Below are positions 1 through 64,000 of a stretch of DNA of 64,000 bases, one piece after another (the stretch's first letter is position 1; every line of letters starts with the position of its first letter). The stretch is taken from assembly GCF_000271845.1 (NCBI RefSeq), contig NZ_JH719395.1, forward strand, positions 2,697,624 through 2,761,623, read 5' to 3'. The position numbers and the translations under genes were made by a program. The notes under the pieces were generated by a model. It saw only the letters and a program-made list of their open reading frames with translations. It was not told the origin of the DNA and searched no databases. The stretch comes from Rhizobium leguminosarum bv. trifolii WSM2297. GTDB lineage: Bacteria; Pseudomonadota; Alphaproteobacteria; Rhizobiales; Rhizobiaceae.

Positions 1-256
1 GTCCGTCTGCAAGCGGCGTGCTTGCGCTCACCATTCCGCGCTGGACGCGGGAGAACATGTCGATGGCCTCACCGGCACCGGCAATCACCTCACCGCGGCG
101 AAACTTTCGGACACTCGAACGGGAAAACGGGAACTCATGATCCAAATCCCCCGGGCCGCCGTAAACAATAGCTGCAGGACCGCAAGTAACCGCGTCGCCT
201 TTTAGCGCCGCGTTTCCTCTAGTTCTGTCGCCCCTGATGTTAGTCGCCCCATCCAT
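1..256 (-). CDS. Crp/Fnr-family transcriptional regulator, N-terminal part (runs off window)
   Basis: The reading frame opens with ATG at 256 and stays open to the window edge, giving 85 residues; the C-terminus lies outside. GGAG sits about 8 bases before the ATG, which fixes the start. After a variable 45-residue leader, the stretch RKFRRGEVIAGAGEAIDMF followed by VQRGMVSASTPLADG has the spacing of the cyclic-nucleotide-binding-fold beta roll of FixK/FNR/Crp proteins. The helix-turn-helix would lie beyond the edge. The gene is divergent from the exoY-like gene across an AT-rich spacer containing a Crp-type palindrome, so it may act on that spacer. The effector cannot be told from this fragment. 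Confidence 0.72.
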   Translation of the reverse strand, partial: MDGATNIRGDRTRGNAALKGDAVTCGPAAIVYGGPGDLDHEFPFSRSSVRKFRRGEVIAGAGEAIDMFSRVQRGMVSASTPLADG

Positions 257-580
257 AGGCGTAACTCCACACAGACTAATTAATTTATTGTCGTCAGACG
301 CATTCGTAATTGGTTAAATTATAAAGTCAAATAATAATAAAACAAAAATACTATGCTGAAACAATACATATTTATGACGAATCCTCACATTTATATATCA
401 TAAAATTCGTATTGAATTCTGCTGGATTCATCCCGAGTGCGGACCGCACGATGACTTTATACAATTTATGACAAATATACGCCGAGAAAAAATCTCTCGA
501 GACAAAAGAGAAACATTGTTACTGTAAATATATATTGATAACAATTTAGTTAAGTAAAAATTTACGCAGAATAATTACAG

Positions 581-623
581 TTATTCACAAACATTTCTTC
601 GAATAATAAATAATTTATTCACA
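581..623 (+). promoter_or_regulatory. Two DnaA-box-like 9-mers
   Basis: TTATTCACA occurs at 581-589 and again at 615-623, both on the plus strand with starts 34 bases apart, about three helical turns. Both match TTATNCACA exactly. They lie in AT-rich DNA directly before a Crp-type site. Two boxes are too few for a typical origin, so a DnaA-influenced promoter or chance in AT-rich sequence are both possible. Confidence 0.35.
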
Positions 624-624
624 A

Positions 625-642
625 CTGTGACCTCGGTCACAG
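625..642. promoter_or_regulatory. Crp-type operator palindrome
   Basis: CTGTGACCTCGGTCACAG has 8-base arms around a 2-base centre and contains TGTGA-N6-TCACA, the full Crp half-site pair with correct spacing. It ends 82 bases before the ATG of the exoY-like gene and lies 369 bases from the start of the divergent Crp/Fnr-type gene. This predicts control of the sugar transferase by a Crp-like protein; which one is not shown. Confidence 0.6.
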
Positions 643-723
643 ACATCACACTTGCATTAAAACAAGCTTTGACTGTGATTTCTGGGATTCGCCCTACGGA
701 GACGCGGATGGCGGGAAAAAATC

Positions 724-1362
724 ATGGCATCAACCCCCGAGCCTTGGCGGGATGTCGCCGGGGCGCGACAGGAGAGACGTCAATTGAATTCGTCACAATC
801 CCATACGATCAGCAGAATTCTGAAGCGCCAATTGGACATCATCATTGCGGCAAGTGTTTTATTCCTTTTATCGCCGTTCCTTCTTTCGGTAGCCGTCATC
901 ATCACGCTAGGTGATGGGGGGCCGATTTTCAATTCCCATCGTCGGATCGGTTACAAGGGCAAGGAGTTTGGCTGCCTCCAATTCCGGACGACAAGAGCCG
1001 ACGCAACGGCGATCGCGCATGTCACCGTCGTCGGCGATATCGTCAGACGATCGAGCCTCGACGAACTTCCGCAATTGATCAACGTATTGCTCGGCCAAAT
1101 GAGCCTCGTCGGTCCCCGCGCCATCACCAAAGAAGAACTGCCGCGTTACGGTGAACATGCCTATGCCTATATGGCTGTCCGTCCGGGGTTGACCGGTTAT
1201 TGGCGAACCGGCGGGGGCGGCGACCTCCGCTACCAAAACAGAGTTTCGGTCGACGTCGAGTATTTGTGCAAATGGACACTCGCCTTGGATTTCGTGATCA
1301 TGGCAAAAACACTCTCGGCCCTGCTTTCCCGGCAGGCCTTGCTGCCCAGGCAAGACTCCTAG
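724..1362 (+). CDS. ExoY-like undecaprenyl-phosphate sugar transferase (shortened)
   Basis: The 212-residue protein belongs to the bacterial sugar transferase family that links the first sugar-1-phosphate to the lipid carrier in exopolysaccharide synthesis. A membrane helix lies around residues 38-60 (DIIIAASVLFLLSPFLL). The family core follows: a shortened FRTTRADAT segment, the catalytic Asp-Glu in RRSSLDELPQL, MSLVGPRAIT, then VRPGLTGYWRTGG and a C-terminal membrane-associated helix. Compared with ExoY as I recall it, about 25-30 residues between the FRT motif and the SLDELPQL motif are missing, yet the catalytic Asp-Glu pair remains. GCGGG precedes the ATG. An ExoX-like gene lies convergently downstream. 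It could be a bona fide short paralogue or a regulatory relative of ExoY/PssA. Confidence 0.8.
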   Translation: MASTPEPWRDVAGARQERRQLNSSQSHTISRILKRQLDIIIAASVLFLLSPFLLSVAVIITLGDGGPIFNSHRRIGYKGKEFGCLQFRTTRADATAIAHVTVVGDIVRRSSLDELPQLINVLLGQMSLVGPRAITKEELPRYGEHAYAYMAVRPGLTGYWRTGGGGDLRYQNRVSVDVEYLCKWTLALDFVIMAKTLSALLSRQALLPRQDS

Positions 1363-1486
1363 AGCATTTCGGCTTGCGCCCTACTGGACGCGAGTCCCGC
1401 TTCATACGTTTGCTGGTATTGATCCTAACGTTCTGACCAAAGCATACTGAGATATACCCGCCAGGCAGCATCCTGCGGCTATGGCT

Positions 1487-1786
1487 CTATCCGTGGGGAC
1501 GCTTGCTGGCCACAGGCGAGCGCTCAGCGATGGCGTTCTTTTTCCGGCGTTTTTGAATGTGCCCCCACGACGAGAAGGCAAAAAGGCCCGCCAGATAGCA
1601 TATTTCCATCAATACAAGCACTTTGAGGCCAGAAGCAAGCGCTTCCGTCAAGGAGGAGCCCTTCAGCACAATCACGGCGCCCAAGGCTGTGACCAGCAGA
1701 AATGCAAAGAAAGCAAAGGCCCAGGCACGAATGGTCGCTCCGGCGGCGATGGAGACGGCAATCACGATGAGCGTGCTCTTCAGCAT
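1487..1786 (-). CDS. ExoX/SyrA-like small membrane protein, putative exopolysaccharide repressor
   Basis: This 99-residue protein has hydrophobic segments at about 3-16, 22-42 and 53-72, then a basic tail (QKRRKKNAIAERSPVASKRPHG). Size, topology and the central LVLMEICYLAGLFAF segment resemble the rhizobial exopolysaccharide production repressors ExoX, PsiA and SyrA, which lower exopolysaccharide output by acting on ExoY-type proteins at the membrane. AGGAG lies 8 bases before the ATG at 1786. It converges with the exoY-like gene 124 bases away, the same gene partnership seen in known exoX-exoY pairs, although those are usually divergent. Sequence similarity in such small proteins is low, so assignment rests on size, topology and context. 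Confidence 0.62.
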   Translation of the reverse strand: MLKSTLIVIAVSIAAGATIRAWAFAFFAFLLVTALGAVIVLKGSSLTEALASGLKVLVLMEICYLAGLFAFSSWGHIQKRRKKNAIAERSPVASKRPHG

Positions 1787-2355
1787 TATTCTGCTCCTCT
1801 CTTCGCACCTCCTTCAAGCCGCCGCCAGCCCTCAATGACGTGACGAAACCCAAAGTCGAAACGAAGTCCGATAAAAGTATTTTATCCATTACCGTTAAAA
1901 TATCGCTAATACCTCGCCAGCAAGTCGACGGAACCACAGGGGCAGAATATTCGACTATTCATCCGACGCCGACACTCCAACACCAAAAGCCAAGCAATTC
2001 GCGGCGTTCACGACCGGAAAGATTGAGATACGGGAGGCTTATACAGCAGCCGGGGAAATGGCTGCGTCGTTCTCTGATTGAACCGACCATCCGCTCGTCA
2101 TTCCTGAAAAAGTGAGTGAGAGCATAGGTTTACGGAACTCATATACGCTCGCCGCATACGGGTCGCGTTGGTCAGGAGGCACCGCTGCCGAGATGTCGGT
2201 GATGATCTCGCAGCAATCCTGCTCCACATCTGGCCTTTCGGAAGGAGCTCGGCAGTTCATCTGCAGCGGCCATGCCATAATGAAACAGGGCTCGCCGCCA
2301 TGGCGAACCCTGCTGATAATAGGCGATGGAGTTGTCAGTCTCGAGATCGACAGGC
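1787..2355. other. Intergenic region without recognisable gene
   Basis: The 569 bases between the ExoX-like gene and the acyltransferase gene hold several short open frames on both strands, none with a family signature or a good ribosome site. Base composition is mixed, with an AT-rich part near 1850-1960. A hairpin near 2286-2312 is best read as the end of the acyltransferase transcript. Nothing else is visible. Confidence 0.5.
2279..2312 (-). terminator. Putative hairpin terminator of the acyltransferase gene
   Basis: On the minus strand, CAGGG-TTCGCC pairs with GGCGAG-CCCTG (11-base arms with one mismatch, 5-base loop) and is followed by TTTCATT. It begins about 44 bases after the stop of the acyltransferase gene. 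The T tract is short, so efficiency is uncertain. Confidence 0.4.
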
Positions 2356-3465
2356 CTATTTCGAGACTGCGGCGGCCAATTGCCGTTTAAAGCCGCGTTG
2401 GAGGCTGAGGTTTTCAAGCCAGGTCACTTGTTTCCTCAATTTCAGCGCGGGCTTTTCGATAAATTTCCACGAGAAAGCGGCAAAGCAGGTAGCAACGATG
2501 CTGCAGACAATGCCATTCAACCACCAATTATGCGCCCAGGGCCCGAGCGCTACAAACGCCTGTTGAATGGGATAGCCGTAGAGGAAGACGCCGTAGGAAT
2601 AGTCGGCCCCATTGAGAATGCCAAGTTTGCGGGGCGAGGTCAGGCCGAGAAAGACCGTGACATAACCCATTGCCGGAATGGCAATGAAATCCCCAAAGGA
2701 CGTGAACCAGTAGGCCCAAAATATGACGGCCACCGAAGCAAGGAAAATTCTCACATTCCAGAGAATCCTGTCCTTGTAGAGATAGAAGGTCACTCCCACG
2801 AGAAACGCACAGATGAGCAGATTGCCCGATGCGGTCGTGGGCATCGTGGCCCACTCACTCTCATGTTTCCAATACCTTGCGATACCGAAGCTGATGATCA
2901 AAACCGGCGTTGCGATAAGGGCGATCACCCTCCGCCTGACCACGCCGAGTAGAAACAGGGCGGCGATCGCGGCATAGCACTCAAGCTCGAAGGGCACTGT
3001 CCAGAGCTGCCCGTTGACCATCGCGGCGTCGGGATTATCCAGGAATACACCGGGGAGATTGAAGTGGATGTGGCCTGTGACATTCAGCAGATAGGTAAAG
3101 AACTGCGGATCGGTGAAATAGTCACGCAGGTCATACTCTGTATAGATCGCTCCGAGTATAAAGGCAGCCAGCAATACCTCCACCGCAAGAGCAGGGTAAA
3201 TCCGGATAAATCGGTTACCGAGAAAGGAGATCAATGTCTTCGACCGTTCAAGACTGCCAGCCACCAGGAATCCGCTCAAGACGAAGAACATCGGCAGCAC
3301 TGATTTGATAACAGGTCGGAAGGGTGACTCCCAGAGAAACAGGTCATCGCCGTATGTAACGCGGGCCGTATGTATCCAAAGCACTGAAAAGGCTAACAGT
3401 AATCGCATATAATCGAATCCTGTCGGTCGCCCCTTCGCGAGATCAAGCTTTTCGCCGAGAAACAT
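2356..3465 (-). CDS. Acyltransferase-3 family integral membrane O-acyltransferase
   Basis: The 369-residue protein has about ten hydrophobic helices and the opening signature of the acyltransferase-3 family: FDYMRLLLAFSVLWIHT, with Arg and His ten residues apart. MFFVLSGFLV and RIYPAL follow at the expected positions. Members move acetyl or succinyl groups from the cytoplasmic side onto exported polysaccharides (ExoZ, OatA, NodX-like). The frame can be extended to a TTG at 3507, but AAGGG lies 6 bases before the ATG at 3465 and the family motif begins soon after, so 3465 was chosen. Nearby exoY- and exoX-like genes suggest a surface polysaccharide as acceptor; the acyl group and sugar are unknown. 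Confidence 0.82.
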   Translation of the reverse strand: MFLGEKLDLAKGRPTGFDYMRLLLAFSVLWIHTARVTYGDDLFLWESPFRPVIKSVLPMFFVLSGFLVAGSLERSKTLISFLGNRFIRIYPALAVEVLLAAFILGAIYTEYDLRDYFTDPQFFTYLLNVTGHIHFNLPGVFLDNPDAAMVNGQLWTVPFELECYAAIAALFLLGVVRRRVIALIATPVLIISFGIARYWKHESEWATMPTTASGNLLICAFLVGVTFYLYKDRILWNVRIFLASVAVIFWAYWFTSFGDFIAIPAMGYVTVFLGLTSPRKLGILNGADYSYGVFLYGYPIQQAFVALGPWAHNWWLNGIVCSIVATCFAAFSWKFIEKPALKLRKQVTWLENLSLQRGFKRQLAAAVSK

Positions 3466-3717
3466 CTGTGGCCCTTTCAGAAGTATTGACTCGATTTGGG
3501 TTGGCAAGCTGTCGCCGCAGAGCGGGCGGCGGCATCTTTGCCGGGTCGGGGCCGCGTGTCAGTGACCAGAGGTACATCAGGAAAAAATTGAACGAGAGCG
3601 CCCCTCTCCCAAAGACCAGGCGACTGACCGTCAGCCCAATGGCCCGCGCTTCGGCAGGCGCCATGCGGCGGTCGGAGTTGGACCAGGCGATCGGGCGGTG
3701 GATTGGATGAGGAAACT

Positions 3718-6036
3718 ATGAAATTTCTGGCCACCCTGTTTTTGATTGTTCTCGCTTTTATCGGATTGGGCCTGATGGGAGGCGGCGCCTTGCTGCTCAG
3801 CCTCGGCGGCTCGCCCTATTACGCGATCGCCGGGCTTGCCTATCTGGCTGCCGCGCTTCTGTTGTGGCGCCGGCAGACGTCGGGCGCTCTCATCGTCCTG
3901 CTTGTCGCCGTTTTCACCCTTCCCTGGGCACTATGGGAGTCGGGTTTCAATTTCTGGGCGCTCTTTGCGCGATTGATGTCCCCCATGGCGCTGGCGGGCT
4001 TTGCGCTTCTCTTTGCGCCGTCGCTTTCGCCAACCGCCAATCGCAAACTCTTCTATGGCGGCACCTTGCTTGCCGCCATCCTTTTCGCTGTCGGTTTCAG
4101 CCTGGCTTTCACGCCGCATGGGTTGATCCGCCCTTCCGCCGAGATCCCCGCCTACGTGACCGCCAAGGGCGACAACACGGCCTCCGACTGGGCGTCCTAT
4201 GGCCGCAGCACGGCCGGAGATCGCTACTCCCCATTCGATCAGATCAACCGCGGCAATGTTGGCAAGCTCGATCTTGCCTGGACCTCTCGCACCGGCAAAA
4301 GCGATGGCGCCGATCAAAACACGCCTCTGCAGATCGGCGATACGGTCTATTCCTGCACGCCGACGGACGTGATCGCAGCGCTTGACGCAGATACGGGCAA
4401 ACCGCGCTGGACCTTCGATCCCAAGGCGGCGGCGCCGTACTGGCAGCGCTGCCGCGGCCTCGGTTACTATAAGATGCCACAGGGGGCCCAATCCATCGAC
4501 GGACTTTGCAATGAGCGTCTGGTGCAGACGACGATCGATGCCCGCCTCCTGGAGATCGACAGCAAGACCGGCGCACCCTGCAAGGAATTCGGAGACAATG
4601 GCACCGTGCAGCTTTCCCAGGGCATGGGTGAAGTCAAGTCAGGTTACTATTTCCAGACATCGGCGCCGCTGATTGCCCGCAATCTGATCGTCATCGGAGG
4701 CTGGGTCATAGACAATCAGGAGGTTGGCGAACCCTCGGGCGTCATCCGCGCCTTCAATGTCGTTACCGGAGAGCTCGAATGGGCATGGGATCTCGGCAAT
4801 CCCGAGATCACCAAACTCCCGCCGGAGGGCCAGACCTATACGCGGGCCACCCCCAACATGTGGACGACGGCGGCATTCGACGACAAGCTCGGCCTCATCT
4901 ATGCACCGCTCGGCAATACCACCCCGGATTATTACGGCGTCAATCGCCCTGATTTCGCCGATCAATACAATGCCACGTTGGTGGCGCTCGATGTCACGAC
5001 GGGACGGGAGAAATGGAAGTTCCAGACCGTGCATCACGATATCTGGGACTATGACCTGCCGGCCCAGCCTGTTCTGATCGACCTGCCCGACGGCAATGGC
5101 TCCACCGTACCGGCCCTTCTGCAGACCACCAAACGCGGGCAGCTTTTCCTGCTCAATCGTCAGACTGGCATACCGCTTGCCGAGGTTCAGGAGAAGCCGG
5201 TGCCGCAGCAAGGCGGCGCCCCGGAGGAGAAACTGTCTCCGACACAGCCCTATTCCGTCGGCATGCCGACCATCGGTGCGGACCGGGTGACGGAGCAGAC
5301 GGCCTGGGGTCTGACGATGTTCGATCAGCTGGCCTGCCGCATCGCCTTTCGAAAGATGCGCTACGACGGCGATTTCACCCCGATCGGCCCGCAATATGCG
5401 ATCCAGCAACCGGGCAACCTTGGGGGCCTCAATTGGGGGAGCGTGTCGGTCGACCTGCCCAACAACCGTGTCTTTATGAACGATATCCGCGTGCCCAGCC
5501 TCTTCGCGCTCATTCCGCGCCAGGACTACATCGATTTTGCCCTGACCACGACCGCACACGGCCCCTCTGCTCCGCAGCGTGGCACGCCCTACGGCATGGC
5601 CACCGAAATGTGGACCTCGAGGCTCCGCGTTCCCTGCACGCAGCCGCCTTTCGGTACCGTCACGGCAGTGGATCTGAACACCCGCAAGATTGCATGGCAG
5701 GTCCCGGCCGGGACCGCCGAACAGCTCGGGCCGTTCAAGATCAAAACCAATCTGCCGATGCCGATGGGCCTGCCGAGTTACGCCGGCACCTCGGCAACCG
5801 CCGGCGGCGTCGTCTTCTTTGCTGGCTTCCAGGACTATTACATCCGCGCTTACGACGCTGAGAACGGTGATGAACTCTGGAAATATCCCCTGCCGGTCGG
5901 CTCGAGCGCCACGCCCATGACCTACGTCTCGCCGAAAACCGGCAAGCAATATGTCGTGATCTCGGTTGGCGGAGCGCCATATTCCAGGGACGACGGCGAT
6001 TACGTGTTCGCCTTTTCTCTGAAAGACGAAGATTAG
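3718..6036 (+). CDS. gcd: Membrane-bound PQQ-dependent glucose dehydrogenase
   Basis: The 772-residue quinoprotein oxidises glucose and related aldoses to the lactone in the periplasm and passes electrons to ubiquinone. Five hydrophobic helices fill residues 1 to about 130. The beta-propeller domain begins at SDWASYGRSTAGDRYSPF, a family landmark (typically W-x-x-Y-G-R). VHHDIWDYDLPAQP contains the Asp region used in catalysis and TTKRGQLFLLNRQTG the conserved Lys region. The length matches the family (about 800). ATG at 3718 is preceded by GAGGA; a TTG five codons upstream is less likely. PQQ biosynthesis genes are not in the window, so the cofactor must come from elsewhere in the genome or the surroundings. 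It stands alone as a transcription unit, with a cyclase gene 57 bases downstream. Confidence 0.95.
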   Translation: MKFLATLFLIVLAFIGLGLMGGGALLLSLGGSPYYAIAGLAYLAAALLLWRRQTSGALIVLLVAVFTLPWALWESGFNFWALFARLMSPMALAGFALLFAPSLSPTANRKLFYGGTLLAAILFAVGFSLAFTPHGLIRPSAEIPAYVTAKGDNTASDWASYGRSTAGDRYSPFDQINRGNVGKLDLAWTSRTGKSDGADQNTPLQIGDTVYSCTPTDVIAALDADTGKPRWTFDPKAAAPYWQRCRGLGYYKMPQGAQSIDGLCNERLVQTTIDARLLEIDSKTGAPCKEFGDNGTVQLSQGMGEVKSGYYFQTSAPLIARNLIVIGGWVIDNQEVGEPSGVIRAFNVVTGELEWAWDLGNPEITKLPPEGQTYTRATPNMWTTAAFDDKLGLIYAPLGNTTPDYYGVNRPDFADQYNATLVALDVTTGREKWKFQTVHHDIWDYDLPAQPVLIDLPDGNGSTVPALLQTTKRGQLFLLNRQTGIPLAEVQEKPVPQQGGAPEEKLSPTQPYSVGMPTIGADRVTEQTAWGLTMFDQLACRIAFRKMRYDGDFTPIGPQYAIQQPGNLGGLNWGSVSVDLPNNRVFMNDIRVPSLFALIPRQDYIDFALTTTAHGPSAPQRGTPYGMATEMWTSRLRVPCTQPPFGTVTAVDLNTRKIAWQVPAGTAEQLGPFKIKTNLPMPMGLPSYAGTSATAGGVVFFAGFQDYYIRAYDAENGDELWKYPLPVGSSATPMTYVSPKTGKQYVVISVGGAPYSRDDGDYVFAFSLKDED

Positions 6037-6093
6037 CGCCGCTGCCGGTCACTCTGTGCTATTTTGGTCCGATGAGGAACTGAGGCTACGAGC

Positions 6094-7890
6094 GTGACGC
6101 GAAAACTGGCGGCGATCCTGGTCGCCGATGTGGTCGGCTACAGCCGCCTCGCCGGTGCGGACGAGGATCGCATTCTGGCGCGGCTGAGAACATTGCGCAG
6201 CGATCTGGTCGATCCGACCATCGCCGTACACAATGGCCGCGTCGTCAAGCGCACCGGAGATGGAAGCCTCATCGAGTTTCGCAGCGTCGTCGACGCCGTG
6301 CGCTGCGCGATCGAGGTGCAGACGGCCATGGTCGAACGCAATATCGGCGTGCCTCCCGAGCACCGCATCGAGTTCCGGGTCGGGATCCATCTGGGCGACG
6401 TGGTCGAGGAGAACGACGGCGACTTGATGGGCGACGGCGTCAACATCGCGTCACGGTTGGAGGGAGTTGCGCAGCCCGGCGCCATCTGCCTCTCCGAAGA
6501 CGCCTACCGCCAGGTAAGAGCGCGGCTTGAATGTGCCGTGACCGATCTCGGCAAAGTCCCTCTCAAGAATATCGCGGAGCCGATGCGGGTCTATCTGCTT
6601 CAGGTCGGAACCGGCTCGCAGCCGGCGCCGGCACGGCAACCGGGAGAGCAGCCCGCGGCGAAACTGCCTTCGGCTGCAGTCGCTGCCGACAAACCCTCCA
6701 TCGCCGTACTGGCTTTCAACAACATGAGCGGCGACGCCGAACAGGAATATTTCTCCGACGGAATCAGCGAGGACATCATCACCGACCTCTCGAAGCTGTC
6801 CGAGTTGCACGTGATCGCCCGCAACTCATCCTTCGTCTACAAGAATGTGACAGCCTCCGTGCCCGAGATGGCCAAGGCGCTCGGTGTCCGCTATGTCCTC
6901 GAAGGCAGCGTGCGCAAGGCCGGCAACCGCGTGCGTGTCACGGCGCAATTGATCGACGCGAGCAATGGCGGACACATCTGGGCCAGCCGGTTCGATCGCG
7001 ACCTTACCGACATCTTTGCCGTTCAGGATGAACTGACCCAGGAGATCGTCACAGCGCTCAAGCTGAACCTCACGCATGGCGACCAGGATCGCTTAGCCCA
7101 GGGGCGCGCAGTCGATGTCCGCGCATATGAGCTTCTATTGCGTGGCCGCGAACAGGCCTCGGCCCATACCCGGACGGGAAATTGTGCCGCCCGTAGCCTG
7201 GCGGCGGATGCGATCGCCATCGATCCCGGCTATGCGGCGGCCCAGGCACTGATTTCCTTCACCCATGTGCTCGACTACATCAACGCTTGGAGCACCGATC
7301 CCGAAGCTTCGCTGCGGATCGGACTGGATCTGGCGCAGCAAGCTGTGGAAATGGCCGAGCAACAGCCCAACGGCCATTTCGCCCTAGGCATGGCCTGCAT
7401 GTGGAACCGCGAACTGGACCGGGCGCGGGCGGAAGTGCTGCGCGGCCTCGCGCTCTCGCCGAATTCCGCCGCACTCCTGATGCTGATGGCCCATATCCAG
7501 ATATTCTCCGGCGATCCCGCAACTGCGCTAGAAACACTCGACGCATCGATGCGGCTTGATCCGCATTATCCCGAGGTGCTGTTCCAATTTCTAGCCGACG
7601 CGCATTTTTCTCTCGGTGACTACGAGCAAGCAATCATCGCGATCGAGCAGCGGCTTCAGCAAAACTCACAGTCGGAAACGGCCTATGCCCTGCTCGCATC
7701 ATGTTACGGCCATCTCGGCCGGAAAGAGGAGGGCCGACAGGCGTGGGAGAAGGCACTCCAGATCAATCCCAATTTCTCCGTCGAGCGGCGCCGCCGCGTC
7801 CTTCCATTCCGCAACCCCGAGGATTTTGACCGCCGCGTTGAGGGACTACGCAAGGCGGGAGTGATGGTCCCGGATGTCCGTCATTGCTAG
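6094..7890 (+). CDS. Class III adenylate cyclase with TolB-like and TPR domains
   Basis: The 598-residue cytosolic protein opens with a class III nucleotide cyclase domain (about 1-170). ILVADVVGYSRL carries the first metal Asp, and HLGDVVEENDGDLMGDGVNIASRLE the remaining catalytic region. A linker rich in Pro/Ala leads to a TolB-N/FlgO-like domain (about 205-330; KPSIAVLAFNNMSGD, EYFSDGISEDIITDLS, RYVLEGSVRKAG). C-terminal tetratricopeptide repeats run from about 340 to 580. This architecture is common in rhizobia, where many cyclases occur per genome. The start is GTG, supported by TGAGG 8 bases upstream. It follows gcd by 57 bases on the same strand and could be co-transcribed. Its cAMP could feed a Crp-type regulator such as the one at 1-256, which is inference. 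Confidence 0.88.
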   Translation: MTRKLAAILVADVVGYSRLAGADEDRILARLRTLRSDLVDPTIAVHNGRVVKRTGDGSLIEFRSVVDAVRCAIEVQTAMVERNIGVPPEHRIEFRVGIHLGDVVEENDGDLMGDGVNIASRLEGVAQPGAICLSEDAYRQVRARLECAVTDLGKVPLKNIAEPMRVYLLQVGTGSQPAPARQPGEQPAAKLPSAAVAADKPSIAVLAFNNMSGDAEQEYFSDGISEDIITDLSKLSELHVIARNSSFVYKNVTASVPEMAKALGVRYVLEGSVRKAGNRVRVTAQLIDASNGGHIWASRFDRDLTDIFAVQDELTQEIVTALKLNLTHGDQDRLAQGRAVDVRAYELLLRGREQASAHTRTGNCAARSLAADAIAIDPGYAAAQALISFTHVLDYINAWSTDPEASLRIGLDLAQQAVEMAEQQPNGHFALGMACMWNRELDRARAEVLRGLALSPNSAALLMLMAHIQIFSGDPATALETLDASMRLDPHYPEVLFQFLADAHFSLGDYEQAIIAIEQRLQQNSQSETAYALLASCYGHLGRKEEGRQAWEKALQINPNFSVERRRRVLPFRNPEDFDRRVEGLRKAGVMVPDVRHC

Positions 7891-8102
7891 CAGAAATTGC
7901 GCTCGAACCGATTGTCGCGGGCTGTTCATGTCGCCAGCGGGTGCCTGGGCGAAAAATTTCTCAGATCACGCCTCCCGACAGGAGGATATGGCCGGCGAGC
8001 ATGATTTCAGCCGCGCGAAGGCTGATGTCATTCTGTGAATGGGCTGACACCATGCACCATCGAGCCGATAGATTATCGCAGCCCGTCGATAGGCCGCAGC
8101 AT
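7891..8102. other. Intergenic spacer between converging genes
   Basis: No gene, repeat or clear terminator was recognised in these 212 bases between the convergent cyclase and DUF808 genes. Confidence 0.4.
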
Positions 8103-9125
8103 TCATTTTTTCCCGTCCGCCAGCGCCTCTTTCCGCCGGCGACGCGGCAGCAGTGATTTTAGGTACCGCCACATCGGCGAGATAACGTAGCTTGCAACCG
8201 GAATTGTGATCAGGCCGGCGACAATACCGACGATGCCGGCTCCTGCCGCCTCGACGGTCCAGCGCAGCACCGACGCCGCAACGGGAATGGCATGGACGGC
8301 CACCTCCCCGGCATCGTGGATCAGATGCGCAAGGCCGGCCACTCCATAGGCTTCGAGGCCGTGAACGATGATGCCGCCGCCGACCCAGATCATAGCAGCC
8401 GTTCCGACAATACCGAGCGCTTTCAGAAAATAAGGCATGCCAGTGACAAGCCCTCGTCCGATCACGCGCAAGAAGGGACCCATCGGAGGCGCCGTCTGCG
8501 CACGCGCCATCATCAGACCCAGATCATCGGCCTTCACGATCAGCGCCACGCCACCATAGACCAAGGCCGTTATGCCCAACCCAACGACGGCAAGGATGAA
8601 AGCCTGCGTGAATATGCTGTCTGACGGGACTGCTGCGAGCGTAATCGCCATGATTTCCGCCGACAGGATGAAATCTGTCTTGATCGCGCCGGCGACCTTC
8701 TGGTCTTCGAGCGATTGCGCATCCAGGCTTGTTGCCTCGAGTGCCGATTCATGAGCGTGGGCGGCATGCGGCAGCACCAGTCCGTAGACTTTTTCCACGC
8801 CCTCGTAGCAGAGAAAAAGTCCGCCGATCATAAGAAGCGGTGTGATCGCCTGTGGTGCGACGAGGCTGAGGATAAGCGCCGCGGGAAGCAGGATCAGAAG
8901 CTTGTTCTTCAGCGAACCCACCGCGATCTTGCCGATAATCGGCACTTCGCGTGCTGCCGAAAATCCGGTGACGTAGCGGGGTGTGACTGCCGCATCATCG
9001 ATGACGACGCCTGCCGCTTTCGCGCCGGCCTTGGCTGCCTGGCCGGCAATATCGTCAAGCGAGGCCGCAGCCACCTTGGCCAAGGCGGCGATATCATCAA
9101 GAAGGGCGATCAAGCCAACGCTCAT
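8103..9125 (-). CDS. DUF808 (YedI) family inner-membrane protein
   Basis: The 340-residue protein matches E. coli YedI in its hallmark segments: SVGLIALLDDIAAL at the N-terminus, VTGFSAAREVPIIGKIAVGSLKNK, then APQAITPLLMIGGLFLCYEGVEKV and KTDFILSAEIMAITLAAV. It ends with MIWVGGGIIVHGL and a basic, Arg-rich tail. Roughly eight membrane helices are evident. The function of the family is not established. The open frame extends to 9377, but GGAG 6 bases before the ATG at 9125 and the start of family similarity place the real start there. It is a single-gene unit converging on the cyclase gene. Confidence 0.88.
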   Translation of the reverse strand: MSVGLIALLDDIAALAKVAAASLDDIAGQAAKAGAKAAGVVIDDAAVTPRYVTGFSAAREVPIIGKIAVGSLKNKLLILLPAALILSLVAPQAITPLLMIGGLFLCYEGVEKVYGLVLPHAAHAHESALEATSLDAQSLEDQKVAGAIKTDFILSAEIMAITLAAVPSDSIFTQAFILAVVGLGITALVYGGVALIVKADDLGLMMARAQTAPPMGPFLRVIGRGLVTGMPYFLKALGIVGTAAMIWVGGGIIVHGLEAYGVAGLAHLIHDAGEVAVHAIPVAASVLRWTVEAAGAGIVGIVAGLITIPVASYVISPMWRYLKSLLPRRRRKEALADGKK

Positions 9126-9509
9126 TCGAGGCTCCGTTGAGAAGATAGACTCTGACACAGCAAAAAGCGGAAAACTCGACATCGAAGCGACACGTGGCAT
9201 CCTCTCCGGGAAGATGCCACGCAGGAATCGTGACAGCAATGGCCGTTTATTCGACTGGCATCGGGCTCCGCCCATTCTGATCGGACAACGAGAGCACCGA
9301 TGCCCGACTATCGCCTTGAAAACAAGCGCCCCTGCGTCGACGACGGACACGGGCATTTGGCCGGCGACAAGAAGCAAGCTGCTGATCTTTAGAAGGTTTA
9401 AGGGCTGATCACCGAGTCTAGCAGCTATTCAACTTAGCCGACGCCGCTCCAGACATGCTCCGACCGCGAGCGGTTCACTGCAATGACTGAACCTTGCCTT
9501 TTCCAGAAA
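9126..9509. other. Intergenic region, nothing recognised
   Basis: These 384 bases between the DUF808 gene and a small hypothetical gene contain only short frames without family features. No repeats or hairpins with a T tract were seen. It should include the promoter of the DUF808 gene. Confidence 0.4.
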
Positions 9510-9785
9510 TTACGGTGTCGTCAAGGAACTCCCCTTTTGATGCTGTGCACATAGAGCTACCACTTCAGCTTCAATATCGCGGCAGAGCTGTTCATATTCC
9601 GCGATCAGTTTGCTGTTGGCTTCAGCGTTGAAGCTGAAGCGGTCGAGCGCGGTGGTGGCAAGCTCATAAGACTCGAAAAGCTCGTCGATCGCATCGTTCG
9701 GAAGGAGTTGCAACTGGTCGCGCAAAGCCGGTAGCTTGAGCATAAGTTTCTTCCGCCCCCGCTCTTTGCTGCGGATGGAATGCAT
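9510..9785 (-). CDS. Small hypothetical protein
   Basis: A 91-residue, mostly helical soluble protein without Trp, rich in Leu, Glu and Ala (LKLPALRDQLQLLPNDAIDELFESYELA). GTGAGG lies 5 bases before the ATG at 9785, and a second ATG at 9743 is preceded by GGAAG; the conserved-looking part begins at the second. I do not recognise a family. Codon use resembles its neighbours. It stands alone, divergent from the lipoprotein hydrolase gene. The alternation of hydrophobic and charged residues suggests a short helical bundle. Confidence 0.5.
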   Translation of the reverse strand: MHSIRSKERGRKKLMLKLPALRDQLQLLPNDAIDELFESYELATTALDRFSFNAEANSKLIAEYEQLCRDIEAEVVALCAQHQKGSSLTTP

Positions 9786-10210
9786 GCCGTCCTCACCTTA
9801 TGCCGTTTCAACACATATCGGATACGTAATGGGATCTGCCGCAGATCGTTCCATACCGGCGCATTTTCTGGGCTTGGATGCGGTATTGATCGCAGTGGAA
9901 GGGCTTTGGAAAAATGGTGTCAATCTCCGCTGGAAAGCGTTCGCGACCCTCCTATAATCGTGGCTGCAACGGCCTCGCCGGGACCAATCAAACGGTTTGC
10001 AGAACCCTCGGTCAGCCGGTCCCCATTTCGATCTGGCCAGCAGCTGCCGGCATAGAGGATACGCGATACTACAGGCCTTTGGCGTTTGTCGATGCTAGCT
10101 TGGCAAAGGCGCCGGCGGTCAGGCAGGCCTCTCACGCCAGGATGCAGGTTAGAAACGGGGTATCGACCCGCGTGAAACTACTCGAAATATTTTCTCCAGA
10201 AGCTCGTTGC
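9786..10210. other. Intergenic region before the lipoprotein hydrolase gene
   Basis: These 425 bases contain an open extension of the hydrolase frame, but its translation has no signal or domain features, so it is treated as non-coding. No specific regulatory motif was recognised. Confidence 0.4.
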
Positions 10211-11425
10211 ATGGGCAAGCGCAGCCTCTTGCTGGTTCTGCTCATGCTGACGGGCTGTGGCCATCAAACCGGTGTGATGACACCACTCGCCGGCGCGGCG
10301 TCGACACCTTCTACCGCAAAGGTCGACATGCTGGTCGCCACGACCCGCCAACCGTCAGGTGACCCTGCGACGCTTTTTAACGGGGAGCGAAGTCCGAAGC
10401 CGCACCTAACCGAAGTGTCCATTTCCATACCGAGCAATCGCAAGCCGGGAACGGTTCAGTGGCCCGACCGCCTGCCGCCCGATCCGGCAACGGACTTCGC
10501 AGTGACCCGGGTGCAGCAGGTCTCGACAGTCGCTGAGGGCCGGGCGTGGTTCAGGCAGCATCCGAAAGGCGGCCACGCGCTGGTATTCATTCATGGATTC
10601 AACAACACCTATGAAGATTCCGTCTTCCGCCTGGCCCAGATCGTCCACGACAGCGGAATGCAGGCAACGCCGGTGCTGTTTACCTGGCCGTCGCGAGCCG
10701 AGGTCGTCGCCTACCAATATGACAAGGAAAGCACGAACTATTCACGCACAGCTCTGGAGCAGGCCTTGCGCACCTTGGCGGGCGACCCGAACGTCACGGA
10801 CATAACCATCCTTGCCCATTCGATGGGAACATGGCTGGCCATGGAATCCCTGCGCCAGATGGGAATCCGCGACGGCCACGTGAACGGCAAGATTCACAAT
10901 GTCATCCTCGCCTCGCCCGATATCGACATCGAGGTCTTCGCCAAGCAGTATGTCGAGCTCGGTGCGCCACGGCCGAAATTCACGATCTTCGTCTCACAGG
11001 ACGACAAGGCGCTAGCCGTCTCGCAGTTCATCAGCGGGCGCGTCTCCCGCCTCGGGGCAATCGACCCGACGCAGGAACCCTATCGTTCAAAGCTGGAGAA
11101 GGCGGGCATCACAGCGATCGATCTAACAAAGGTCAAGACGAAGGATGGCCTCAACCACGGCAAGTTCGCCGAAAGCCCGGAGATCGTGCAATTGATCGGC
11201 CAGCGTCTCATGACCGGGCAGCCGCTGACGGATTCAAAGGTGACCCTCGGCCAGGGGATTACAGCAGTGGTCGGGGGCACGGTGTCAACCATCGGTACTG
11301 TTGCAGCCTCCGCGGTAGCCGCGCCAGCCGTCATAGTCGAGCAACCGTTGAAACGGAACCAGCGACCAAGTGCAGCCGCTGACCGGCTTGACGACAACCT
11401 GAAGCCGCAGCCACTCACTCAATAG
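10211..11425 (+). CDS. Alpha/beta-hydrolase lipoprotein (DUF900 family)
   Basis: The 404-residue protein starts with a lipoprotein signal (MGKRSLLLVLLMLTGC), predicting acylated Cys16 and membrane anchoring. The hydrolase fold is marked by VFIHGFNNTYEDSVFRLAQI (oxyanion strand and loop), FTWPSR, and the nucleophile elbow ILAHSMGTWLAMESL (A-H-S-M-G). LASPDID and NHGKF near the C-terminus are typical positions of the acid and base. The DUF900 family has esterase-like members, but the substrate is unknown. The open frame reaches back to 9914, but the lipobox fixes the ATG at 10211. The tail after about residue 335 is Ala/Val-rich and low in complexity. No partner genes are evident. Confidence 0.82.
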   Translation: MGKRSLLLVLLMLTGCGHQTGVMTPLAGAASTPSTAKVDMLVATTRQPSGDPATLFNGERSPKPHLTEVSISIPSNRKPGTVQWPDRLPPDPATDFAVTRVQQVSTVAEGRAWFRQHPKGGHALVFIHGFNNTYEDSVFRLAQIVHDSGMQATPVLFTWPSRAEVVAYQYDKESTNYSRTALEQALRTLAGDPNVTDITILAHSMGTWLAMESLRQMGIRDGHVNGKIHNVILASPDIDIEVFAKQYVELGAPRPKFTIFVSQDDKALAVSQFISGRVSRLGAIDPTQEPYRSKLEKAGITAIDLTKVKTKDGLNHGKFAESPEIVQLIGQRLMTGQPLTDSKVTLGQGITAVVGGTVSTIGTVAASAVAAPAVIVEQPLKRNQRPSAAADRLDDNLKPQPLTQ

Positions 11426-11480
11426 TGCAGCGGCAGCTTCGCGGGAGCTGGGATTCTCGCAAACGTCTTTTTCGGAAATC

Positions 11481-11495
11481 ACCGTATTTTACGGT
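11481..11495. promoter_or_regulatory. Short dyad upstream of the potassium channel gene
   Basis: ACCGTA-TTT-TACGGT is a perfect 6-base inverted repeat about 120 bases before the channel gene start. It may be an operator or part of the end of the preceding transcript. No regulator is assigned. Confidence 0.25.
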
Positions 11496-11617
11496 AACCT
11501 ACGTCCTGACGATTTGGCTTATGGAGCAGGTTCTCTGACGCTACGGTGCCAGAGCCTCGCGAGGGCGAAAGCTCCATCCTCGGCAAGTACGTCTGCTAAA
11601 CGGAGGAGCTAACGCCG

Positions 11618-12037
11618 TTGTTTCACTTCCTATTCGGCAGCAGCCTCATCGCGGCCACCGTTGCCATTCAAGCGGCATGCATGTCCGCTGGTCTCAACGT
11701 CTTTCGTCGCCTGGAAGAGACCAGTCCTGCATTTCTGTCGAAACGGCCGACCACGATCACAGTAATATGGGTTATCTATCTGATGATGCCGATCATGATC
11801 GATGTCTGTCTTTGGGCCGTATTTTACTCGGTCATAGAGGCTCTGCCGAGCTTCGAGGACGCCATGTATTTTTCGACCGTTACATTCACAACAGTGGGTT
11901 ACGGCGACATTGTCTTGGCAAAGGAATGGCGCCAGGTCGCCACTTTCGAAGCGGTCAACGGCTGGATCATATTCGGGTGGGCGACCGCGCTGATGATGGC
12001 GGTCATTCAGCGCCTGTACTTCCGTTCGGGCACGTAA
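11618..12037 (+). CDS. Two-TM potassium channel (ion_trans_2 family)
   Basis: This 139-residue protein has the selectivity filter TTVGYGD at residues 91-97, preceded by a pore helix (FEDAMYFSTVTFT) and flanked by membrane helices at about 50-72 and 112-130. An extra N-terminal hydrophobic segment lies at 5-25. It has no cytosolic RCK or cyclic-nucleotide domain, so gating is not evident. It would function as a tetramer. The start codon is TTG, supported by GGAGGAG at 11602-11608, 9 bases upstream. It converges with the Ca2+/H+ antiporter gene 12 bases downstream; the two together suggest a small cation-homeostasis pair. Confidence 0.88.
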   Translation: MFHFLFGSSLIAATVAIQAACMSAGLNVFRRLEETSPAFLSKRPTTITVIWVIYLMMPIMIDVCLWAVFYSVIEALPSFEDAMYFSTVTFTTVGYGDIVLAKEWRQVATFEAVNGWIIFGWATALMMAVIQRLYFRSGT

Positions 12038-12049
12038 TGGATAAAGCCA

Positions 12050-13195
12050 TTAGGACGGCGCAGCCGGCGGCAGAAGAAACAGCGTGAGCCCGAAAATCGC
12101 ATAGACGGCCAATGCCATCACGCCCATATACCAGACACCGCGGCCGCCATTCGATAGGAAGGTCGCCGCCATGGTGGCGATCAGCATCATGGTGACCGCG
12201 CCCGGCCAGAATTGCAGAGACATCGGTTCAGGTCCGAGGAAATAGCTGACGATGACGAGGATCGGCGCGACGAAGAGCGCGATCTGTGCAGCACTTCCCA
12301 ATGCGATGCCGACACTGAGATCGAGGCGGTTGGCGCGCGCTGCCGAAAATGCGGTCGTCATTTCCGCCGCTCCTCCGACCAGCGCAACGACGATGAAGCC
12401 GACGAAAGCAGGCGTCATGCCGAGGCTGTCGGCCGCTCCCTGAACTGAGCCAACGAAGATTTCACTGATCAGTGCGACGAAAAGCGTGACGACGACAAGG
12501 ATGACGACGCTGACGGTGATCGGCCAGGAACTGTGGTCCTCCTCGGCATGGCTTGCGCTTGCAAACAATTCGCGGTGCGTTTTCAGGGAAAAGAACATCC
12601 CCATCGCATAGACGGCGATCAGCAGCACAGCCAGACCGAGGCTCAGTTTCTGCGAAACGACGGATGTTTGATCCACATCGCTGATGATCGATGGCACCAT
12701 GATGGCGACAGTCGCCAGGAACAGCAGGCAGGCTTGGAAGCGCGCATTGACCCTGTTGAACTCCTGCACATGATGCTTCAGTCCTCCGAAGAGAAATGCA
12801 CCGCCCAGCATGAACAGGGTATTGGTGACGATGGCGCCGGCAAGTGATGCCTTGACCAGCAGATACTGACCGGCCTGCAAGGCAGCCAGCGAGATCACCA
12901 GTTCGGTCAGGTTTCCGAGTGTGGCATTGAGCAAGCCTCCGACCGCATCTCCCGTCCGCGCAGAGACCGCCTCGGTTGCCCGACTTAAGAGCATTGCCAG
13001 AGGCACGATCGCACAGACCGACATGGCAAAAAGAAGCGTATGCGCTTGCGGAGATGTGTGCTCCAGCAGAATGACGAGCGGAACGAAGACGATAAGCACC
13101 AGCAGCGGTGCCTGCCGGACCTCGGTCACTGCAGCCCTGGTTATCGCAGAGATGCGAGATGGTGCGATCGCGTCTCTCTGCTCAAGATTACGCAT
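12050..13195 (-). CDS. Calcium/proton antiporter (CaCA/Cax family)
   Basis: The 381-residue protein has about eleven membrane helices and the two inverted Cax repeats, each with its acidic signature: GNLTELVISLAAL in the first half and GGAAEMTTAFSAARANRLDLS in the second. It would export Ca2+ (or Na+/K+, as ChaA can) in exchange for protons. The length fits the ChaA/Cax group. GGAG lies 6 bases before the ATG at 13195. It is a single-gene unit between the channel gene and the FixJ-like gene. Selectivity cannot be read from the sequence. Confidence 0.9.
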   Translation of the reverse strand: MRNLEQRDAIAPSRISAITRAAVTEVRQAPLLVLIVFVPLVILLEHTSPQAHTLLFAMSVCAIVPLAMLLSRATEAVSARTGDAVGGLLNATLGNLTELVISLAALQAGQYLLVKASLAGAIVTNTLFMLGGAFLFGGLKHHVQEFNRVNARFQACLLFLATVAIMVPSIISDVDQTSVVSQKLSLGLAVLLIAVYAMGMFFSLKTHRELFASASHAEEDHSSWPITVSVVILVVVTLFVALISEIFVGSVQGAADSLGMTPAFVGFIVVALVGGAAEMTTAFSAARANRLDLSVGIALGSAAQIALFVAPILVIVSYFLGPEPMSLQFWPGAVTMMLIATMAATFLSNGGRGVWYMGVMALAVYAIFGLTLFLLPPAAPS

Positions 13196-13333
13196 GGCAA
13201 TCTCCGTCTCTCCTGCCCTTGGACAAGCCTACCGACAACACCGCCTTCGCGCATTGATCCCAGTCAAATGCTTGGCCTCGTGCAGGAACGAAGAACCTCT
13301 GGGGGTTCGCATCGCAAGGCAGCTCCTTCGATT

Positions 13334-13966
13334 TCAGCCGGCGGATCGCAGCCAGGCATTGCCTGCGGGCCTGAGTGGGATCACCATCTTCATCAGTTGA
13401 GGGAGATTGCGGGCCTTCATCTTCGCCATGACATTTGCGCGATGAACTTCGACGGTGCGGGCGCTGATGCCGAGTTCAAAAGCAATCTGCTTGTTTTGAA
13501 GCCCGTCGACGATCCCGGTCAGCACCTGCTGCTCGCGCTGGGTCAATTGGTGAATACGCGCCAGCACGACATCGTCACGCTGTTCCTCCGATATCTCCGA
13601 ATGCGCGATCGCTTCCTTGATCGCGGCGATGAGGACATCTTCCTTGAAAGGTTTTTCAATGAAGTCGACGGCGCCCGCCTTCATTGCCTGAACCGCCAGT
13701 GCAATATCGCCGTTACCGCTGATAACGATAGCCGGTATGCCGTTGTGGTGCGCCTTCAGACATTCCAGCAGTTCCAGGCCATCAAACCCTTGCATCCTGA
13801 GTTCCGTAAGCAGGCAGCATTTTCCTTCCGAAAGAGGCTGATCCAGAAACGCCGTCGCAGACGTATGCGCTCGCACCGCAAAGCCGGCGCAGACAAGCAG
13901 GAAGGTCAGAGACTTTCTAACCTCCTCCTCATCGTCGACGATGTGTACGGTGATGTCGTTTTGCAT
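13334..13966 (-). CDS. FixJ-type response regulator with Glu at the phospho-acceptor position
   Basis: The 210-residue protein is built like FixJ: a receiver domain (1-120; VHIVDDEEEVRKSL with the acidic pocket at Asp11/Asp12) and a LuxR-type output domain (140-205; LTQREQQVLTGIVDGLQNKQ, then ARTVEVHRANVMAKM). Lys in FIEKPFKE and the Ser of VISG are conserved. The position of Asp54 in FixJ is Glu55 here (CLLTELRMQG, codon GAA at 13802-13804). Glu cannot be phosphorylated normally and often mimics the active state. No FixL kinase is adjacent. GAGG lies 8 bases before ATG 13966. The open frame upstream to 14179 lacks family similarity. It may co-transcribe with the TolB-like gene 124 bases upstream. 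Confidence 0.88.
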   Translation of the reverse strand: MQNDITVHIVDDEEEVRKSLTFLLVCAGFAVRAHTSATAFLDQPLSEGKCCLLTELRMQGFDGLELLECLKAHHNGIPAIVISGNGDIALAVQAMKAGAVDFIEKPFKEDVLIAAIKEAIAHSEISEEQRDDVVLARIHQLTQREQQVLTGIVDGLQNKQIAFELGISARTVEVHRANVMAKMKARNLPQLMKMVIPLRPAGNAWLRSAG

Positions 13967-14090
13967 GAACCACCTCGCCCGTAGCGCATTCGACCAGGGG
14001 CGGCCTGAACAAATGCCCCAGCCAAACACTAGCACCGTCAGGCTGCAAGCGCCTGTAGCATCACGTAAGCTCTCGCGATGGGGGTTGACG

Positions 14091-15041
14091 CTACTGCCGG
14101 CTGGATATCGCATCAGCGATCTGCCGGGCGATTTCTTCTTGGACGTCGAGAATACTTCGGTCCTGAAAGGTTCTGTCATAAGCGCCTGTCCAGGTTACCG
14201 TTCCGTCGGAGCGATTAACCAGCCGGATTTGTACATGCAGCCTGGAACCGTCAGTTCCCAAGCTTCCCTGCAGGGAAAACTGCGGTTGGGTGGACGCAGT
14301 GATTTGCGTTTGCGGACCCGCCGACTTGACGATGACGGACCTGATCTTCGTCAACTGCGCGATGACCTCATCCGTCAGCCCCTTGGCGATGTCTGCATCG
14401 CCATTCTCGCGACCTGTGCCGACGAGAGGTTCCACGATGATCTCAGCCTTTAATTCATCTCCCCTAGACGAAACCGTTGCGACGGCGGGGGTGGAGGAGC
14501 CGAAAAGCCCTTCGAGCGGTCGTACCAGAGAGAGGATCGCGATAAGACCAAGGACAAGTGGTACGCCGATCGGCAGGAGGAGATCCCGATAGGCAAATGA
14601 CTGTTTCTGTTGTGCCGCCGGCGCCGAGTGCAGCCGGTGGTCCTTTGGCTGAGAATGGTGTTCTGATGAAATGGCCGACCGACTTACGATGAAGCTCGGT
14701 ACGTATCGACCCTTGGGAATGGTGATCTGGATGGGATCGTCTCGCCCGACCACCAGATAGTAGCGCTCCAAGGCCCGGCGAATGCGTCCCGCCTCGATGC
14801 GAACGACCGGGTCGTTTTGCGCATCGAAGGACGCATCCCGGCCGAAGACTGCCTGGGCAATAGCGTAAGCTTTCAGGTTCGTCTCCCGTCCCGCCAGGGT
14901 TTCATCGACAATATATGCCAGAAACCGCCGGCTCCGGTCCGGAGCCTGAAATTCCACGCTCGATAGGATACGATCAAGCTGCGCACGGACCCTTGCGGGT
15001 TCCGCTATCGGATCATTGCCTTGCCCGCCTTGCGAGCCCAT
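14091..15041 (-). CDS. TolB-like membrane protein, short paralogue without TPR region
   Basis: The 316-residue protein starts with a conserved ~100-residue cytosolic domain (FLAYIVDETLAG, AVFGRDASFDAQNDPVVRIE, RRALERYYL, ITIPKGRYVPSF), then one membrane helix at about 150-175 (DLLLPIGVPLVLGLIAILSL). A periplasmic TolB-N/FlgO-like domain follows (AKGLTDEVIAQLTKI, FSLQGSLGTDGSRLHVQIRLVNRSDGTV), ending at residue 316. The protein at 41274-43097 has the same parts in the same order plus some 250 residues of TPRs. The stop here is natural in frame, so this is a short form or an old truncation. GGGAGG lies 5 bases before ATG 15041. It is upstream of the FixJ-like gene on the same strand, so it could be that regulator's signal input, which is inference. 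Confidence 0.72.
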   Translation of the reverse strand: MGSQGGQGNDPIAEPARVRAQLDRILSSVEFQAPDRSRRFLAYIVDETLAGRETNLKAYAIAQAVFGRDASFDAQNDPVVRIEAGRIRRALERYYLVVGRDDPIQITIPKGRYVPSFIVSRSAISSEHHSQPKDHRLHSAPAAQQKQSFAYRDLLLPIGVPLVLGLIAILSLVRPLEGLFGSSTPAVATVSSRGDELKAEIIVEPLVGTGRENGDADIAKGLTDEVIAQLTKIRSVIVKSAGPQTQITASTQPQFSLQGSLGTDGSRLHVQIRLVNRSDGTVTWTGAYDRTFQDRSILDVQEEIARQIADAISSRQ

Positions 15042-15121
15042 CGCGCCCTCCCGTGAACACGCCGTTTGACCTCACCGGTGCTCGACGCCGACGCTTATGG
15101 TTTGGTAGCCTGTGCCTCTGA

Positions 15122-16048
15122 TTATTCCGGCAATGCAGTCTGGCGGAAGAAAGTCTCGATCGGCTCGTCCGGCGGGCCAAACCAGGTGGTGAAGAACGCC
15201 CGGAATTCCGGCGCGGCATAGGTCAGGCTCAGCGCGCGATCGACGCTGAGCCTGAAATCCTCATCGCCCCTGGTCATTTCGAGCCCCAGAGGCTGGAAGG
15301 TAAAATGGCGCTTCAGAACGATCAGATTGCCGGAATCATCACTGCGTGCCGCAGCGTCCATCAGCAGTGACATGTCGCCGAACAGCACCGCCGAACTCCC
15401 GTCACGAACGCGGTCGACACCCTGCTGGTAGTTATTGACCGGCACCGTCGTTGCGGCGAGCTGGAAGGTCTCGATCCTGTCGGAGAGCCACCGTTCGCTG
15501 CTGGTCCCGGCAATCGCCGAAAATGTCTTGTGTTCAAGGATCGTGCGCGCCGGAGAGCCGCGCCAGATCGGCCGGCTCGACGGCTGCCCGTATTCCAGGA
15601 CCTCGCGCAACGCCAGCGGCGCACTTGCTCTCAGCAGCGCGCCCGTGCCGCTCGGAAAGATCGGCAGCGAGAACGAAACCTCCTGCCTGCGGCTGATCGT
15701 TACCGGCTCGGCCGCACAAACGAGATCGACCACGCCGTCCTGTATGGCCCGCGGCCGGGCATCGTTGCCGAGCGGAACCCATTCTATGTTCAATTGCGAG
15801 AGTTTCAGCTCCGCCCTGACGCTGTCGGCAATCTTGTTGCAGAGCGCGACTGCATAGCCATCGGGCGCACCCTGGTCCGACTTGAACGAAAACGGTCTTG
15901 CATCGGGATCATAACCGAGCTTCAGCGAACTGCTGCCACGGATACGATCCAGCGTCTGTGCGACAGCCGGGGTAAAGGTGGCAGTTGCCAGTGCACCGAT
16001 GAAGATGGAGGTGGCAATCGCTGTCCACCGCCCTTTGCTGATTGGCAT
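15122..16048 (-). CDS. Amino-acid ABC-type periplasmic binding protein (SBP_bac_3)
   Basis: The 308-residue protein has a cleavable signal peptide (about 1-30, ending in TPAVA-Q) and the family 3 solute-binding fold: LKLGYDPDARPFSF, GAPDGYAVALCNKIAD, VDLVCAAEPVTISRRQEVSFSLP and GLEMTRGDEDFRLSVDRAL. Such proteins bind polar amino acids, or act as periplasmic sensors. No permease or ATPase gene accompanies it. It starts only 18 bases after the stop of the decarboxylase-antiporter gene, with GGGAGGA before its ATG, so it is the last gene of the adiA-like operon. Arginine or ornithine are natural candidate ligands. It lacks the kinase and cyclase domains often fused to this fold. Confidence 0.85.
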   Translation of the reverse strand: MPISKGRWTAIATSIFIGALATATFTPAVAQTLDRIRGSSSLKLGYDPDARPFSFKSDQGAPDGYAVALCNKIADSVRAELKLSQLNIEWVPLGNDARPRAIQDGVVDLVCAAEPVTISRRQEVSFSLPIFPSGTGALLRASAPLALREVLEYGQPSSRPIWRGSPARTILEHKTFSAIAGTSSERWLSDRIETFQLAATTVPVNNYQQGVDRVRDGSSAVLFGDMSLLMDAAARSDDSGNLIVLKRHFTFQPLGLEMTRGDEDFRLSVDRALSLTYAAPEFRAFFTTWFGPPDEPIETFFRQTALPE

Positions 16049-16066
16049 GGTTCGTCCTCCCTTACC

Positions 16067-19000
16067 CTATTCTGCCGGCACGTGGTTCGCGCCGCTCGTA
16101 AAGCGCGGCGCAATCAGGCCGTAGATGATGAAACCGATGCCCGTGACCAGCATGCCGCCGAGCACGGCGTCCTTCCCGGAGGCGTAGATGGCGAACACGC
16201 TGTAGAGCATGCCGACAAGGGCGATGGCGGCATTGAGCCGGTATTTCGCCTGGGGCACGCGCGCCGCCTTCATGATGACGAAGAGCGAGGACAGCGCGAT
16301 AATGTATGGCAGCACATTGGTGACGACGGCGAGGTTGACGAGAGCCGAAAACTGTTCGCTGAGCGTCGGCGATATCGTCATCAGCGCCAGGCCTGTCTGC
16401 ACGACGCCGAGGATGATCATTCCCTGGACCGGCGCCCCCATCTCGTTCACCCGTGAAAACACGGTCGGGAACATCCGCTCTTCCGCAGCCGTCCGGGCGG
16501 TTTGCGCAATCGTGAACTGCCATCCGAGAAGCGAGCCCAGGCAGGCAAGCACGGCAAGTGCCATGATGATCGAACCGATCGTCGGGTTGAACATCGTGGC
16601 ATAGGCGAGCGCGAACGGACCGGTCGACGCGGCGAGATCGGCATTCGGCACGATGCCCTGAATGACTGTCGTCGACAGGATGTAGATGACGGCCGCCCCG
16701 AGCGTGCCAAACATGCAGGCAAGCGGCACATCACGTTTCGGGTTCTCGACGGCATCGGAATTTTGCGCCGCCGACTCCATACCAAGGAAGGCCCAGAGCG
16801 TCAGGGAAATGCTCGACCCCATCCCCTGGCCGAGCGAAAGCCCCTTCGGGGTCCAGGCGGCAGCAAAGGTGCTGGAACTGAACCAAAGCCATCCGATGAT
16901 CGATAGCAGTCCGACCGGCAGGATAACGCCCCATACCGTGACCGAGCCGATGCGCCCGGTGATGCGCGGACCGCCGAAATTGGCGGCGGTCGTCAGCCAG
17001 AGAAGAATGATCAAAGCCACGCAGGTCATGATCGGGGTGGAGGTCAGCGCCGGGAAAAACCCGGCGAGATAGCCGACGGCGGAGATGCCTATCGCAACAT
17101 TGCCGATGGCGAGCGACAGAAAATACAGGAAGAACACCATGAAATAGCCGTCCTTCCCGTAGGCATCCTCGGCATAGGCGGACATGCCGCCGGGCCGCTG
17201 ATTGAACAGGCCGGCCTGTGCGAACCCATAGGCGATCGCCATCGAGCCGACGGCGGTCACGATCCAGGAGAGCAGCGAGATCGCCCCGACCTGCGCCATG
17301 TTGGCGGGAAGCATGATGATGCCCGATCCCATCATGTTGACGGCGACGATGAAGGTGAGCTGCACCAGGTTCATCTTCTTCTTGGCCGTGGTTTCGGTCG
17401 CGAGATGCATTGTGTTGTCGGTCATGATGAGATCCTCCGTCCCCCACTCGCGCACGACATACGTATAGAACTTGATCCGCCCATCGATCCGTTCCTGGAA
17501 CACGCCCTGCACTTCGTAATTGAAGCCGGGGAAACGATTGAAGGATTCCTCAAAGGCCAGGAAATAGTCGCGCATCGGCCGTGCTCGCTCGTCCCAGCGC
17601 TCTCCCGGCACGATCACGCCGATGCCCGGCGGATAGATCAGCGCCAGTGTCGCCGAGATGCGGCCGGCGGCCTGGGCGAGCGGCACATAGTCGACATTGT
17701 TGGCGACCAGCGCTTCATAGGCCTGTTTCGGTGCGATCGCCGGCTCCGGAAAGCTCTCGGAGCGGAAGCAGAGCCGCTGCAAGTCCTTGACGCCGGCCTG
17801 ACGATAGAAGGAATGCATCTCCTTGCAGACCTGGCGAACCGTATAGCCCGCATAGCGTTCGCGATTGGCCGCAAACACGGTCGGCAGTACCTCCGGCAAT
17901 GGCGCGTCCCGATCCCAGAGGTTCTTGAACTTCACCAGCTTGGCGACCAGCGTATTCAGCTTGCTTTCGTCCTCTGCCGGCGTCAGCAGGAAGAGCAGGC
18001 TGTTTAGGTCGCACTTCTCGGGCACGACCCGCTGCTCGCGAAGATAGTTGGCGACCACCGTCGCCGGAATGCCGAACTCGCGATATTCGCCGGTCTCGCG
18101 GTCGATGCCAGGCGTGAGCAACGTCAGCTTGTTGGGGTCGACCATCGTATAGCCGGGCGCGTAACCGGCATAACCATGCCACTTCGCCTCCGTGTCGAAG
18201 CGCCAGCACTGCTGCTCGCGCTTCAGCACATCGGTCGGCACATCCTCCCATCGTATCTCGGCGAGGTCGCTCGTATGCGTCGAACCGGAGACGGTGATCT
18301 TGTCGGGTACGAAGGGATCGAAGAACCATTGCTCTTCGGGGCTCGCGGCCTTGCACTCATAGTGCTGCACGAAGCCGCGTAACTTCTTGCGCACCTCGAT
18401 GCCAAGTCCGATACAGCGATCCCAGAGCATCTCGCCGGCCTTGCCTTCATGGACCTTGGCGTTGACGTCGAGCGAGGCAAACAGCGGATAGAATGGCGAT
18501 GTCGACACATGCATCAGCAGGGACTCATTGAAGCGCTTGTGCTCGATGAACCGGCGCTGGCCCTTGATATGTTCGTCCCGCTTGTGGATCTGCGAGGCTT
18601 GCGAAAAGCCTGCACCCTGCTTGTGCACCGATTGCGTCGAGAACAGCCCCGGCATGTCGGGCCGCAGGTCGTCGAGGCGCATCGGGCTGTGGCCCTCGAA
18701 CAGCGGATGAAACGCATTGTATCCGATCCAGGCCTCGTCCCAGAGCACGTAGTCGCAGAGATGGCCGATCTTCTCCATCACCTTGCGCACGTTGTAGATG
18801 GTGCCGTCATAGGTGGCGAGCTGAATGCAGGCGAGACGGAAGGGTCTTTCGCCATCGGCGCGGCTCTTGTCGGCAACGAGCGGATGCGACGCGATCTGGC
18901 GTCGCAGCCAGGTCTCGTCCCACGCCTCCCAATCGACGGCGCCGATCATGCCGAAGGCGTTGCGCGCCGTCGGTAGAAAGATCGGGATGGCGCCGGCCTG

Positions 19001-19807
19001 CACCAGAGCGCCCTGATGAAGAGACTTGTGATTGTTGCGGTCGAAGAGCACGAGATCGCCCGCCCGCAATACGGCGTTGGTGACGACCTTGTTGGAGGTG
19101 CTCGTTCCATTCAGGATGAAGTAGGTGCGATCGGCGCCGAAGATGCGCGCCGCCTGCTTCTGCGCTTCCGCCGCCGGCCCCTCGTGAATCAGCAGATCGC
19201 CAAGATCGACGTCGGCATTGCAGAGGTCGTTGCGAAAAACGCTTTCGCCGAAATATTTGAAGAAGAGCTGGCCGGCCGGCGACTTCCGATAAAACTGCCC
19301 GCCCTGGTGGCCGGGGCAATCGAAGGCGATGTTGGCCTCGCCGTCATAAGCCATCATGCCGCCGAAGAACGGCGGCAATAGCGACTTGCCGTAGTTGACC
19401 AGGCTCGAGATGATCTGTTTGGCGTAGAAGGCTGGTGTCTGCTGACCGAGATAGACGAAACCGTCGACTTCGCCGGCCATTTCGACGACATTCATGTCCG
19501 CGATGGTGAGGCTATCGGCCATCGCCCAGATGGGAGTGCGAAAACCGCCATCGCGGACGGAGCGAAGGAAGGTGCGCGCACTCTGCAGCCGCCCGCCTTC
19601 CACAGAGCCAATGTAAGCGCCGACTGACGCATCCTCGGACACGTCGGCGGAATAATCGTCGCGCAGCTCGACATCATAATTATCGGCGGATATCTGCGCC
19701 AGCAGCGCCAGCGCCTGCTGATCGTTGCGATCGACGACCGCCACGATCTTCAAGAGCTTGTGGAAAGGGATGGCAACGGTCGGAGACTTCACATCGCGAG
19801 GGATCAT
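16067..19807 (-). CDS. Ornithine decarboxylase fused in frame to PotE-type ornithine/putrescine antiporter
   Basis: One open frame of 1246 codons. Residues 1-794 are a biodegradative PLP decarboxylase of the SpeF/SpeC type: wing domain (to about 130), FDCPGHQGGQFYRKSPAGQ, LNGTSTSNK, WDEAW, and the PLP Lys396 in TQSVHKQGAGFSQASQIHK. Residues 795-1246 are a complete PotE-like APC antiporter with about twelve helices (MNLVQLTFIVAVNMMGSGII, GWQFTIAQTART). The pair would convert ornithine to putrescine, consuming a proton, and exchange product for substrate. ATG 19807 has AGGAG 8 bases upstream and overlaps the preceding stop as ATGA. GGAGG and an ATG lie inside the frame at the junction (17425), so free PotE may also be made. 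The fusion may be a G-run indel (see the junction entry). Confidence 0.85.
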   Translation of the reverse strand: MIPRDVKSPTVAIPFHKLLKIVAVVDRNDQQALALLAQISADNYDVELRDDYSADVSEDASVGAYIGSVEGGRLQSARTFLRSVRDGGFRTPIWAMADSLTIADMNVVEMAGEVDGFVYLGQQTPAFYAKQIISSLVNYGKSLLPPFFGGMMAYDGEANIAFDCPGHQGGQFYRKSPAGQLFFKYFGESVFRNDLCNADVDLGDLLIHEGPAAEAQKQAARIFGADRTYFILNGTSTSNKVVTNAVLRAGDLVLFDRNNHKSLHQGALVQAGAIPIFLPTARNAFGMIGAVDWEAWDETWLRRQIASHPLVADKSRADGERPFRLACIQLATYDGTIYNVRKVMEKIGHLCDYVLWDEAWIGYNAFHPLFEGHSPMRLDDLRPDMPGLFSTQSVHKQGAGFSQASQIHKRDEHIKGQRRFIEHKRFNESLLMHVSTSPFYPLFASLDVNAKVHEGKAGEMLWDRCIGLGIEVRKKLRGFVQHYECKAASPEEQWFFDPFVPDKITVSGSTHTSDLAEIRWEDVPTDVLKREQQCWRFDTEAKWHGYAGYAPGYTMVDPNKLTLLTPGIDRETGEYREFGIPATVVANYLREQRVVPEKCDLNSLLFLLTPAEDESKLNTLVAKLVKFKNLWDRDAPLPEVLPTVFAANRERYAGYTVRQVCKEMHSFYRQAGVKDLQRLCFRSESFPEPAIAPKQAYEALVANNVDYVPLAQAAGRISATLALIYPPGIGVIVPGERWDERARPMRDYFLAFEESFNRFPGFNYEVQGVFQERIDGRIKFYTYVVREWGTEDLIMTDNTMHLATETTAKKKMNLVQLTFIVAVNMMGSGIIMLPANMAQVGAISLLSWIVTAVGSMAIAYGFAQAGLFNQRPGGMSAYAEDAYGKDGYFMVFFLYFLSLAIGNVAIGISAVGYLAGFFPALTSTPIMTCVALIILLWLTTAANFGGPRITGRIGSVTVWGVILPVGLLSIIGWLWFSSSTFAAAWTPKGLSLGQGMGSSISLTLWAFLGMESAAQNSDAVENPKRDVPLACMFGTLGAAVIYILSTTVIQGIVPNADLAASTGPFALAYATMFNPTIGSIIMALAVLACLGSLLGWQFTIAQTARTAAEERMFPTVFSRVNEMGAPVQGMIILGVVQTGLALMTISPTLSEQFSALVNLAVVTNVLPYIIALSSLFVIMKAARVPQAKYRLNAAIALVGMLYSVFAIYASGKDAVLGGMLVTGIGFIIYGLIAPRFTSGANHVPAE
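17422..17445 (-). promoter_or_regulatory. Decarboxylase/antiporter junction with internal ribosome site and G5 run
   Basis: On the minus strand a run of five G (17445-17441) is followed by ACGGAGG, then ATG at 17425 beginning the PotE-like part (MTDNTMHLATE). As written the frame is open (EWGTEDLIM). Removing one G would make the decarboxylase end EWGRRISS-stop, with its TGA overlapping the ATG as ATGA, the same coupling seen between the preceding gene pair. So either a real fusion arose by one added G, or the run is misread, or slippage yields both forms. Confidence 0.75.
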
Positions 19808-22065
19808 TCTGGCTTCTCCTGCGTGATGCAATCGACAAGATACCGCCGCCGGCCATCACCGGCGGCAAACCGCAGCCCGTGGATGTCGGTCTCGAAACCC
19901 GGGAATTTGCGGTCAAAATCGCGGGCATAGAGGAGGTAATCCTGGATCGACTTGGTCGATTGCGTGATCCGCTCGCCCGGCATGATCAAAGGAATGCCCG
20001 GCGGATAGGGAACGATCATGACCGCAAGCACGCGGCCCATCAGGCCGTCGATCTCGACGCTTTCGATCTGCCCCTTGACCAGCCGATCATATGCGTCCGC
20101 CGGTCTGAGTGCCATCTCGGGCAGGACCGTATACATCTCGCGCTGCGCCTTCGGCACATCATCCCTACGATAGACTGCATGGATCTGCTCGCAGAGATCC
20201 TTCAAACCCAGGCCGCCATAGGCTTCAGGATGCGCCGCGGCGAGGGCCGGCAGCGCGCGCGTCAGCGGTGCATTCGTGTCGTAGAGGTCCTTGAAATTGA
20301 TGAGTTCGGTGACGAGCGTGCTCCACTTGCCGCGGGTAATCCCCATCGAAAAGAGAACGAGGAAGGAATAGAGGCCGGTCTTCTCGATTTCGATGCGGCG
20401 CGAGGACAGGAACTTCGTGACGACGGCGGCGGGAATGCCGTGTTCCTGCATGACGCCGCTTGCCGACAGTCCTGGCGAAAGGATGGTGACCTTGATCGGA
20501 TCGACCATCACGTGATTTTCGGCCAGGCCCGCAAAACCGTGCCAGGCATCGTTCGGCTTCAGGACCCAGTCGGCGTGGGTGTCGCTCGGCGTCTGTTCGG
20601 CAACCGTCGGTTCCCAGACGTCGAACCACCAGCCTGCTGCCGTCTGCTCTCGAACGGAGTTCATGGCGCGGCGGAAGCTGATTGCCTCGTCGATCGTTTC
20701 CTGAACGAGTGCCCGCCCGGCCGGCTGTTCCATCATCGCGGCCGCGACATCGCAGGATGCGATGATGCCGTATTGCGGCGAGGTCGACGTGTGCATCATG
20801 AAGGCTTCGTTGAACCGGGTAATGTCGAGACGCTTGTTCTCGGCATGCTGGATGTGGATCATCGATGCCTGCGAAAGCGCCGCCAGCAATTTGTGGGTCG
20901 AATGGGTGGCGAAGGTTATGGCGTTTTGCGACCGCGCCGGCTGTGCCGAGGAAATGGCGTGAAAGCCGTCGTAGAACTCATGAAAATTGGCGTAGGCATA
21001 CCAGGCCTCGTCGAAATGCAGCACCTCGACCGCGTTGCCGAGCGACGCCTTGATCGCATCGATATTGTAGCAGAGCCCATCATAGGTGGAGTTGGTGATG
21101 ACCATCAGCCGCACCTTGCCGCTTGTTTGGCCGGCAAACGGGCTGGCGGCAATCTTTCCGGCGATCGCTTCAGGCGTGAACTGGTCTTTCGAAATCGGCC
21201 CGATGATGCCGAGGCCGTTTCGCGACGGCGTCAGGTAGATCGGCGTCGCTCCGGTCATGATCAGCGAGTGCAGGATCGACTTGTGGCAATTGCGGTCGCA
21301 AAGCACCAGATCGCCACGCCCGACCATGCCGTGCCAGACGATCTTGTTTGCGGTGGATGTGCCGCCGACGACGAACAGCGTTTCGTCAGTACCGAAGATG
21401 CGCGCGGCATTGCGCTCGCCCTCGGCGATCGGTCCGACATGATCGAGCAGCGAACCGACGCTGCCGACGGATACCGAGATATCCGACCTCAGCGTATTCT
21501 CGCCGAAGAAGCTATAGAACAGTTGCCCGACCGGGCTTTTCCGGAAGGCGACGCCACCGCCATGGCCGGGCGTATGCCAGGAATAGGCACCCTCCAGGGT
21601 ATAATTCATCAATGCCTTGAACATCGGCGGCGGCAGCCGGTCGAGGTAATTGCGCGCCGCCTGCACGATGGCGCGCGCCATGAACTCAGCCGAATCCTCG
21701 AAAAGCCGCAGGAATGCATTGGCGTGACGCAACACGCCGGCTGGAACATCTTCGGCGGTCGTGTCGTCACCAAAGAGGAAAATCGGCAGCCGGTCGTTCT
21801 TCCGGCGCTTTGCGCTTAGCACCTCTTCCAGCACTTGCCAGCGCGAGGCCTTGTCTTCCGTACCGTCGACGGAAACCAGCCAGCAGGCTTCCGTGTTGAA
21901 GATATGCACGAGACGGCGCGCATCCTCATAGGAGAGACCGGAAACGATGCGGAAGCCCTCATTCTCGATCGCCGCCGCCAGATCGCGCATGCCGCGCCCG
22001 GCGGCACTCTTGCCGTCAAAATCCTCGTCGATGACGGCGACCGGAAATGCCTTATGGAATTCCAT
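19804..22065 (-). CDS. AdiA-like biodegradative arginine (or lysine) decarboxylase
   Basis: The 753-residue fold-type I PLP decarboxylase fits the AdiA/CadA class. An N-terminal wing domain (about 1-125) precedes the core: YSWHTPGHGGGVAFRKSPVG, VVGGTSTANKIVWH, STYDGLCYN, FDEAWYAYANFH, then Lys392 in ATHSTHKLLAALSQ (PLP Schiff base). The C-terminal LFSMGITRGKWSTLVTELINF and YPPGIPLIMPGE resemble AdiA more than CadA, so arginine to agmatine is preferred. Cytosolic proton consumption gives acid resistance. GGAGGG is 4 bases before ATG 22065; a TTG/ATG extension to 22173 is unlikely. A perfect FNR/FixK box lies 99 bases upstream. Its stop overlaps the next start (ATGA). Substrate is inferred from motifs only. 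Confidence 0.9.
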   Translation of the reverse strand: MEFHKAFPVAVIDEDFDGKSAAGRGMRDLAAAIENEGFRIVSGLSYEDARRLVHIFNTEACWLVSVDGTEDKASRWQVLEEVLSAKRRKNDRLPIFLFGDDTTAEDVPAGVLRHANAFLRLFEDSAEFMARAIVQAARNYLDRLPPPMFKALMNYTLEGAYSWHTPGHGGGVAFRKSPVGQLFYSFFGENTLRSDISVSVGSVGSLLDHVGPIAEGERNAARIFGTDETLFVVGGTSTANKIVWHGMVGRGDLVLCDRNCHKSILHSLIMTGATPIYLTPSRNGLGIIGPISKDQFTPEAIAGKIAASPFAGQTSGKVRLMVITNSTYDGLCYNIDAIKASLGNAVEVLHFDEAWYAYANFHEFYDGFHAISSAQPARSQNAITFATHSTHKLLAALSQASMIHIQHAENKRLDITRFNEAFMMHTSTSPQYGIIASCDVAAAMMEQPAGRALVQETIDEAISFRRAMNSVREQTAAGWWFDVWEPTVAEQTPSDTHADWVLKPNDAWHGFAGLAENHVMVDPIKVTILSPGLSASGVMQEHGIPAAVVTKFLSSRRIEIEKTGLYSFLVLFSMGITRGKWSTLVTELINFKDLYDTNAPLTRALPALAAAHPEAYGGLGLKDLCEQIHAVYRRDDVPKAQREMYTVLPEMALRPADAYDRLVKGQIESVEIDGLMGRVLAVMIVPYPPGIPLIMPGERITQSTKSIQDYLLYARDFDRKFPGFETDIHGLRFAAGDGRRRYLVDCITQEKPE

Positions 22066-22163
22066 GCGACCCTCCAGAACCCGGTGTACAGAGGCGCCGC
22101 CGCGCCGCGCAGCCGCACTCGTCTCAGGCTGGAGAACCGTACACGCCGGGCCCACAATCGTCG

Positions 22164-22177
22164 TTGATCGCAATCAA
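22164..22177. promoter_or_regulatory. FNR/FixK box (anaerobox) upstream of the decarboxylase operon
   Basis: TTGATCGCAATCAA matches TTGAT-N4-ATCAA at all ten fixed positions. It lies 99-112 bases before the adiA-like start, a usual position for activation by FixK/FnrN. The operon read from here comprises the adiA-like, ornithine decarboxylase-potE and binding-protein genes. It predicts induction at low oxygen. Confidence 0.8.
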
Positions 22178-22227
22178 GATGGGAGCAGAAGCTTGGCGAA
22201 GGCGAAGGGACAAGGCTCCGGAAGCCT

Positions 22228-23154
22228 CTATTCTGCCCATTCCATATCCGCCGTGAAGGCGATCGTCAGCCAGCGATTGGCGCTCTCGTCCCCGATGGCA
22301 GCGCCGATTTCGTCGCGAAGAGCATCCCACTCCTCGATGGTCTTCGCAGGCAAACCCTCGGGCACAATGAAATAGAGTTCGATCTGCATCGCCCTGCCGA
22401 CGCGGGCGACATAGGCGCGGTGGGAGAGGAACCCGAGACGATGAACCACCGCCGCGGCAACGTCGTCGACATGCTCCTGAAGATCGACCGGCGCAATCAG
22501 CAGGATCTCGGTCAGGGCCTTCCAGACCGTGCCGATCGGAAGCGGGATCATCACCAGGCAGACCAATCCCAGAACCGCCGGATCCACATAGTTGGCGACC
22601 CAGGCAAAGGGCGTCGGCTGCACGGCAAGGCCGATGAGAAACGCGACCAGCAAAGCAAGCGCAATACCGCCCGACATGATCCAGGCCTTGATGTCGAGGG
22701 AAATGAAATCCGATTTCAGGCCGCGGTTCAGCCGGATGCCGACGACGGCCATGACAGCACAAACGAGCACCGTCATGGCCGAATATGCGATCGCGACGCC
22801 GAAATGGAGCTCGTGGCCGCCGCTGAGAATGCTGATGATCGCGTTGATCAGCGCATAGACCGAAACCGTCATCAGCAGGCAGCCGTTCAGCATCAGCACG
22901 ATCGGCTCCAGATGCCAGAAACCCATGGTGGAGCGATTGCGAATCCTGCCTGACACCGCGTCGCTCTGCGCCGATTTCACGATCAGGCTCGAAACCCACA
23001 GCGCAAGCCCGGTCATCGCTGCATCGGCCAGTGAATAGACGCCATCGAAGGCGATGGAAAACGAGCCCGAAAGAATGCCGAAGACGATGCCGAGCGCGGC
23101 GATCACGACGGTTGCCACAATCGAGATGCGCAAAAACCCCTGCTCGTTCCACAT
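22228..23154 (-). CDS. CDF-family-like cation transporter with degenerate metal site
   Basis: The 308-residue protein has six membrane helices and a C-terminal cytosolic ferredoxin-like domain (about 215-308), the layout of cation diffusion facilitators. GILSGSFSIAFDGVYSLADAA (helix 2) and FWHLEPIVLMLNG match family positions. In helix 5, where metal-transporting members have His-x3-Asp, it reads SLDIKAWIMSGG, with neither residue in place, and the first Asp of helix 2 appears as Tyr in YSLAD. So either the ion or the mechanism differs. GGGAGG lies 5 bases before ATG 23154; an ATG at 23235 gives 27 extra residues without similarity. The gene sits between the decarboxylase operon and the permease, which hints at a linked role. 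Confidence 0.75.
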   Translation of the reverse strand: MWNEQGFLRISIVATVVIAALGIVFGILSGSFSIAFDGVYSLADAAMTGLALWVSSLIVKSAQSDAVSGRIRNRSTMGFWHLEPIVLMLNGCLLMTVSVYALINAIISILSGGHELHFGVAIAYSAMTVLVCAVMAVVGIRLNRGLKSDFISLDIKAWIMSGGIALALLVAFLIGLAVQPTPFAWVANYVDPAVLGLVCLVMIPLPIGTVWKALTEILLIAPVDLQEHVDDVAAAVVHRLGFLSHRAYVARVGRAMQIELYFIVPEGLPAKTIEEWDALRDEIGAAIGDESANRWLTIAFTADMEWAE

Positions 23155-23353
23155 CGGCACCTCCCTGCGGCCAACCCGCCCGCCGGTCCATTCTAGCGCC
23201 TCCGTGCCGATCGTGAAGGGATCGAAGGCGATCATCGACTACGCATTGAACCGGATTGCGGCTGTCGATCTTTAGCGTGAAGATCACCCTCGGACATCGC
23301 CGCCCGGGGAACCATCGGCACCAAGCAACCGGCGGCCTATCGGAGGGGATCTC

Positions 23354-24712
23354 ATGACAACGTCGCCGAATGGCAAGAGTCTGGGACTGGCCGCCTGCAC
23401 CGCCATCGTCGTCGGCAACATGGTCGGCTCCGGCTTTTATCTTTCGCCGGCCGCCGTTGCGCCCTATGGCAACCTTGCAATCATCGTCTGGATCATCATG
23501 GGAGCCGGCGCAATCTGCCTTGGCCTCACCTTCGCACGGCTGGCCAGTCTCGTGCCGGCCGTCGGCGGTCCCTACGCCTATACGCGGCTGGCTTATGGCG
23601 ATTTCGCCGGCTTCCTGATTGCCTGGGGCTATTGGATATCCATCTGGACGTCGCTTCCCGTCATCGCCATCGCTTTCGCCGGCGTGATGGTCGATCTCTT
23701 TCCTGCGCTCGGCAACCGATTCACCGCGACATGCCTGACGCTTGGGGTGATCTGGGCGATCGTGCTCGTCAATCTGCGCGGTGTCCACGCAGCCGGACTG
23801 TTCGCGCAGGTCACCACCTACGCCAAGCTTATTCCGTTCGGTGCCGTTGCCATTATCGGTCTCCTCTACATCGACACGTCGCATTTCTCCGAATTCAACC
23901 CCAGCGGCCAGCCTCTTCTGGGATCGATCGCAGCGCTGGCGCCCTTGACCATGTTTGCCTATCTCGGGCTCGAATCCGCGACCGTTCCCGCAGGCGATGT
24001 TCAGGACGCGGAGCGAACCATCCCCCGTTCGACCGTTCTCGGAATCTCGATCGCCGCGGCTCTTTATGTGCTCGGCACGATCGTCGTGATGGGCCTTGTG
24101 CCTCGCCAGGAACTCGTCCATTCGGTCGCGCCGTTCTCACAGGCCGCGGGTATCATGTGGGGACGCGGCGGAGAGCTGGCGATTTCGCTCGCCGTCATTC
24201 TCTCATCCATCGGCGCCCTGAACGGCTGGACGCTGCTGATGGGCCAGGTTCCGATGGCTGCCGCCCGGGACGGTTTGTTCCCTCCGCTCTTTGCACGGCT
24301 CTCGCCCCGCGGCGTGCCGGCCATCGGCATGGTCGTCTCGGCCGCGCTTGCGACCCTCCTGGTCTTAGTCCAGGCCCTCGGTTCCGAGGGCTTTGCCGCC
24401 GTCTATCGCCTGATGGTCGGGTTGAGCACCATGACGGCGGTCGTCCCCTATGCTTTCTGCTCGCTTGCCAGAACCCTGGTGGCCGCCCGCTTGAGCAATG
24501 GGCGAGGTTTCCCCCGCGTCACCGCGATCGAACTCATCGCCTTCGTTTTCGCGATGTTCACCCTCTATGGTTCGGGCGCTGAGCCGGTGCTTTACGGTCT
24601 CGTCCTGCTCATGCTCGGGATCCCAGTCTATGTCTGGCAAAGACGCAACGCGGCGGCGCCGGTCGACAGCGAAGAGATGGCAGCAGCTGCCACGCGCCCG
24701 GCCGTCTCTTGA
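23354..24712 (+). CDS. APC-family basic amino acid/polyamine antiporter (AdiC/ArcD2-like)
   Basis: The 452-residue protein has twelve predicted membrane helices and the APC substrate-site signatures: VVGNMVGSGFYLSPAAV in helix 1 (the G-S-G motif), GGPYAYTRLAYGDFAGFLIAW in helices 2-3, and FAYLGLESATVPAGDVQDAERTIPRST in helix 6, which aligns with the substrate-binding part of AdiC. LNGWTLLMGQVPMAAARDGLFPPLFA is likewise AdiC-like. It could exchange arginine for agmatine (partner of the adiA-like enzyme) or arginine for ornithine (partner of arcABC, whose cluster lacks another arcD). GGAGGGG lies 5 bases before the ATG. It converges on arcC with a 16-base gap. Which exchange it carries out cannot be read from the sequence. 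Confidence 0.85.
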   Translation: MTTSPNGKSLGLAACTAIVVGNMVGSGFYLSPAAVAPYGNLAIIVWIIMGAGAICLGLTFARLASLVPAVGGPYAYTRLAYGDFAGFLIAWGYWISIWTSLPVIAIAFAGVMVDLFPALGNRFTATCLTLGVIWAIVLVNLRGVHAAGLFAQVTTYAKLIPFGAVAIIGLLYIDTSHFSEFNPSGQPLLGSIAALAPLTMFAYLGLESATVPAGDVQDAERTIPRSTVLGISIAAALYVLGTIVVMGLVPRQELVHSVAPFSQAAGIMWGRGGELAISLAVILSSIGALNGWTLLMGQVPMAAARDGLFPPLFARLSPRGVPAIGMVVSAALATLLVLVQALGSEGFAAVYRLMVGLSTMTAVVPYAFCSLARTLVAARLSNGRGFPRVTAIELIAFVFAMFTLYGSGAEPVLYGLVLLMLGIPVYVWQRRNAAAPVDSEEMAAAATRPAVS

Positions 24713-24728
24713 TGCAATGTCGCCACGT

Positions 24729-25667
24729 TCATGCGTGCCAGGTCAGGTCGGAGAAACCGCTGCTGATGATCGTCCCGCACTCGCCGCGGACCATCGCCGC
24801 AATATCCGCCAGGGCTCCGATTGCAGAGGTCTTTCCGGCCCCCTCGGCGAAATGGCATGCGGCATCGACCTTCGGCCCCATCGAACCGGCCGGGAAGGAG
24901 AATTGTTTCATATCTTCGGGACGGGCCTTGTGAATGGATTTTTGAGACGGCTTGCCCCAGTCCGTGCAGACGGCACGGGCGTCGGTTGCCATGATCAGAA
25001 GATCGGCATCGAGTTCACGCGCCAGAAGCTCCGAGCACAGATCCTTGTCGATCACGGCTTCGACGCCGATCAACTTTCGGTCGCTGCCTTTTTCGTACAT
25101 CGTCGGAATGCCGCCGCCGCCGGCACAGATGACGATGGTTCGCTGTTCCAGCAGCCATCGTACCGGGCGGATCTCGAAGATGCGCTTCGGCAGCGGCGAT
25201 GCGACCACGCGCCGCCACTTCTCGCCGTCCTGCTTGAACACCCAGCCCTTTTCTGCGTCAAGACGATCGGCGTCGGCCTTGTCGTAAACCGGGCCGACGA
25301 ATTTTGTCGGGTTCTGGAAGCCGGGATCGGCGCCGTCGACCTCGACCATGGTCAGAAGCGTTGCCAGCGGCTGCTCGAAAGGCAGAAGATTGCCGAGCTC
25401 CTGTTCGAGCATATAGCCGATCATCCCTTCGGTTTCCGCGCCGAGCACATCGAGCGGATAGGCCTCGTCGGGCTTGTAAGCCGCACCTTGAAGCGCCAGC
25501 AGCCCGACCTGCGGTCCATTGCCATGAGTTATGATCAGCTGGTGGTTGGCGGCCAGCGGCGCGATCGCTTCCGCCGCGACCCGCGCGTTTTGCCTCTGGA
25601 CATCCGCGGTCATGGCTTCTCCGCGCCGGAGAAGAGCATTGCCGCCAAGCGCGATAACGACACGCAT
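24729..25667 (-). CDS. arcC: Carbamate kinase
   Basis: The 312-residue enzyme makes ATP from carbamoyl phosphate and ADP, releasing ammonia and carbon dioxide, the energy step of the arginine deiminase pathway. [19 protein letters not shown] is the family start, and [47 protein letters not shown] and [17 protein letters not shown] are its other signatures. The length matches the family. The open frame upstream to 25766 is the tail of arcB in another frame; ATG 25667, one base after the arcB stop, is the start, with GGGAG 6 bases before. It is the last gene of arcA-arcB-arcC. Confidence 0.95.
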
Positions 25668-25668
25668 C

Positions 25669-26673
25669 CTAGTCTCCCAAGGTCGCGACAAGCAGCGCTT
25701 TGATCGTGTGCAAGCGGTTTTCGGCCTGCTCGAAAGCGACATTGGCCTCGGACTCGAAGACGTCATCCGTCACTTCGAGGCCGTTGCTCATGCCGTAGTC
25801 TTCGGCGATCTGCTTGCCGAGTACCGTCTCGCTGTCGTGGAACGCCGGCAGGCAGTGCATGAACTTGGCCTGGGGATTACCCGTCGCCTTCATCAAGGCT
25901 TTGTTGACCTGATAGGGCGTCAGCAGCTTGATGCGTTCGCGCCACACATCCTTGGGTTCGCCCATCGAGACCCAGACATCCGTATGGACGAAGTCGACGC
26001 CGCGGACAGCCTCCTCGGGATCTGCCGTGACCAGCAGCCGCGCGCCGGACCTTTGCTGCAGCTCCTTAGCAATCTGCATATATTCCTCCGACGGCCAGAG
26101 CGATTTGGGGCCGCAGATCCGCACGTCCATTCCGACAAGGCAGCCGACGATCAGCAGCGAATGTCCCATGTTCGAGCGCGTGTCGCCGACATAGGCATAT
26201 TTGATATCGGCAATCGGCTTGTCGCTGTGCTCGCGCATGGTCATCACGTCGGCCAGCATCTGGGTCGGATGGTATTCGTCGGTCAGGCCGTTATAGACCG
26301 GAACGCCCGCATAGCGGGCGAGCGTTTCGACGCCCCGCTGCGCGGATCCGCGATATTCGATTGCATCGTACATGCGCCCGAGGACGCGGGCCGTATCCTT
26401 GAAGGATTCCTTGTGCCCGATCTGCGAGCCCGACGGATCGAGATAGGTCACGTTGGCGCCCTGATCCGAGCAGGCGACTTCGAAGGCGCACCTGGTCCGC
26501 GTCGAGGTCTTTTCGAAGATCAGGCAGATCTCCTTGCCCTTGAGATGCTGCTGCTCGGTTCGGGCATACTTGGCCCGCTTCAGGTCGCGGGCGAGGTCCA
26601 GGAGATATCGGAATTCGCGCGGGGTATAATCCTGCACGGTCAGAAGCGAACGATTGCGCAGATTGAAGCTCAT
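25669..26673 (-). CDS. arcB: Ornithine carbamoyltransferase, catabolic
   Basis: The 334-residue enzyme splits citrulline with phosphate into ornithine and carbamoyl phosphate in this context. STRTR at 57-61 binds carbamoyl phosphate, [20 protein letters not shown] and [16 protein letters not shown] follow, DVWVSMGEP and [10 protein letters not shown] complete the ornithine-binding and catalytic set. The length and the N-terminal [17 protein letters not shown] match catabolic ArcB rather than the shorter anabolic ArgF. GGAG lies upstream of ATG 26673; arcA ends 39 bases before. Catabolic ArcB enzymes are usually dodecamers with strong cooperativity for carbamoyl phosphate, known for the family and not visible here. 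Confidence 0.95.
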
Positions 26674-26712
26674 TGTCTTGCTCCGTTGGGTCTGTTGCGT
26701 GTGTGCGAGACG

Positions 26713-27942
26713 TCAATATGCGGGGTCGCGCCATATGGGGCATGTCATGCAGTGCCCGCCGCCGCGGCCGCGGCCGAGTTCGGAGCCCCGAATGGTAATG
26801 ACTTCGATGCCCGCCTTGCGAAGCAGCGTGTTGGTATAGGTGTTGCGGTCGTAGGCGACGACGACGCCGGGCTCGAGCGCGACGACGTTATTGCCGTCAT
26901 CCCATTGCTCGCGCTCGGCCTGATAGGAGTTGCCGCCGGTCTCGACGGTGCGCAATCGAGCCAATCCGAGCGCCTCGCTGACGACGTCGAGCATCGGTCG
27001 ATTTTCGGGATGGACCTCGAATGTGCCGTCGTCATCTATAGGGTGCATGCTGTAGCAGCGGATCTGGTCAACCACCTCGGCAAACAGTGTAGCAACGTCG
27101 CGATCGCAGAAGCTGAAAACAGTATCGAGGTGCATTGCCGCGCGGCTCTTCGGCATCAGGCAGCCGATCACCCTCGTTGCCGCTTTGCTCCTGAACAGCG
27201 CCTGCGCCACCTGGCCGACGGCCTGATAGGTCGTGCGCTCGCCCATGCCGATCAGCACCGTGCCGTTGCCGATCGGCATGACGTCGCCGCCCTCCATCGA
27301 GGCATTGGCAAATTGCTGATCTGAGTCGCCCCACCAGATCTGGAAATCGCCATCCTTGAACGACGGGTGAAACTTGTAGATCGCACGCTGGAGCAGGGTC
27401 TCGGCGCGTCTTGCCGGCCAGAACATCGGATTGCATGTCACGCCGTTATAGATCCAGCAGGACGGGTCGCGTTGGAACAGCGTGTTGGGAACCGGCGGTA
27501 TGACGAATTCGGATTCCTCCAAGGCGCTGAGCATCAATGACTTGGCCTTGACCTCGGGAAGATCGGCGATCGAAATGCCCCCGATCATGTATGCCGCGAG
27601 CTGCATGGGGGGCATCTCGTCAAGCCAGGGCCGCATGGCTTCGGCGATCTGCGAGCCGAGCACATTCGGAGTGATCCGGCGATCCAGCACGAAATCGCGT
27701 GCCTGCTTGTCGGCAAGCGTCTGGCCGAGCAGATCATGAAGCTCGAGAACCTCGACGCCCCTCTCCTGCATCTTCAGGACAAAATCGAAATGATCCTTCT
27801 GTGCCTCGTGGACCCACAGCACATCATCGAAGAGGAGGCTATGGCAATTTCCGGGTGTGAGACGCTGATGAGCCAAGGATGGCTTGCAGACCATCACGGT
27901 CCTCAGCTTTCCGACCTCCGAGTGAACACCGAAACCGCGCAT
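26713..27942 (-). CDS. arcA: Arginine deiminase
   Basis: The 409-residue enzyme hydrolyses arginine to citrulline and ammonia, the first step of the arginine deiminase pathway. [17 protein letters not shown] opens the guanidine-modifying fold. [36 protein letters not shown] and [13 protein letters not shown] carry the substrate-binding Asp and His residues. The catalytic Cys398 lies in [15 protein letters not shown] near the end, as in Pseudomonas. ATG 27942 has AGGGAG 6 bases upstream; the ORF extension to 27987 is not needed. A near-perfect FNR/FixK box lies 116 bases upstream. The pathway yields ATP anaerobically and ammonia that counters acid. Confidence 0.96.
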
Positions 27943-28057
27943 GAGGTTCTCCCTGGCTTCGTGTCTGGACCGTTGGGCGTGTCTCATCGACCAACGGCGT
28001 GCCCCGCGGGCGCCAACCGATCTGTGCTAGGTTAAGTTGACGGGTCTGGTGATGTCA

Positions 28058-28071
28058 TTGATCGCGAGCAA
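28058..28071. promoter_or_regulatory. FNR/FixK box upstream of arcABC
   Basis: TTGATCGCGAGCAA matches TTGAT-N4-ATCAA at nine of ten fixed positions and lies 116-129 bases before the arcA start, but 36 bases inside the downstream end of the spacer next to the small gene at 28107. It predicts low-oxygen activation of the arginine deiminase operon. Confidence 0.65.
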
Positions 28072-28106
28072 TGTTCGACGCATCAAACGGCTTGCATCTG
28101 TTTATC

Positions 28107-28328
28107 TCAGTGACGGGTGCCGCGCCGCCGGTCAGTGGCATAGACCTCCTCGACCAGCCACCCCCGCCAATGGGTCGGGTGTACATCCAATTCGTCGCCG
28201 GTTCGTGCGTCGACCCAGGCGCCGGACATTCTCTGACAGGGAAAGACAAGCGCGTGGACACCTTCGTCGTCGATCACGGCGAGTTCGATATCCTGCGCAA
28301 ACGGTGCATCAATGATTGGTCGCCACAT
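28107..28328 (-). CDS. Conserved small hypothetical protein upstream of arcA
   Basis: The 73-residue soluble protein (MWRPIIDAPFAQDIELAVID, then HALVFPCQRMSGAWVDA and DVHPTHWRGWL) resembles a small conserved hypothetical family of rhizobia that I know only by its pattern of W-x-P-I at the start and P-T-H-W-R-x-W near the end. The layout suggests a compact beta protein. AAGGTG lies 7 bases before ATG 28328; a GTG at 28337 is the alternative. It lies 164 bases before arcA on the same strand, with an imperfect FNR/FixK box 102 bases upstream of its own start. It may be part of the low-oxygen regulon; function unknown. Confidence 0.68.
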   Translation of the reverse strand: MWRPIIDAPFAQDIELAVIDDEGVHALVFPCQRMSGAWVDARTGDELDVHPTHWRGWLVEEVYATDRRRGTRH

Positions 28329-28429
28329 TCTGGGCACCTTACCGCAATGCTGGGGGCTCGACCGCTACCTGGACGTGCACGACGGCCGGGCCGGATTGAT
28401 GATCCTAGCCTATCGGCCTGCAAAGTTCC

Positions 28430-28443
28430 TTGATCCGGATCAC
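28430..28443. promoter_or_regulatory. FNR/FixK-like box upstream of the small hypothetical gene
   Basis: TTGATCCGGATCAC matches TTGAT-N4-ATCAA at nine of ten fixed positions, 102 bases before the start at 28328. It may instead be chance, since it lies in a 212-base spacer next to the end of the aldolase gene. Confidence 0.4.
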
Positions 28444-28540
28444 TTCCCGCGAATGGAATTTCGACCAGCAACCGACGACCGCCGGATCATTGACGCTAGA
28501 CGATCGAGGGTGACGACCGGATCGACTTCTTACCCACCGC

Positions 28541-29326
28541 TCAGTACCCGCCGGCCTTCGCAACGGCGGTTTGGTCGCGCTCGGCTGCGGCTGCGCGAGC
28601 GCCGGCGATCAGCAGCGAAATGTCGTTCGGCCCAATCATGAAGCGATAGCCAAGCGCGCGCAGGTCAGCCCAGTCTCGGCCGGCGCCGAGGATCGTCGCG
28701 AGCGGTTTGCCCGCGGCAGCCGCGGTGGCTTCAATCCGGCGAAGCAGGTCCTGCGGCGCGGGCTCCATCATCCGTTCCAGGTGGTCGATGGATCCCGCAA
28801 GGTCGTTCGGCCCGATGAAAATCAGGTCAACCCCATCCACGGCAGCAATTTGAGGAAGGTTTTCGACCGCCTCGATATGCTCGCATTGCAACATCAAAAG
28901 CAGTTCGTCCTTTGCTTCGTCGCGGGCGTAGCCGGGGCGCGCGCCCCAATCCGACGCCCGCACGATCGGTGCTGCATAACCGCGGCGGCCGGCTCCCGGA
29001 TAGCGGCATGACTGGATGATGCCGCGGGCCTGTTCGGCGGTATTGACCATCGGCACGATCAGCGATCGGAAACCGCGGTCGAGCACCCGCTTCAGCGTCG
29101 TGTCCGAACCGTCGGGAACGCGCAGAACCACATCGGCTCCGGCAGATTCGGCAGCGCGCGCCACCGCCACCCAATCGTCCAGATCGCCGACCCCATGTTC
29201 GCCGTCTATGACCAGCGTGCTCCAGCCATGGTGGACCATGATCTCGGCAATGTCGGGATTGCTCAGTTCGATCCATGCGGCCGCGACCTGTTCGCCAGCC
29301 GCAATCCTCTGCTTGAGACGGTTCAT
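28541..29326 (-). CDS. HpcH/HpaI-family 2-oxo-acid aldolase
   Basis: The 261-residue enzyme belongs to the metal-dependent class II aldolases that cleave 2-oxo-4-hydroxy acids into pyruvate and an aldehyde (HpaI, GarL, YfaU). Signatures are VIDGEHGVGDLDDW near residue 40 (catalytic His and Glu region), LRVPDGSDTTLKRVLDRGF, IVPMVNTAEQA, and the metal ligands in MLQCEHIEAVEN and IFIGPNDLAGS. It is the last gene of the minus-strand unit; its ATG overlaps the stop of the FAD dehydrogenase gene (ATGA). With the upstream 2-hydroxyacid dehydrogenase it suggests oxidation then aldol cleavage of a hydroxylated acid. The actual substrate is not evident. Confidence 0.9.
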   Translation of the reverse strand: MNRLKQRIAAGEQVAAAWIELSNPDIAEIMVHHGWSTLVIDGEHGVGDLDDWVAVARAAESAGADVVLRVPDGSDTTLKRVLDRGFRSLIVPMVNTAEQARGIIQSCRYPGAGRRGYAAPIVRASDWGARPGYARDEAKDELLLMLQCEHIEAVENLPQIAAVDGVDLIFIGPNDLAGSIDHLERMMEPAPQDLLRRIEATAAAAGKPLATILGAGRDWADLRALGYRFMIGPNDISLLIAGARAAAAERDQTAVAKAGGY

Positions 29327-30738
29327 TTGCTTTCCTCCAAATCGAAAACCTTGCCGGGATTGAGAATGCCTTGGGGATCCAACGCCGCTTTGATCTGCCG
29401 CATCAAAGCCAGTTCTTCCGGCGTGCGGGTGTAGTTCAGATAGGGCTTCTTCAACAGGCCGATCCCATGTTCGGCCGAAATTGTGCCGCCGAAATCGCGC
29501 ACGGTCTCATAGACGCTGGCGGAAATTTCGGCCATCGGCTGTTTCTCCGCCCCGCGCGACAGAGCAACGAGATGCAGGTTTCCGTCGCCGATATGGCCGT
29601 AATAGACCGACAGCACGTTCGGGATGCCCTCTGCCAGTCGCTGACGGCAGGCTGTTACGAAGTCGTCCATCTTCGCCACCGGCAGACCGATATCGAAGGC
29701 GCAGTGAGGACCGAGCCGGGTGCCGAATTCCGAGCAGGCATCGCGCGTTGCCCAGAATGCCGCCACATCGCCCATGCTTTGCGATATCGCGGCATCGGCA
29801 ATCAGTCCCGCCTCGAACCGTGCTTCGATCCACGATTGGAATCGGGGACCGTCGATATCCTCGGCAAGACCTTGTGACTCGATCAGGACGTAGAAGCCGT
29901 GCGGAGCCGCCAACGGCGAGCGGACGCCGATCGTCACCGTCGCCTCGTGCCAGTAATCGGGCCACATGACCTCGAATGCCGACAGCATTGGCCCCAGCCC
30001 GCGCCTGGCCGCGCCCAGCAAGGCGACCACTTCGGCATAACTGTTCAGTCCGCAAAGCGCCGCATTCACACAGCCGGGCTTCGGCTGCATCCGAAGCACT
30101 GCGCGGGTGATGATCCCCAATGTTCCCTCGGAACCGATGAACAGCTGCTTCAGATCGTAACCTGCATTGTTCTTGATCATCTTGTTCAGGCCGGTGACGA
30201 GGCTGCCGTCGGCAAGCACATATTCCAACCCGAGCACCATCTCGCGCGCCATGCCATAGCGGATGACTCGATTGCCGCCGGCATTGGTGCCGAGGTTGCC
30301 GCCGATCTGGCACGACCCGCGCGCGCCGAGATCCAGTGGGATGAAAAAGCCGGCATCGTCGGCGGCGCGCTGGATCACTTCCAGCGGCGTGCCCGCCCGC
30401 ACCGTCATCGTCGAAGCGGCAGGATCGATCTCTTCGATCCCCGAATAGCGTTCGAGCGAAATCATCACCGCGCCGTCGATGGGATGCGCGCCGCCCGCCA
30501 GCCCCGTAAGACCGCCCTGCGGGACAACCGCGATACCATGGGCCGCACAGATGCGCATCGCTTCGGCAATATCCTGAGGGTTATCCGGCCTGACAACCGC
30601 CAGCGGCGGCTCGGAAGGCAGATAGCTGGTGTCCTGGCGATTGCGCGCCGGAATGTCGGGGCCAACAAGAAGGGCTACAGATGGAAGCGCCTGGGCAAGC
30701 GTTGCAAGGCAGGCGGACGGGTCTGGGTGCAGGGGCAT
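29323..30738 (-). CDS. FAD-linked 2-hydroxyacid dehydrogenase (GlcD/D-lactate dehydrogenase family)
   Basis: The 471-residue flavoprotein has the FAD_binding_4 (PCMH) fold: LAVVRPDNPQDIAEAMRICA, VVPQGGLTGLAGGAHPIDG (pyrophosphate loop), LGARGSCQIGGNLGTNAGG, IKNNAGYDLKQLFIGSEGTL, and the C-terminal GlcD domain with YYGHIGDGNLHL and SAEHGIGLLK. Members oxidise D-2-hydroxy acids (glycolate, D-lactate, D-2-hydroxyglutarate) to 2-oxo acids. The open frame runs to 30807, but ATG 30738 is taken because the family similarity starts there, with AGGACC before it. It lies 69 bases after dctP and overlaps the aldolase start, so a 2-oxo acid product probably feeds the aldolase. Confidence 0.9.
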   Translation of the reverse strand: MPLHPDPSACLATLAQALPSVALLVGPDIPARNRQDTSYLPSEPPLAVVRPDNPQDIAEAMRICAAHGIAVVPQGGLTGLAGGAHPIDGAVMISLERYSGIEEIDPAASTMTVRAGTPLEVIQRAADDAGFFIPLDLGARGSCQIGGNLGTNAGGNRVIRYGMAREMVLGLEYVLADGSLVTGLNKMIKNNAGYDLKQLFIGSEGTLGIITRAVLRMQPKPGCVNAALCGLNSYAEVVALLGAARRGLGPMLSAFEVMWPDYWHEATVTIGVRSPLAAPHGFYVLIESQGLAEDIDGPRFQSWIEARFEAGLIADAAISQSMGDVAAFWATRDACSEFGTRLGPHCAFDIGLPVAKMDDFVTACRQRLAEGIPNVLSVYYGHIGDGNLHLVALSRGAEKQPMAEISASVYETVRDFGGTISAEHGIGLLKKPYLNYTRTPEELALMRQIKAALDPQGILNPGKVFDLEESK

Positions 30739-30807
30739 CGAGGGTCCTGTAATGAAGAGATACGCCGGCGCGGCCCGGAAAATCGGCCGCGCCGGCCGAT
30801 CAAACAA

Positions 30808-31821
30808 TCACTTGCCACGCAGCTTTTTCAGTTCCGCGGACAGCAGGTCGAAGTTTTCCTGCCCGACGGTCTGCATCGCCGATTGGTAGACGGGAGCCAC
30901 CAGCTCAGGGAGCTTGCCCATTTCGTCCGGGCTGAGTTCCGACACCTCCATGCCTTCCTCCTTCAATTTGGTCACCGCCTCGTTCACGGCCGCGCGCGAC
31001 CGCTCGATCTGCTTGACCCGTCCATCGGCCGCACAGGTCTTCAGCAAGTCCTGCTCCTCAGGGTTCAACCCTTCCCAAACCGTCTTCGAGATCAGCACCG
31101 GCGTCGGCGAATATGCGTGGCGGGTCAGCGTCAGATATTTCTGCACCTCGTAGAAGCGGCTGGCCTGAATCAAGGGAAGAGGGTTTTCCTGGCCGTCGAC
31201 GGCGCCGGTTTCCAGCGCGGTGAACACTTCCCCGAAAGCCATGGGCACCGGGTTCGCACCCAGACGCCGGAACGTGTCGAGAAAGATCGGGTTCTGCATC
31301 ACCCGGAAATTCAGTCCTTTGAAATCCTCGATCGTAGTGATCGGGTGTTTGGCATTGGTGGCGTTACGGAAGCCATTCTCCCAGATCGACAGCAGGATCA
31401 GATCATGCGCTGGCATCTTCGCCGCGACATGGTCGAAATAGGGGCCTGTCATCACCGCGTCGACCTCAGCATCCGATGTGAAGAGGAATGGCAGCTCGAA
31501 GGCGCTCATCGCCGGCTCGATCCCGCCAATGGCGGCAGCACCGGTCACGACCATCTCGATGGAACCCGAGCGGACGGATTGCGTCGCCTCGGCATCGTCG
31601 CCCAGCTCGCCATTATAGAAGCCGCGCAGTTTCATCTTACCGTCGGTCTTCGCCTCCAGGCAGGCAGACATTCCCTTCACGCCGGCGGAAACCGGATGAT
31701 CCTCGGCTGCACCGTTTGAAATCTTGAAAGTATGCCGGCCGATCTCGGCGCTGGCGGGGGCTGCCAGCGAAGCGGCAATCAGCGCGGTGCTGACGAGGGC
31801 AGTCAGGTTGATGCGTTTCAT
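30808..31821 (-). CDS. dctP: TRAP transporter substrate-binding protein
   Basis: The 337-residue periplasmic protein has a signal peptide (residues 1 to about 27, ending SLAAPASA) and the DctP fold: HTFKISNGAAEDHPVSAGVKG, GELGDDAEATQSVRSGSIEM, ELPFLFTSDAEVDAVMTGPYF, and the conserved carboxylate-binding region GLNFRVMQNPIFLDTFRRLGANPVPMAF (Arg in FRVMQNP). GGAGGAG precedes ATG 31821. It forms a tripartite system with the DctQ and DctM genes, 40 bases upstream of it in the unit. The conserved Arg implies an organic acid ligand, likely a hydroxy or sugar acid given the enzymes nearby. Confidence 0.93.
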   Translation of the reverse strand: MKRINLTALVSTALIAASLAAPASAEIGRHTFKISNGAAEDHPVSAGVKGMSACLEAKTDGKMKLRGFYNGELGDDAEATQSVRSGSIEMVVTGAAAIGGIEPAMSAFELPFLFTSDAEVDAVMTGPYFDHVAAKMPAHDLILLSIWENGFRNATNAKHPITTIEDFKGLNFRVMQNPIFLDTFRRLGANPVPMAFGEVFTALETGAVDGQENPLPLIQASRFYEVQKYLTLTRHAYSPTPVLISKTVWEGLNPEEQDLLKTCAADGRVKQIERSRAAVNEAVTKLKEEGMEVSELSPDEMGKLPELVAPVYQSAMQTVGQENFDLLSAELKKLRGK

Positions 31822-31861
31822 TTTTGGTCTCCTCCTGTGAAACATCGAAACGGACTGGAAA

Positions 31862-33139
31862 TCACTTCAGCCACTCCATCGGCCAAAGAACGAGCTGCGG
31901 GAACAGGACGAGCAGGAACAGCACGGCCGTCTGCGCGATCATGAACGGCATCGCGCCGATCGTCGCCCGATGCATCGGCACGCCCGACACGCCCGATGCC
32001 ACCGACAGGGCAATTCCGACCGGCGGGGTCACAAGCCCGATGGCGCAATTGATGACGAACAGGACGCCGAAATAGACGGGGTCGATGCCCGCCTCCTTGA
32101 CAACGGGCAGCAGCACCGGCGCCAGGATCAGAATGGTTGGTCCCATGTCCAGGGCGGTTCCGACCGCGATGACCAGCAGCATGATCACGACCAGCAGGAT
32201 CGTCGGGTAGTCGATGAGCGGCTCGACCACGCCCAACACGATGCCGGAGAGATCGGCAATCGAGATGAACCAGGACGTGGCCAGCGCCGCGGCGGCCAGC
32301 AACATGACGACGGCGGTCGTGGTTGCCGCGTTGCGGAAGACCTCGAACAGCTGCGATGGTTGCAGTTCGCGATAAACGAACAAGCCGACGAACAAGGCAT
32401 AGACCACAGCGACCACGGCTGCTTCTGTGGGCGTGACCACACCGAACCGAATGCCTCCCAGGATGATCGCGGGCAGGCCAAGCGCCCAGATGGCGCTCCG
32501 CGTGGCGACGGCCCTTTGCCGCCACGTGGCGCGGGGCAGTGGCGCGACATTGTCGACGCGCGAAACGATCAGCCAGGCGAGCAGCGATCCGACTCCCATC
32601 ATGATGCCGGGAACAATGCCGGCCATGAACAATTGCGAGATCGACAGGTTGGTGGCGACACCGAAGATGATATAGGCGATGGACGGCGGAATGATCGGCG
32701 CGATAATGCCCCCCGAAGCCATCAGGCCGACCGACCGTGCCTCGTCATGGCCTGCGCCTCGCATCATCGGCAGCAGCATCGTCACCAGGGCGGCGGTATC
32801 GGCAGCCGCCGACCCCGACAACGACGCAAGTATGATGGCCGCAAAAATCGCAACGACCCCTAGCCCTCCGCGCACATGGCCAACCAGGGAAACCGCGAAC
32901 GCTACGATTCGCTTCGACATGCCGCCGGCATTCATCAGTTCTCCCGCCAGCAGAAAGAACGGGATGGCCAGGAGAGAAAAGCTGTTCGCCCCGACGATCG
33001 TGCGCTGCGATATGATCTGCGGGTCAAACATGTCGAGCGTGATACCCATGGCAACCGCACAGAGGATCAAGGCGAAGGCGATCGGAACGCCGACCGCCAT
33101 CGCGGCGCAGAGGACGACGAGGAAGATGACCAGGCTCAT
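31862..33139 (-). CDS. dctM: TRAP transporter large permease subunit
   Basis: The 425-residue protein has about twelve to thirteen membrane helices and DctM landmarks: GVPIAFALILCAVAMG, LLAIPFFLLAGELMNAGGMS, AIILASLSGSAAADTAAL, GGIIAPIIPPSIAYIIFG, FGVVTPTEAAVVAVVYALF and DMGPTILILAPVLLPV. It carries the substrate across the membrane with sodium. Its ATG at 33139 overlaps the stop of dctQ (ATGA), which argues against the longer frame to 33346. It is standard for the family in length. Confidence 0.93.
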   Translation of the reverse strand: MSLVIFLVVLCAAMAVGVPIAFALILCAVAMGITLDMFDPQIISQRTIVGANSFSLLAIPFFLLAGELMNAGGMSKRIVAFAVSLVGHVRGGLGVVAIFAAIILASLSGSAAADTAALVTMLLPMMRGAGHDEARSVGLMASGGIIAPIIPPSIAYIIFGVATNLSISQLFMAGIVPGIMMGVGSLLAWLIVSRVDNVAPLPRATWRQRAVATRSAIWALGLPAIILGGIRFGVVTPTEAAVVAVVYALFVGLFVYRELQPSQLFEVFRNAATTTAVVMLLAAAALATSWFISIADLSGIVLGVVEPLIDYPTILLVVIMLLVIAVGTALDMGPTILILAPVLLPVVKEAGIDPVYFGVLFVINCAIGLVTPPVGIALSVASGVSGVPMHRATIGAMPFMIAQTAVLFLLVLFPQLVLWPMEWLK

Positions 33140-33639
33140 TCGTGGATCTCCCCGATCGCCTTGGGAGCTTCGGTCATGCGGCCGGTCGCATAGCCGATCG
33201 CACGCCAGGCGGCCATCGCGCCGATGGCCAGGCTCGCGGGAATTGCGACGCCGAACAGCCAGCTCATCGGCATACCGGTCACGGGCGCGGCGTTGGTGGC
33301 ATTGACATGCCACTGCATCAAGGTGCCCACCAGCAACAGCACGCAACAGCCGAGGATCAGCACATTGGCAATCGTCAGCAGAATGCGGCGGGTGCCGGGG
33401 CCGACCATCGTCACCACCATGTCGAAATCCATATGCAGATTGCGACGCATGGCCGAGATCGAGCCGAGGAAAATCAGCCAGACGAAGCAGAAACGCGACA
33501 TCTCCTCCGAAACGTCGATACCTGATCCGAATCCATAGCGGAGAACGACGTTTAGGAAGACCATTGCGGTCATCGCCGCGAGTAGAAGCACTAGCGCCAC
33601 ATCGATGGCGCGGAAAACAAACCGCTCAATCCTTTTCAT
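33136..33639 (-). CDS. dctQ: TRAP transporter small permease subunit
   Basis: The 167-residue protein has four membrane helices and the DctQ pattern: AAMTAMVFLNVVLRYGFGSGIDVSEEMSRFCFVWLIFLGSI in helices 1-2 and HMDFDMVVTMVGPGTRRIL between helices 2 and 3. It docks DctP to DctM. It overlaps the SDR gene upstream and dctM downstream, each by an ATGA junction, which suggests translational coupling. Confidence 0.9.
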   Translation of the reverse strand: MKRIERFVFRAIDVALVLLLAAMTAMVFLNVVLRYGFGSGIDVSEEMSRFCFVWLIFLGSISAMRRNLHMDFDMVVTMVGPGTRRILLTIANVLILGCCVLLLVGTLMQWHVNATNAAPVTGMPMSWLFGVAIPASLAIGAMAAWRAIGYATGRMTEAPKAIGEIHE

Positions 33640-34358
33640 TTACGCCCTCCTCCGACGCGAATGGTTTCGCCGGTCACATAACCGGCGCCAAACAACAGCC
33701 ATTCGGCAGCTTCAGCCACCTCGTCAGGCACTCCGATCCTCTGCAGCGGGACGCCGGACGCCTGCGCGGCCAATGCGGCACGGTCGGCGAAGACGTCTTT
33801 CTGGATGTCAGTGTCGATAATCCCGGGCGCCAGGGCATTGACCCTAACGCCGGGCGCGAGGTCCCGCGCCATCGCTGATGTCAGCGCCAAAATCGCGCCC
33901 TTGGTCGCGCCATAGACTGCATGGCCCGGCGCACCGCCGTTAAACCCGGCAATGGATGCCACGTTGACGATCGCCGCTTGCGTATGCGCCGCCCGCGCCC
34001 GCAGGAAGGCGGCCGTCACCAACAGGGTGCCCTTGACGTTGACCGAAAGTGCCCGATCGATTTCGACGGCGTCCATCGCATCGAGCGCCATGTTCCGGCC
34101 GAGGACACCCGCATTGTTTACCAGATGCGTGGGCGGCAAGGTGGCTAGCGCCGCTTCGGCCATGTTGACTGCCTCGCCATCGGCAATGTCGACTGTGAAA
34201 CTCCGCGCCATGTCGCCGAATTTGGCCGCCGCGGCCGCCAATGGCTTTTCCTCCTGGTCCCACAGCCAGACGACGGCGCCCCGCGTTACCATCCGGCGGG
34301 CTATGGCAAGGCCGATGCCCGCAGCGCCGCCGGTGATCAGGACGACAGGGCGGCTCAT
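33636..34358 (-). CDS. Short-chain dehydrogenase/reductase
   Basis: The 240-residue enzyme is a classical SDR: the NAD(P) motif ITGGAAGIGLAIARRM at residue 8, LVNNAGVLG, the catalytic Ser region NVASIAGFNGGAPG and Tyr-x3-Lys in YGATKGAI, then LAPGIIDTDI. WDQEEKP after the second strand has an acidic residue, which favours NAD over NADP. Its ATG overlaps the stop of the lyase-family gene (ATGA). The likely role is oxidation of a hydroxyl group of the imported acid or of an intermediate; the exact substrate is unknown. Confidence 0.88.
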   Translation of the reverse strand: MSRPVVLITGGAAGIGLAIARRMVTRGAVVWLWDQEEKPLAAAAAKFGDMARSFTVDIADGEAVNMAEAALATLPPTHLVNNAGVLGRNMALDAMDAVEIDRALSVNVKGTLLVTAAFLRARAAHTQAAIVNVASIAGFNGGAPGHAVYGATKGAILALTSAMARDLAPGVRVNALAPGIIDTDIQKDVFADRAALAAQASGVPLQRIGVPDEVAEAAEWLLFGAGYVTGETIRVGGGRK

Positions 34359-35224
34359 GTTTCGAACTCGTGCGCAAAGGCCTGATGGCCGGCGAGATCG
34401 ACCAGGCCCGAGAAACGTGCGTAGTCGAAGCCGTCGGGATTTGTCCGCAACCCGCCCGTTTCGCGCAGATGCGCGAGCGCCGCCGCCTGCGCCGATAGGC
34501 CGGCCAACAAGGTGGTCAGCGCATAGAGACAGAGGGTGAATCCCATCCGCGAGATTTCATCGAGCCCAAGCCGTGCCGCATCCGTGCCATCGACGATGCT
34601 GACGACCTTCGGCCCGGCCAGGCCCTCTGCCACTTTTTCGACCTGTTCCACCGTTTGGATGCCGTCGATGAAGACCAGATCGACGCCCGTATCGGCATAG
34701 CGGCGTGCGCGTTCCAGGGCTGCATTCATTCCATCGACGCCGAGGGCATCGGTGCGTCCGATGACCAGCATCCCGTGACCGCTGGCGTCCCGGGCCGCGA
34801 CGGCCGCACGCAACCGCGCCTCGGCCTCGCGCGGCGTCACCAGCCGCGCACCGGAAAGCTGGCCGCAGCGCTTCGGCATCTGCTGATCTTCGACGTGGAA
34901 TGCCGCGATGCCGGCACGGGCGTAGTCCTCGACCACACGACGCAGATTGAGGGGACCGCCATAGCCGGTATCGGCATCGGCTATGACCGGCACGCCTGCC
35001 ACTGCCGCCATAGACCGTGCCTGATCGGCCATTTCGGTCTGCGACAGCAGGCCGAGATCGGGCGTACCGAGACGGCTCGCGGTCGCACCGAGACCCGTCA
35101 TATAGACGGCCTCGAAACCGCATTGCGCGATCAGGCGCGCGGTCAACACGTCAGGGGCGCCGGGAACCGCAACCACCCCGCCCTGCGCGATACGGTCTCT
35201 CAGGGACTTCGCGTAGTCTTTCAT
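34355..35224 (-). CDS. Isocitrate lyase/PEP mutase family enzyme
   Basis: The 289-residue protein has the ICL/PEPM barrel: VAVPGAPDVLTARLIAQCGFEAVYMTG, VIADADTGYGGPLNLRRVVEDYARAGIAAFHVEDQ, and the catalytic-loop motif KRCGQL, then VIGRTDALGVDGMNAALER. The loop Cys is kept, as in C-C lyases (methylisocitrate or dimethylmalate lyases), but the usual His after CG is Gln, which hints at a different substrate or at oxaloacetate-decarboxylase-like activity. ATG 35224 overlaps the stop of the GntR gene. Cleavage of a 2-methyl or 2-hydroxy dicarboxylic acid fits the neighbouring transporter and dehydrogenases. Confidence 0.87.
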   Translation of the reverse strand: MKDYAKSLRDRIAQGGVVAVPGAPDVLTARLIAQCGFEAVYMTGLGATASRLGTPDLGLLSQTEMADQARSMAAVAGVPVIADADTGYGGPLNLRRVVEDYARAGIAAFHVEDQQMPKRCGQLSGARLVTPREAEARLRAAVAARDASGHGMLVIGRTDALGVDGMNAALERARRYADTGVDLVFIDGIQTVEQVEKVAEGLAGPKVVSIVDGTDAARLGLDEISRMGFTLCLYALTTLLAGLSAQAAALAHLRETGGLRTNPDGFDYARFSGLVDLAGHQAFAHEFET

Positions 35225-35907
35225 CGGGACCGCTTCCCGCTCTGCGAGAGGATGGCGTCCGGCAACCGTCCGCGCCAGTCCACATGGATCTTCAGCGAGG
35301 CGGTGAACGCGTCGTGATCGCCTTTGAGAAGTTGGTCGGCCATAAGTTTGTGCTGATCGAAGCTCGAACGACGCCGATCGTCGAACGGCGCGGTCAGCAA
35401 TGTGCGCAGCGTGGCTATGCGCGCATCGGCCAATTGGTGGGCATCACGGATCAGATCGTTGCCGCAGAGATCGAAGAATGTGTTGTGATAGGCCGTATCC
35501 GCATGGCCGAAAGCGCGCAGATTACCTCTGTCCAAGGCATCGGCCATCCTACCAATCACCTCCTCCATCCTCCGCGCCAATGCGTCCGGCGCCCGTTTGA
35601 ACGACATCAGCGCCGCCTCGCGCTCCAGCACGAAGCGGTAGTCGCACAGCATGATCACGGCCTCTTCGGACGGGCTGAAGACAAAGCTGCCGCGCTTGGG
35701 GAGCACCTCAACGAGTCCGGTGAATTGCAATGCGTTGAGCGCATCGCGAATGGGCGAGCGGCTGACGCCGAACGCCTCCACGAGCCGTTCTTCCGAAATG
35801 TTTTCACCAAGGGAAAATTCGCCGTCGATGATCGCAACACGCAGGCGGTCGGCCACCATGGCGGTCAGAGACTTTGGTTGCTCCAGGCGAAGCGACTCGG
35901 CACCCAT
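35221..35907 (-). CDS. GntR-family (FadR/FCD subgroup) transcriptional regulator
   Basis: The 228-residue protein has an N-terminal winged helix (15-80; ISEERLVEAFGVSRSPIRDALNALQ then PKRGSFV) and an all-helical FCD ligand domain (95-215; DALDRGNLRAFGHADTAYHNTFFDLCGN with metal-binding Asp/His positions). FCD regulators are usually repressors released by an organic acid. It is the first gene of the eight-gene minus-strand unit, with GGGAGG before ATG 35907, and a candidate operator 15-40 bases upstream, so self-regulation of the whole unit is likely. The ligand is presumably the transported acid. Confidence 0.9.
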   Translation of the reverse strand: MGAESLRLEQPKSLTAMVADRLRVAIIDGEFSLGENISEERLVEAFGVSRSPIRDALNALQFTGLVEVLPKRGSFVFSPSEEAVIMLCDYRFVLEREAALMSFKRAPDALARRMEEVIGRMADALDRGNLRAFGHADTAYHNTFFDLCGNDLIRDAHQLADARIATLRTLLTAPFDDRRRSSFDQHKLMADQLLKGDHDAFTASLKIHVDWRGRLPDAILSQSGKRSR

Positions 35908-35921
35908 TTTTACCTCCCTAT

Positions 35922-35947
35922 CTTACATGTAAGATGTAACATGTAAG
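35922..35947. promoter_or_regulatory. Candidate GntR operator: palindrome plus three 7-base repeats
   Basis: CTTACATGTAAG (35922-35933) is a perfect 12-base palindrome. Directly after it the 7-mers ATGTAAG, ATGTAAC and ATGTAAG abut one another (35927-35947). It lies 15-40 bases before the regulator gene start, where a promoter-proximal repressor site belongs. The length and TAC/GTA symmetry agree with FadR-type operators. Confidence 0.65.
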
Positions 35948-36048
35948 TGAGAGAGGCTGTCAAGTGCCACGCGCCGGGAATTGGTTCAGGTGATTTTGTG
36001 CTGGGTGATGCATGCCGGCGCCCGGGAAACGGGACCCCATCCGACAGC

Positions 36049-36062
36049 ACGTATTATTACGT
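36049..36062. promoter_or_regulatory. Dyad ACGTA-N4-TACGT before the Crp-type gene
   Basis: A perfect 5-base inverted repeat with centre TTAT lies 68 bases before the Crp/Fnr-type gene. It could be an autoregulatory site. It does not match the TTGAT-N4-ATCAA or TGTGA-N6-TCACA consensus. Confidence 0.3.
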
Positions 36063-36129
36063 AGTGATCGTCCCCAATTTTCAGTGCCGGCCTTCCTTGT
36101 AAGAGTTCAGGTTCACGGGGGGATTGGCA

Positions 36130-36780
36130 ATGATAACCACGAGCCAGGCTGCCAAACGCTATATACCTGAACCGAACGGCGCGAACGCCATGGAGACGGG
36201 ACGTTTGCCGCCAAGCACTGTCCTGCGCGTCTCCCCAGGCCAGGGCATCTACCGCGAGGGCGAGCGGGCGTCATTGATCTATCAGGTTCAGTCCGGCGCC
36301 GTGCGGGTCTATCGGATCATGCGCAATGGCCACCGCCACATTCTTTCATTCTATGGAACGGGAGAATGGTTCGGCCTGCAGGATGGAGAGATCCATGATG
36401 ATTTCGCCGAGGCGATCTGCGACTCTCAAATTCGATCCGTTCCGAGAGCCGGCGCGCCGATGCCGCCGATAAATTTACTGGATATAGCTCTGTCCAGCCT
36501 GTCGATCGCGAATTCGCGACAGCTTGTCGTCGCCCGCCAGGGCGCTCTCGAGCGTGTGGCGGCTTTTGTTCAGGAAATGTCGGCTCGAAATGGTGGCGCC
36601 AATGAGTTTGAACTCATGATGTCGCGCACCGATGTCGCCGACTATCTCGGCTTGACGGTGGAATCGGTGGCACGTTCGTTCACCAAGCTTCGAACCCGCC
36701 GCATTGTGCAATTATTCGGGCGCGGCCAACGATACATCCATATCGTTGATCGCAACAGGCTTGCCGCGCTCAGCACATAG
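36130..36780 (+). CDS. Crp/Fnr-family regulator (FixK-like)
   Basis: The 216-residue protein has a cyclic-nucleotide-binding-like roll (about 35-110; SPGQGIYREGERASLIYQVQ, YRIMRNGHRHILSFYGTGEWFG) and a C-terminal winged helix (about 150-210; MSRTDVADYLGLTVESVARS then LFGRGQRYIHI). The recognition helix reads VESVARS; FNR/FixK proteins have E-x-x-S-R, here E-x-x-A-R, so specificity may differ slightly. No N-terminal Cys cluster is present, so it does not sense oxygen through an iron-sulfur cluster. GGGGGG precedes ATG 36130; a TTG at 36124 is less likely. It is a single gene. It is a candidate activator at the FNR/FixK boxes at 22164 and 28058, which is inference. Confidence 0.85.
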   Translation: MITTSQAAKRYIPEPNGANAMETGRLPPSTVLRVSPGQGIYREGERASLIYQVQSGAVRVYRIMRNGHRHILSFYGTGEWFGLQDGEIHDDFAEAICDSQIRSVPRAGAPMPPINLLDIALSSLSIANSRQLVVARQGALERVAAFVQEMSARNGGANEFELMMSRTDVADYLGLTVESVARSFTKLRTRRIVQLFGRGQRYIHIVDRNRLAALST

Positions 36781-36811
36781 GCGAAGCACGGCACAAGCGG
36801 TGCACCCACGC

Positions 36812-37015
36812 TCATTCGACGTAGAAGGTCAAATTGCCGTTGCGGGCTCGCGTTACCCATTCAATATCGTTTGGCGTGAGCTTTTTCGTCTTCAGTTTGC
36901 CGACAAGCCATTTATCTGACCGAGCGGCCGCGCGAATGGCCTCGACGTCCTTTTCGCTGCCTTGCGGGGATGACGGCCTGTCTCCGAAAAGTCGGCAATG
37001 GGCGCAATCAGGCAT
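36812..37015 (-). CDS. Small hypothetical protein
   Basis: This 67-residue frame (ending KLTPNDIEWVTRARNGNLTFYVE) begins at ATG 37015 with a weak AGG before it. It has a Cys pair near the N-terminus (PDCAHC) and a basic centre (KLKTKKL). I do not recognise a family. Codon use and a compositional change at the stop look coding. It lies opposite to, and 31 bases after, the Crp-type gene. Confidence 0.45.
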   Translation of the reverse strand: MPDCAHCRLFGDRPSSPQGSEKDVEAIRAAARSDKWLVGKLKTKKLTPNDIEWVTRARNGNLTFYVE

Positions 37016-37230
37016 TGAGCCTAGTCAATGGGTGTGGCCTCGGCCGGAGAGGATGCCGGCATCAGCCTTGATGGTCGTGCCATTGAGGTATCACCCCGAA
37101 CCGCGACTTGGCCGCTCCCTCGAGAAGGCGCCAGCAGCAAGCCATTCGGGCATCATGTATGATACCGTATCTTACTGCCATCCGAACCCATGACATTTTA
37201 TCTCTATTGTAAATCATGGAGGGCAAAGCG

Positions 37231-37695
37231 ATGACCGGACCTGCTGCTTCTACCCCGTCAATGACCAGTGCAGAAGAGCTGCGCAAACGCGCGCTCGAAC
37301 TGCAACTTCTCGAGATGGAACGCCAAGAGAAGATACAGGCGCGCGAAGCCAAAAAACACGCTGAATTCGTTGAAGACTTCTTCCGCAAGCACATTGGCGA
37401 TGCCGAACGCACGGTGATCAAACGCCTCGTGTCGAAGGCGGCTGCGGATGGCAAGTTCGAGGCGATGATCTACAGTTTCCCGTCGAGCTTTTGCTCCGAT
37501 AGCGGCCGGGCAATCAACAACTTTTTGCCCGGGTGGCAGAACACCTTGCAAGGAAAGGCCAAGGAACTCTACGACCTGTTCGAAGAGATCGGCAGACCGC
37601 AGGGCTATGGCCTGAAGGCATTGGTCATCAATTTCCCCGGTGGCATGCCAGGCGATATCGGTCTTTTCCTCACCTGGGAAAAACCGGTGGAGTGA
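37231..37695 (+). CDS. Coiled-coil hypothetical protein paired with CYTH phosphatase
   Basis: The 154-residue soluble protein starts with a charged helix of about 50 residues (AEELRKRALELQLLEMERQE, then KIQAREAKKHAEFVEDFFR), likely a coiled coil, followed by a globular part (AAADGKFEAMIYSFPSSFCSDSGRAINNFLPGWQNTLQGKA and LKALVINFPGGMPGDIGLFLTW). The GGAGGG of the ribosome site overlaps an ATG at 37216, so ATG 37231, 7 bases after it, is the start. It lies 6 bases before the CYTH gene, so it is probably co-translated. I do not recognise a family; the final segment could be a small alpha/beta domain. Confidence 0.72.
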   Translation: MTGPAASTPSMTSAEELRKRALELQLLEMERQEKIQAREAKKHAEFVEDFFRKHIGDAERTVIKRLVSKAAADGKFEAMIYSFPSSFCSDSGRAINNFLPGWQNTLQGKAKELYDLFEEIGRPQGYGLKALVINFPGGMPGDIGLFLTWEKPVE

Positions 37696-37701
37696 CCGGG
37701 C

Positions 37702-38205
37702 ATGAAGACTGTCGAGATCGAGCGCAAGTTTCTCGTGCGCAGCGACGCTTGGCGCGCCAGCGCGACGAGCGCGCATGTATTTCGACAAGGTTATCTTGCG
37801 CGAGGCGCTGCCAGCAGTCTCCGTATTCGCCTGATCGATGATCTGACGGCACAGCTGGCGGTGAAGTTCGGCAAACGCGGCCTTACGCGCGAGGAATTCG
37901 AGTACGACATTCCCCTCGTTGAAGCCAAGGAATTGATGCTTCATGTGCGTGGCAAGGTGCTTGAAAAGACAAGGTATGAGGTTGTCCATCAGGGCGATGT
38001 CTGGGAGATCGATGTCTTCGGCGGCGCCTATCAGGGCCTGACCATTGCCGAGATCGAAATGTCGAGTGAGACAGATCGTCCGTCCCTCCCCTCCTGGCTC
38101 GGTCGCGAAGTGACTGGAGACAAACGTTATTCCAACCGGGCGCTGGCATTCCATCGCCCGGCAATGTCGCCACCTTATGGCATTTCGGAATATGCCCGCG
38201 TCTAA
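37702..38205 (+). CDS. CYTH-domain protein, inorganic triphosphatase-like
   Basis: The 167-residue protein begins MKTVEIERKFLV, the CYTH signature ExExK near the N-terminus, followed by basic strands (RQGYL, LRIRL, AVKFGKRGLTREEFEYDIP) and acidic strands (VWEIDVFGG, TIAEIEMSS) that line a triphosphate tunnel. RVRGK-like KTRYEV and YSNRALA complete the fold. Members hydrolyse inorganic triphosphate or thiamine triphosphate, or form cAMP in class IV cyclases. Length fits a simple triphosphatase without the CHAD domain. It is second of two genes, 6 bases after the coiled-coil gene. A polyphosphate kinase gene 8 kb away suggests, loosely, shared polyphosphate metabolism. Confidence 0.88.
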   Translation: MKTVEIERKFLVRSDAWRASATSAHVFRQGYLARGAASSLRIRLIDDLTAQLAVKFGKRGLTREEFEYDIPLVEAKELMLHVRGKVLEKTRYEVVHQGDVWEIDVFGGAYQGLTIAEIEMSSETDRPSLPSWLGREVTGDKRYSNRALAFHRPAMSPPYGISEYARV

Positions 38206-38280
38206 AGCGCGGCGTTATCTTTAAAGGTCGCTTGCCCCGCGCTTAAAGCCCCGCAAGAACGGTGATTCAAGCGGCGCGAC

Positions 38281-38396
38281 TTAGAGCAATTCCGAGGAAA
38301 AGTGCGAAGCGGTTTTCCGTCCGGGATTGCGTAAAAAAAGTTAGAGCGGTTCAGCGCGTCCGTGAAAAGCTGAACCGCTCTAGTTCCTCGGAACTG
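38281..38396. repeat. Nested palindromic intergenic element (RIME-like)
   Basis: The outer arms TTCCGAGGAA (38290-38299) and TTCCTCGGAA (38384-38393) enclose inner arms TAGAGCGGTTCAGC (38342-38355) and its complement (38369-38382). The whole can fold as a long two-tier stem. The segment beginning TAGAGCAATTCCGAGG matches, from memory, a mosaic element scattered between genes in Rhizobium (RIME type). It lies between the converging CYTH and DUF2950 genes and may serve as a bidirectional terminator. Confidence 0.75.
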
Positions 38397-38420
38397 CTGC
38401 GCACTACCGGGAGGCATGCA

Positions 38421-39356
38421 TCAGTCTTCAACCAGGCTCCATTCGGCACCGGGGTTGAACTCCTTGATCGCAGACGCCAGCCCCTCGGTCTGATCACCCA
38501 GATCGCGCTGGTAGATGACACCCATATTGTTGATCATGAAAGTCTGCACGCCGGTTACCCTGTAGGTTACCGGCCAGGCGATGAGGCCAAAACCGCCCGT
38601 CATGTTGCCGTTGACGATATAGCTCTGCTTGCCACCGACGACATTGGAACCTTGCGCCGTCAGGATGCGATAGCGGTAGCCGTAATAGCCTTCTGCCCGC
38701 TTCGCATTGCCGAAGGCTGCGGTCTCGACAAGGCCGCCGGCGGGGCTCTCCTCTTCGAATGCTCCCGGCTCCCAGTACAGACCGTCCCGCGCGCCCGCTG
38801 TGCTGACGAGCTTCTGTGCGAACTCGTAAACGCCGTCGCCATCGCGATCTTCTCGCGCATACTCATACTGGGCAATAAAGTAGTCGGTCATCGTCTGGAT
38901 GGTCGCAAGTTCGTTCCTGCCGACCCTGCGGTTGATGATTTCCTGAATGCCGATTTGCGTGTCGAAAGCCCATTTTCCGTCGCCGTTGCGGCTCAGCGGG
39001 AAAGGCAAAGGCCACAGTTGATCGCCGATCGCGACGACCTTGCGATCGCCAAGGTCTTGAAGAATGACCTGCTTGCCGGCGCCCTCACGTATCAAACCAT
39101 AGGCGATCGTGGCCTCATTGCTCGCCTTCAGCTTAGCGGCGCTAAGACCCAACAGATTCGCCAAGCCGTCAATTTCGCCGGACGCCAACACCTGCTTGAA
39201 TTGGTCGACTGCGAGTGAGGGACTGTCAAAGGCGGGTGGGGTTCCAGCCACGAATTCCTCGAGGTTGCTCTGCTCCTGCGCCAGGGAAAGCTGCGGCACC
39301 ATCAAGGAAGCTGCCGCACCCAGCATGAATGAAATCACTCTCGATTGTCGTGTCAT
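38421..39356 (-). CDS. DUF2950 family periplasmic protein
   Basis: The 311-residue protein has a signal peptide (about 1-26, GAAASLMVPQLSLAQEQ) and the DUF2950 pattern: AFDSPSLAVDQFKQVLASGE near the start, DGKWAFDTQIGIQEIINRRVGRNELATI, the Asp-rich EDRDGDGVYEF, GLYWEPGAFEEESPAGG and FGLIAWPVTYRVTGVQTFMIN. The function of the family is unknown. The start at ATG 39356, with GGGGTG upstream, is chosen because the signal peptide begins there. It follows the DUF3300 gene by 44 bases. The two families are commonly adjacent, which suggests a shared envelope role. Confidence 0.87.
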   Translation of the reverse strand: MTRQSRVISFMLGAAASLMVPQLSLAQEQSNLEEFVAGTPPAFDSPSLAVDQFKQVLASGEIDGLANLLGLSAAKLKASNEATIAYGLIREGAGKQVILQDLGDRKVVAIGDQLWPLPFPLSRNGDGKWAFDTQIGIQEIINRRVGRNELATIQTMTDYFIAQYEYAREDRDGDGVYEFAQKLVSTAGARDGLYWEPGAFEEESPAGGLVETAAFGNAKRAEGYYGYRYRILTAQGSNVVGGKQSYIVNGNMTGGFGLIAWPVTYRVTGVQTFMINNMGVIYQRDLGDQTEGLASAIKEFNPGAEWSLVED

Positions 39357-39400
39357 CGGTTCACCCCATGGTTTGGCCTTCACGAAAACATTTGCCTAAG

Positions 39401-40801
39401 TCAGCGGCGGCCGCCGCCGCCACGCCCGCCGCCGCCACGCCCGCCGCCGCGCCCGCCTCCACCATGTGAAACGGGCGGGCGAGACCGGTGCTGCGTTGCC
39501 CGAGGTGCGCCGCGCTGGCCACCACCCATGCTCTGGCCACCGCGCTGGGAGTTCACGACCTCGCGGCGACCTGATTGAACATTCCCGAGGGCGCTCTGCT
39601 GGCGGCTCCGATTATCGGCTTTGGCGGCCATCTTGGGCTTGCCGGATTTCGGTCCCGCTTTCGGAGAAGCCTTGGCCTGGCGGTTGCCTGCATTTGCAGG
39701 GCGCGTATCGGCGCGGGGCGCGTTCGCGCGTTTGGCCGCATCTCCCACCGACGTTTTCGGATTTGACTTCAGCCCTTGCGCGGTATTCTTTCGGACATCT
39801 GCGGCTCGGGCCCCGGCATCGCCCCTCGACTGGTTTCGCTCCCTCTGAAGGTTGCCCGCCTGGTTCTTGAGCTGGTTGCGGCTGTCCGTCTGGAGGTTGG
39901 ACCGGATCGCCGACCGGTCAAGCTTGTTCAACTGATCCTTGCCGATGCTCAGCTTGCTACGATCGACATTCTTCCAGTCGACATCGTTCAAGTTCATTTT
40001 TCCATTGAAATTGCGGTTGTTGAGGCAATTGTTGCAATCGATGTCGACATCACCGTTCCAGCGTCCGCCCCACACGCCCCAGTCGTCCCAATTGACGATC
40101 GCCGCCCAGGCGACCCCGGTCACGGCAGCAGCGAAGAAGCCGGCCCCGGGATAGTAATAGTTGTCGTAGGAATCCGGATAATAGGAGACTGGCGCGTAGT
40201 CGTAGTTCGGCTCGTACAGCATTTCCGGCGGATATTGCGGGATGTAGATCTTCTCCGGATTTGTGGGCTGGATGATGACATTGTCGCCCTCGTTGACAAT
40301 GGTGACTTTGTCATCCGTCTTGATGATGTTCTTCGCGATAGCTTCGTCGCGGAGCTGCTGTATCGCGATCAGGACGTCCTTCTGCTGATTGGTCAGCGCG
40401 TCTCCGAGCGCCTGCGTCCACTCGAGATCGTCGCTCATCATCTTGACGACCTCCGGGTAGTTCAGCAGCGAAATCACACTTCCATCCCATTCGCTTTTCG
40501 GCTGGAGGCTGGCGTTCTTTTTCTTGGTTTCCAGGAAGCGAGCTGCCTCGACGATCTGCAGGGGAAACAGCGAAGCCGCCGAGATCGCTGCCACGAGATC
40601 GTCCGGGTAAAGCGCGATACGCGCCACGAGAACCTCGAGTTCGTCGTCGGAGAGCCCGGCCGCTTCCGCGTCCGGCGCCGGCACGGGTTCGGCCTTGGTG
40701 GCCGGCACGGGTGTCTGCGCGTAAGTTAACGGCACGGGCGGCAGGGAAGAGATTGCTATGGCTGAAAAGCCGGCCAGCAGCCTGAAATATCTCGCTTTCA
40801 T
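39401..40801 (-). CDS. DUF3300 family exported protein with Gly/Arg-rich tail
   Basis: The 466-residue protein has a signal peptide (about 1-29, ISSLPPVPLTYAQ), then the DUF3300 domain (50-260: LEVLVARIALYPDDLVAAI, SEWDGSVISLLNYPEVVKMM, IYIPQYPPEMLYEPNYDY, FFAAAVTGVAWAAIVNWDDW). A long disordered, basic part rich in Asn, Arg, Ala and Gln runs to the end, closing with GGGGRGGGRGGG-type repeats (last ~20 residues). The repeats make the DNA locally extreme in GC (39401-39470). It is upstream of the DUF2950 gene in one unit. ATG 40801 rather than GTG 40804 is the better start. An RNA- or polymer-binding envelope role is a guess from the tail only. Confidence 0.87.
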   Translation of the reverse strand: MKARYFRLLAGFSAIAISSLPPVPLTYAQTPVPATKAEPVPAPDAEAAGLSDDELEVLVARIALYPDDLVAAISAASLFPLQIVEAARFLETKKKNASLQPKSEWDGSVISLLNYPEVVKMMSDDLEWTQALGDALTNQQKDVLIAIQQLRDEAIAKNIIKTDDKVTIVNEGDNVIIQPTNPEKIYIPQYPPEMLYEPNYDYAPVSYYPDSYDNYYYPGAGFFAAAVTGVAWAAIVNWDDWGVWGGRWNGDVDIDCNNCLNNRNFNGKMNLNDVDWKNVDRSKLSIGKDQLNKLDRSAIRSNLQTDSRNQLKNQAGNLQRERNQSRGDAGARAADVRKNTAQGLKSNPKTSVGDAAKRANAPRADTRPANAGNRQAKASPKAGPKSGKPKMAAKADNRSRQQSALGNVQSGRREVVNSQRGGQSMGGGQRGAPRATQHRSRPPVSHGGGGRGGGRGGGGRGGGGRR

Positions 40802-40845
40802 CACACCTTCATCTCCTGGATTGCAAGTGGTTGCGATAACGCTGG

Positions 40846-41151
40846 CTATGGCATCGGATCGGTGGAACGCCTCAGTGCCACGACCTTTGACCGAAGAATT
40901 GCATCCCCTATTTCCTCGACAAGGCCCTCGACCAGGCTGCCGTATTCCTGTCGTCGTACCTCCCGAATACTGCTGGGAAGCAAGTCTACTTTGGTGAGCG
41001 CCTCAATGGCTGCAGCGAGGTCCTGGCACATGCTGTGGAAATTTTCGTCCACCTCGAGAAGCCGTTGTGCGAGCGGAAGATGCTCGGGCAGGTGGAGCTC
41101 AAGCAGCGCAAGGATGGCCAATTTTTCTGGATTGCCTGCCCCCATATCCAT
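40846..41151 (-). CDS. Hypothetical protein, helical
   Basis: The 101-residue soluble protein (GAGNPEKLAILALLELHLPE, then LAQRLLEVDENFHSMCQDLA and YGSLVEGLVEEIGDAILRSK) is made of amphipathic helices, with a frequent Leu/Glu pattern that suggests a four-helix bundle or dimer. GAGCGGG lies before ATG 41151. I recognise no family. It is divergent from the TolB-TPR gene and 44 bases upstream of the DUF3300 gene on the same strand, so it may be the first gene of that unit. Confidence 0.6.
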   Translation of the reverse strand: MDMGAGNPEKLAILALLELHLPEHLPLAQRLLEVDENFHSMCQDLAAAIEALTKVDLLPSSIREVRRQEYGSLVEGLVEEIGDAILRSKVVALRRSTDPMP

Positions 41152-41273
41152 CCCGCTCGTTGTTTTCGTACAAAGCAGATGAATTAATATATTGCATCTC
41201 ACTTATTTAGAGATGTAACATACAAGAAGCTACGGTCGTGGGTAGAGCGGCTGGCTTCATCGGGGGGCGGACG

Positions 41274-43097
41274 ATGCAAAGCGTGCGAGCAAGCGGGTCG
41301 CCAAGTGTGGCAATCCCCACAACATCGGAAACACGAGAACAGCTTGATCGCATCAGATCCAGCCAGGAATTTCACGCCCCTGACCGTGGGCGTAGATTTC
41401 TTGATTATATTGTCGAAGAAGCGCTCGCTGAACGGGGGGCCTATCTGAAGGCCTATACGATCGCCCTGGAGGTATTCGGCCGAGACGCCTCATTCGACGC
41501 CCAGAACGATCCTGTCGTGAGGATTGAGGCCGGCCGTATACGCCGGGCCTTGGAACGATATTATCTGGTCGCGGGGCAATTCGACAAGGTCATCATTACC
41601 ATCCCGAAGGGTGGGTATGTGCCGTGCTTCAGACACAGTGACGCCTGCCCTGCGACAAACCTCGGTCCACCGTCAGAAACGAGCGATAGTCCCGACCCTG
41701 TCGTGCAAACCGTCAGACCTTCTAAACCTGCAGATCACTCCCTCTTGGACGAGAGCACCGTTCAATCCGCTCCGCCGTCCTGGATCTTCTATGTGACGGC
41801 GGTTTCCTTGGGTCTGATCACGTTGTTTATCGCCTTCGGCATTCCTTTTCTTTTCAGCCCTCGCACGCCGTCGCCTACCAACCCCACTGATAGGCCAGAT
41901 TTTCCCCAGGTCCTTGTGGAGCCATTCGAGGACATTTCAGAAGCCGGCGCATCGGCAGGTATCGCCCGAGGACTGACGGACGAGGTGATCGGCCACCTGG
42001 CAAAGTTTAGGGAGATTGTTGTAATTTCGAATATGCCTGCGGCATTGGGCGGACAGCCGCTGCCGAAAGGACCGCGGGAACCGCGTTTTGCTTTGCAAGG
42101 TCGAGTGCGCGTCGAGGACAGCAGGTTGCGGCTGACCGCACGGTTTGTAAACCGTCATGATGGATCCGTAATCTGGGCCAACAGCTACGACAAGGACCTT
42201 CGGATACAGGACGTCTTGCAGGTTGAAGCCGACCTGGCCCAAGAGGTGGCGATCGTTCTCGCCCCGCCATATGGGATCATCTCCCAGAGCGATACCGCAA
42301 CGATCCCATCGTCCACCTCCGATCAGCGGGATGACTACGCCTGCACGCAGTCTTATTACAGCTACCGGGTCGACCTCAACCCAAAGGGCCAGGCCGCGGT
42401 CCGGGCCTGTCTTCAACGAGCAACGGAGCGCAACCCGGGAAATTCCACTTATTGGGCCTTGCTGTCGATGACCTACCTCGATGAACTCCGCTTTCAATTC
42501 AGCCTTGATAGAGTGCCTGCCCTTTCCACTTTGAAATCTGCGGTGGAAACCGCGCGCCGTGCGACCGACCTCGATCCGCAGAATGCCCGCGCGCTGCAGG
42601 CGCTGATGCTTGCCAACTTCTTTAACGGCGATGTCGAGGCCGCGTTGAAAGTGGGAGCTGCTGCCTATGAGCTAAACCCCACCGATACGGAGGTGGCCGG
42701 CGAATATGGCTTCCGTCTGGCGCTTTCCGGCAAATGGGATACCGGCTGTGAGTTGATGTCGAGAGCCATTAACAAAAATCCCGGCCCGAAAGGATATTAC
42801 GAAGTGGGTCTGGCCATGTGCGCCTACATGCGGGAGGACTACCAGGCAGCCGAACTATGGGTCAGGATGGCGGATCTGCGATACAATCCCATACATCACC
42901 TCGTCCTGCTTGCGATCCTTGGCGCGGAGGGCCGGCTCGATGAAGCCCGTGAAGAGCGTGATTGGCTCAAGGCGAACGCACCGGCGTTGCTGGCCAACAT
43001 CCGCAACGAGATCAGCATCCGCCTGCCTCGTCTTGAGGATCAGCAACGGATCCTCGCGGGGCTGAATGCGGCAGGCGTCGCAGTCGCTTCACAATAG
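41274..43097 (+). CDS. TolB-like/TPR membrane protein, full-length paralogue
   Basis: The 607-residue protein has the same order as the short gene at 14091: conserved cytosolic domain (FLDYIVEEALAERGAYLKAY, FGRDASFDAQNDPVVRIEAG, RRALERYYL, ITIPKGGYVPCF), a membrane helix at about 170-195 (WIFYVTAVSLGLITLFIAFG), and a TolB-N/FlgO-like domain (ARGLTDEVIGHLAKF, FALQGRVRVEDSRLRLTARF). TPR-like repeats fill about 350-600 (NPGNSTYWALLSMTYLDEL, LDPQNARALQALMLANFFNG). It lacks the cyclase domain such proteins often carry. ATG 41274 is preceded by a G-rich stretch; a GTG at 41238 is possible. It is a single gene; the role is unknown, possibly signal sensing. Confidence 0.82.
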   Translation: MQSVRASGSPSVAIPTTSETREQLDRIRSSQEFHAPDRGRRFLDYIVEEALAERGAYLKAYTIALEVFGRDASFDAQNDPVVRIEAGRIRRALERYYLVAGQFDKVIITIPKGGYVPCFRHSDACPATNLGPPSETSDSPDPVVQTVRPSKPADHSLLDESTVQSAPPSWIFYVTAVSLGLITLFIAFGIPFLFSPRTPSPTNPTDRPDFPQVLVEPFEDISEAGASAGIARGLTDEVIGHLAKFREIVVISNMPAALGGQPLPKGPREPRFALQGRVRVEDSRLRLTARFVNRHDGSVIWANSYDKDLRIQDVLQVEADLAQEVAIVLAPPYGIISQSDTATIPSSTSDQRDDYACTQSYYSYRVDLNPKGQAAVRACLQRATERNPGNSTYWALLSMTYLDELRFQFSLDRVPALSTLKSAVETARRATDLDPQNARALQALMLANFFNGDVEAALKVGAAAYELNPTDTEVAGEYGFRLALSGKWDTGCELMSRAINKNPGPKGYYEVGLAMCAYMREDYQAAELWVRMADLRYNPIHHLVLLAILGAEGRLDEAREERDWLKANAPALLANIRNEISIRLPRLEDQQRILAGLNAAGVAVASQ

Positions 43098-43191
43098 TCG
43101 GCCGAACCCGGGCGCCGCCCTTCTCCCATAGATGTTACGTGATGCTACACGCGCTCGGCTGTTAACGGCGTTACTATCTGCCATCACTTGA

Positions 43192-43208
43192 GGCCGAACC
43201 GTTCGGCC
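43192..43208. promoter_or_regulatory. Dyad GGCCGAA-CCG-TTCGGCC upstream of DUF3302 gene
   Basis: A perfect 7-base inverted repeat lies 34 bases before the GTG start of the DUF3302 gene. It may be an operator or a leader hairpin of the transport unit that follows. Confidence 0.35.
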
Positions 43209-43241
43209 ATATCAAGCCGAAAGCGGAAGGGGGGGGAAGCC

Positions 43242-43583
43242 GTGTTTCTCGACTATTTTGCACTCGGGGTGCTGGTTTTCACGGTCGTAACGCTTTTCTA
43301 CGCCGTGATCGCTATCCATGACATTCCTCACATCATTGCGAAGAAACGCAATCACCCGCATCAGGACGCCATTCATATCGCCGGCTGGGTGAGTCTGTTC
43401 ACCCTCCACGTTATATGGCCGTTTCTGTTCATCTGGGCCTCCCTTTATCGAGAGGACCGCGGTTGGGGAATCAAGCCCGACGGCAAGCTGGCGGAGGAAG
43501 TGGAGGCAAACGCCGAAATCGCCCGCCTTCAGGCTCGGATCGCCGAACTGGAAGCCCAACCTCTGGAGAAGGAGAAAGCCTGA
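43242..43583 (+). CDS. DUF3302 (YiaW/YibI-like) inner-membrane protein
   Basis: The 113-residue protein has two membrane helices (about 2-25 and 45-65: LDYFALGVLVFTVVTLFYAV and WVSLFTLHVIWPFLFIWASL) and a charged C-terminal coiled coil (LAEEVEANAEIARLQARIAE). The segment HDIPHIIAKKRNHPHQDAIHIAGW is characteristic of DUF3302. GTG at 43242 is the start, preceded by AAGGGGGGGG. Its stop overlaps the next ATG (TGATG). In E. coli YiaW pairs with the HlyD-like YiaV, the same order seen here, so the pair is probably one membrane unit. Confidence 0.85.
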   Translation: MFLDYFALGVLVFTVVTLFYAVIAIHDIPHIIAKKRNHPHQDAIHIAGWVSLFTLHVIWPFLFIWASLYREDRGWGIKPDGKLAEEVEANAEIARLQARIAELEAQPLEKEKA

Positions 43584-44740
43584 TGGACCTGCTCCTGATC
43601 CTCACCTATGCCGCAATCTGCTGGACGATCTTCAAAGTCTTCCGAATCCCGGTAAACCAATGGACGCTTTCAACAGCGGTCCTGGGCGGCATGTTCCTGA
43701 TTTCCGCGCTGCTCCTCATCATGAGTTACAATCACCCCTATTCAGGCGACGGACGCATCTACTTTACCTCTGCGCCGGTCATTCCTGTTGTCGGCGGACA
43801 AGTAGTGGAGGTTCCGGTCCAACCCGACACGCCGTTGAAGAAGGGCGACGTCCTCTTTCGCATCGACCCGCGCCCCTATCAGTTCGTCGTCGATCAGAAG
43901 AAGGCCGCTTTGGCGGAAGCCAAGCAGGCTGTCCTTCAATTGAAATCTGCGCTCGATGCCGCGAACTCCGCCGTGAGCGGTGCCGAGGCATCCCGCGACC
44001 GCTCCCTGCAAAGCTTTGAGAAATTCCAGCAATCGAACGAGAACGCCAGATCGAGCGGCAAAGGCGCTGTCTTTTCCGAACTCGAAGTCGAGAACCGGCG
44101 AGGCATCTACCTGACCTCCGAAGCCGCGGTCGAGACCGCACGGGCGCAGGCCATGCAAGCCAAGCTCGCTTATGACTCGGAGATCAACGGCATCAATCCG
44201 ACGGTCGCACGCTTGCAGGCCGAATTGGGCAATGCGGAATACGACCTCGACCAGACGACCGTTCGAGCCCCGAGCAGTGGCTATGTCGCACAGGTCTTCC
44301 TGCGTCCGGGAATGATGGCTAACCCGCTGCCCTTGCGGCCGGTCATGGTCTTCATCAACAGCGAAGACCGGACATTGGCTGCTGCCTTCATCCAGAATTC
44401 GCTACAGCGAGTCCGGGTTGGCGATGAGGCCGAAGTCTCGTTCAAGGCCGTGCCCGGCAAGATATTCAAGGCCCGGATCCAGGGCATCATCGATGTGATG
44501 GCGCAGGGCCAGCTTCAGCCGACAGGCGCCCTGATCGATCCGCAGTCGCCCGAGCGCGCCTCCCCGGGTCAAACGCTGGCACGCATCGAGATCCTCGAAG
44601 ATACCAGCAAATACCAGCTGCCGGGCGGCGTCGTTGCTGATGTCGCCGTCTACACCGAGCATTGGCATCACGTCGCCGTTCTCCGCAAGGTTCTTCTCAG
44701 GATGAGTAGCTGGATGAACTTCGTTTTCCTCGAGCATTGA
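43583..44740 (+). CDS. HlyD-family membrane fusion protein (YiaV/YibH-like)
   Basis: The 385-residue protein has two N-terminal membrane helices (1-60: LLLILTYAAICWTIFKVFRI, LGGMFLISALLLIMSYNHPY) and a periplasmic adaptor: biotinyl-lipoyl half IPVVGGQVVEVPVQPDTPLKKGDVLFRIDPRPYQ, a long coiled-coil hairpin (110-220, rich in Ala/Glu/Gln), and the second half TTVRAPSSGYVAQVFLRPG with a beta-barrel. No RND or ABC partner is adjacent; the DUF3302 protein, joined by a TGATG overlap, is the probable partner, as for E. coli YiaV. In Rhizobium it may help export or envelope integrity. SulP follows 66 bases downstream. Confidence 0.88.
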   Translation: MDLLLILTYAAICWTIFKVFRIPVNQWTLSTAVLGGMFLISALLLIMSYNHPYSGDGRIYFTSAPVIPVVGGQVVEVPVQPDTPLKKGDVLFRIDPRPYQFVVDQKKAALAEAKQAVLQLKSALDAANSAVSGAEASRDRSLQSFEKFQQSNENARSSGKGAVFSELEVENRRGIYLTSEAAVETARAQAMQAKLAYDSEINGINPTVARLQAELGNAEYDLDQTTVRAPSSGYVAQVFLRPGMMANPLPLRPVMVFINSEDRTLAAAFIQNSLQRVRVGDEAEVSFKAVPGKIFKARIQGIIDVMAQGQLQPTGALIDPQSPERASPGQTLARIEILEDTSKYQLPGGVVADVAVYTEHWHHVAVLRKVLLRMSSWMNFVFLEH

Positions 44741-44806
44741 GACGGATGGGCTGAAGCCCGGCTGGAATTTCGGGAGACGTCGAAGCACATCCAGGGGAGT
44801 AATACG

Positions 44807-46543
44807 GTGATCGGAAGTTTCGGCATACCGATGCTAAAGGGGCTGGAGGGCTTCAATCGGAACTGGCTTCGAAGCGACATCCCTGCCGGGCTGTCGATTG
44901 CCGCAGTCGGGCTGCCGAGCGCCATCGCCTATCCCGCGATCGCCGGCCTGCCTCCCGAAACGGGAATTTATGCAAGCATCGTCGCGCCGATCGCCTACGC
45001 TATTTTCGGGCCATCGCGCCTGCTGGTCGTCGGGCCGGATGCCGCAACCATGACCGTTCTCGCCGCCGCAATGGCCGCAATCATCGCAGCCGAGCCGGCC
45101 GCCGCAGGCGTGGACCGGATCGCGATCGCATCCGCCCTGGCGCTCGGCGTCGGGGTGTTCTGCCTCGCTGCCAGGTTTCTAAGACTGGGAGTCGTGGCCA
45201 ACTTTCTCTCCCGTCCCATTCTCGTCGGATTCTTTGCCGGCGTGTCTCTGTCGATCCTCGTCGGCCAGATCAATCGTTTCACCGGGGTCAAGATTGAGTC
45301 CGAGGGGCTCGTTCCGCCCATCGTCGAAATATTGCGCAAGAGCGCTTCGATCCACTGGCCGTCACTGATTTTCGGCCTGTCGATGTTCGCTTTATTGTGG
45401 GTGGTAAAGGCCGCGCGTCTCAAGGTCCCCGGCCCTGTTCTTGTCGTTGTCGTCTCGGTGATCCTGTCTGCCGTCTTCGACTTCCAGGGCCGCGGCATAG
45501 CCGTCGTCGGCGACATTCCCCGCGGCTTGCCGATGTTTTCGCTGCCTGCGCTTTACGAGATGCCGCTCGACAAGATCGTGCTTGGCTCCGCCGCCGTTTT
45601 CCTCGTCAGCTTCGGTGCGGGGATTGTTGCCGCCCGCAGTTTCGGCACACGCGCCGGACAGGAGGTGGACGCGAACCAGGAACTGATCGGTCTCGGGGCG
45701 GCAAATTTCGCTCCTGGTCTTTTCGGTTCGTTTCCAATCAGCGTCTCGGATTCGAGAACGGCAATCAATATGTCGGCAGGCGGCGTCTCGCAGGCGGCCG
45801 GACTTGTCTCAGCGGCCACGCTGATCGCTGCCCTCGTCTTTCTGAACAGCGCCTTACGGATATTGCCGCTGCCGGCACTTGCCGCCATCCTGGCAATGGC
45901 GGCCATCGGCCTGATCGACATCGGCGAACTGAAAAAAGTCTGGCGCATCAGCCGGATGGAATTCGTCTTCGCATTGATCACCATGTGGGGCGCAATCAGC
46001 TTCGGTGTTCTCAACGGCGTCATTGTCGCGATTGCCGCAACCCTCGTCTATCTCCTGCGCAAGACCATGTATCCGCGCGACAGTCTTCTCGGCAGGATCG
46101 AAGGGCGGGAGGGCTTCTTTGATCTCGCCCGCTTTCCCCAGGCGCGCCCGCAAGAAGGTGTCGCGATATGCGTAATCCAGGGCAACATCCTGTTCTTCAA
46201 CGCCGACTACGTGCGCACACGGCTCCAGATCATCGCTAAGGAGCTTGCGCGGGGGACGAGAGCCCTGTTGCTGGATGCGAGCGCCATCTCCCATGTCGAC
46301 AGTACCGGCGCCGCGGCGCTCGATGCCGTCGCCCAAACGCTCTCGAAACAGAACATCACCTTCGCGATAGCCGATCTCAACGAGGAAAGCCGGCAACTGC
46401 TCGACCGCGCCGGCGTGATCACCGCTATCGGCTCAGCCAACATCTTCAACGACAAGGACGAGGCGGTGGCAGCCCTTGGATCGGCACGCGATGCAATTTT
46501 GGACAAGCCGGAAGAAACGAACGGACCCGTCCTCGGGCCCTGA
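44807..46543 (+). CDS. SulP-family anion transporter with STAS domain
   Basis: The 578-residue protein begins with the SulP core of about fourteen membrane helices (SDIPAGLSIAAVGLPSAIAY, ETGIYASIVAPIAYAIFG, FSRPILVGFFAG-like FLSRPILVGFFAGVSLSILV, SFPISVSDSRTAINMSAGG) and ends with a STAS domain (about 445-545; ALLLDASAISHVDSTGAAAL). Members carry sulfate, bicarbonate, chloride or dicarboxylates. Substrate cannot be told here; no cys genes are near. The start is GTG, with GGGGAG 7 bases before. The PPK2 gene follows after 12 bases, so co-transcription is likely. Confidence 0.92.
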   Translation: MIGSFGIPMLKGLEGFNRNWLRSDIPAGLSIAAVGLPSAIAYPAIAGLPPETGIYASIVAPIAYAIFGPSRLLVVGPDAATMTVLAAAMAAIIAAEPAAAGVDRIAIASALALGVGVFCLAARFLRLGVVANFLSRPILVGFFAGVSLSILVGQINRFTGVKIESEGLVPPIVEILRKSASIHWPSLIFGLSMFALLWVVKAARLKVPGPVLVVVVSVILSAVFDFQGRGIAVVGDIPRGLPMFSLPALYEMPLDKIVLGSAAVFLVSFGAGIVAARSFGTRAGQEVDANQELIGLGAANFAPGLFGSFPISVSDSRTAINMSAGGVSQAAGLVSAATLIAALVFLNSALRILPLPALAAILAMAAIGLIDIGELKKVWRISRMEFVFALITMWGAISFGVLNGVIVAIAATLVYLLRKTMYPRDSLLGRIEGREGFFDLARFPQARPQEGVAICVIQGNILFFNADYVRTRLQIIAKELARGTRALLLDASAISHVDSTGAAALDAVAQTLSKQNITFAIADLNEESRQLLDRAGVITAIGSANIFNDKDEAVAALGSARDAILDKPEETNGPVLGP

Positions 46544-46555
46544 ACGGAGGGAGTT

Positions 46556-47419
46556 ATGAACAAGGGTTACGACGCAAATCTCGAAGAGGCAGTGGCCGAG
46601 GCGAAACGGAACGATAAGGACAAGAGCAAAGGCAAGAAAAAGAAGAGGTCTTGGGACTACGAGAAAGAGATCCTTCGCCTTCAGGTGGAGCTTGCTCATC
46701 TGCAGGCCTGGGTGAAGAAATCGGGCGCCCGGATCGTCATCGTCTTCGAAGGCCGTGATGCCGCCGGCAAGGGCGGAATGATCAAGCGCATCACCGAGAA
46801 GGTCAGCCCCCGGGTCTTTCGTGTCATCGCGCTGCCCGCCCCGACCGATCGCGAAAAGTCGCAGATCTACATGCAGCGCTATATCGCTTACATGCCGGCC
46901 GCAGGTGAAGTCGTGATCTTCGACCGCAGCTGGTACAACAGGCCGGGCGTAGACCGGGTGATGGGCTTCTGCAGCGAAAAGAAGGCCGAGCGTTTTCTCG
47001 AGCTGGCGCCTCGCTTCGAGGCGGCAATTGTCGAGAGCGGTATTATTCTGCTCAAATACTTCCTGACCGTCAGCGAGGACGAGCAGGAGCGGCGCTTCAA
47101 GCGCCGGATCGATGATCCGCTTCGGCAGTGGAAACTTAGCCCGATGGACGTCGAATCCTATCAGCGCTGGTGGGATTATACGCGGGCCTACGACGCGATG
47201 CTGCGGATGACCGATAGCAACCATGCGCCATGGTGGATCGTTCCGTCGGATGACAAAAAACAAGCCCGCATAAACTGCATCTCCCACATCCTCCAGTCGA
47301 TACCCTATGAGCGCGTCAAGTTCGAGGCGCCGGATCTCGGCAAGCGGCAGAAGCGCCCGGGCGGATATGTCGAAGATCAGAGCGTTCGGCATGTCGTTCC
47401 TGATGTGACCGCGCGGTGA
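46556..47419 (+). CDS. ppk2: Polyphosphate kinase 2 (class I)
   Basis: The 287-residue enzyme transfers phosphate between polyphosphate and nucleoside diphosphates. The Walker A motif GRDAAGKGG lies at 66-74 (IVIVFEGRDAAGKGGMIKRI), the Asp-Arg lid motif DRSWYNR at 123-129, and FKRRIDDPLRQWKLSPMD and MLRMTDSNHAPWWIV complete the family. A Lys-rich stretch at 20-31 (KDKSKGKKKKR) may bind polyphosphate. GGAGG lies before the ATG. Being one-domain, it is class I, usually making ATP or GTP from polyphosphate. It lies in a run of stress and membrane genes, consistent with energy supply during starvation or low oxygen. Confidence 0.93.
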   Translation: MNKGYDANLEEAVAEAKRNDKDKSKGKKKKRSWDYEKEILRLQVELAHLQAWVKKSGARIVIVFEGRDAAGKGGMIKRITEKVSPRVFRVIALPAPTDREKSQIYMQRYIAYMPAAGEVVIFDRSWYNRPGVDRVMGFCSEKKAERFLELAPRFEAAIVESGIILLKYFLTVSEDEQERRFKRRIDDPLRQWKLSPMDVESYQRWWDYTRAYDAMLRMTDSNHAPWWIVPSDDKKQARINCISHILQSIPYERVKFEAPDLGKRQKRPGGYVEDQSVRHVVPDVTAR

Positions 47420-47468
47420 GTGGCGGACCGATCGGCCGATCGACGGCAAACCAGACGGGCTGACCGTT

Positions 47469-48623
47469 ATGAATCTGGAGCAGACACGGGGCGAGGCGTT
47501 GAAGCCCGCAGACATCATGCAGACCTCGATCGAGACGCGGGTCAGCGATCTCGTGCGGCTGGGGATCATCGCACTTTTCGCCTACTGGTCCTTCCGTCTG
47601 GTCGCTCCGTTCGCGCTGATCGTCATCTGGTCTGCGATCCTGGCTATCGCGTTGTTTCCTTTGCATGAGATGCTTGCGCGCGCCCTTGGAAACCGTCCGG
47701 CCATTTCGGCAACGATCATCGTCGTCGCCTGTCTGGTCCTCGTCATCGCACCTTTATCGCTTGTCGCCGTCAATTTCGCTGATGCGGCACAAGACCTCAT
47801 CGCAAGATTGAGGACGGACAGCTTTGCCTTGCCTTCGGCGCCTCAGAGCATTCGCGAGTGGCCTGTCGTCGGCGAACGGCTCTATGCCGCCTGGAACCAG
47901 ATCGCCACCAACCTCGCCGCATCGATCACGAAATTCCAGGCGCCTCTGCGCGAGATCGCCGGCGTCGTCGTCACCAAACTCGCCTCGATCGGCGCCGGCC
48001 TGTTGAGCTTCATCGTCTCCGTTGTTCTGTCCGGCTTCCTGATGGCAACAGGTCAACGACTAAGCTCGATCGTGGCAGCTCTTGCCAACAGAGTTGCGGG
48101 CGACAGGGGCGTTGGCTTCGCCAAGCTTGCGGCCACAACCGTGCGCAACGTCTCGCGCGGCGTGATTGGCGTCGCCTTCCTGCAAACGCTTTTATGCGGG
48201 CTCTGCTTCGTCATCTTCGATCTGCCGGCAAGAGGGGCATTGACCTTTGCCGTTTTCATCCTCTGCATCATGCAGATCGGCCCCGGCCTGGTCCTGGTTC
48301 CCGCAATCATCTGGGCTTGGTTTTCCTGGCCGGTTTCGACATCCCTGGCATTTACGCTCATCGCGACGCCCATCACGCTGCTGGACAACGTGCTCAAGCC
48401 CCTCCTCATGGCGCGTGGCTTGACGACACCAATGCCAGTGATCCTCATTGGCGTCATTGGGGGCACGCTGTCATACGGCCTGCTTGGGCTCTTCCTCGGC
48501 CCAATCGTCCTCAGCGTATTTTATGAATTGCTGCGAAGCTGGGCTTGGCCCTCGCCAACGGACGACAGGCTGACAGGCGGTGTCGAAGGGGGCGATGTGG
48601 TCGATCGGGGCGATGTCTGCTGA
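47469..48623 (+). CDS. AI-2E family (PerM/TqsA-like) membrane permease
   Basis: The 384-residue protein has about eight membrane helices in the AI-2E transporter pattern: LGIIALFAYWSFRLVAPFAL, LFPLHEMLARALGNRPAISAT, and the C-terminal block LFLGPIVLSVFYELLRSW and NVLKPLLMARGLTTP that mark the family. Some members move autoinducer-2 or are Na+/H+ antiporters. Substrate is open. It follows the PPK2 gene by 49 bases and precedes the 40-residue peptide gene by 29 bases. The C-terminal tail is short and acidic. Confidence 0.88.
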   Translation: MNLEQTRGEALKPADIMQTSIETRVSDLVRLGIIALFAYWSFRLVAPFALIVIWSAILAIALFPLHEMLARALGNRPAISATIIVVACLVLVIAPLSLVAVNFADAAQDLIARLRTDSFALPSAPQSIREWPVVGERLYAAWNQIATNLAASITKFQAPLREIAGVVVTKLASIGAGLLSFIVSVVLSGFLMATGQRLSSIVAALANRVAGDRGVGFAKLAATTVRNVSRGVIGVAFLQTLLCGLCFVIFDLPARGALTFAVFILCIMQIGPGLVLVPAIIWAWFSWPVSTSLAFTLIATPITLLDNVLKPLLMARGLTTPMPVILIGVIGGTLSYGLLGLFLGPIVLSVFYELLRSWAWPSPTDDRLTGGVEGGDVVDRGDVC

Positions 48624-48652
48624 CCTTTCCGCAGCTCGAGTGAGGAGAAAAC

Positions 48653-48775
48653 ATGTCGAAAGCTTCGACCCACTGGAGCGACAAAGCGCTCATCATTGTA
48701 CTGCGGACGCTGTTAATCCTGGCCGTGCTTGGGGCGCTTGCCGTCCTGATCAAATTCGTTTGGGCATTCCTGTGA
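48653..48775 (+). CDS. 40-residue single-TM peptide
   Basis: ATG at 48653, with GAGGAG 5 bases upstream, opens a 40-codon frame to TGA at 48773. The peptide has a polar N-terminus (MSKASTHWSDK) then one hydrophobic helix (residues about 12-38: LIIVLRTLLILAVLGALAVL and IKFVWAFL). The excellent ribosome site and typical codon use make it likely to be translated. It lies between the AI-2E permease and MscS genes, in the same direction. It may be a small subunit or regulator of one of these, which is inference. Confidence 0.7.
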   Translation: MSKASTHWSDKALIIVLRTLLILAVLGALAVLIKFVWAFL

Positions 48776-48887
48776 TCACCTCAACCGCCTTCTGCGAAGC
48801 GCCCGCCCGCCCCAGCAGTCCCGGCACGCTGCTATGGCAGATCTTCCCAAGAGCCAGCGTCCAATACCCAATCCGAAAGACCACAGA

Positions 48888-50810
48888 ATGAGATGGATCG
48901 CGGCAGTGGTGCTTTTTCTTGTCCTCGCAGCCACGACGCAAGCGCAGACCCCTGCCGTGCCGGCGCAGCAGAAGATCGATGATCTTGTCCGACTGCTCCA
49001 GGATCCAGAGGTGCAATCGCTGCTCGAAGCTCGAAAATCTGAACCAGCGCCGAAGCCGCCGGAGGAAACGTTGTTTGCGTGGGAAGCTGCGATGCGGGCA
49101 CGCTTCGACGCGACGCTGGCGGCCCTCCCTCGCATACCCGCGGAGATAGGGGCAGCCGCGGCCCGAACGAGACATGACGCGCTCTCTGCAGGATACGCGC
49201 CCGTCTTCGTGATCCTGCTGTGCCTGCTCGCCGCCGGCGTGATCGCCGAGCGGCTTTATCTCCGGGCAAGAGCCGGGGCCGTGTCGTTGGCGGCCCAGCT
49301 TCTATCCTTGGCTGTCTTCACCTTCTCGATGGGGCTGATCTTCTTCGCACTGCGGTGGCCGCCACTGACGGAGGCAACCCTGATGGTCGCGCTCGCCGGC
49401 ATCATCGCCTTTCGGGCAGCGTCCATCGCTATCGACTTCGCCGTGGCCCGCCCGCACATCCGACGACGAATAAGGCTTTTCGTCGGCGTGCTTTTCGTCG
49501 CAATCGCAGCGGCCATGCTCGGAAAACCGATCGGCGTCGATCCTGCAGTGTCACAGGCCGTCTCCTGGTGTTTCTCGCTCGTCCTCGTGATCCTCGCAAT
49601 CGAGGGCGTCGTGTCAGTGGTGGCCATGAGCCTTAAGGCGAGACTGGCCATAGTCCTCGCCGTTCTGATCCTCTGGGTGGTGTGGTCGGTCGGCCTCACC
49701 GGACTTTTCCTGATCGGCGTCTACGTGCTCCTTCTGCCTCCGCTGCTGAAAGTCGTCGGGAACGCCGCCGGGGCGGCCAGCTCGGCCGAGCCGGGAAGCG
49801 TCCGACAGGTCCTCCTCATCCGCGGAAGCCGGGCGGTCGTCGTTCTGCTTGCGCTGGCGTCGCTTGCAATGGTGTTGAAAACCAGCACGACGACGATTAT
49901 CGCGGGCAATGCGGCCGCACAGGCGATCGCATATGGTCTGCTGAAGAGCGTGGTCGTCGTCCTGCTCGCCGACCTCGTCTGGCATCTGTCGAAAGCGTGG
50001 ATCGATCGGACACTGGCGCCGGCGGCCGAGGGTATTGCGCCCTCCCCGGCCGAGTCCGCGCGGCGCGCGCGCCTGCGCACCCTGCTTCCGATCTTCCGAA
50101 ACATGCTCGCGGTACTGGTCGCAGTGATGGCGGTGTTGATCGTGCTTGCGCAGCTCGGCGTCGAAATCGGGCCGCTGATTGCCGGAGCCGGGATCTTTGG
50201 TGTGGCGCTGGGTTTCGGATCACAGACCTTGGTCAAGGACGTGATCAGCGGCGTCTTCTACATGCTCGACGACGCCTTCAGGGTCGGCGAATACATACAG
50301 AGCGGCAGCTACAAGGGCACGGTCGAAGGGTTCAGTCTCCGCTCCGTCCGCCTCAGACATCACCGGGGTCCTGTCTTCACCGTTCCCTTCGGCGTGCTCG
50401 GCGCCGTCGAGAACATGAGTCGGGATTGGGTGATCGACAAGTTCAGGATATCGGTCGGCTTCGACACTGACCTCAACAAGGCCCGCAAGATCGCCAAGGC
50501 GATCGGCGTCGAACTGCAGGCGGATGCAGAAGTCGGCCCGATGTTCATAGAACCGCTTAAGATGAAGGGTGTCGAGGAATTCGGCGACTACGGCATCGTG
50601 CTGAGTTTCGCGATGACGACGGTCCCCGGCCAGCAGACCTACATCCGCCGCAAGGCCTATTTGATGATCCGCGAGGCATTCCAGGCCAACGGCATCTCAT
50701 TCGCAACGCCGAGTGTGCAGATCGGCGGCGATGACAAAACCGGAGCAGCGGCCGCAATGATTGCAACACGCGACCGCCAGGAAAAGAGCGCCACCGGGAC
50801 GGAGGGGTGA
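48888..50810 (+). CDS. MscS-family mechanosensitive channel (large)
   Basis: The 640-residue protein has a signal-peptide-like start (MRWIAAVVLFLVLAATTQAQ), a periplasmic helical segment (about 24-100), then about ten membrane helices and the MscS pore and cytosolic domain: AGAGIFGVALGFGSQTLVKDVISGVFYMLDDAFRVGEYI, GTVEGFSLRSVRLRHHRGPVFTVPFG, NMSRDW and KFRISVGFDTDL. It opens under membrane tension to release solutes. The extra helices before the pore helix make it like MscK/YnaI-type relatives. An ATG at 48834 gives 18 extra residues; 48888 is preferred for the signal peptide. Confidence 0.88.
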   Translation: MRWIAAVVLFLVLAATTQAQTPAVPAQQKIDDLVRLLQDPEVQSLLEARKSEPAPKPPEETLFAWEAAMRARFDATLAALPRIPAEIGAAAARTRHDALSAGYAPVFVILLCLLAAGVIAERLYLRARAGAVSLAAQLLSLAVFTFSMGLIFFALRWPPLTEATLMVALAGIIAFRAASIAIDFAVARPHIRRRIRLFVGVLFVAIAAAMLGKPIGVDPAVSQAVSWCFSLVLVILAIEGVVSVVAMSLKARLAIVLAVLILWVVWSVGLTGLFLIGVYVLLLPPLLKVVGNAAGAASSAEPGSVRQVLLIRGSRAVVVLLALASLAMVLKTSTTTIIAGNAAAQAIAYGLLKSVVVVLLADLVWHLSKAWIDRTLAPAAEGIAPSPAESARRARLRTLLPIFRNMLAVLVAVMAVLIVLAQLGVEIGPLIAGAGIFGVALGFGSQTLVKDVISGVFYMLDDAFRVGEYIQSGSYKGTVEGFSLRSVRLRHHRGPVFTVPFGVLGAVENMSRDWVIDKFRISVGFDTDLNKARKIAKAIGVELQADAEVGPMFIEPLKMKGVEEFGDYGIVLSFAMTTVPGQQTYIRRKAYLMIREAFQANGISFATPSVQIGGDDKTGAAAAMIATRDRQEKSATGTEG

Positions 50811-51267
50811 ATCCCGCCGGCCCGGTCATCAAGCCTTGCGACTCCCGATCCGACCATTACGATTTTTTGCGCCGAGAAACGCCAAAAGCCCCTTGCGGGG
50901 CTTTTGGGGATAATGAGGGAAAGTTGGGTTGCGGGGGCCTGAAGCCACAGAGACTTGTAACTTCGGCGGAACAGCCAGTGTTATTTGGAAGAAATTTCTC
51001 ACTACGCCGTAACAAAACGTCGGTAGCGACCGGCTCAAGCCATTTGCCTATGGAACAATAAAATCGGTACGGCCCTATCGAAAGCGCGCGCTTCGCAAGC
51101 GACCTTCGCCACATCCGGACCGACCCGCACCTACTCCGCCGATGACAATAATCTTGTGAAAAATTCAATATTAGGGCACAATTTATGAACGCAACGGAAG
51201 TTGCGGCGCAGTCTCAAATCCGGACGTCTCGCGCCGAGTGACAGTTCGCGTCGGAAGGTCGGCGTCG
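50811..51267. other. Intergenic region before the nuo operon
   Basis: These 457 bases contain a perfect hairpin (50882-50907) near the mscS end and an AT-rich stretch at 51140-51190 (GATGACAATAATC onward) that is the likely nuo promoter. Short minus-strand frames (for example 50857-51168) show no family features. No FNR/FixK box was found here. Confidence 0.5.
50882..50907. terminator. Hairpin after the MscS gene, terminator-like
   Basis: CCAAAAGCCCC-TTGC-GGGGCTTTTGG is an 11-base perfect stem with a 4-base loop 72 bases after the mscS stop. There is no T tract directly after it (GGATAAT follows), so a plain rho-independent terminator is doubtful; the G/C stem could still stabilise an mRNA end. 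Confidence 0.4.
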
Positions 51268-51764
<497 letters not shown>

Positions 51765-51768
<4 letters not shown>

Positions 51769-52070
51769 TGGTTCCGCTCTGGTGGTATATTGTGCTCGGA
51801 GTGTTCCTGTTCGTGATCGGAGCGGCGGGCGTGCTGCTCAGGCGCAATATTCTAGTCGTGCTGATGTCGCTGGAGCTGCTGCTCAACTCGGTCAACATCA
51901 ATTTCATCGCTTTCGGGCGTTACCACGCCGATTTCCGCGGGCAGATCTTCGCGATCTTCGTCATCGCAATCACCGCGGCGGAGGTTGCCGTCGCCCTCGG
52001 TATTCTGGTCGCCCTCGTGAGGAACAAATCCACCCTCAAGGTCGACGAGGTGACGGTGATGAAAGGATAG
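51765..52070 (+). CDS. nuoK: NADH-quinone oxidoreductase subunit K
   Basis: The 101-residue subunit has three helices and the conserved Glu pair: [21 protein letters not shown] carries the first (E-x-x-L-N-S-V-N) and [22 protein letters not shown] the second. The length is standard. Two ATG codons (51765 and 51768) are preceded by AAGGAG. The stop is 5 bases before the TTG start of the first MrpD-like gene. Confidence 0.94.
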
Positions 52071-52075
52071 CGGCT

Positions 52076-53539
52076 TTGGACCCGGTTGTATCGATCCGGC
52101 CGTTGCTTGCCATCACCGTCGCCGGTCTGGCGGCCCTTGCAGTTCTCCTTTTGAACAACCGCGAGAAACTTCGCGATCTGGTCTCGCCGTTGGCCGCGAT
52201 CGCTATGTTCGCGATTGTCGTGTCGATGGCGCCCACGGTGCTGGCGGGTGGGACGGTCGAATTGCGCCTGTTCGAGATTCTGCCGGGGATCGACTTTGCT
52301 TTCCGGGTCGATGCGCTCGGCATGGTATTTGCCACCGTCTCGTCGCTGCTGTGGATCTTGGCGGCGATCTATTCCATCGGCTACATGCGGCATTTGAACG
52401 AGCATGCACAGACCCGGTTCTTCGCCTGCTTCGCCAGCAGTCTTGCGGCCGCCGCCGGGGGCGCCTTCGCCGCCAATCTGTTCACGCTGGTGATCTTCTA
52501 CGAAGTGCTCAGCCTCGTTACCTATCCGCTCGTCTACCACCACGAGGACGAAGAGGGATGGAGGGGCAGCCGCAAGTACCTCGTCTATCTGATGGGTGCC
52601 TCGAAAAGCGCGCTGCTCGCCGCACTGGCGCTGACCTACCATATGGCGGGGTCGCTCGACTTTGTCGCGGGGGGGCTGCTGGCCGGGAGCGATGCCCCGG
52701 CGGTGCTGCTAACGGTCGTTTATTTCTGCTATCTTTTCGGCTTCGCCAAGGCCGCTGTGATGCCGATGCACGCCTGGTTGCCCGCCGCGATGGTCGCGCC
52801 GACACCGGTCAGCGCGCTTTTGCATGCAGTGGCAGTGGTCAAGATGGGCGTGTTCTGCGTGCTGCGGGTGGTGTTCCATGTCTTCGGCACGGGGCTGGTG
52901 GGCGGGCTGGGCCTCGGCATCGCCACAGCCTATCTGGCTTCGTTCACGATCCTGATGGCGTCGGTTTACGCCCTGACGCGGGACGACCTGAAGGCCAGGC
53001 TTGCCTATTCGACCGTCAGCCAGCTCTCCTACATCGTGCTAGGCGCGGTTCTGTTGTCGCCGGTCGCGATGGTCGGCGGGATCATCCACATCGCGGCGCA
53101 CGCATTTTCCAAGATCACACTCTTTTTCTGCGCCGGTTCGATCTATTGCGCGTCCGGCAAGCGTAACATCAGCGACATGGCCGGTATCGGCCGCAGGCTG
53201 CCCTGGACGATGGGGGCATTCTTCGTGGCTTCGCTCAGCATGATCGGGATACCGCCGACCGCCGGCTTCGTCAGCAAGTGGTATCTGGCGGAGGGTGCCG
53301 TGGCGGCGGGGGAGACCACGTTCCTGGTCGTGCTCCTGGTAAGCTCGATCCTGAACGCCGCCTATTTCCTGCCGGTCAGCTATGCCGCCTTCTTCCAGCC
53401 GGAAAGGCAGGAGAGCCGGACGACGGTCCGTGAAATTCCGTTGGTCACGATTCCGCTGGTCGCGACCGCGGTCCTGTCGGTGCTAATGGGCATTTTCCCG
53501 GGCTATTTTCTCACCCTGGCAGACGGAGTGATCCGATGA
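52076..53539 (+). CDS. MrpD-like proton-pumping subunit (NuoL/M/N family), first copy
   Basis: The 487-residue protein has about fourteen helices of the proton-conducting membrane transporter family: FEILPGIDFAFRVDALGMVFATVSSLLW, VIFYEVLSLVTYPLVYHHEDEE (the key Glu), GFAKAAVMPMHAWLPAAMVAPTPVSALLHAVAVVKMGVF (the discontinuous helix and Lys), and RDDLKARLAYSTVSQLSYI. It resembles MrpD/antiporter subunits more than canonical NuoL and ends without the lateral helix. The start is TTG 52076, with AAAGGAT 8 bases before. The next gene overlaps by ATGA. It is the extra fourth antiporter-like subunit in this complex I. Confidence 0.85.
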   Translation: MDPVVSIRPLLAITVAGLAALAVLLLNNREKLRDLVSPLAAIAMFAIVVSMAPTVLAGGTVELRLFEILPGIDFAFRVDALGMVFATVSSLLWILAAIYSIGYMRHLNEHAQTRFFACFASSLAAAAGGAFAANLFTLVIFYEVLSLVTYPLVYHHEDEEGWRGSRKYLVYLMGASKSALLAALALTYHMAGSLDFVAGGLLAGSDAPAVLLTVVYFCYLFGFAKAAVMPMHAWLPAAMVAPTPVSALLHAVAVVKMGVFCVLRVVFHVFGTGLVGGLGLGIATAYLASFTILMASVYALTRDDLKARLAYSTVSQLSYIVLGAVLLSPVAMVGGIIHIAAHAFSKITLFFCAGSIYCASGKRNISDMAGIGRRLPWTMGAFFVASLSMIGIPPTAGFVSKWYLAEGAVAAGETTFLVVLLVSSILNAAYFLPVSYAAFFQPERQESRTTVREIPLVTIPLVATAVLSVLMGIFPGYFLTLADGVIR

Positions 53540-53790
53540 TCAAGCGTGTCGTCGACTTCTTTGGTGACGCGCAATATGCGGGGCCGCGCCGCCGACTGTT
53601 CTACCTTGTGCTCGTCCTGATCGTCGTCGCCGACTTTCTGGTCTCCCGCGAACACGCCGAATATCTGTGGGATAGGCTGCCGGGCTGGTCCGCCGTCTAC
53701 GGCTTCGTCTCCTGCGTCCTGCTTATCTTCGTTTCCAAGTTTCTCGGCCATCGGGTCGGGCTCATGCGGCGCGAGGACTATTATGACTGA
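53536..53790 (+). CDS. Small two-TM protein between antiporter-like subunits
   Basis: The 84-residue protein has helices at about 22-37 and 52-68 (LFYLVLVLIVVADFLVSREH, YGFVSCVLLIFVSKFLG) and a charged end (RREDYYD). The pattern of a helix, a REHAEYLWDRLPGW loop and a helix followed by ...EDYYD recalls a small conserved partner of MrpD-like subunits in unusual complex I and Mrp-type clusters. It overlaps both flanking genes (ATGA at 53536-53539; 8 bases at 53783-53790), so it is likely made in equal amounts with them and belongs to the membrane arm. Confidence 0.82.
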   Translation: MIKRVVDFFGDAQYAGPRRRLFYLVLVLIVVADFLVSREHAEYLWDRLPGWSAVYGFVSCVLLIFVSKFLGHRVGLMRREDYYD

Positions 53791-55558
53791 CTTCATCCAT
53801 CCGGCTCTGCTCTTTATTCTTGGTGCTCTGCCGATCCCGTTACTCAGCGGGTCGGTCCGCAAGGCCTATCTGCTTCTGATCCCTGCGCTGGCGATCCTTG
53901 CCGTGCTTGCGATGGAGCCGGGCAGCTATGGCGAAGCGCGGTTCATCGGGCAGGATATCCTGATTGCGAAGGTGGACAAACTCAGCATCGTCTTCGCCAC
54001 CGTTTTCACCATCATGGCGCTGATCGGCATGGTCTACGCGCTGCACCTGACGGATGCCGGCCAGCACGTGGCCGCATTCGTCTATGTCGGCAGCGCGCTT
54101 GGCGTGGTGTTTGCCGGTGACTACCTGACCCTCTACCTGTTCTGGGAGGGCATGGCATTCGCTTCCGCCTATCTGGTCTTCGCACAGCGTGGTGGGCCGG
54201 CGATCCGGGCCGGCTTCCGCTACCTCATGGTCCATATCGCCGGCGGCGTCGTCCTGCTCGGCGGCATCATTTCCCACGGACTCGCCACCGGTTCACTGCT
54301 TTTCGGCCCGATCGCGGCGGCCATCACCAACGGGGGAATGGGCGTCGGCGACTACCTGATCCTCGCCGGTTTCATCCTCAACGCGGCCGTGCCGCCGCTC
54401 AATGCCTGGCTGACCGATGCCTATCCGGAGGCGACCGTCACCGGGGCGGTGTTCATGAGCGCGTTTACCACCAAGACCGCAGTCTATGTGTTGGCGCGGG
54501 CGTTTCCGGGGACCGAGCTCCTGGTCTGGCTCGGTGCCATCATGGCGCTCTACGGCGTCATCTACGCGGTGCTGGAGAACGATTGCCGGCGGCTTCTCGC
54601 CTATCACATCGTCAGCCAGGTGGGCTATATGATCGCGGGTATCGGCATCGGGACCGAGATGGCGGTGAACGGAGCCGCCAGCCACGCCTTCGCGCATATC
54701 CTCTACAAGGCGCTGCTGTTCATGGGTGCCGGGGCAGTCATCTACGTCACCGGCCGACGCAAGCTCACCGAGCTCGGAGGGCTTTACAAGACCATGCCGC
54801 TGACCGTGGCGCTTTACATGGTCGGTGCCTTTGCGATCTCAGCCTTCCCGTTCTTTTCGGGTTTCGTCACCAAATCGATGGTGATAGCGGCTGCAGGAGC
54901 GGATCACCGCGCGCTGGTGGTGCTGGCGCTGACGATGGCATCGTCCGGGACGTTCCTGCACACTGGCCTCAAGCTTCCCTATTACATGTTTTTCGGCGTG
55001 GACCGGAAACTGGAGGCGCGGGAGCCGCCGCGCAACATGCTGATCGCCATGGGCATGGCGGCGGTGCTCTGCATTGCGATCGGGGTGTTCCCCCAGCCGC
55101 TTTATGCGCTTCTGCCCTATCCGGTGGATTTCGAACCCTATACGGGTTCGCATGTCATGGAGAGCCTCGGGCTACTTATGTTCACCGCCCTGGGGTTCGT
55201 GCTGTTCCTCTGGGCGCTCGATCCCGAGAACACGATCAGCCTCGACACCGACTGGTTTTATCGCAAGGGTGCGCGGGCCTTCATGTGGCTCGCCGAAAGG
55301 CCGCTGGCGCGCTATGAGCAGGCGGTGAGCAATGTCTCCGAGACCGCGGCGCTGCCCTTGCTGCACGGCGCGGCGCGGGCAGGACTCCGACTCGATCTTG
55401 TCGGCGTGGATGCCGTCGTGAATGGCATTGCCCACTCGATCCTCCACAGCGGCGGGCGGCTCAGGCGGCTCCAGACGGGTGTCGTGACCCATTACGTGCT
55501 GGCGATGGTCGTCGGTCTGATCGCAGCCACCGTCGTCTTCGTCGTGGCGTGGCGGTAG
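53783..55558 (+). CDS. MrpD/NuoL-like proton-pumping subunit with C-terminal lateral-helix-like extension
   Basis: The 591-residue protein has the transporter core (ILIAKVDKLSIVFATVFTIM, YLTLYLFWEGMAFASAYLVFAQRGG with the key Glu, LNAAVPPLNAWLTDAYPEATVTGAVFMSAFTTKTAVYVL with the Lys, YAVLENDCRRLLAYHIVSQVGYM). After residue 480 comes a tail resembling the NuoL C-terminus: SLDTDWFYRKGARAFMWLAE, then VVNGIAHSILHSGGRLRRLQTG and a last helix. Canonical NuoL (about 615+ residues) is otherwise absent, so this is probably its replacement. The start overlaps the 84-residue gene. Confidence 0.85.
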   Translation: MTDFIHPALLFILGALPIPLLSGSVRKAYLLLIPALAILAVLAMEPGSYGEARFIGQDILIAKVDKLSIVFATVFTIMALIGMVYALHLTDAGQHVAAFVYVGSALGVVFAGDYLTLYLFWEGMAFASAYLVFAQRGGPAIRAGFRYLMVHIAGGVVLLGGIISHGLATGSLLFGPIAAAITNGGMGVGDYLILAGFILNAAVPPLNAWLTDAYPEATVTGAVFMSAFTTKTAVYVLARAFPGTELLVWLGAIMALYGVIYAVLENDCRRLLAYHIVSQVGYMIAGIGIGTEMAVNGAASHAFAHILYKALLFMGAGAVIYVTGRRKLTELGGLYKTMPLTVALYMVGAFAISAFPFFSGFVTKSMVIAAAGADHRALVVLALTMASSGTFLHTGLKLPYYMFFGVDRKLEAREPPRNMLIAMGMAAVLCIAIGVFPQPLYALLPYPVDFEPYTGSHVMESLGLLMFTALGFVLFLWALDPENTISLDTDWFYRKGARAFMWLAERPLARYEQAVSNVSETAALPLLHGAARAGLRLDLVGVDAVVNGIAHSILHSGGRLRRLQTGVVTHYVLAMVVGLIAATVVFVVAWR

Positions 55559-55566
55559 GGCGTGCC

Positions 55567-57042
55567 ATGGGCTTCCCGCTCCTCAGCTTCATCATATTCA
55601 CACCCGTCGCCGGGGCCGCGGTTCTGATGTTCCTGCGCGGTGACGATGCAGCGCGGTGGACTGCGCTCTCTTTCACCGTCCTCGACCTTGCTCTCTGCAT
55701 CGCCATGCTGGTCGGCTTCGACACCACGACCCATGCCATGCAGTTCAGCGAGACGCGCCCGTGGGTGCCCGTGCTCGGGATCAATTATGCGCTTGGCATC
55801 GACGGAATCAGCGCGCTCTTCGTGTTCCTGACCGCACTGTTGGGGTCGATCTGCGTGCTCGCCTCCTGGGTCGCGATCGACCGCAAGGTGAAGGAATTCA
55901 TGATCTGCCTGCTCTCCATGCAGGCGCTGATGCTCGGGGTCTTCTGTGCACTCGATCTGTTCCTCTTCTACGTCTTTTGGGAGGCGATGCTGATCCCGAT
56001 GTACCTCATCATCGGCGTCTGGGGCGGCGAGGGTCGGGTCTATGCGGCGATCAAGTTTTTCCTCTACACGCTGGCGGGCAGCCTCCTGTTCCTGATCGGT
56101 GTCATCGTGCTCTATTTCTACGGTGGCAGGACCTTCGATATCCTCGCATTGACAGAGCAGGACTTGCCGTTCCGGATACAGTCCTGGCTGTTCTTCGCCT
56201 TCCTGATCGCTTTTGCGGTCAAGGTGCCGATGGTGCCGCTCCATACCTGGCTGCCGGACGCCCATGTGCAGGCGCCGACGGCGGGCAGCATTATCCTCGC
56301 CGGCGTGCTCCTGAAGATGGGCGCCTACGGATTCCTGCGGTTCTCGCTGCCGATGCTGCCGGAGGCATCGATGTATTATTCGACGCTGATGCTGGCGCTT
56401 TCGGCGCTTGCGATCGTCTATGGCGGGTTGCTCGCGCTGGCGCAGGACGATCTGAAGAAACTGGTGGCCTATTCCAGCATCAGCCATATGGGCTTCGTGA
56501 CACTGGGGATTTTTGCGCTGAACCTCCGCGGGCTCGAGGGCGGTATCCTGCAGATGTTCAATCACGGCGTGACGACAGGCGCCCTATTCCTGCTCGTCGG
56601 GCTGATTTACGAGCGGACCCACACCCGCAGCATCGCCGACTATGGCGGGTTGATGAAGGCGGCGCCGGTTTACACCACGTTTCTGGCACTGTTTACCCTG
56701 TCGTCGATGGCGCTGCCGGGGACGAATTCGTTCGTCGGCGAGTTGCTGGTGCTGTCAGGCGGGTTTGCGGCCAACTTGGTCGCCGGCTCGGCCGCGGTTT
56801 TGGGCGCATTGCTGGGGGCTGCCTATCTGCTTGGCATGTACGGAAAAGTCGCGCTCGGCTCGGCCAGCGTCGGTGGCGGGTTGGCGATACGCGACGTGAA
56901 CGCCCGTGAGATGGCTGCGATCCTGCCGCTGGCCGTCTTCGTACTCTGGGTTGGGCTCTATCCAAAACCCTTTCTCAACATCATCGACGCCTCGGTGAAG
57001 CATCTGCTGACGCACGTGCAAAGTAGGGGGAGCGGCCCATGA
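55567..57042 (+). CDS. nuoM: NADH-quinone oxidoreductase subunit M
   Basis: The 491-residue subunit is a canonical NuoM: YALGIDGISALFVFLTALLG, FYVFWEAMLIPMYLIIGVWGGEGRVYAAIKFFLYTLAGSL (helix with the conserved Glu and Lys region), KVPMVPLHTWLPDAHVQAPTAGSIILAGVLLKMGAYGFLRF and YSSISHMGFVTLGIF. It is the second or third pump of the membrane arm. ATG 55567 has GGTAGGG 6 bases before. It overlaps nuoN by ATGA. Confidence 0.94.
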   Translation: MGFPLLSFIIFTPVAGAAVLMFLRGDDAARWTALSFTVLDLALCIAMLVGFDTTTHAMQFSETRPWVPVLGINYALGIDGISALFVFLTALLGSICVLASWVAIDRKVKEFMICLLSMQALMLGVFCALDLFLFYVFWEAMLIPMYLIIGVWGGEGRVYAAIKFFLYTLAGSLLFLIGVIVLYFYGGRTFDILALTEQDLPFRIQSWLFFAFLIAFAVKVPMVPLHTWLPDAHVQAPTAGSIILAGVLLKMGAYGFLRFSLPMLPEASMYYSTLMLALSALAIVYGGLLALAQDDLKKLVAYSSISHMGFVTLGIFALNLRGLEGGILQMFNHGVTTGALFLLVGLIYERTHTRSIADYGGLMKAAPVYTTFLALFTLSSMALPGTNSFVGELLVLSGGFAANLVAGSAAVLGALLGAAYLLGMYGKVALGSASVGGGLAIRDVNAREMAAILPLAVFVLWVGLYPKPFLNIIDASVKHLLTHVQSRGSGP

Positions 57043-58478
57043 CCGCCGCCACGCTTTTCCAGTCGGCCCTAGCGAGCCTGCCCGAGATCGCGGTGATCAC
57101 CGGCGCCTGCATCCTGCTGATCCTGGGACAGTTTGTACGGAAGGGACAGGAACATTTCCTTGTCTGGGCGTCGGTCACGGTCGTGTTGATTGCCGCCTTG
57201 GCGACACTCATGCTGGCGAGCGAGGTGCGGCCGGCCTACACCGGCATGTTCATCACCGATCGCTTCGCGGTCTTCTTCAAGTTCGTTTTCTACTTAGCCA
57301 CCGTTCTAACATTCCTCCTTTCGCGAAAATATGCCGATATCGAAGGGATCGGGAACAGCGAATACTATGTCCTGCTGCTCTTCGCGCTTTCGGGCATGAT
57401 GATCATGGCCTCGGCGACCGATCTCTTGTCGATCTATGTGGGCCTCGAACTGATGGTGATTTGCACCTACGTGCTGACCGGTTTCCTGCGGCACGAGCGG
57501 CGGTCGAACGAAGCCGCGCTGAAATACGTAATCCTTGGCGCGGTCTCGACCGGGATTTTCCTTTACGGCGTATCGCTGATCTACGGGCTCACCGGCACAA
57601 CGCAATTGGACGGGATGGCTACAGCCGTGACCGGCGATCCGCTCGATCCCGGATTGCTGCTGGCGGTGGTCTTCATCGTCGCGGGGCTGGTCTTCAAGGT
57701 CGGCGCGGTTCCCTTCCATATGTGGCTGCCGGACGTCTATGAAGGCGCGCCGACGACGATCACCGCCTTCATGTCGGTGGGCCCTAAGGCGGCGGGGTTC
57801 GCTGTGATCCTGCGGGTATTCCTCAACCCTCTGGTCGCAGCCTCGGACGTCTGGATCATCGTCGCCGTCATTGCGGTGGTCACGATGGCGCTCGGCAGTT
57901 TCGTGGCACTGGTCCAGGATAATTTCAAGCGTCTCCTGGCCTATTCCAGCATCGCCCACGCCGGCTTCGCCATTTTCGGCGTGGCCGCCGGCGGTGCCGA
58001 TGGGATCGCCAGCGTGATGCTCTATCTGCTGATCTACGCCTTCATGAATCTCGGCATTTTCGGCACCGTCATCATGATGCGGAACGGCGATTTCTCGGGC
58101 GAGGTCATCGAAGACTATGCGGGTTTCGCCAAGTCACATCCAGGGCTGGCACTTCTGATGCTGCTCTATCTCTTCTCGCTGGCCGGCATTCCGCCGACCG
58201 CCGGGTTCTTCGCCAAGTTTTACGTGCTCGTCGCCCTCGTCGAGCGCGGTTTCGTCATGCTGGCGGTAATCGCAGTGCTGCTCAGCGCCGTCGCCGCCTA
58301 TTTCTACATCCGCATCGTCATGGTGATCTACATGCGCGAGCCAAAGGGGGCGTTCACCCCGGCGCTGACACCCCTTGTGGGCGCAACACTTGCCGTCACC
58401 GCCGCCGGCACCATCGGCATCGGCCTATTTCCGTCGTGGTTTCTGAAGCTTGCTCAAGATTCGGTCTTTGGCGGGTGA
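57039..58478 (+). CDS. nuoN: NADH-quinone oxidoreductase subunit N
   Basis: The 479-residue subunit has the NuoN pattern: LLFALSGMMIMASATDLLSIYVGLELMVICTYVLTGFLRHERRSNEAALKYVILGAVSTGIFLYGVSLIYGLTG and FHMWLPDVYEGAPTTITAFMSVGPKAAGFAVILR, then LLAYSSIAHAGFAIFG. It is one of the antiporter-like pumps of complex I. It ends the JK-MrpD-MrpD-MN block; a 129-base gap follows before nuoA. Confidence 0.94.
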   Translation: MTAATLFQSALASLPEIAVITGACILLILGQFVRKGQEHFLVWASVTVVLIAALATLMLASEVRPAYTGMFITDRFAVFFKFVFYLATVLTFLLSRKYADIEGIGNSEYYVLLLFALSGMMIMASATDLLSIYVGLELMVICTYVLTGFLRHERRSNEAALKYVILGAVSTGIFLYGVSLIYGLTGTTQLDGMATAVTGDPLDPGLLLAVVFIVAGLVFKVGAVPFHMWLPDVYEGAPTTITAFMSVGPKAAGFAVILRVFLNPLVAASDVWIIVAVIAVVTMALGSFVALVQDNFKRLLAYSSIAHAGFAIFGVAAGGADGIASVMLYLLIYAFMNLGIFGTVIMMRNGDFSGEVIEDYAGFAKSHPGLALLMLLYLFSLAGIPPTAGFFAKFYVLVALVERGFVMLAVIAVLLSAVAAYFYIRIVMVIYMREPKGAFTPALTPLVGATLAVTAAGTIGIGLFPSWFLKLAQDSVFGG

Positions 58479-58607
58479 GCGATTGGATTTGCAATGATCG
58501 CACCGACGGAATAGACTTGAAGCTAGAGGAAGGATTGCCCAAGTCGCGCCGCGGCGTGACCGATTTACCGGTTCGGAAAGAGGTCGGTGGGCAACCGGTG
58601 CAGTGAT

Positions 58608-58973
58608 ATGACTGCAATGGAATTCTTGCCGGTTCTTTTCATGGTCGCCGGAGTCGTTCTGGTGGTAGGGGTGACGTTGTTCGTTTCCTCGCTGCTGCGC
58701 CCATCCAATCCCTATCCCGCCAAGAACATGCCCTATGAATGCGGCATGGACGCAGCGGGCGAGGCGGCGGCGGGCCGCTTCAGGGTGCCGTTCTTTATCC
58801 TCGCGATCCTGCTGGTCGTTTTCGATGTCGAAGCGATGTTCCTCTTTCCCTGGGCCGTCGTCCTGAAAGAGATCGGGCTGGTCGGCTATATCGAGATGTT
58901 CATCTTCATATTGCTGCTTCTCGTGGGCTTCGCCTACGCTTGGCTGAAAGGAGCGCTGGAATGGGAGGCGTAA
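58608..58973 (+). CDS. nuoA: NADH-quinone oxidoreductase subunit A
   Basis: The 121-residue subunit has three helices and the family motifs [57 protein letters not shown]. It helps link the quinone site and membrane arm. The ATG at 58608 is used; a GTG at 58587 with GAGG 3 bases before, and an ATG at 58617, are alternatives. The end overlaps nuoB by 13 bases. Confidence 0.9.
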
Positions 58974-59464
58974 ACAACGCGATCCGCGACAGCGTGCTGT
59001 TCACCACGGCCGACAGCATCATCAGTTGGAGCCGGAGATCGGCGCTGTGGCCGGAGACTTTTGGCATTGCCTGCTGCGCCATCGAGATGATCTCGGCCGG
59101 TTGCGCCCGCTACGATCTCGACCGGTTCGGCGTGGTCTTCCGCCCTTCGCCGAGACAATCCGACGTCATGATCATCGCTGGCACCGTGACCCGGAAATTC
59201 GCGCCCGTCGTGCGGCGGCTCTATGACCAGATGCCGGAACCGCGCTGGGTGATCGCCATGGGCACCTGCGCTATTTCGGGCGGGGTCTACAACACCTATG
59301 CCGTGGTGCAGGGATCCGAAACCTTCGTGCCCGTCGATGTGCATGTGCCTGGCTGTCCGCCCCGGCCCGAGGCGCTGATGCACGGTTTCCTGCTGCTTCA
59401 AGAAAAGATCAAGAGGTCCCGGGCGCTCGCCGGTACACCTCTGGATCGGGTTATAGCGTCATGA
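58961..59464 (+). CDS. nuoB: NADH-quinone oxidoreductase subunit B
   Basis: The 167-residue subunit binds cluster N2, next to the quinone. The ligands are in [14 protein letters not shown] (two adjacent Cys), [15 protein letters not shown] and [14 protein letters not shown]. Asp-Arg in [27 protein letters not shown] is as expected. ATG 58961 has AAGGAG 8 bases before. It overlaps nuoA and overlaps nuoC by ATGA. Confidence 0.96.
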
Positions 59465-59997
59465 GTGCGGGGCCCTCCCTCAATCGCGCTCCGATCATGG
59501 AGCGCTTCGGAGAAACAATCGAGGACCTCGGCACAGCGCACGGTATCGACGCCTTTGCCGTTCCGCCCGAGAGGATCGTCGAGTTCTGCCGGTTCCTGAA
59601 AGAGCATCCGGCGCTGCAATTCAATTTCCTCTCGGACATTTGCGGGGTCGATCATTTTCCCGAAACGCCGCGGTTTGAGGCGGTCTACCATCTTTATTCG
59701 CTGCCCAATAGGTGGCGGGTCCGCATCAAGTGCCAGCTCGGCGATCCTCCTGAAGTGCCTTCGGTCACGGGAGTCTGGCGCACCGCCAACTGGCATGAGC
59801 GTGAGGCCTGGGACATGTATGGCATCCGGTTCGAGGGACATCCCGATCTGCGCCGGATCTACATGTGGGAAGGCTTCGAAGGCTTCCCCCAGCGCAAGGA
59901 TTTCCCCCTCAGGGGCTATAAGGACAAGTTGAACCCATTCGGTGCCGAGGGTCCGCCGCCAACGCAGCCCGACCTTGCCACCAGGGACATTCCGTAA
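59461..59997 (+). CDS. nuoC: NADH-quinone oxidoreductase subunit C
   Basis: The 178-residue hydrophilic subunit has the 30-kDa family signature: [42 protein letters not shown], and the C-terminal [43 protein letters not shown]. It is not fused to NuoD, unlike in some enterobacteria. ATGA overlap with nuoB; the nuoD start is 30 bases downstream. Confidence 0.95.
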
Positions 59998-60026
59998 GGG
60001 AGGCCGTTCTACGCCGGAACGTTGAG

Positions 60027-61241
60027 ATGACTGAAGTCACCGAGCTCAGCAGGCCTCAGGGTGAAGCACTCAATACCAGGGAAGTGCTTCTCAACCTCGG
60101 TCCGCAGCACCCCAGCACCCATGGGGTTCTTCGGCTCGTCCTCGAACTGGACGGCGAGTTCGTCGAGCGCGTCGATCCACACATCGGCTACCTCCATCGC
60201 GGCACCGAAAAACTGGCGGAGAGCTTCACCTACACCCAGATTTTTCCGCTCACCGACCGGCTCGACTATCTCTGTCCGCCCTCGAACAACCTCGCCTTCG
60301 CGCTGGCGGTGGAGAAACTCCTCGGCATAGAAGCACCGATCCGCGCGCAATATATCCGCGTGATGATGGCCGAACTGGCGCGCATCTCCGGCCATGTCCT
60401 GATCACCGGCGCGCTGCCGATGGACCTCGGCGCCATGACGGCCTTGCTTTACGCCATGCGGGAGCGCGAAATGATCATGGACCTCCTGGAAATGATCAGC
60501 GGTGCGCGCATGCACACGTCCTTCTGCAGGGTTGGCGGAGTGCGCGAGGATCTGCCTGACGGTTTCCTTCCCAAGATCAGGGAGTTCTGCGACATCTTCC
60601 CGAACCGGATCCGCGACTATGAGCGGTTGCTCGAAAACAACCGGGTGTTCCTGAAGCGCACGCAGGGGATCGGCGTGATCGCCGCCGAGGACGCCATCGA
60701 TCTTGGCCTGAGCGGTCCGAACCTGCGCGCTTCGGGCGTCGACTGGGACATCCGTCGCGACGAGCCCTATGAGATCTACGACCGGATCGCGTTCAACGTC
60801 ATTACCCGCGATGAGGGCGATTGCTATGCACGCTGGCGATGCCGCGTGGATGAGATGCGCGAAAGCATAGGGATCATCGAGCAATGCCTCGACCAGATGC
60901 CAGAGGGGCCGTTCCAGATCGACATGCCAACAATCGCGTTCCCGGTGGACAAGGACAAGGTGCATTGCTCGATGGAAGCACTGATCCAGCATTTCGACCT
61001 GTCGGCCTATGGCTTCAAGGTGCCGAAGGGCGAGGTCTATTCGGCGATCGAGGCACCAAAGGGCGAGCTTGGCTTCTATATCATCAGCGACGGGTCGCCA
61101 AAACCGTTCCGCATGAAGGTGCGGGCACCCTCGTTCGTCAACCTTCAGGGGCTGTTCGGGGTGACCAACGCCCGCTATCTGGCCGACATGATCGCCGTGC
61201 TTGGCAGTCTCGATCCAGTGATGGCGGAGGTGGACAAGTAG
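60027..61241 (+). CDS. nuoD: NADH-quinone oxidoreductase subunit D
   Basis: The 404-residue subunit forms the quinone-binding part with NuoB: LNLGPQHPSTHGVLRLVLELDGE (the His region), HIGYLHRGTEKLAESFTYTQ, CPPSNNLAFALAVEKLLG, and RLWTEN-like THTSFCRVGGVREDLPDGF region (MHTSFCRVGGVREDLP). The end IYSAIEAPKGELGFYIISDGSPKPFRMKVRAPSFVNLQ matches the family. The ATG at 60027 has only a weak ribosome site (GAG). Confidence 0.95.
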   Translation: MTEVTELSRPQGEALNTREVLLNLGPQHPSTHGVLRLVLELDGEFVERVDPHIGYLHRGTEKLAESFTYTQIFPLTDRLDYLCPPSNNLAFALAVEKLLGIEAPIRAQYIRVMMAELARISGHVLITGALPMDLGAMTALLYAMREREMIMDLLEMISGARMHTSFCRVGGVREDLPDGFLPKIREFCDIFPNRIRDYERLLENNRVFLKRTQGIGVIAAEDAIDLGLSGPNLRASGVDWDIRRDEPYEIYDRIAFNVITRDEGDCYARWRCRVDEMRESIGIIEQCLDQMPEGPFQIDMPTIAFPVDKDKVHCSMEALIQHFDLSAYGFKVPKGEVYSAIEAPKGELGFYIISDGSPKPFRMKVRAPSFVNLQGLFGVTNARYLADMIAVLGSLDPVMAEVDK

Positions 61242-61257
61242 CAGGGATTTGAATGCA

Positions 61258-61767
61258 ATGACCATGCGCGAAAGGATAAAAGAGGCAGCGGCGCGGTATC
61301 CAGACCAGCGCTCTGCGATCATGCCCGCGCTTCTGATCGCGCAGAGGGAGCATGGCCATCTGCCTCGTCAGGTGCTCCAAGAGGTCGCCGACATTCTCGG
61401 AGTCGAACGGATCTGGGTCTACGAGCTGGCGACCTTTTATACCCTCTACCATACCGAGCCGGTGGGCATGTTCCACCTGCAGCTCTGTGACAATGTTTCC
61501 TGCATGCTATGCGGAGCCGAGGACCTGCTGAAGCATCTGGAAACGACGCTGGCGATCAGCAAGGGCGACACCACGCCGGACGGGCTGTTCACGCTTTCCT
61601 CCGTCGAGTGCCTCGGTGCCTGCGAGATGGCTCCGGTGATGCAGGTCGGCGACGATTATCATGGCGCCCTTGATGTCGCGCGGATCGATGCACTTTTGGA
61701 CAACCTGCGGGCTACGACGGAACGGGGCGCGAGCATCGAGCCCTCTGCGCGACCGCGGGGAGAGTAG
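61258..61767 (+). CDS. nuoE: NADH-quinone oxidoreductase subunit E
   Basis: The 169-residue subunit binds a 2Fe-2S cluster through Cys residues in LQLCDNVSCMLCGAEDLL and SVECLGACEMAPVMQV. RYPDQRSAIMPALLIAQREHGHLP at the start is typical. TTG at 61249 could be used, but ATG 61258 with AGGGA about ten bases before is preferred. It is followed by nuoF four bases later. Confidence 0.94.
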   Translation: MTMRERIKEAAARYPDQRSAIMPALLIAQREHGHLPRQVLQEVADILGVERIWVYELATFYTLYHTEPVGMFHLQLCDNVSCMLCGAEDLLKHLETTLAISKGDTTPDGLFTLSSVECLGACEMAPVMQVGDDYHGALDVARIDALLDNLRATTERGASIEPSARPRGE

Positions 61768-61771
61768 CGCC

Positions 61772-63037
61772 ATGTTCGAGCCGGTTCTCCTCAAGAATGT
61801 CGCCGTGCCGGACAGTCACCTGCTCTCGACCTACGAGGCTGGCGGCGGCTACCAGGCACTGGCGAAGGCGCTGCGCGAATACACGCCTGGCGAGGTTATC
61901 GACCTCGTCAAACAGTCGAACCTGCGCGGTCGCGGCGGTGCCGGATTCCCGACGGGCATGAAATGGAGTTTCGTGCCGAAGCAGGTCGACAAGCCGAAAT
62001 ATCTTTGCTGCAACGCCGATGAGGGCGAGCCAGGCACCTTCAAGGACCGGATCATCATGGAGCGCGATCCGCATCAACTCATCGAAGGGCTGGCGGTAAG
62101 CGCCTATGCGATTGGGGCCAAAACCGCCTATGTCTACATTCGCGGAGAATATGTGACGGCGATCCGTCGCCTGGAGCAGGCGATCGCCGAGGCACACGAA
62201 AAGGGTTATCTGGGAACGGGCATTCTCGGCTCGAATTTCGATTTCGCCGTCCACATCCACTGCGGCGCCGGCGCCTATATCTGCGGCGAGGAGACTGCGA
62301 TGCTCGAGTCGCTCGAGGGCAAGCGGGCGCAGCCGCGATTGAAGCCGCCGTTTCCGGCCGTGGCCGGGCTCTACGCCAGCCCGACTGTGATCAACAATGT
62401 CGAGACGCTGGCCTGTGTGCCGCATATCGTGGCGCGGGGCGCGGACTGGTTCCGCGGCATCGGCCCGGACAAGAGCCCCGGCCCGAAGCTCTACTGCCTC
62501 AGCGGGCAGGTGCGCAAACCCGGCCTCTACGAGTTGCCGATGGGTATACCACTGCGCGAGCTGGTCGAGGAACATGCCGGCGGGGCCTTACCGGGACGCA
62601 AGATCAAGGCGGTGATCCCGGGCGGCGTCTCAGCGCCGGTCATCCCTGAGCACGGGCTGGACGTGATGATGGATTTTGACTCGCTGGCTGCCGCCGGCTC
62701 GATGCTCGGTTCGGCTGGCGTTATCGTGATCGACGATAGCACCTGCATGGTCAAGGTCGCCACCAGGATCATCGAGTTCTTCCACCATGAGTCCTGCGGC
62801 AAGTGCACGCCCTGCCGGGAAGGATTGAACTGGGTCGTGAAGGTCCTGCGCCGGGTTGAAGGCGGGGATGGCGCACCCGGCGATCTGGAGCAGCTGGAGA
62901 TGCTCTGCAAGGGCATTTTCGGCAATACGTTTTGTGCCTTGGGTGACGGTGCAGCGATGGGATTGCGGGCAGCACTCGCGCATTTCCGAGATGAATTCGT
63001 CGCGCATGTCGAGGAGCGGAGGTGCCCGTTTCACTGA
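61772..63037 (+). CDS. nuoF: NADH-quinone oxidoreductase subunit F
   Basis: The 421-residue subunit carries FMN and the NADH site: SNLRGRGGAGFPTGMKWSFV (nucleotide-binding), YLCCNADEGEPGTFKDR, GAGAYICGEETAMLESLEGK, and the N3 4Fe-4S cluster in ESCGKCTPCREG with the last Cys in GNTFCALGDG. It is the electron entry of complex I. ATG 61772 follows the nuoE stop by four bases. Confidence 0.96.
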   Translation: MFEPVLLKNVAVPDSHLLSTYEAGGGYQALAKALREYTPGEVIDLVKQSNLRGRGGAGFPTGMKWSFVPKQVDKPKYLCCNADEGEPGTFKDRIIMERDPHQLIEGLAVSAYAIGAKTAYVYIRGEYVTAIRRLEQAIAEAHEKGYLGTGILGSNFDFAVHIHCGAGAYICGEETAMLESLEGKRAQPRLKPPFPAVAGLYASPTVINNVETLACVPHIVARGADWFRGIGPDKSPGPKLYCLSGQVRKPGLYELPMGIPLRELVEEHAGGALPGRKIKAVIPGGVSAPVIPEHGLDVMMDFDSLAAAGSMLGSAGVIVIDDSTCMVKVATRIIEFFHHESCGKCTPCREGLNWVVKVLRRVEGGDGAPGDLEQLEMLCKGIFGNTFCALGDGAAMGLRAALAHFRDEFVAHVEERRCPFH

Positions 63038-63071
63038 AGTGAGTGTGCTGGATCTGGGTTGTGAGGAGACC

Positions 63072-64000
63072 ATGCTTAAAGTCACGATCGATGGACAAAC
63101 GCTGGAAGTTGAGGCTGGCTCGACGGTGTTGCAGTCCGCCCTGCGTTTGGGCATCGATATCCCGACCTTCTGCTATATGAAGCGCCTGCCGGCGCTGGCC
63201 TCCTGCCGCATGTGTCTGGTGGAGATCGAGGGCTTGCGCCGGCTGCAGCCGTCCTGCGCTACTGCGGTCACCGATGGCATGGTCGTGCGGACGAATACGC
63301 CTCTGATCGAGGAAACGCGCTCTTCCATGCTCGACATGCTGCTCGCCAACCACCCCCTCGACTGCCCGATCTGCGACAAGGGCGGCGAATGCGAACTTCA
63401 GGACATGGTAATGGCCTACGGGCCCCGCGAAAGCCAATTCCGCGATGACAAACGTGTGTTCCACTCCGAGGACATTCGTCTGAGCCCGGTCATCATCATG
63501 AACGTCAACCGCTGCATCCAGTGCCAGCGCTGTGTCCGGATGTGTGAGGAGGTCGTCGGCGCGGTGGCGCTGGGCACCGTCGAAAAAGGCATGGATACTG
63601 CCGTCACCGGCTTCGAGGGCAGTCTGGCGAGTTGCGACCAGTGCGGCAATTGCGTCGAGGTCTGCCCGGTCGGCGCGCTGATGAGCTTCCCCTACCGCTA
63701 CAAGGCGCGCCCCTGGGATCTGGTAGAGACCGATACGGTCTGCCCGCATTGTGGCACCGGTTGCCAGCTGACGGTGGGCACGCGCAAGGGCGAGTTCATG
63801 CGGGTGCGCTCGAAGTGGGACGAAGGTGTCAACCACGAAACTCTCTGCGTGCGAGGACGCTTCGGCCTCGATTTCGTTACAAGCCGGGACCGGATCAAGC
63901 AGCCGATGATCCGTCGGGATGGCGCCCTGGTTCCGGTTTCCTGGGACGAAGCCGGGGACTATCTGCGCCGGCGACTCTTGGCCGTCGAGAGCAAGGATGC
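63072..64000 (+). CDS. nuoG: NADH-quinone oxidoreductase subunit G, N-terminal part (runs off window)
   Basis: The frame from ATG 63072 (GAGGAG 3 bases before) stays open to the window edge (about 310 residues). The N-terminal 2Fe-2S domain has Cys in PTFCYMKRLPALASCRMCLVE; then the DCPICDKGGECELQDM cluster, two 4Fe-4S clusters (RCIQCQRCVRMC and SCDQCGNCVEVCPVGAL), and the start of the molybdopterin-like domain with CPHCGTGCQLTVG. That last Cys-x2-Cys-x3-Cys keeps the extra N7 cluster ligands. nuoH and nuoI are not in the window and may follow nuoG. Confidence 0.94.
   Translation, partial: MLKVTIDGQTLEVEAGSTVLQSALRLGIDIPTFCYMKRLPALASCRMCLVEIEGLRRLQPSCATAVTDGMVVRTNTPLIEETRSSMLDMLLANHPLDCPICDKGGECELQDMVMAYGPRESQFRDDKRVFHSEDIRLSPVIIMNVNRCIQCQRCVRMCEEVVGAVALGTVEKGMDTAVTGFEGSLASCDQCGNCVEVCPVGALMSFPYRYKARPWDLVETDTVCPHCGTGCQLTVGTRKGEFMRVRSKWDEGVNHETLCVRGRFGLDFVTSRDRIKQPMIRRDGALVPVSWDEAGDYLRRRLLAVESKD

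Follow-up and report, generated by a model that had tools for sequence, protein, structure and literature searches.

Gene content and organization of the locus

Genes for two amino acid decarboxylases and an antiporter lie side by side on the minus strand of the stretch analysed here (the window), which comprises 64,000 nucleotides of Rhizobium leguminosarum bv. trifolii WSM2297 (contig NZ_JH719395.1). We found that an ornithine decarboxylase gene (odc) and the antiporter gene potE occupy a single continuous reading frame (Table 1), as the original prediction had claimed; translation gave 1246 residues, and the coordinates agreed with that prediction, which had left out the strand. An alternative start in the list of open reading frames, an upstream TTG at 19831, would give 1254 aa. 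The fused frame is real, and both halves are genuine genes rather than chance frames. The identities proposed earlier for the two genes were upheld by NCBIfam and Pfam scores.

Table 1. Features of the odc-potE locus in the window. Residues are those of the fused protein.
Feature	Position	Strand	Remarks
Orn/Lys/Arg decarboxylase paralogue P0002	19804..22173	−	Upstream; its TGA overlaps the odc ATG as ATGA
Fused odc-potE frame	19807..16067	−	1246 codons by translation, ends in TAG
Predicted SpeF-type ornithine decarboxylase	17447..19807	−	Residues 1-787
Pfam OKR_DC_1_N			Residues 34-139
Pfam OKR_DC_1 (major domain)			Residues 145-615
Pfam OKR_DC_1_C			Residues 641-772
Codon 788, TGG	17444..17446	−	Base differing from the closest relative found, 17445
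Linker WGTEDLI	17426..17446	−	Residues 788-794; stop plus spacer in relatives (junction alignments)
Five-G run	17445-17441	−	
GGAGG, Shine-Dalgarno-like	17434..17438	−	8 nt 5' of the potE ATG
potE ATG	17425-17423	−	
PotE putrescine/ornithine antiporter	16067..17425	−	Residues 795-1246 plus TAG stop; domain and family-model scores
Pfam amino acid permease domain			Residues 813-1210
Solute-binding protein, SBP_bac_3	15122..16048	−	After potE and in its frame, beyond the TAG at 16069-16067

The decarboxylase scored 909 bits with NCBIfam model NF010092 (cut-off 794) and 896 bits with the stricter exception model TIGR04301 (ODC_inducible, SpeF; cut-off 1310). Because the latter cut-off was missed, the protein is classed from these scores as an ornithine decarboxylase of the SpeF type and not as a SpeF equivalog proper. 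It can be aligned to the ornithine decarboxylase structure 1ORD, including the residues QSVHKQ, whose lysine we take to be the PLP-binding residue, and the major and C-terminal OKR_DC domains are present with the PLP-lysine region. The PotE half exceeded the cut-offs of NF007938 (698 bits; cut-off 409) and TIGR04299 (576 bits; cut-off 560) and can be aligned to AdiC structures. The family models predict that it exchanges putrescine for ornithine.

Downstream of potE, the frame relation to the solute-binding protein gene was compared in 48 loci: the two genes were in the same frame in 19, in another frame in 24, and fused in two, and in three the gene was not found in the stretch examined. Across these loci, the same-frame layout is not conserved. 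PotE is fused to a solute-binding protein elsewhere, namely in P0004 (756 aa, with the binding domain C-terminal), L034, and L070. Among the best 120 of 278 proteins, such PotE-binding protein combinations were 707-775 aa long, and all but P0054 carried PF00497. A secondary antiporter with a tethered binding protein is unusual, and the arrangement looks established. In our literature search, nothing on a PotE-binding protein fusion was found among the matches listed.

A single-base difference at the junction

The closest relative found was Rhizobium hidalgonense FH14 (L001), whose junction aligned to that of the window without gaps and with equal length. The relative reads GAG TAG GGG and the window GAG TGG GGG, a single A-to-G difference at 17445 that turns an amber stop into a tryptophan codon. 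The comparison spanned 180 nt, within which the 75 nt 5' and the 30 nt 3' of the changed base are identical. The spacer of R. esperanzae SEMIA 4089 (L075) is also identical to that of the window, but TAG is retained there. In this same R. esperanzae locus (contig same as L161 and G020), odc seems to lack an internal segment (residues ~511-749) and potE is intact.

Compared with L001, no net frameshift was found in odc, potE, or the solute-binding protein gene. Sites differed at 13% in odc and 6% in potE, and the differences were mostly silent (dN/dS 0.050/0.603 and 0.006/0.258 for the two halves), reflecting a constraint that predates the mutation. Identity over the region ranged from 82% to 99% depending on the segment, so substitutions are common. 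The tree built from 37 decarboxylase ends placed the window together with the TAG-bearing L001; the support of 93/93 was just under the program's mark for firm support. The segment 20989-18200 (minus strand), which covers the latter half of the upstream decarboxylase gene and the beginning of odc, was 82-86% identical to R. hidalgonense, compared with 88-99% in the other segments. This mosaic divergence suggests a recombination tract in either the window or R. hidalgonense.

Distribution of the fusion among related genomes and proteins

We surveyed the junction in 162 sequences (161 loci and the window), in both orientations and with a 47-residue decarboxylase anchor. With limits of 75% identity at the decarboxylase end and 68% in PotE, 91 rows passed, and these represented 54 distinct junctions including the window. 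None of the 53 related junctions had odc fused to potE, and codon 788 was TAG in 38 of them. Moreover, among 148 genomes searched in the genus of G001, a close copy was present in 41, every one of which was examined; the fusion was absent from all 41, and codon 788 was TAG in 36, CAG in four, and CAA in one. The search of related genomes for this junction that had been proposed along with the original prediction therefore returned no second fusion in either set. In a draw of 394 genomes of the family, three matches covered both halves, with an internal TAG in G001 and G018 and TGA in G227. A wider set of junctions, including loci below the identity limits, had separate genes at 79/79 loci; at one of the loci, L079, the decarboxylase stop was found near the start of the match and PotE has its own upstream stop. 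For the junction comparison, 80 of 324 relatives were retained, and among plasmid records 126 had a match, 60 were listed, and 11 were taken in. The exact mutated junction was missing from 150 loci, a slightly different 30-base junction pattern was missing from the 148 genus genomes, and the five pattern matches in viral contigs were all unrelated. One candidate from another genus (G321, contig 51), with an open frame given as 1272 aa for decarboxylase plus PotE, was rejected, as its DNA contains two open stretches, one of 769 and one of 467 codons, that are separate from each other.

At the protein level, 5.77 billion proteins were searched within a length range of 804-2558 aa and scored on PotE alone. 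Among the 7994 scored candidates, a single protein was returned (P0125; 902 aa, one member), and the window's own protein was not among the results. P0125 starts within the decarboxylase C-terminal domain, its PotE is broken up by stretches that do not resemble PotE, and it also includes a binding protein. The partial decarboxylase domain and the interrupted PotE speak against a true fusion, and judging from the protein sequence, P0125 apparently derives from a frameshifted contig. Precomputed Pfam domains and lengths revealed no decarboxylase-PotE fusion among the best 120 of 278 and the best 120 of 7998 proteins, and a literature search (titles and starts of abstracts) found no decarboxylase-antiporter fusion among the matches listed. 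As a test for a conserved fusion family, the fused architecture was sought in independent genomes and was not found (0/53 junctions; P0125 only).

Spacer frame and repeated loss of the odc stop

Codon 788 is a stop in 44 distinct related junctions, and the spacer between this stop and potE could be measured in 43 of them (all except L034; the spacer of L019, for example, is 22 nt). The spacer lengths fell into the three frames 16, 11, and 16 times, so the frame is not kept; on these counts the spread is as expected of an unconstrained spacer. Because the frame is not conserved, nothing points to selection for a fusion. The spacer is in frame and has no further stop in 15 of the 44 junctions, such that losing the codon-788 stop alone would fuse the two genes.

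Losses of the stop were counted among 45 distinct relatives from plus-oriented loci with the long decarboxylase anchor, a set that leaves out minus-oriented loci and L075. CAG or CAA replaces the odc stop in eight of these (L012, L016, L026, L030, L103, L145, L147, and L148), and all eight have an extension of 7-8 codons followed by an ATGA overlap with potE. These junctions are located at four places in the 37-row decarboxylase-end tree, and the TAG label must have changed three times or more to fit the branches with good support. Given these repeated changes, the odc stop is regarded as labile. Judging from the junctions compared, the length of the spacer decides whether loss of the stop leads to an ATGA overlap or to a fusion.

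Origin of the fused frame

The locus is probably an ordinary Rhizobium-type operon, made up of the decarboxylase paralogue, odc, potE, and the solute-binding protein gene, in which one base change, private to this strain, removed the stop of odc. An A-to-G transition in WSM2297 would have converted the amber codon that ends odc to a Trp codon, and since the spacer is by chance in frame and free of stops, translation would run on into potE. As far as the collections searched go, the stop loss is most likely confined to this strain, and the product would not represent a conserved fusion enzyme. This base change probably arose recently and is tolerated without having been selected or conserved.

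A sequencing or assembly error, with an A as the true minus-strand base at 17445 and the two genes separate, is an improbable alternative. The nearest relative has A at this position, the base is at one end of a run of G, and TGG at codon 788 was found in none of the 53 distinct relatives, all of which would be consistent with such an error. However, odc, potE, and the solute-binding protein gene are free of net frameshifts relative to L001, the 13% and 6% divergence of odc and potE from this relative makes a real substitution unremarkable, and the codon-788 stop has also gone in other lineages. We consider a real private allele more likely than a base-calling error.

It is still less probable that the fusion is functional and was selected, with a tethered decarboxylase passing putrescine to the exchanger and taking up its ornithine, so that decarboxylation is coupled to export at the membrane. 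Several observations would be in line with this possibility. Both halves are complete, PotE is joined to another operon neighbor (the solute-binding protein) in other lineages, and the decarboxylase and the antiporter form a physiological pair, as described in a passage of PMC10385936. A putrescine-ornithine antiporter gene of Rhizobium phaseoli, which may not be the potE orthologue, was strongly induced by aluminium and ranked among the top three induced genes, according to an excerpt of PMC8909678, and transporters rank with the most frequent partners in gene fusions according to part of the text of PMC4921024. These points are set against the survey, in which none of the 53 related junctions was fused and the spacer frame was not conserved (16/11/16), and against the length-restricted protein search, which returned no intact example. 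Furthermore, decarboxylases of this family are large oligomers, and one assembly would collect ten or more PotE copies. The coupling proposed earlier, read as a selected enzyme-exchanger fusion, was not supported by these comparisons.

The least credible explanation is that an inserted G made the join, the true run being four G with the first gene ending in an ATGA overlap: one G fewer would indeed give a TGA overlapping the potE ATG, as in R. leguminosarum-type relatives, but L001 aligns without gaps and at equal length with its spacer already in frame, such that one substitution (TAG to TGG) is enough and accounts for the five-G run. The worry expressed with the original prediction, that the run at 17441-17445 contains an extra G and that a four-G run would speak against the fusion, was correct in that the relatives have four G, preceded by an A, and was mistaken in that the length is unchanged and no G was inserted.

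Predicted products of the fused frame

The junction has the ribosome site and ATG that had been predicted for it, and two products are plausible. Initiation at the odc ATG would yield a protein with a predicted mass of ~137 kDa (the figure of the original prediction), in which about 20 residues would connect a cytosolic enzyme with the first helix of PotE. Initiation at the internal site would yield free PotE. The 111-nt region around GGAGG folds weakly (z = +2.0; 198/200 shuffles fold at least as well), and given this weak folding and the spacing of GGAGG to the ATG, free PotE is probably still made. It had been suggested that both forms could be made; this may apply to free PotE from the internal start, whereas free decarboxylase would not be restored and would be lost unless released by proteolysis. 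With the potE ribosome site intact, we infer that the likely output is the fusion plus free PotE, without free decarboxylase.

In PotE/AdiC-family transporters the N- and C-termini both face the cytoplasm, and the decarboxylases of this type form large oligomers in the cytosol. Because of these locations, the fusion is topologically possible. That the strain makes a membrane-tethered decarboxylase-PotE, namely a large oligomer bearing a ring of its own exchangers, together with free PotE from the internal start, is a doubtful reading to which we give a small chance. In that case the locus would produce no free decarboxylase, and its ornithine decarboxylation would be confined to the membrane.

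Comparison with known systems and biological implications

The same gene pair, odc1 and a putative putrescine/ornithine antiporter gene, is described for pSymA of Sinorhizobium meliloti in the portion of PMC10385936 consulted. The pSymA junction in our survey (L150), which from its replicon and neighbor would be that of odc1, has a protein identity to the window of 87% at the decarboxylase end and 86% in PotE. However, its genes are separated by a TAA stop and a 30-nt spacer, whereas those of the window are fused. The speF-potE pair of enterobacteria and others belongs to the same two protein families, and the genes are neighbors in the gamma-proteobacterial and Firmicutes loci examined, but they are separate and the identity to the window is ~47-58%. 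The R. leguminosarum-type loci L012, L145, and L147 have likewise lost the codon-788 stop, but with CAG at this position and the spacer in another frame, which gives an eight-codon extension to ATGA instead of a fusion. PotE is joined to an operon neighbor in P0004, L034, and L070 as it is in the window; the partner in P0004-type fusions, which have many members, is the downstream binding protein, whereas that in the window is the upstream decarboxylase.

Apart from the loss of the stop, the locus is ordinary as a biological system. An in-frame spacer leaves such an operon one substitution short of a fusion, and the same stop loss gives either an ATGA overlap or a fusion according to the length of the spacer. 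If expressed, the TGG allele would be a natural one-base experiment that joins an enzyme to its own exchanger.
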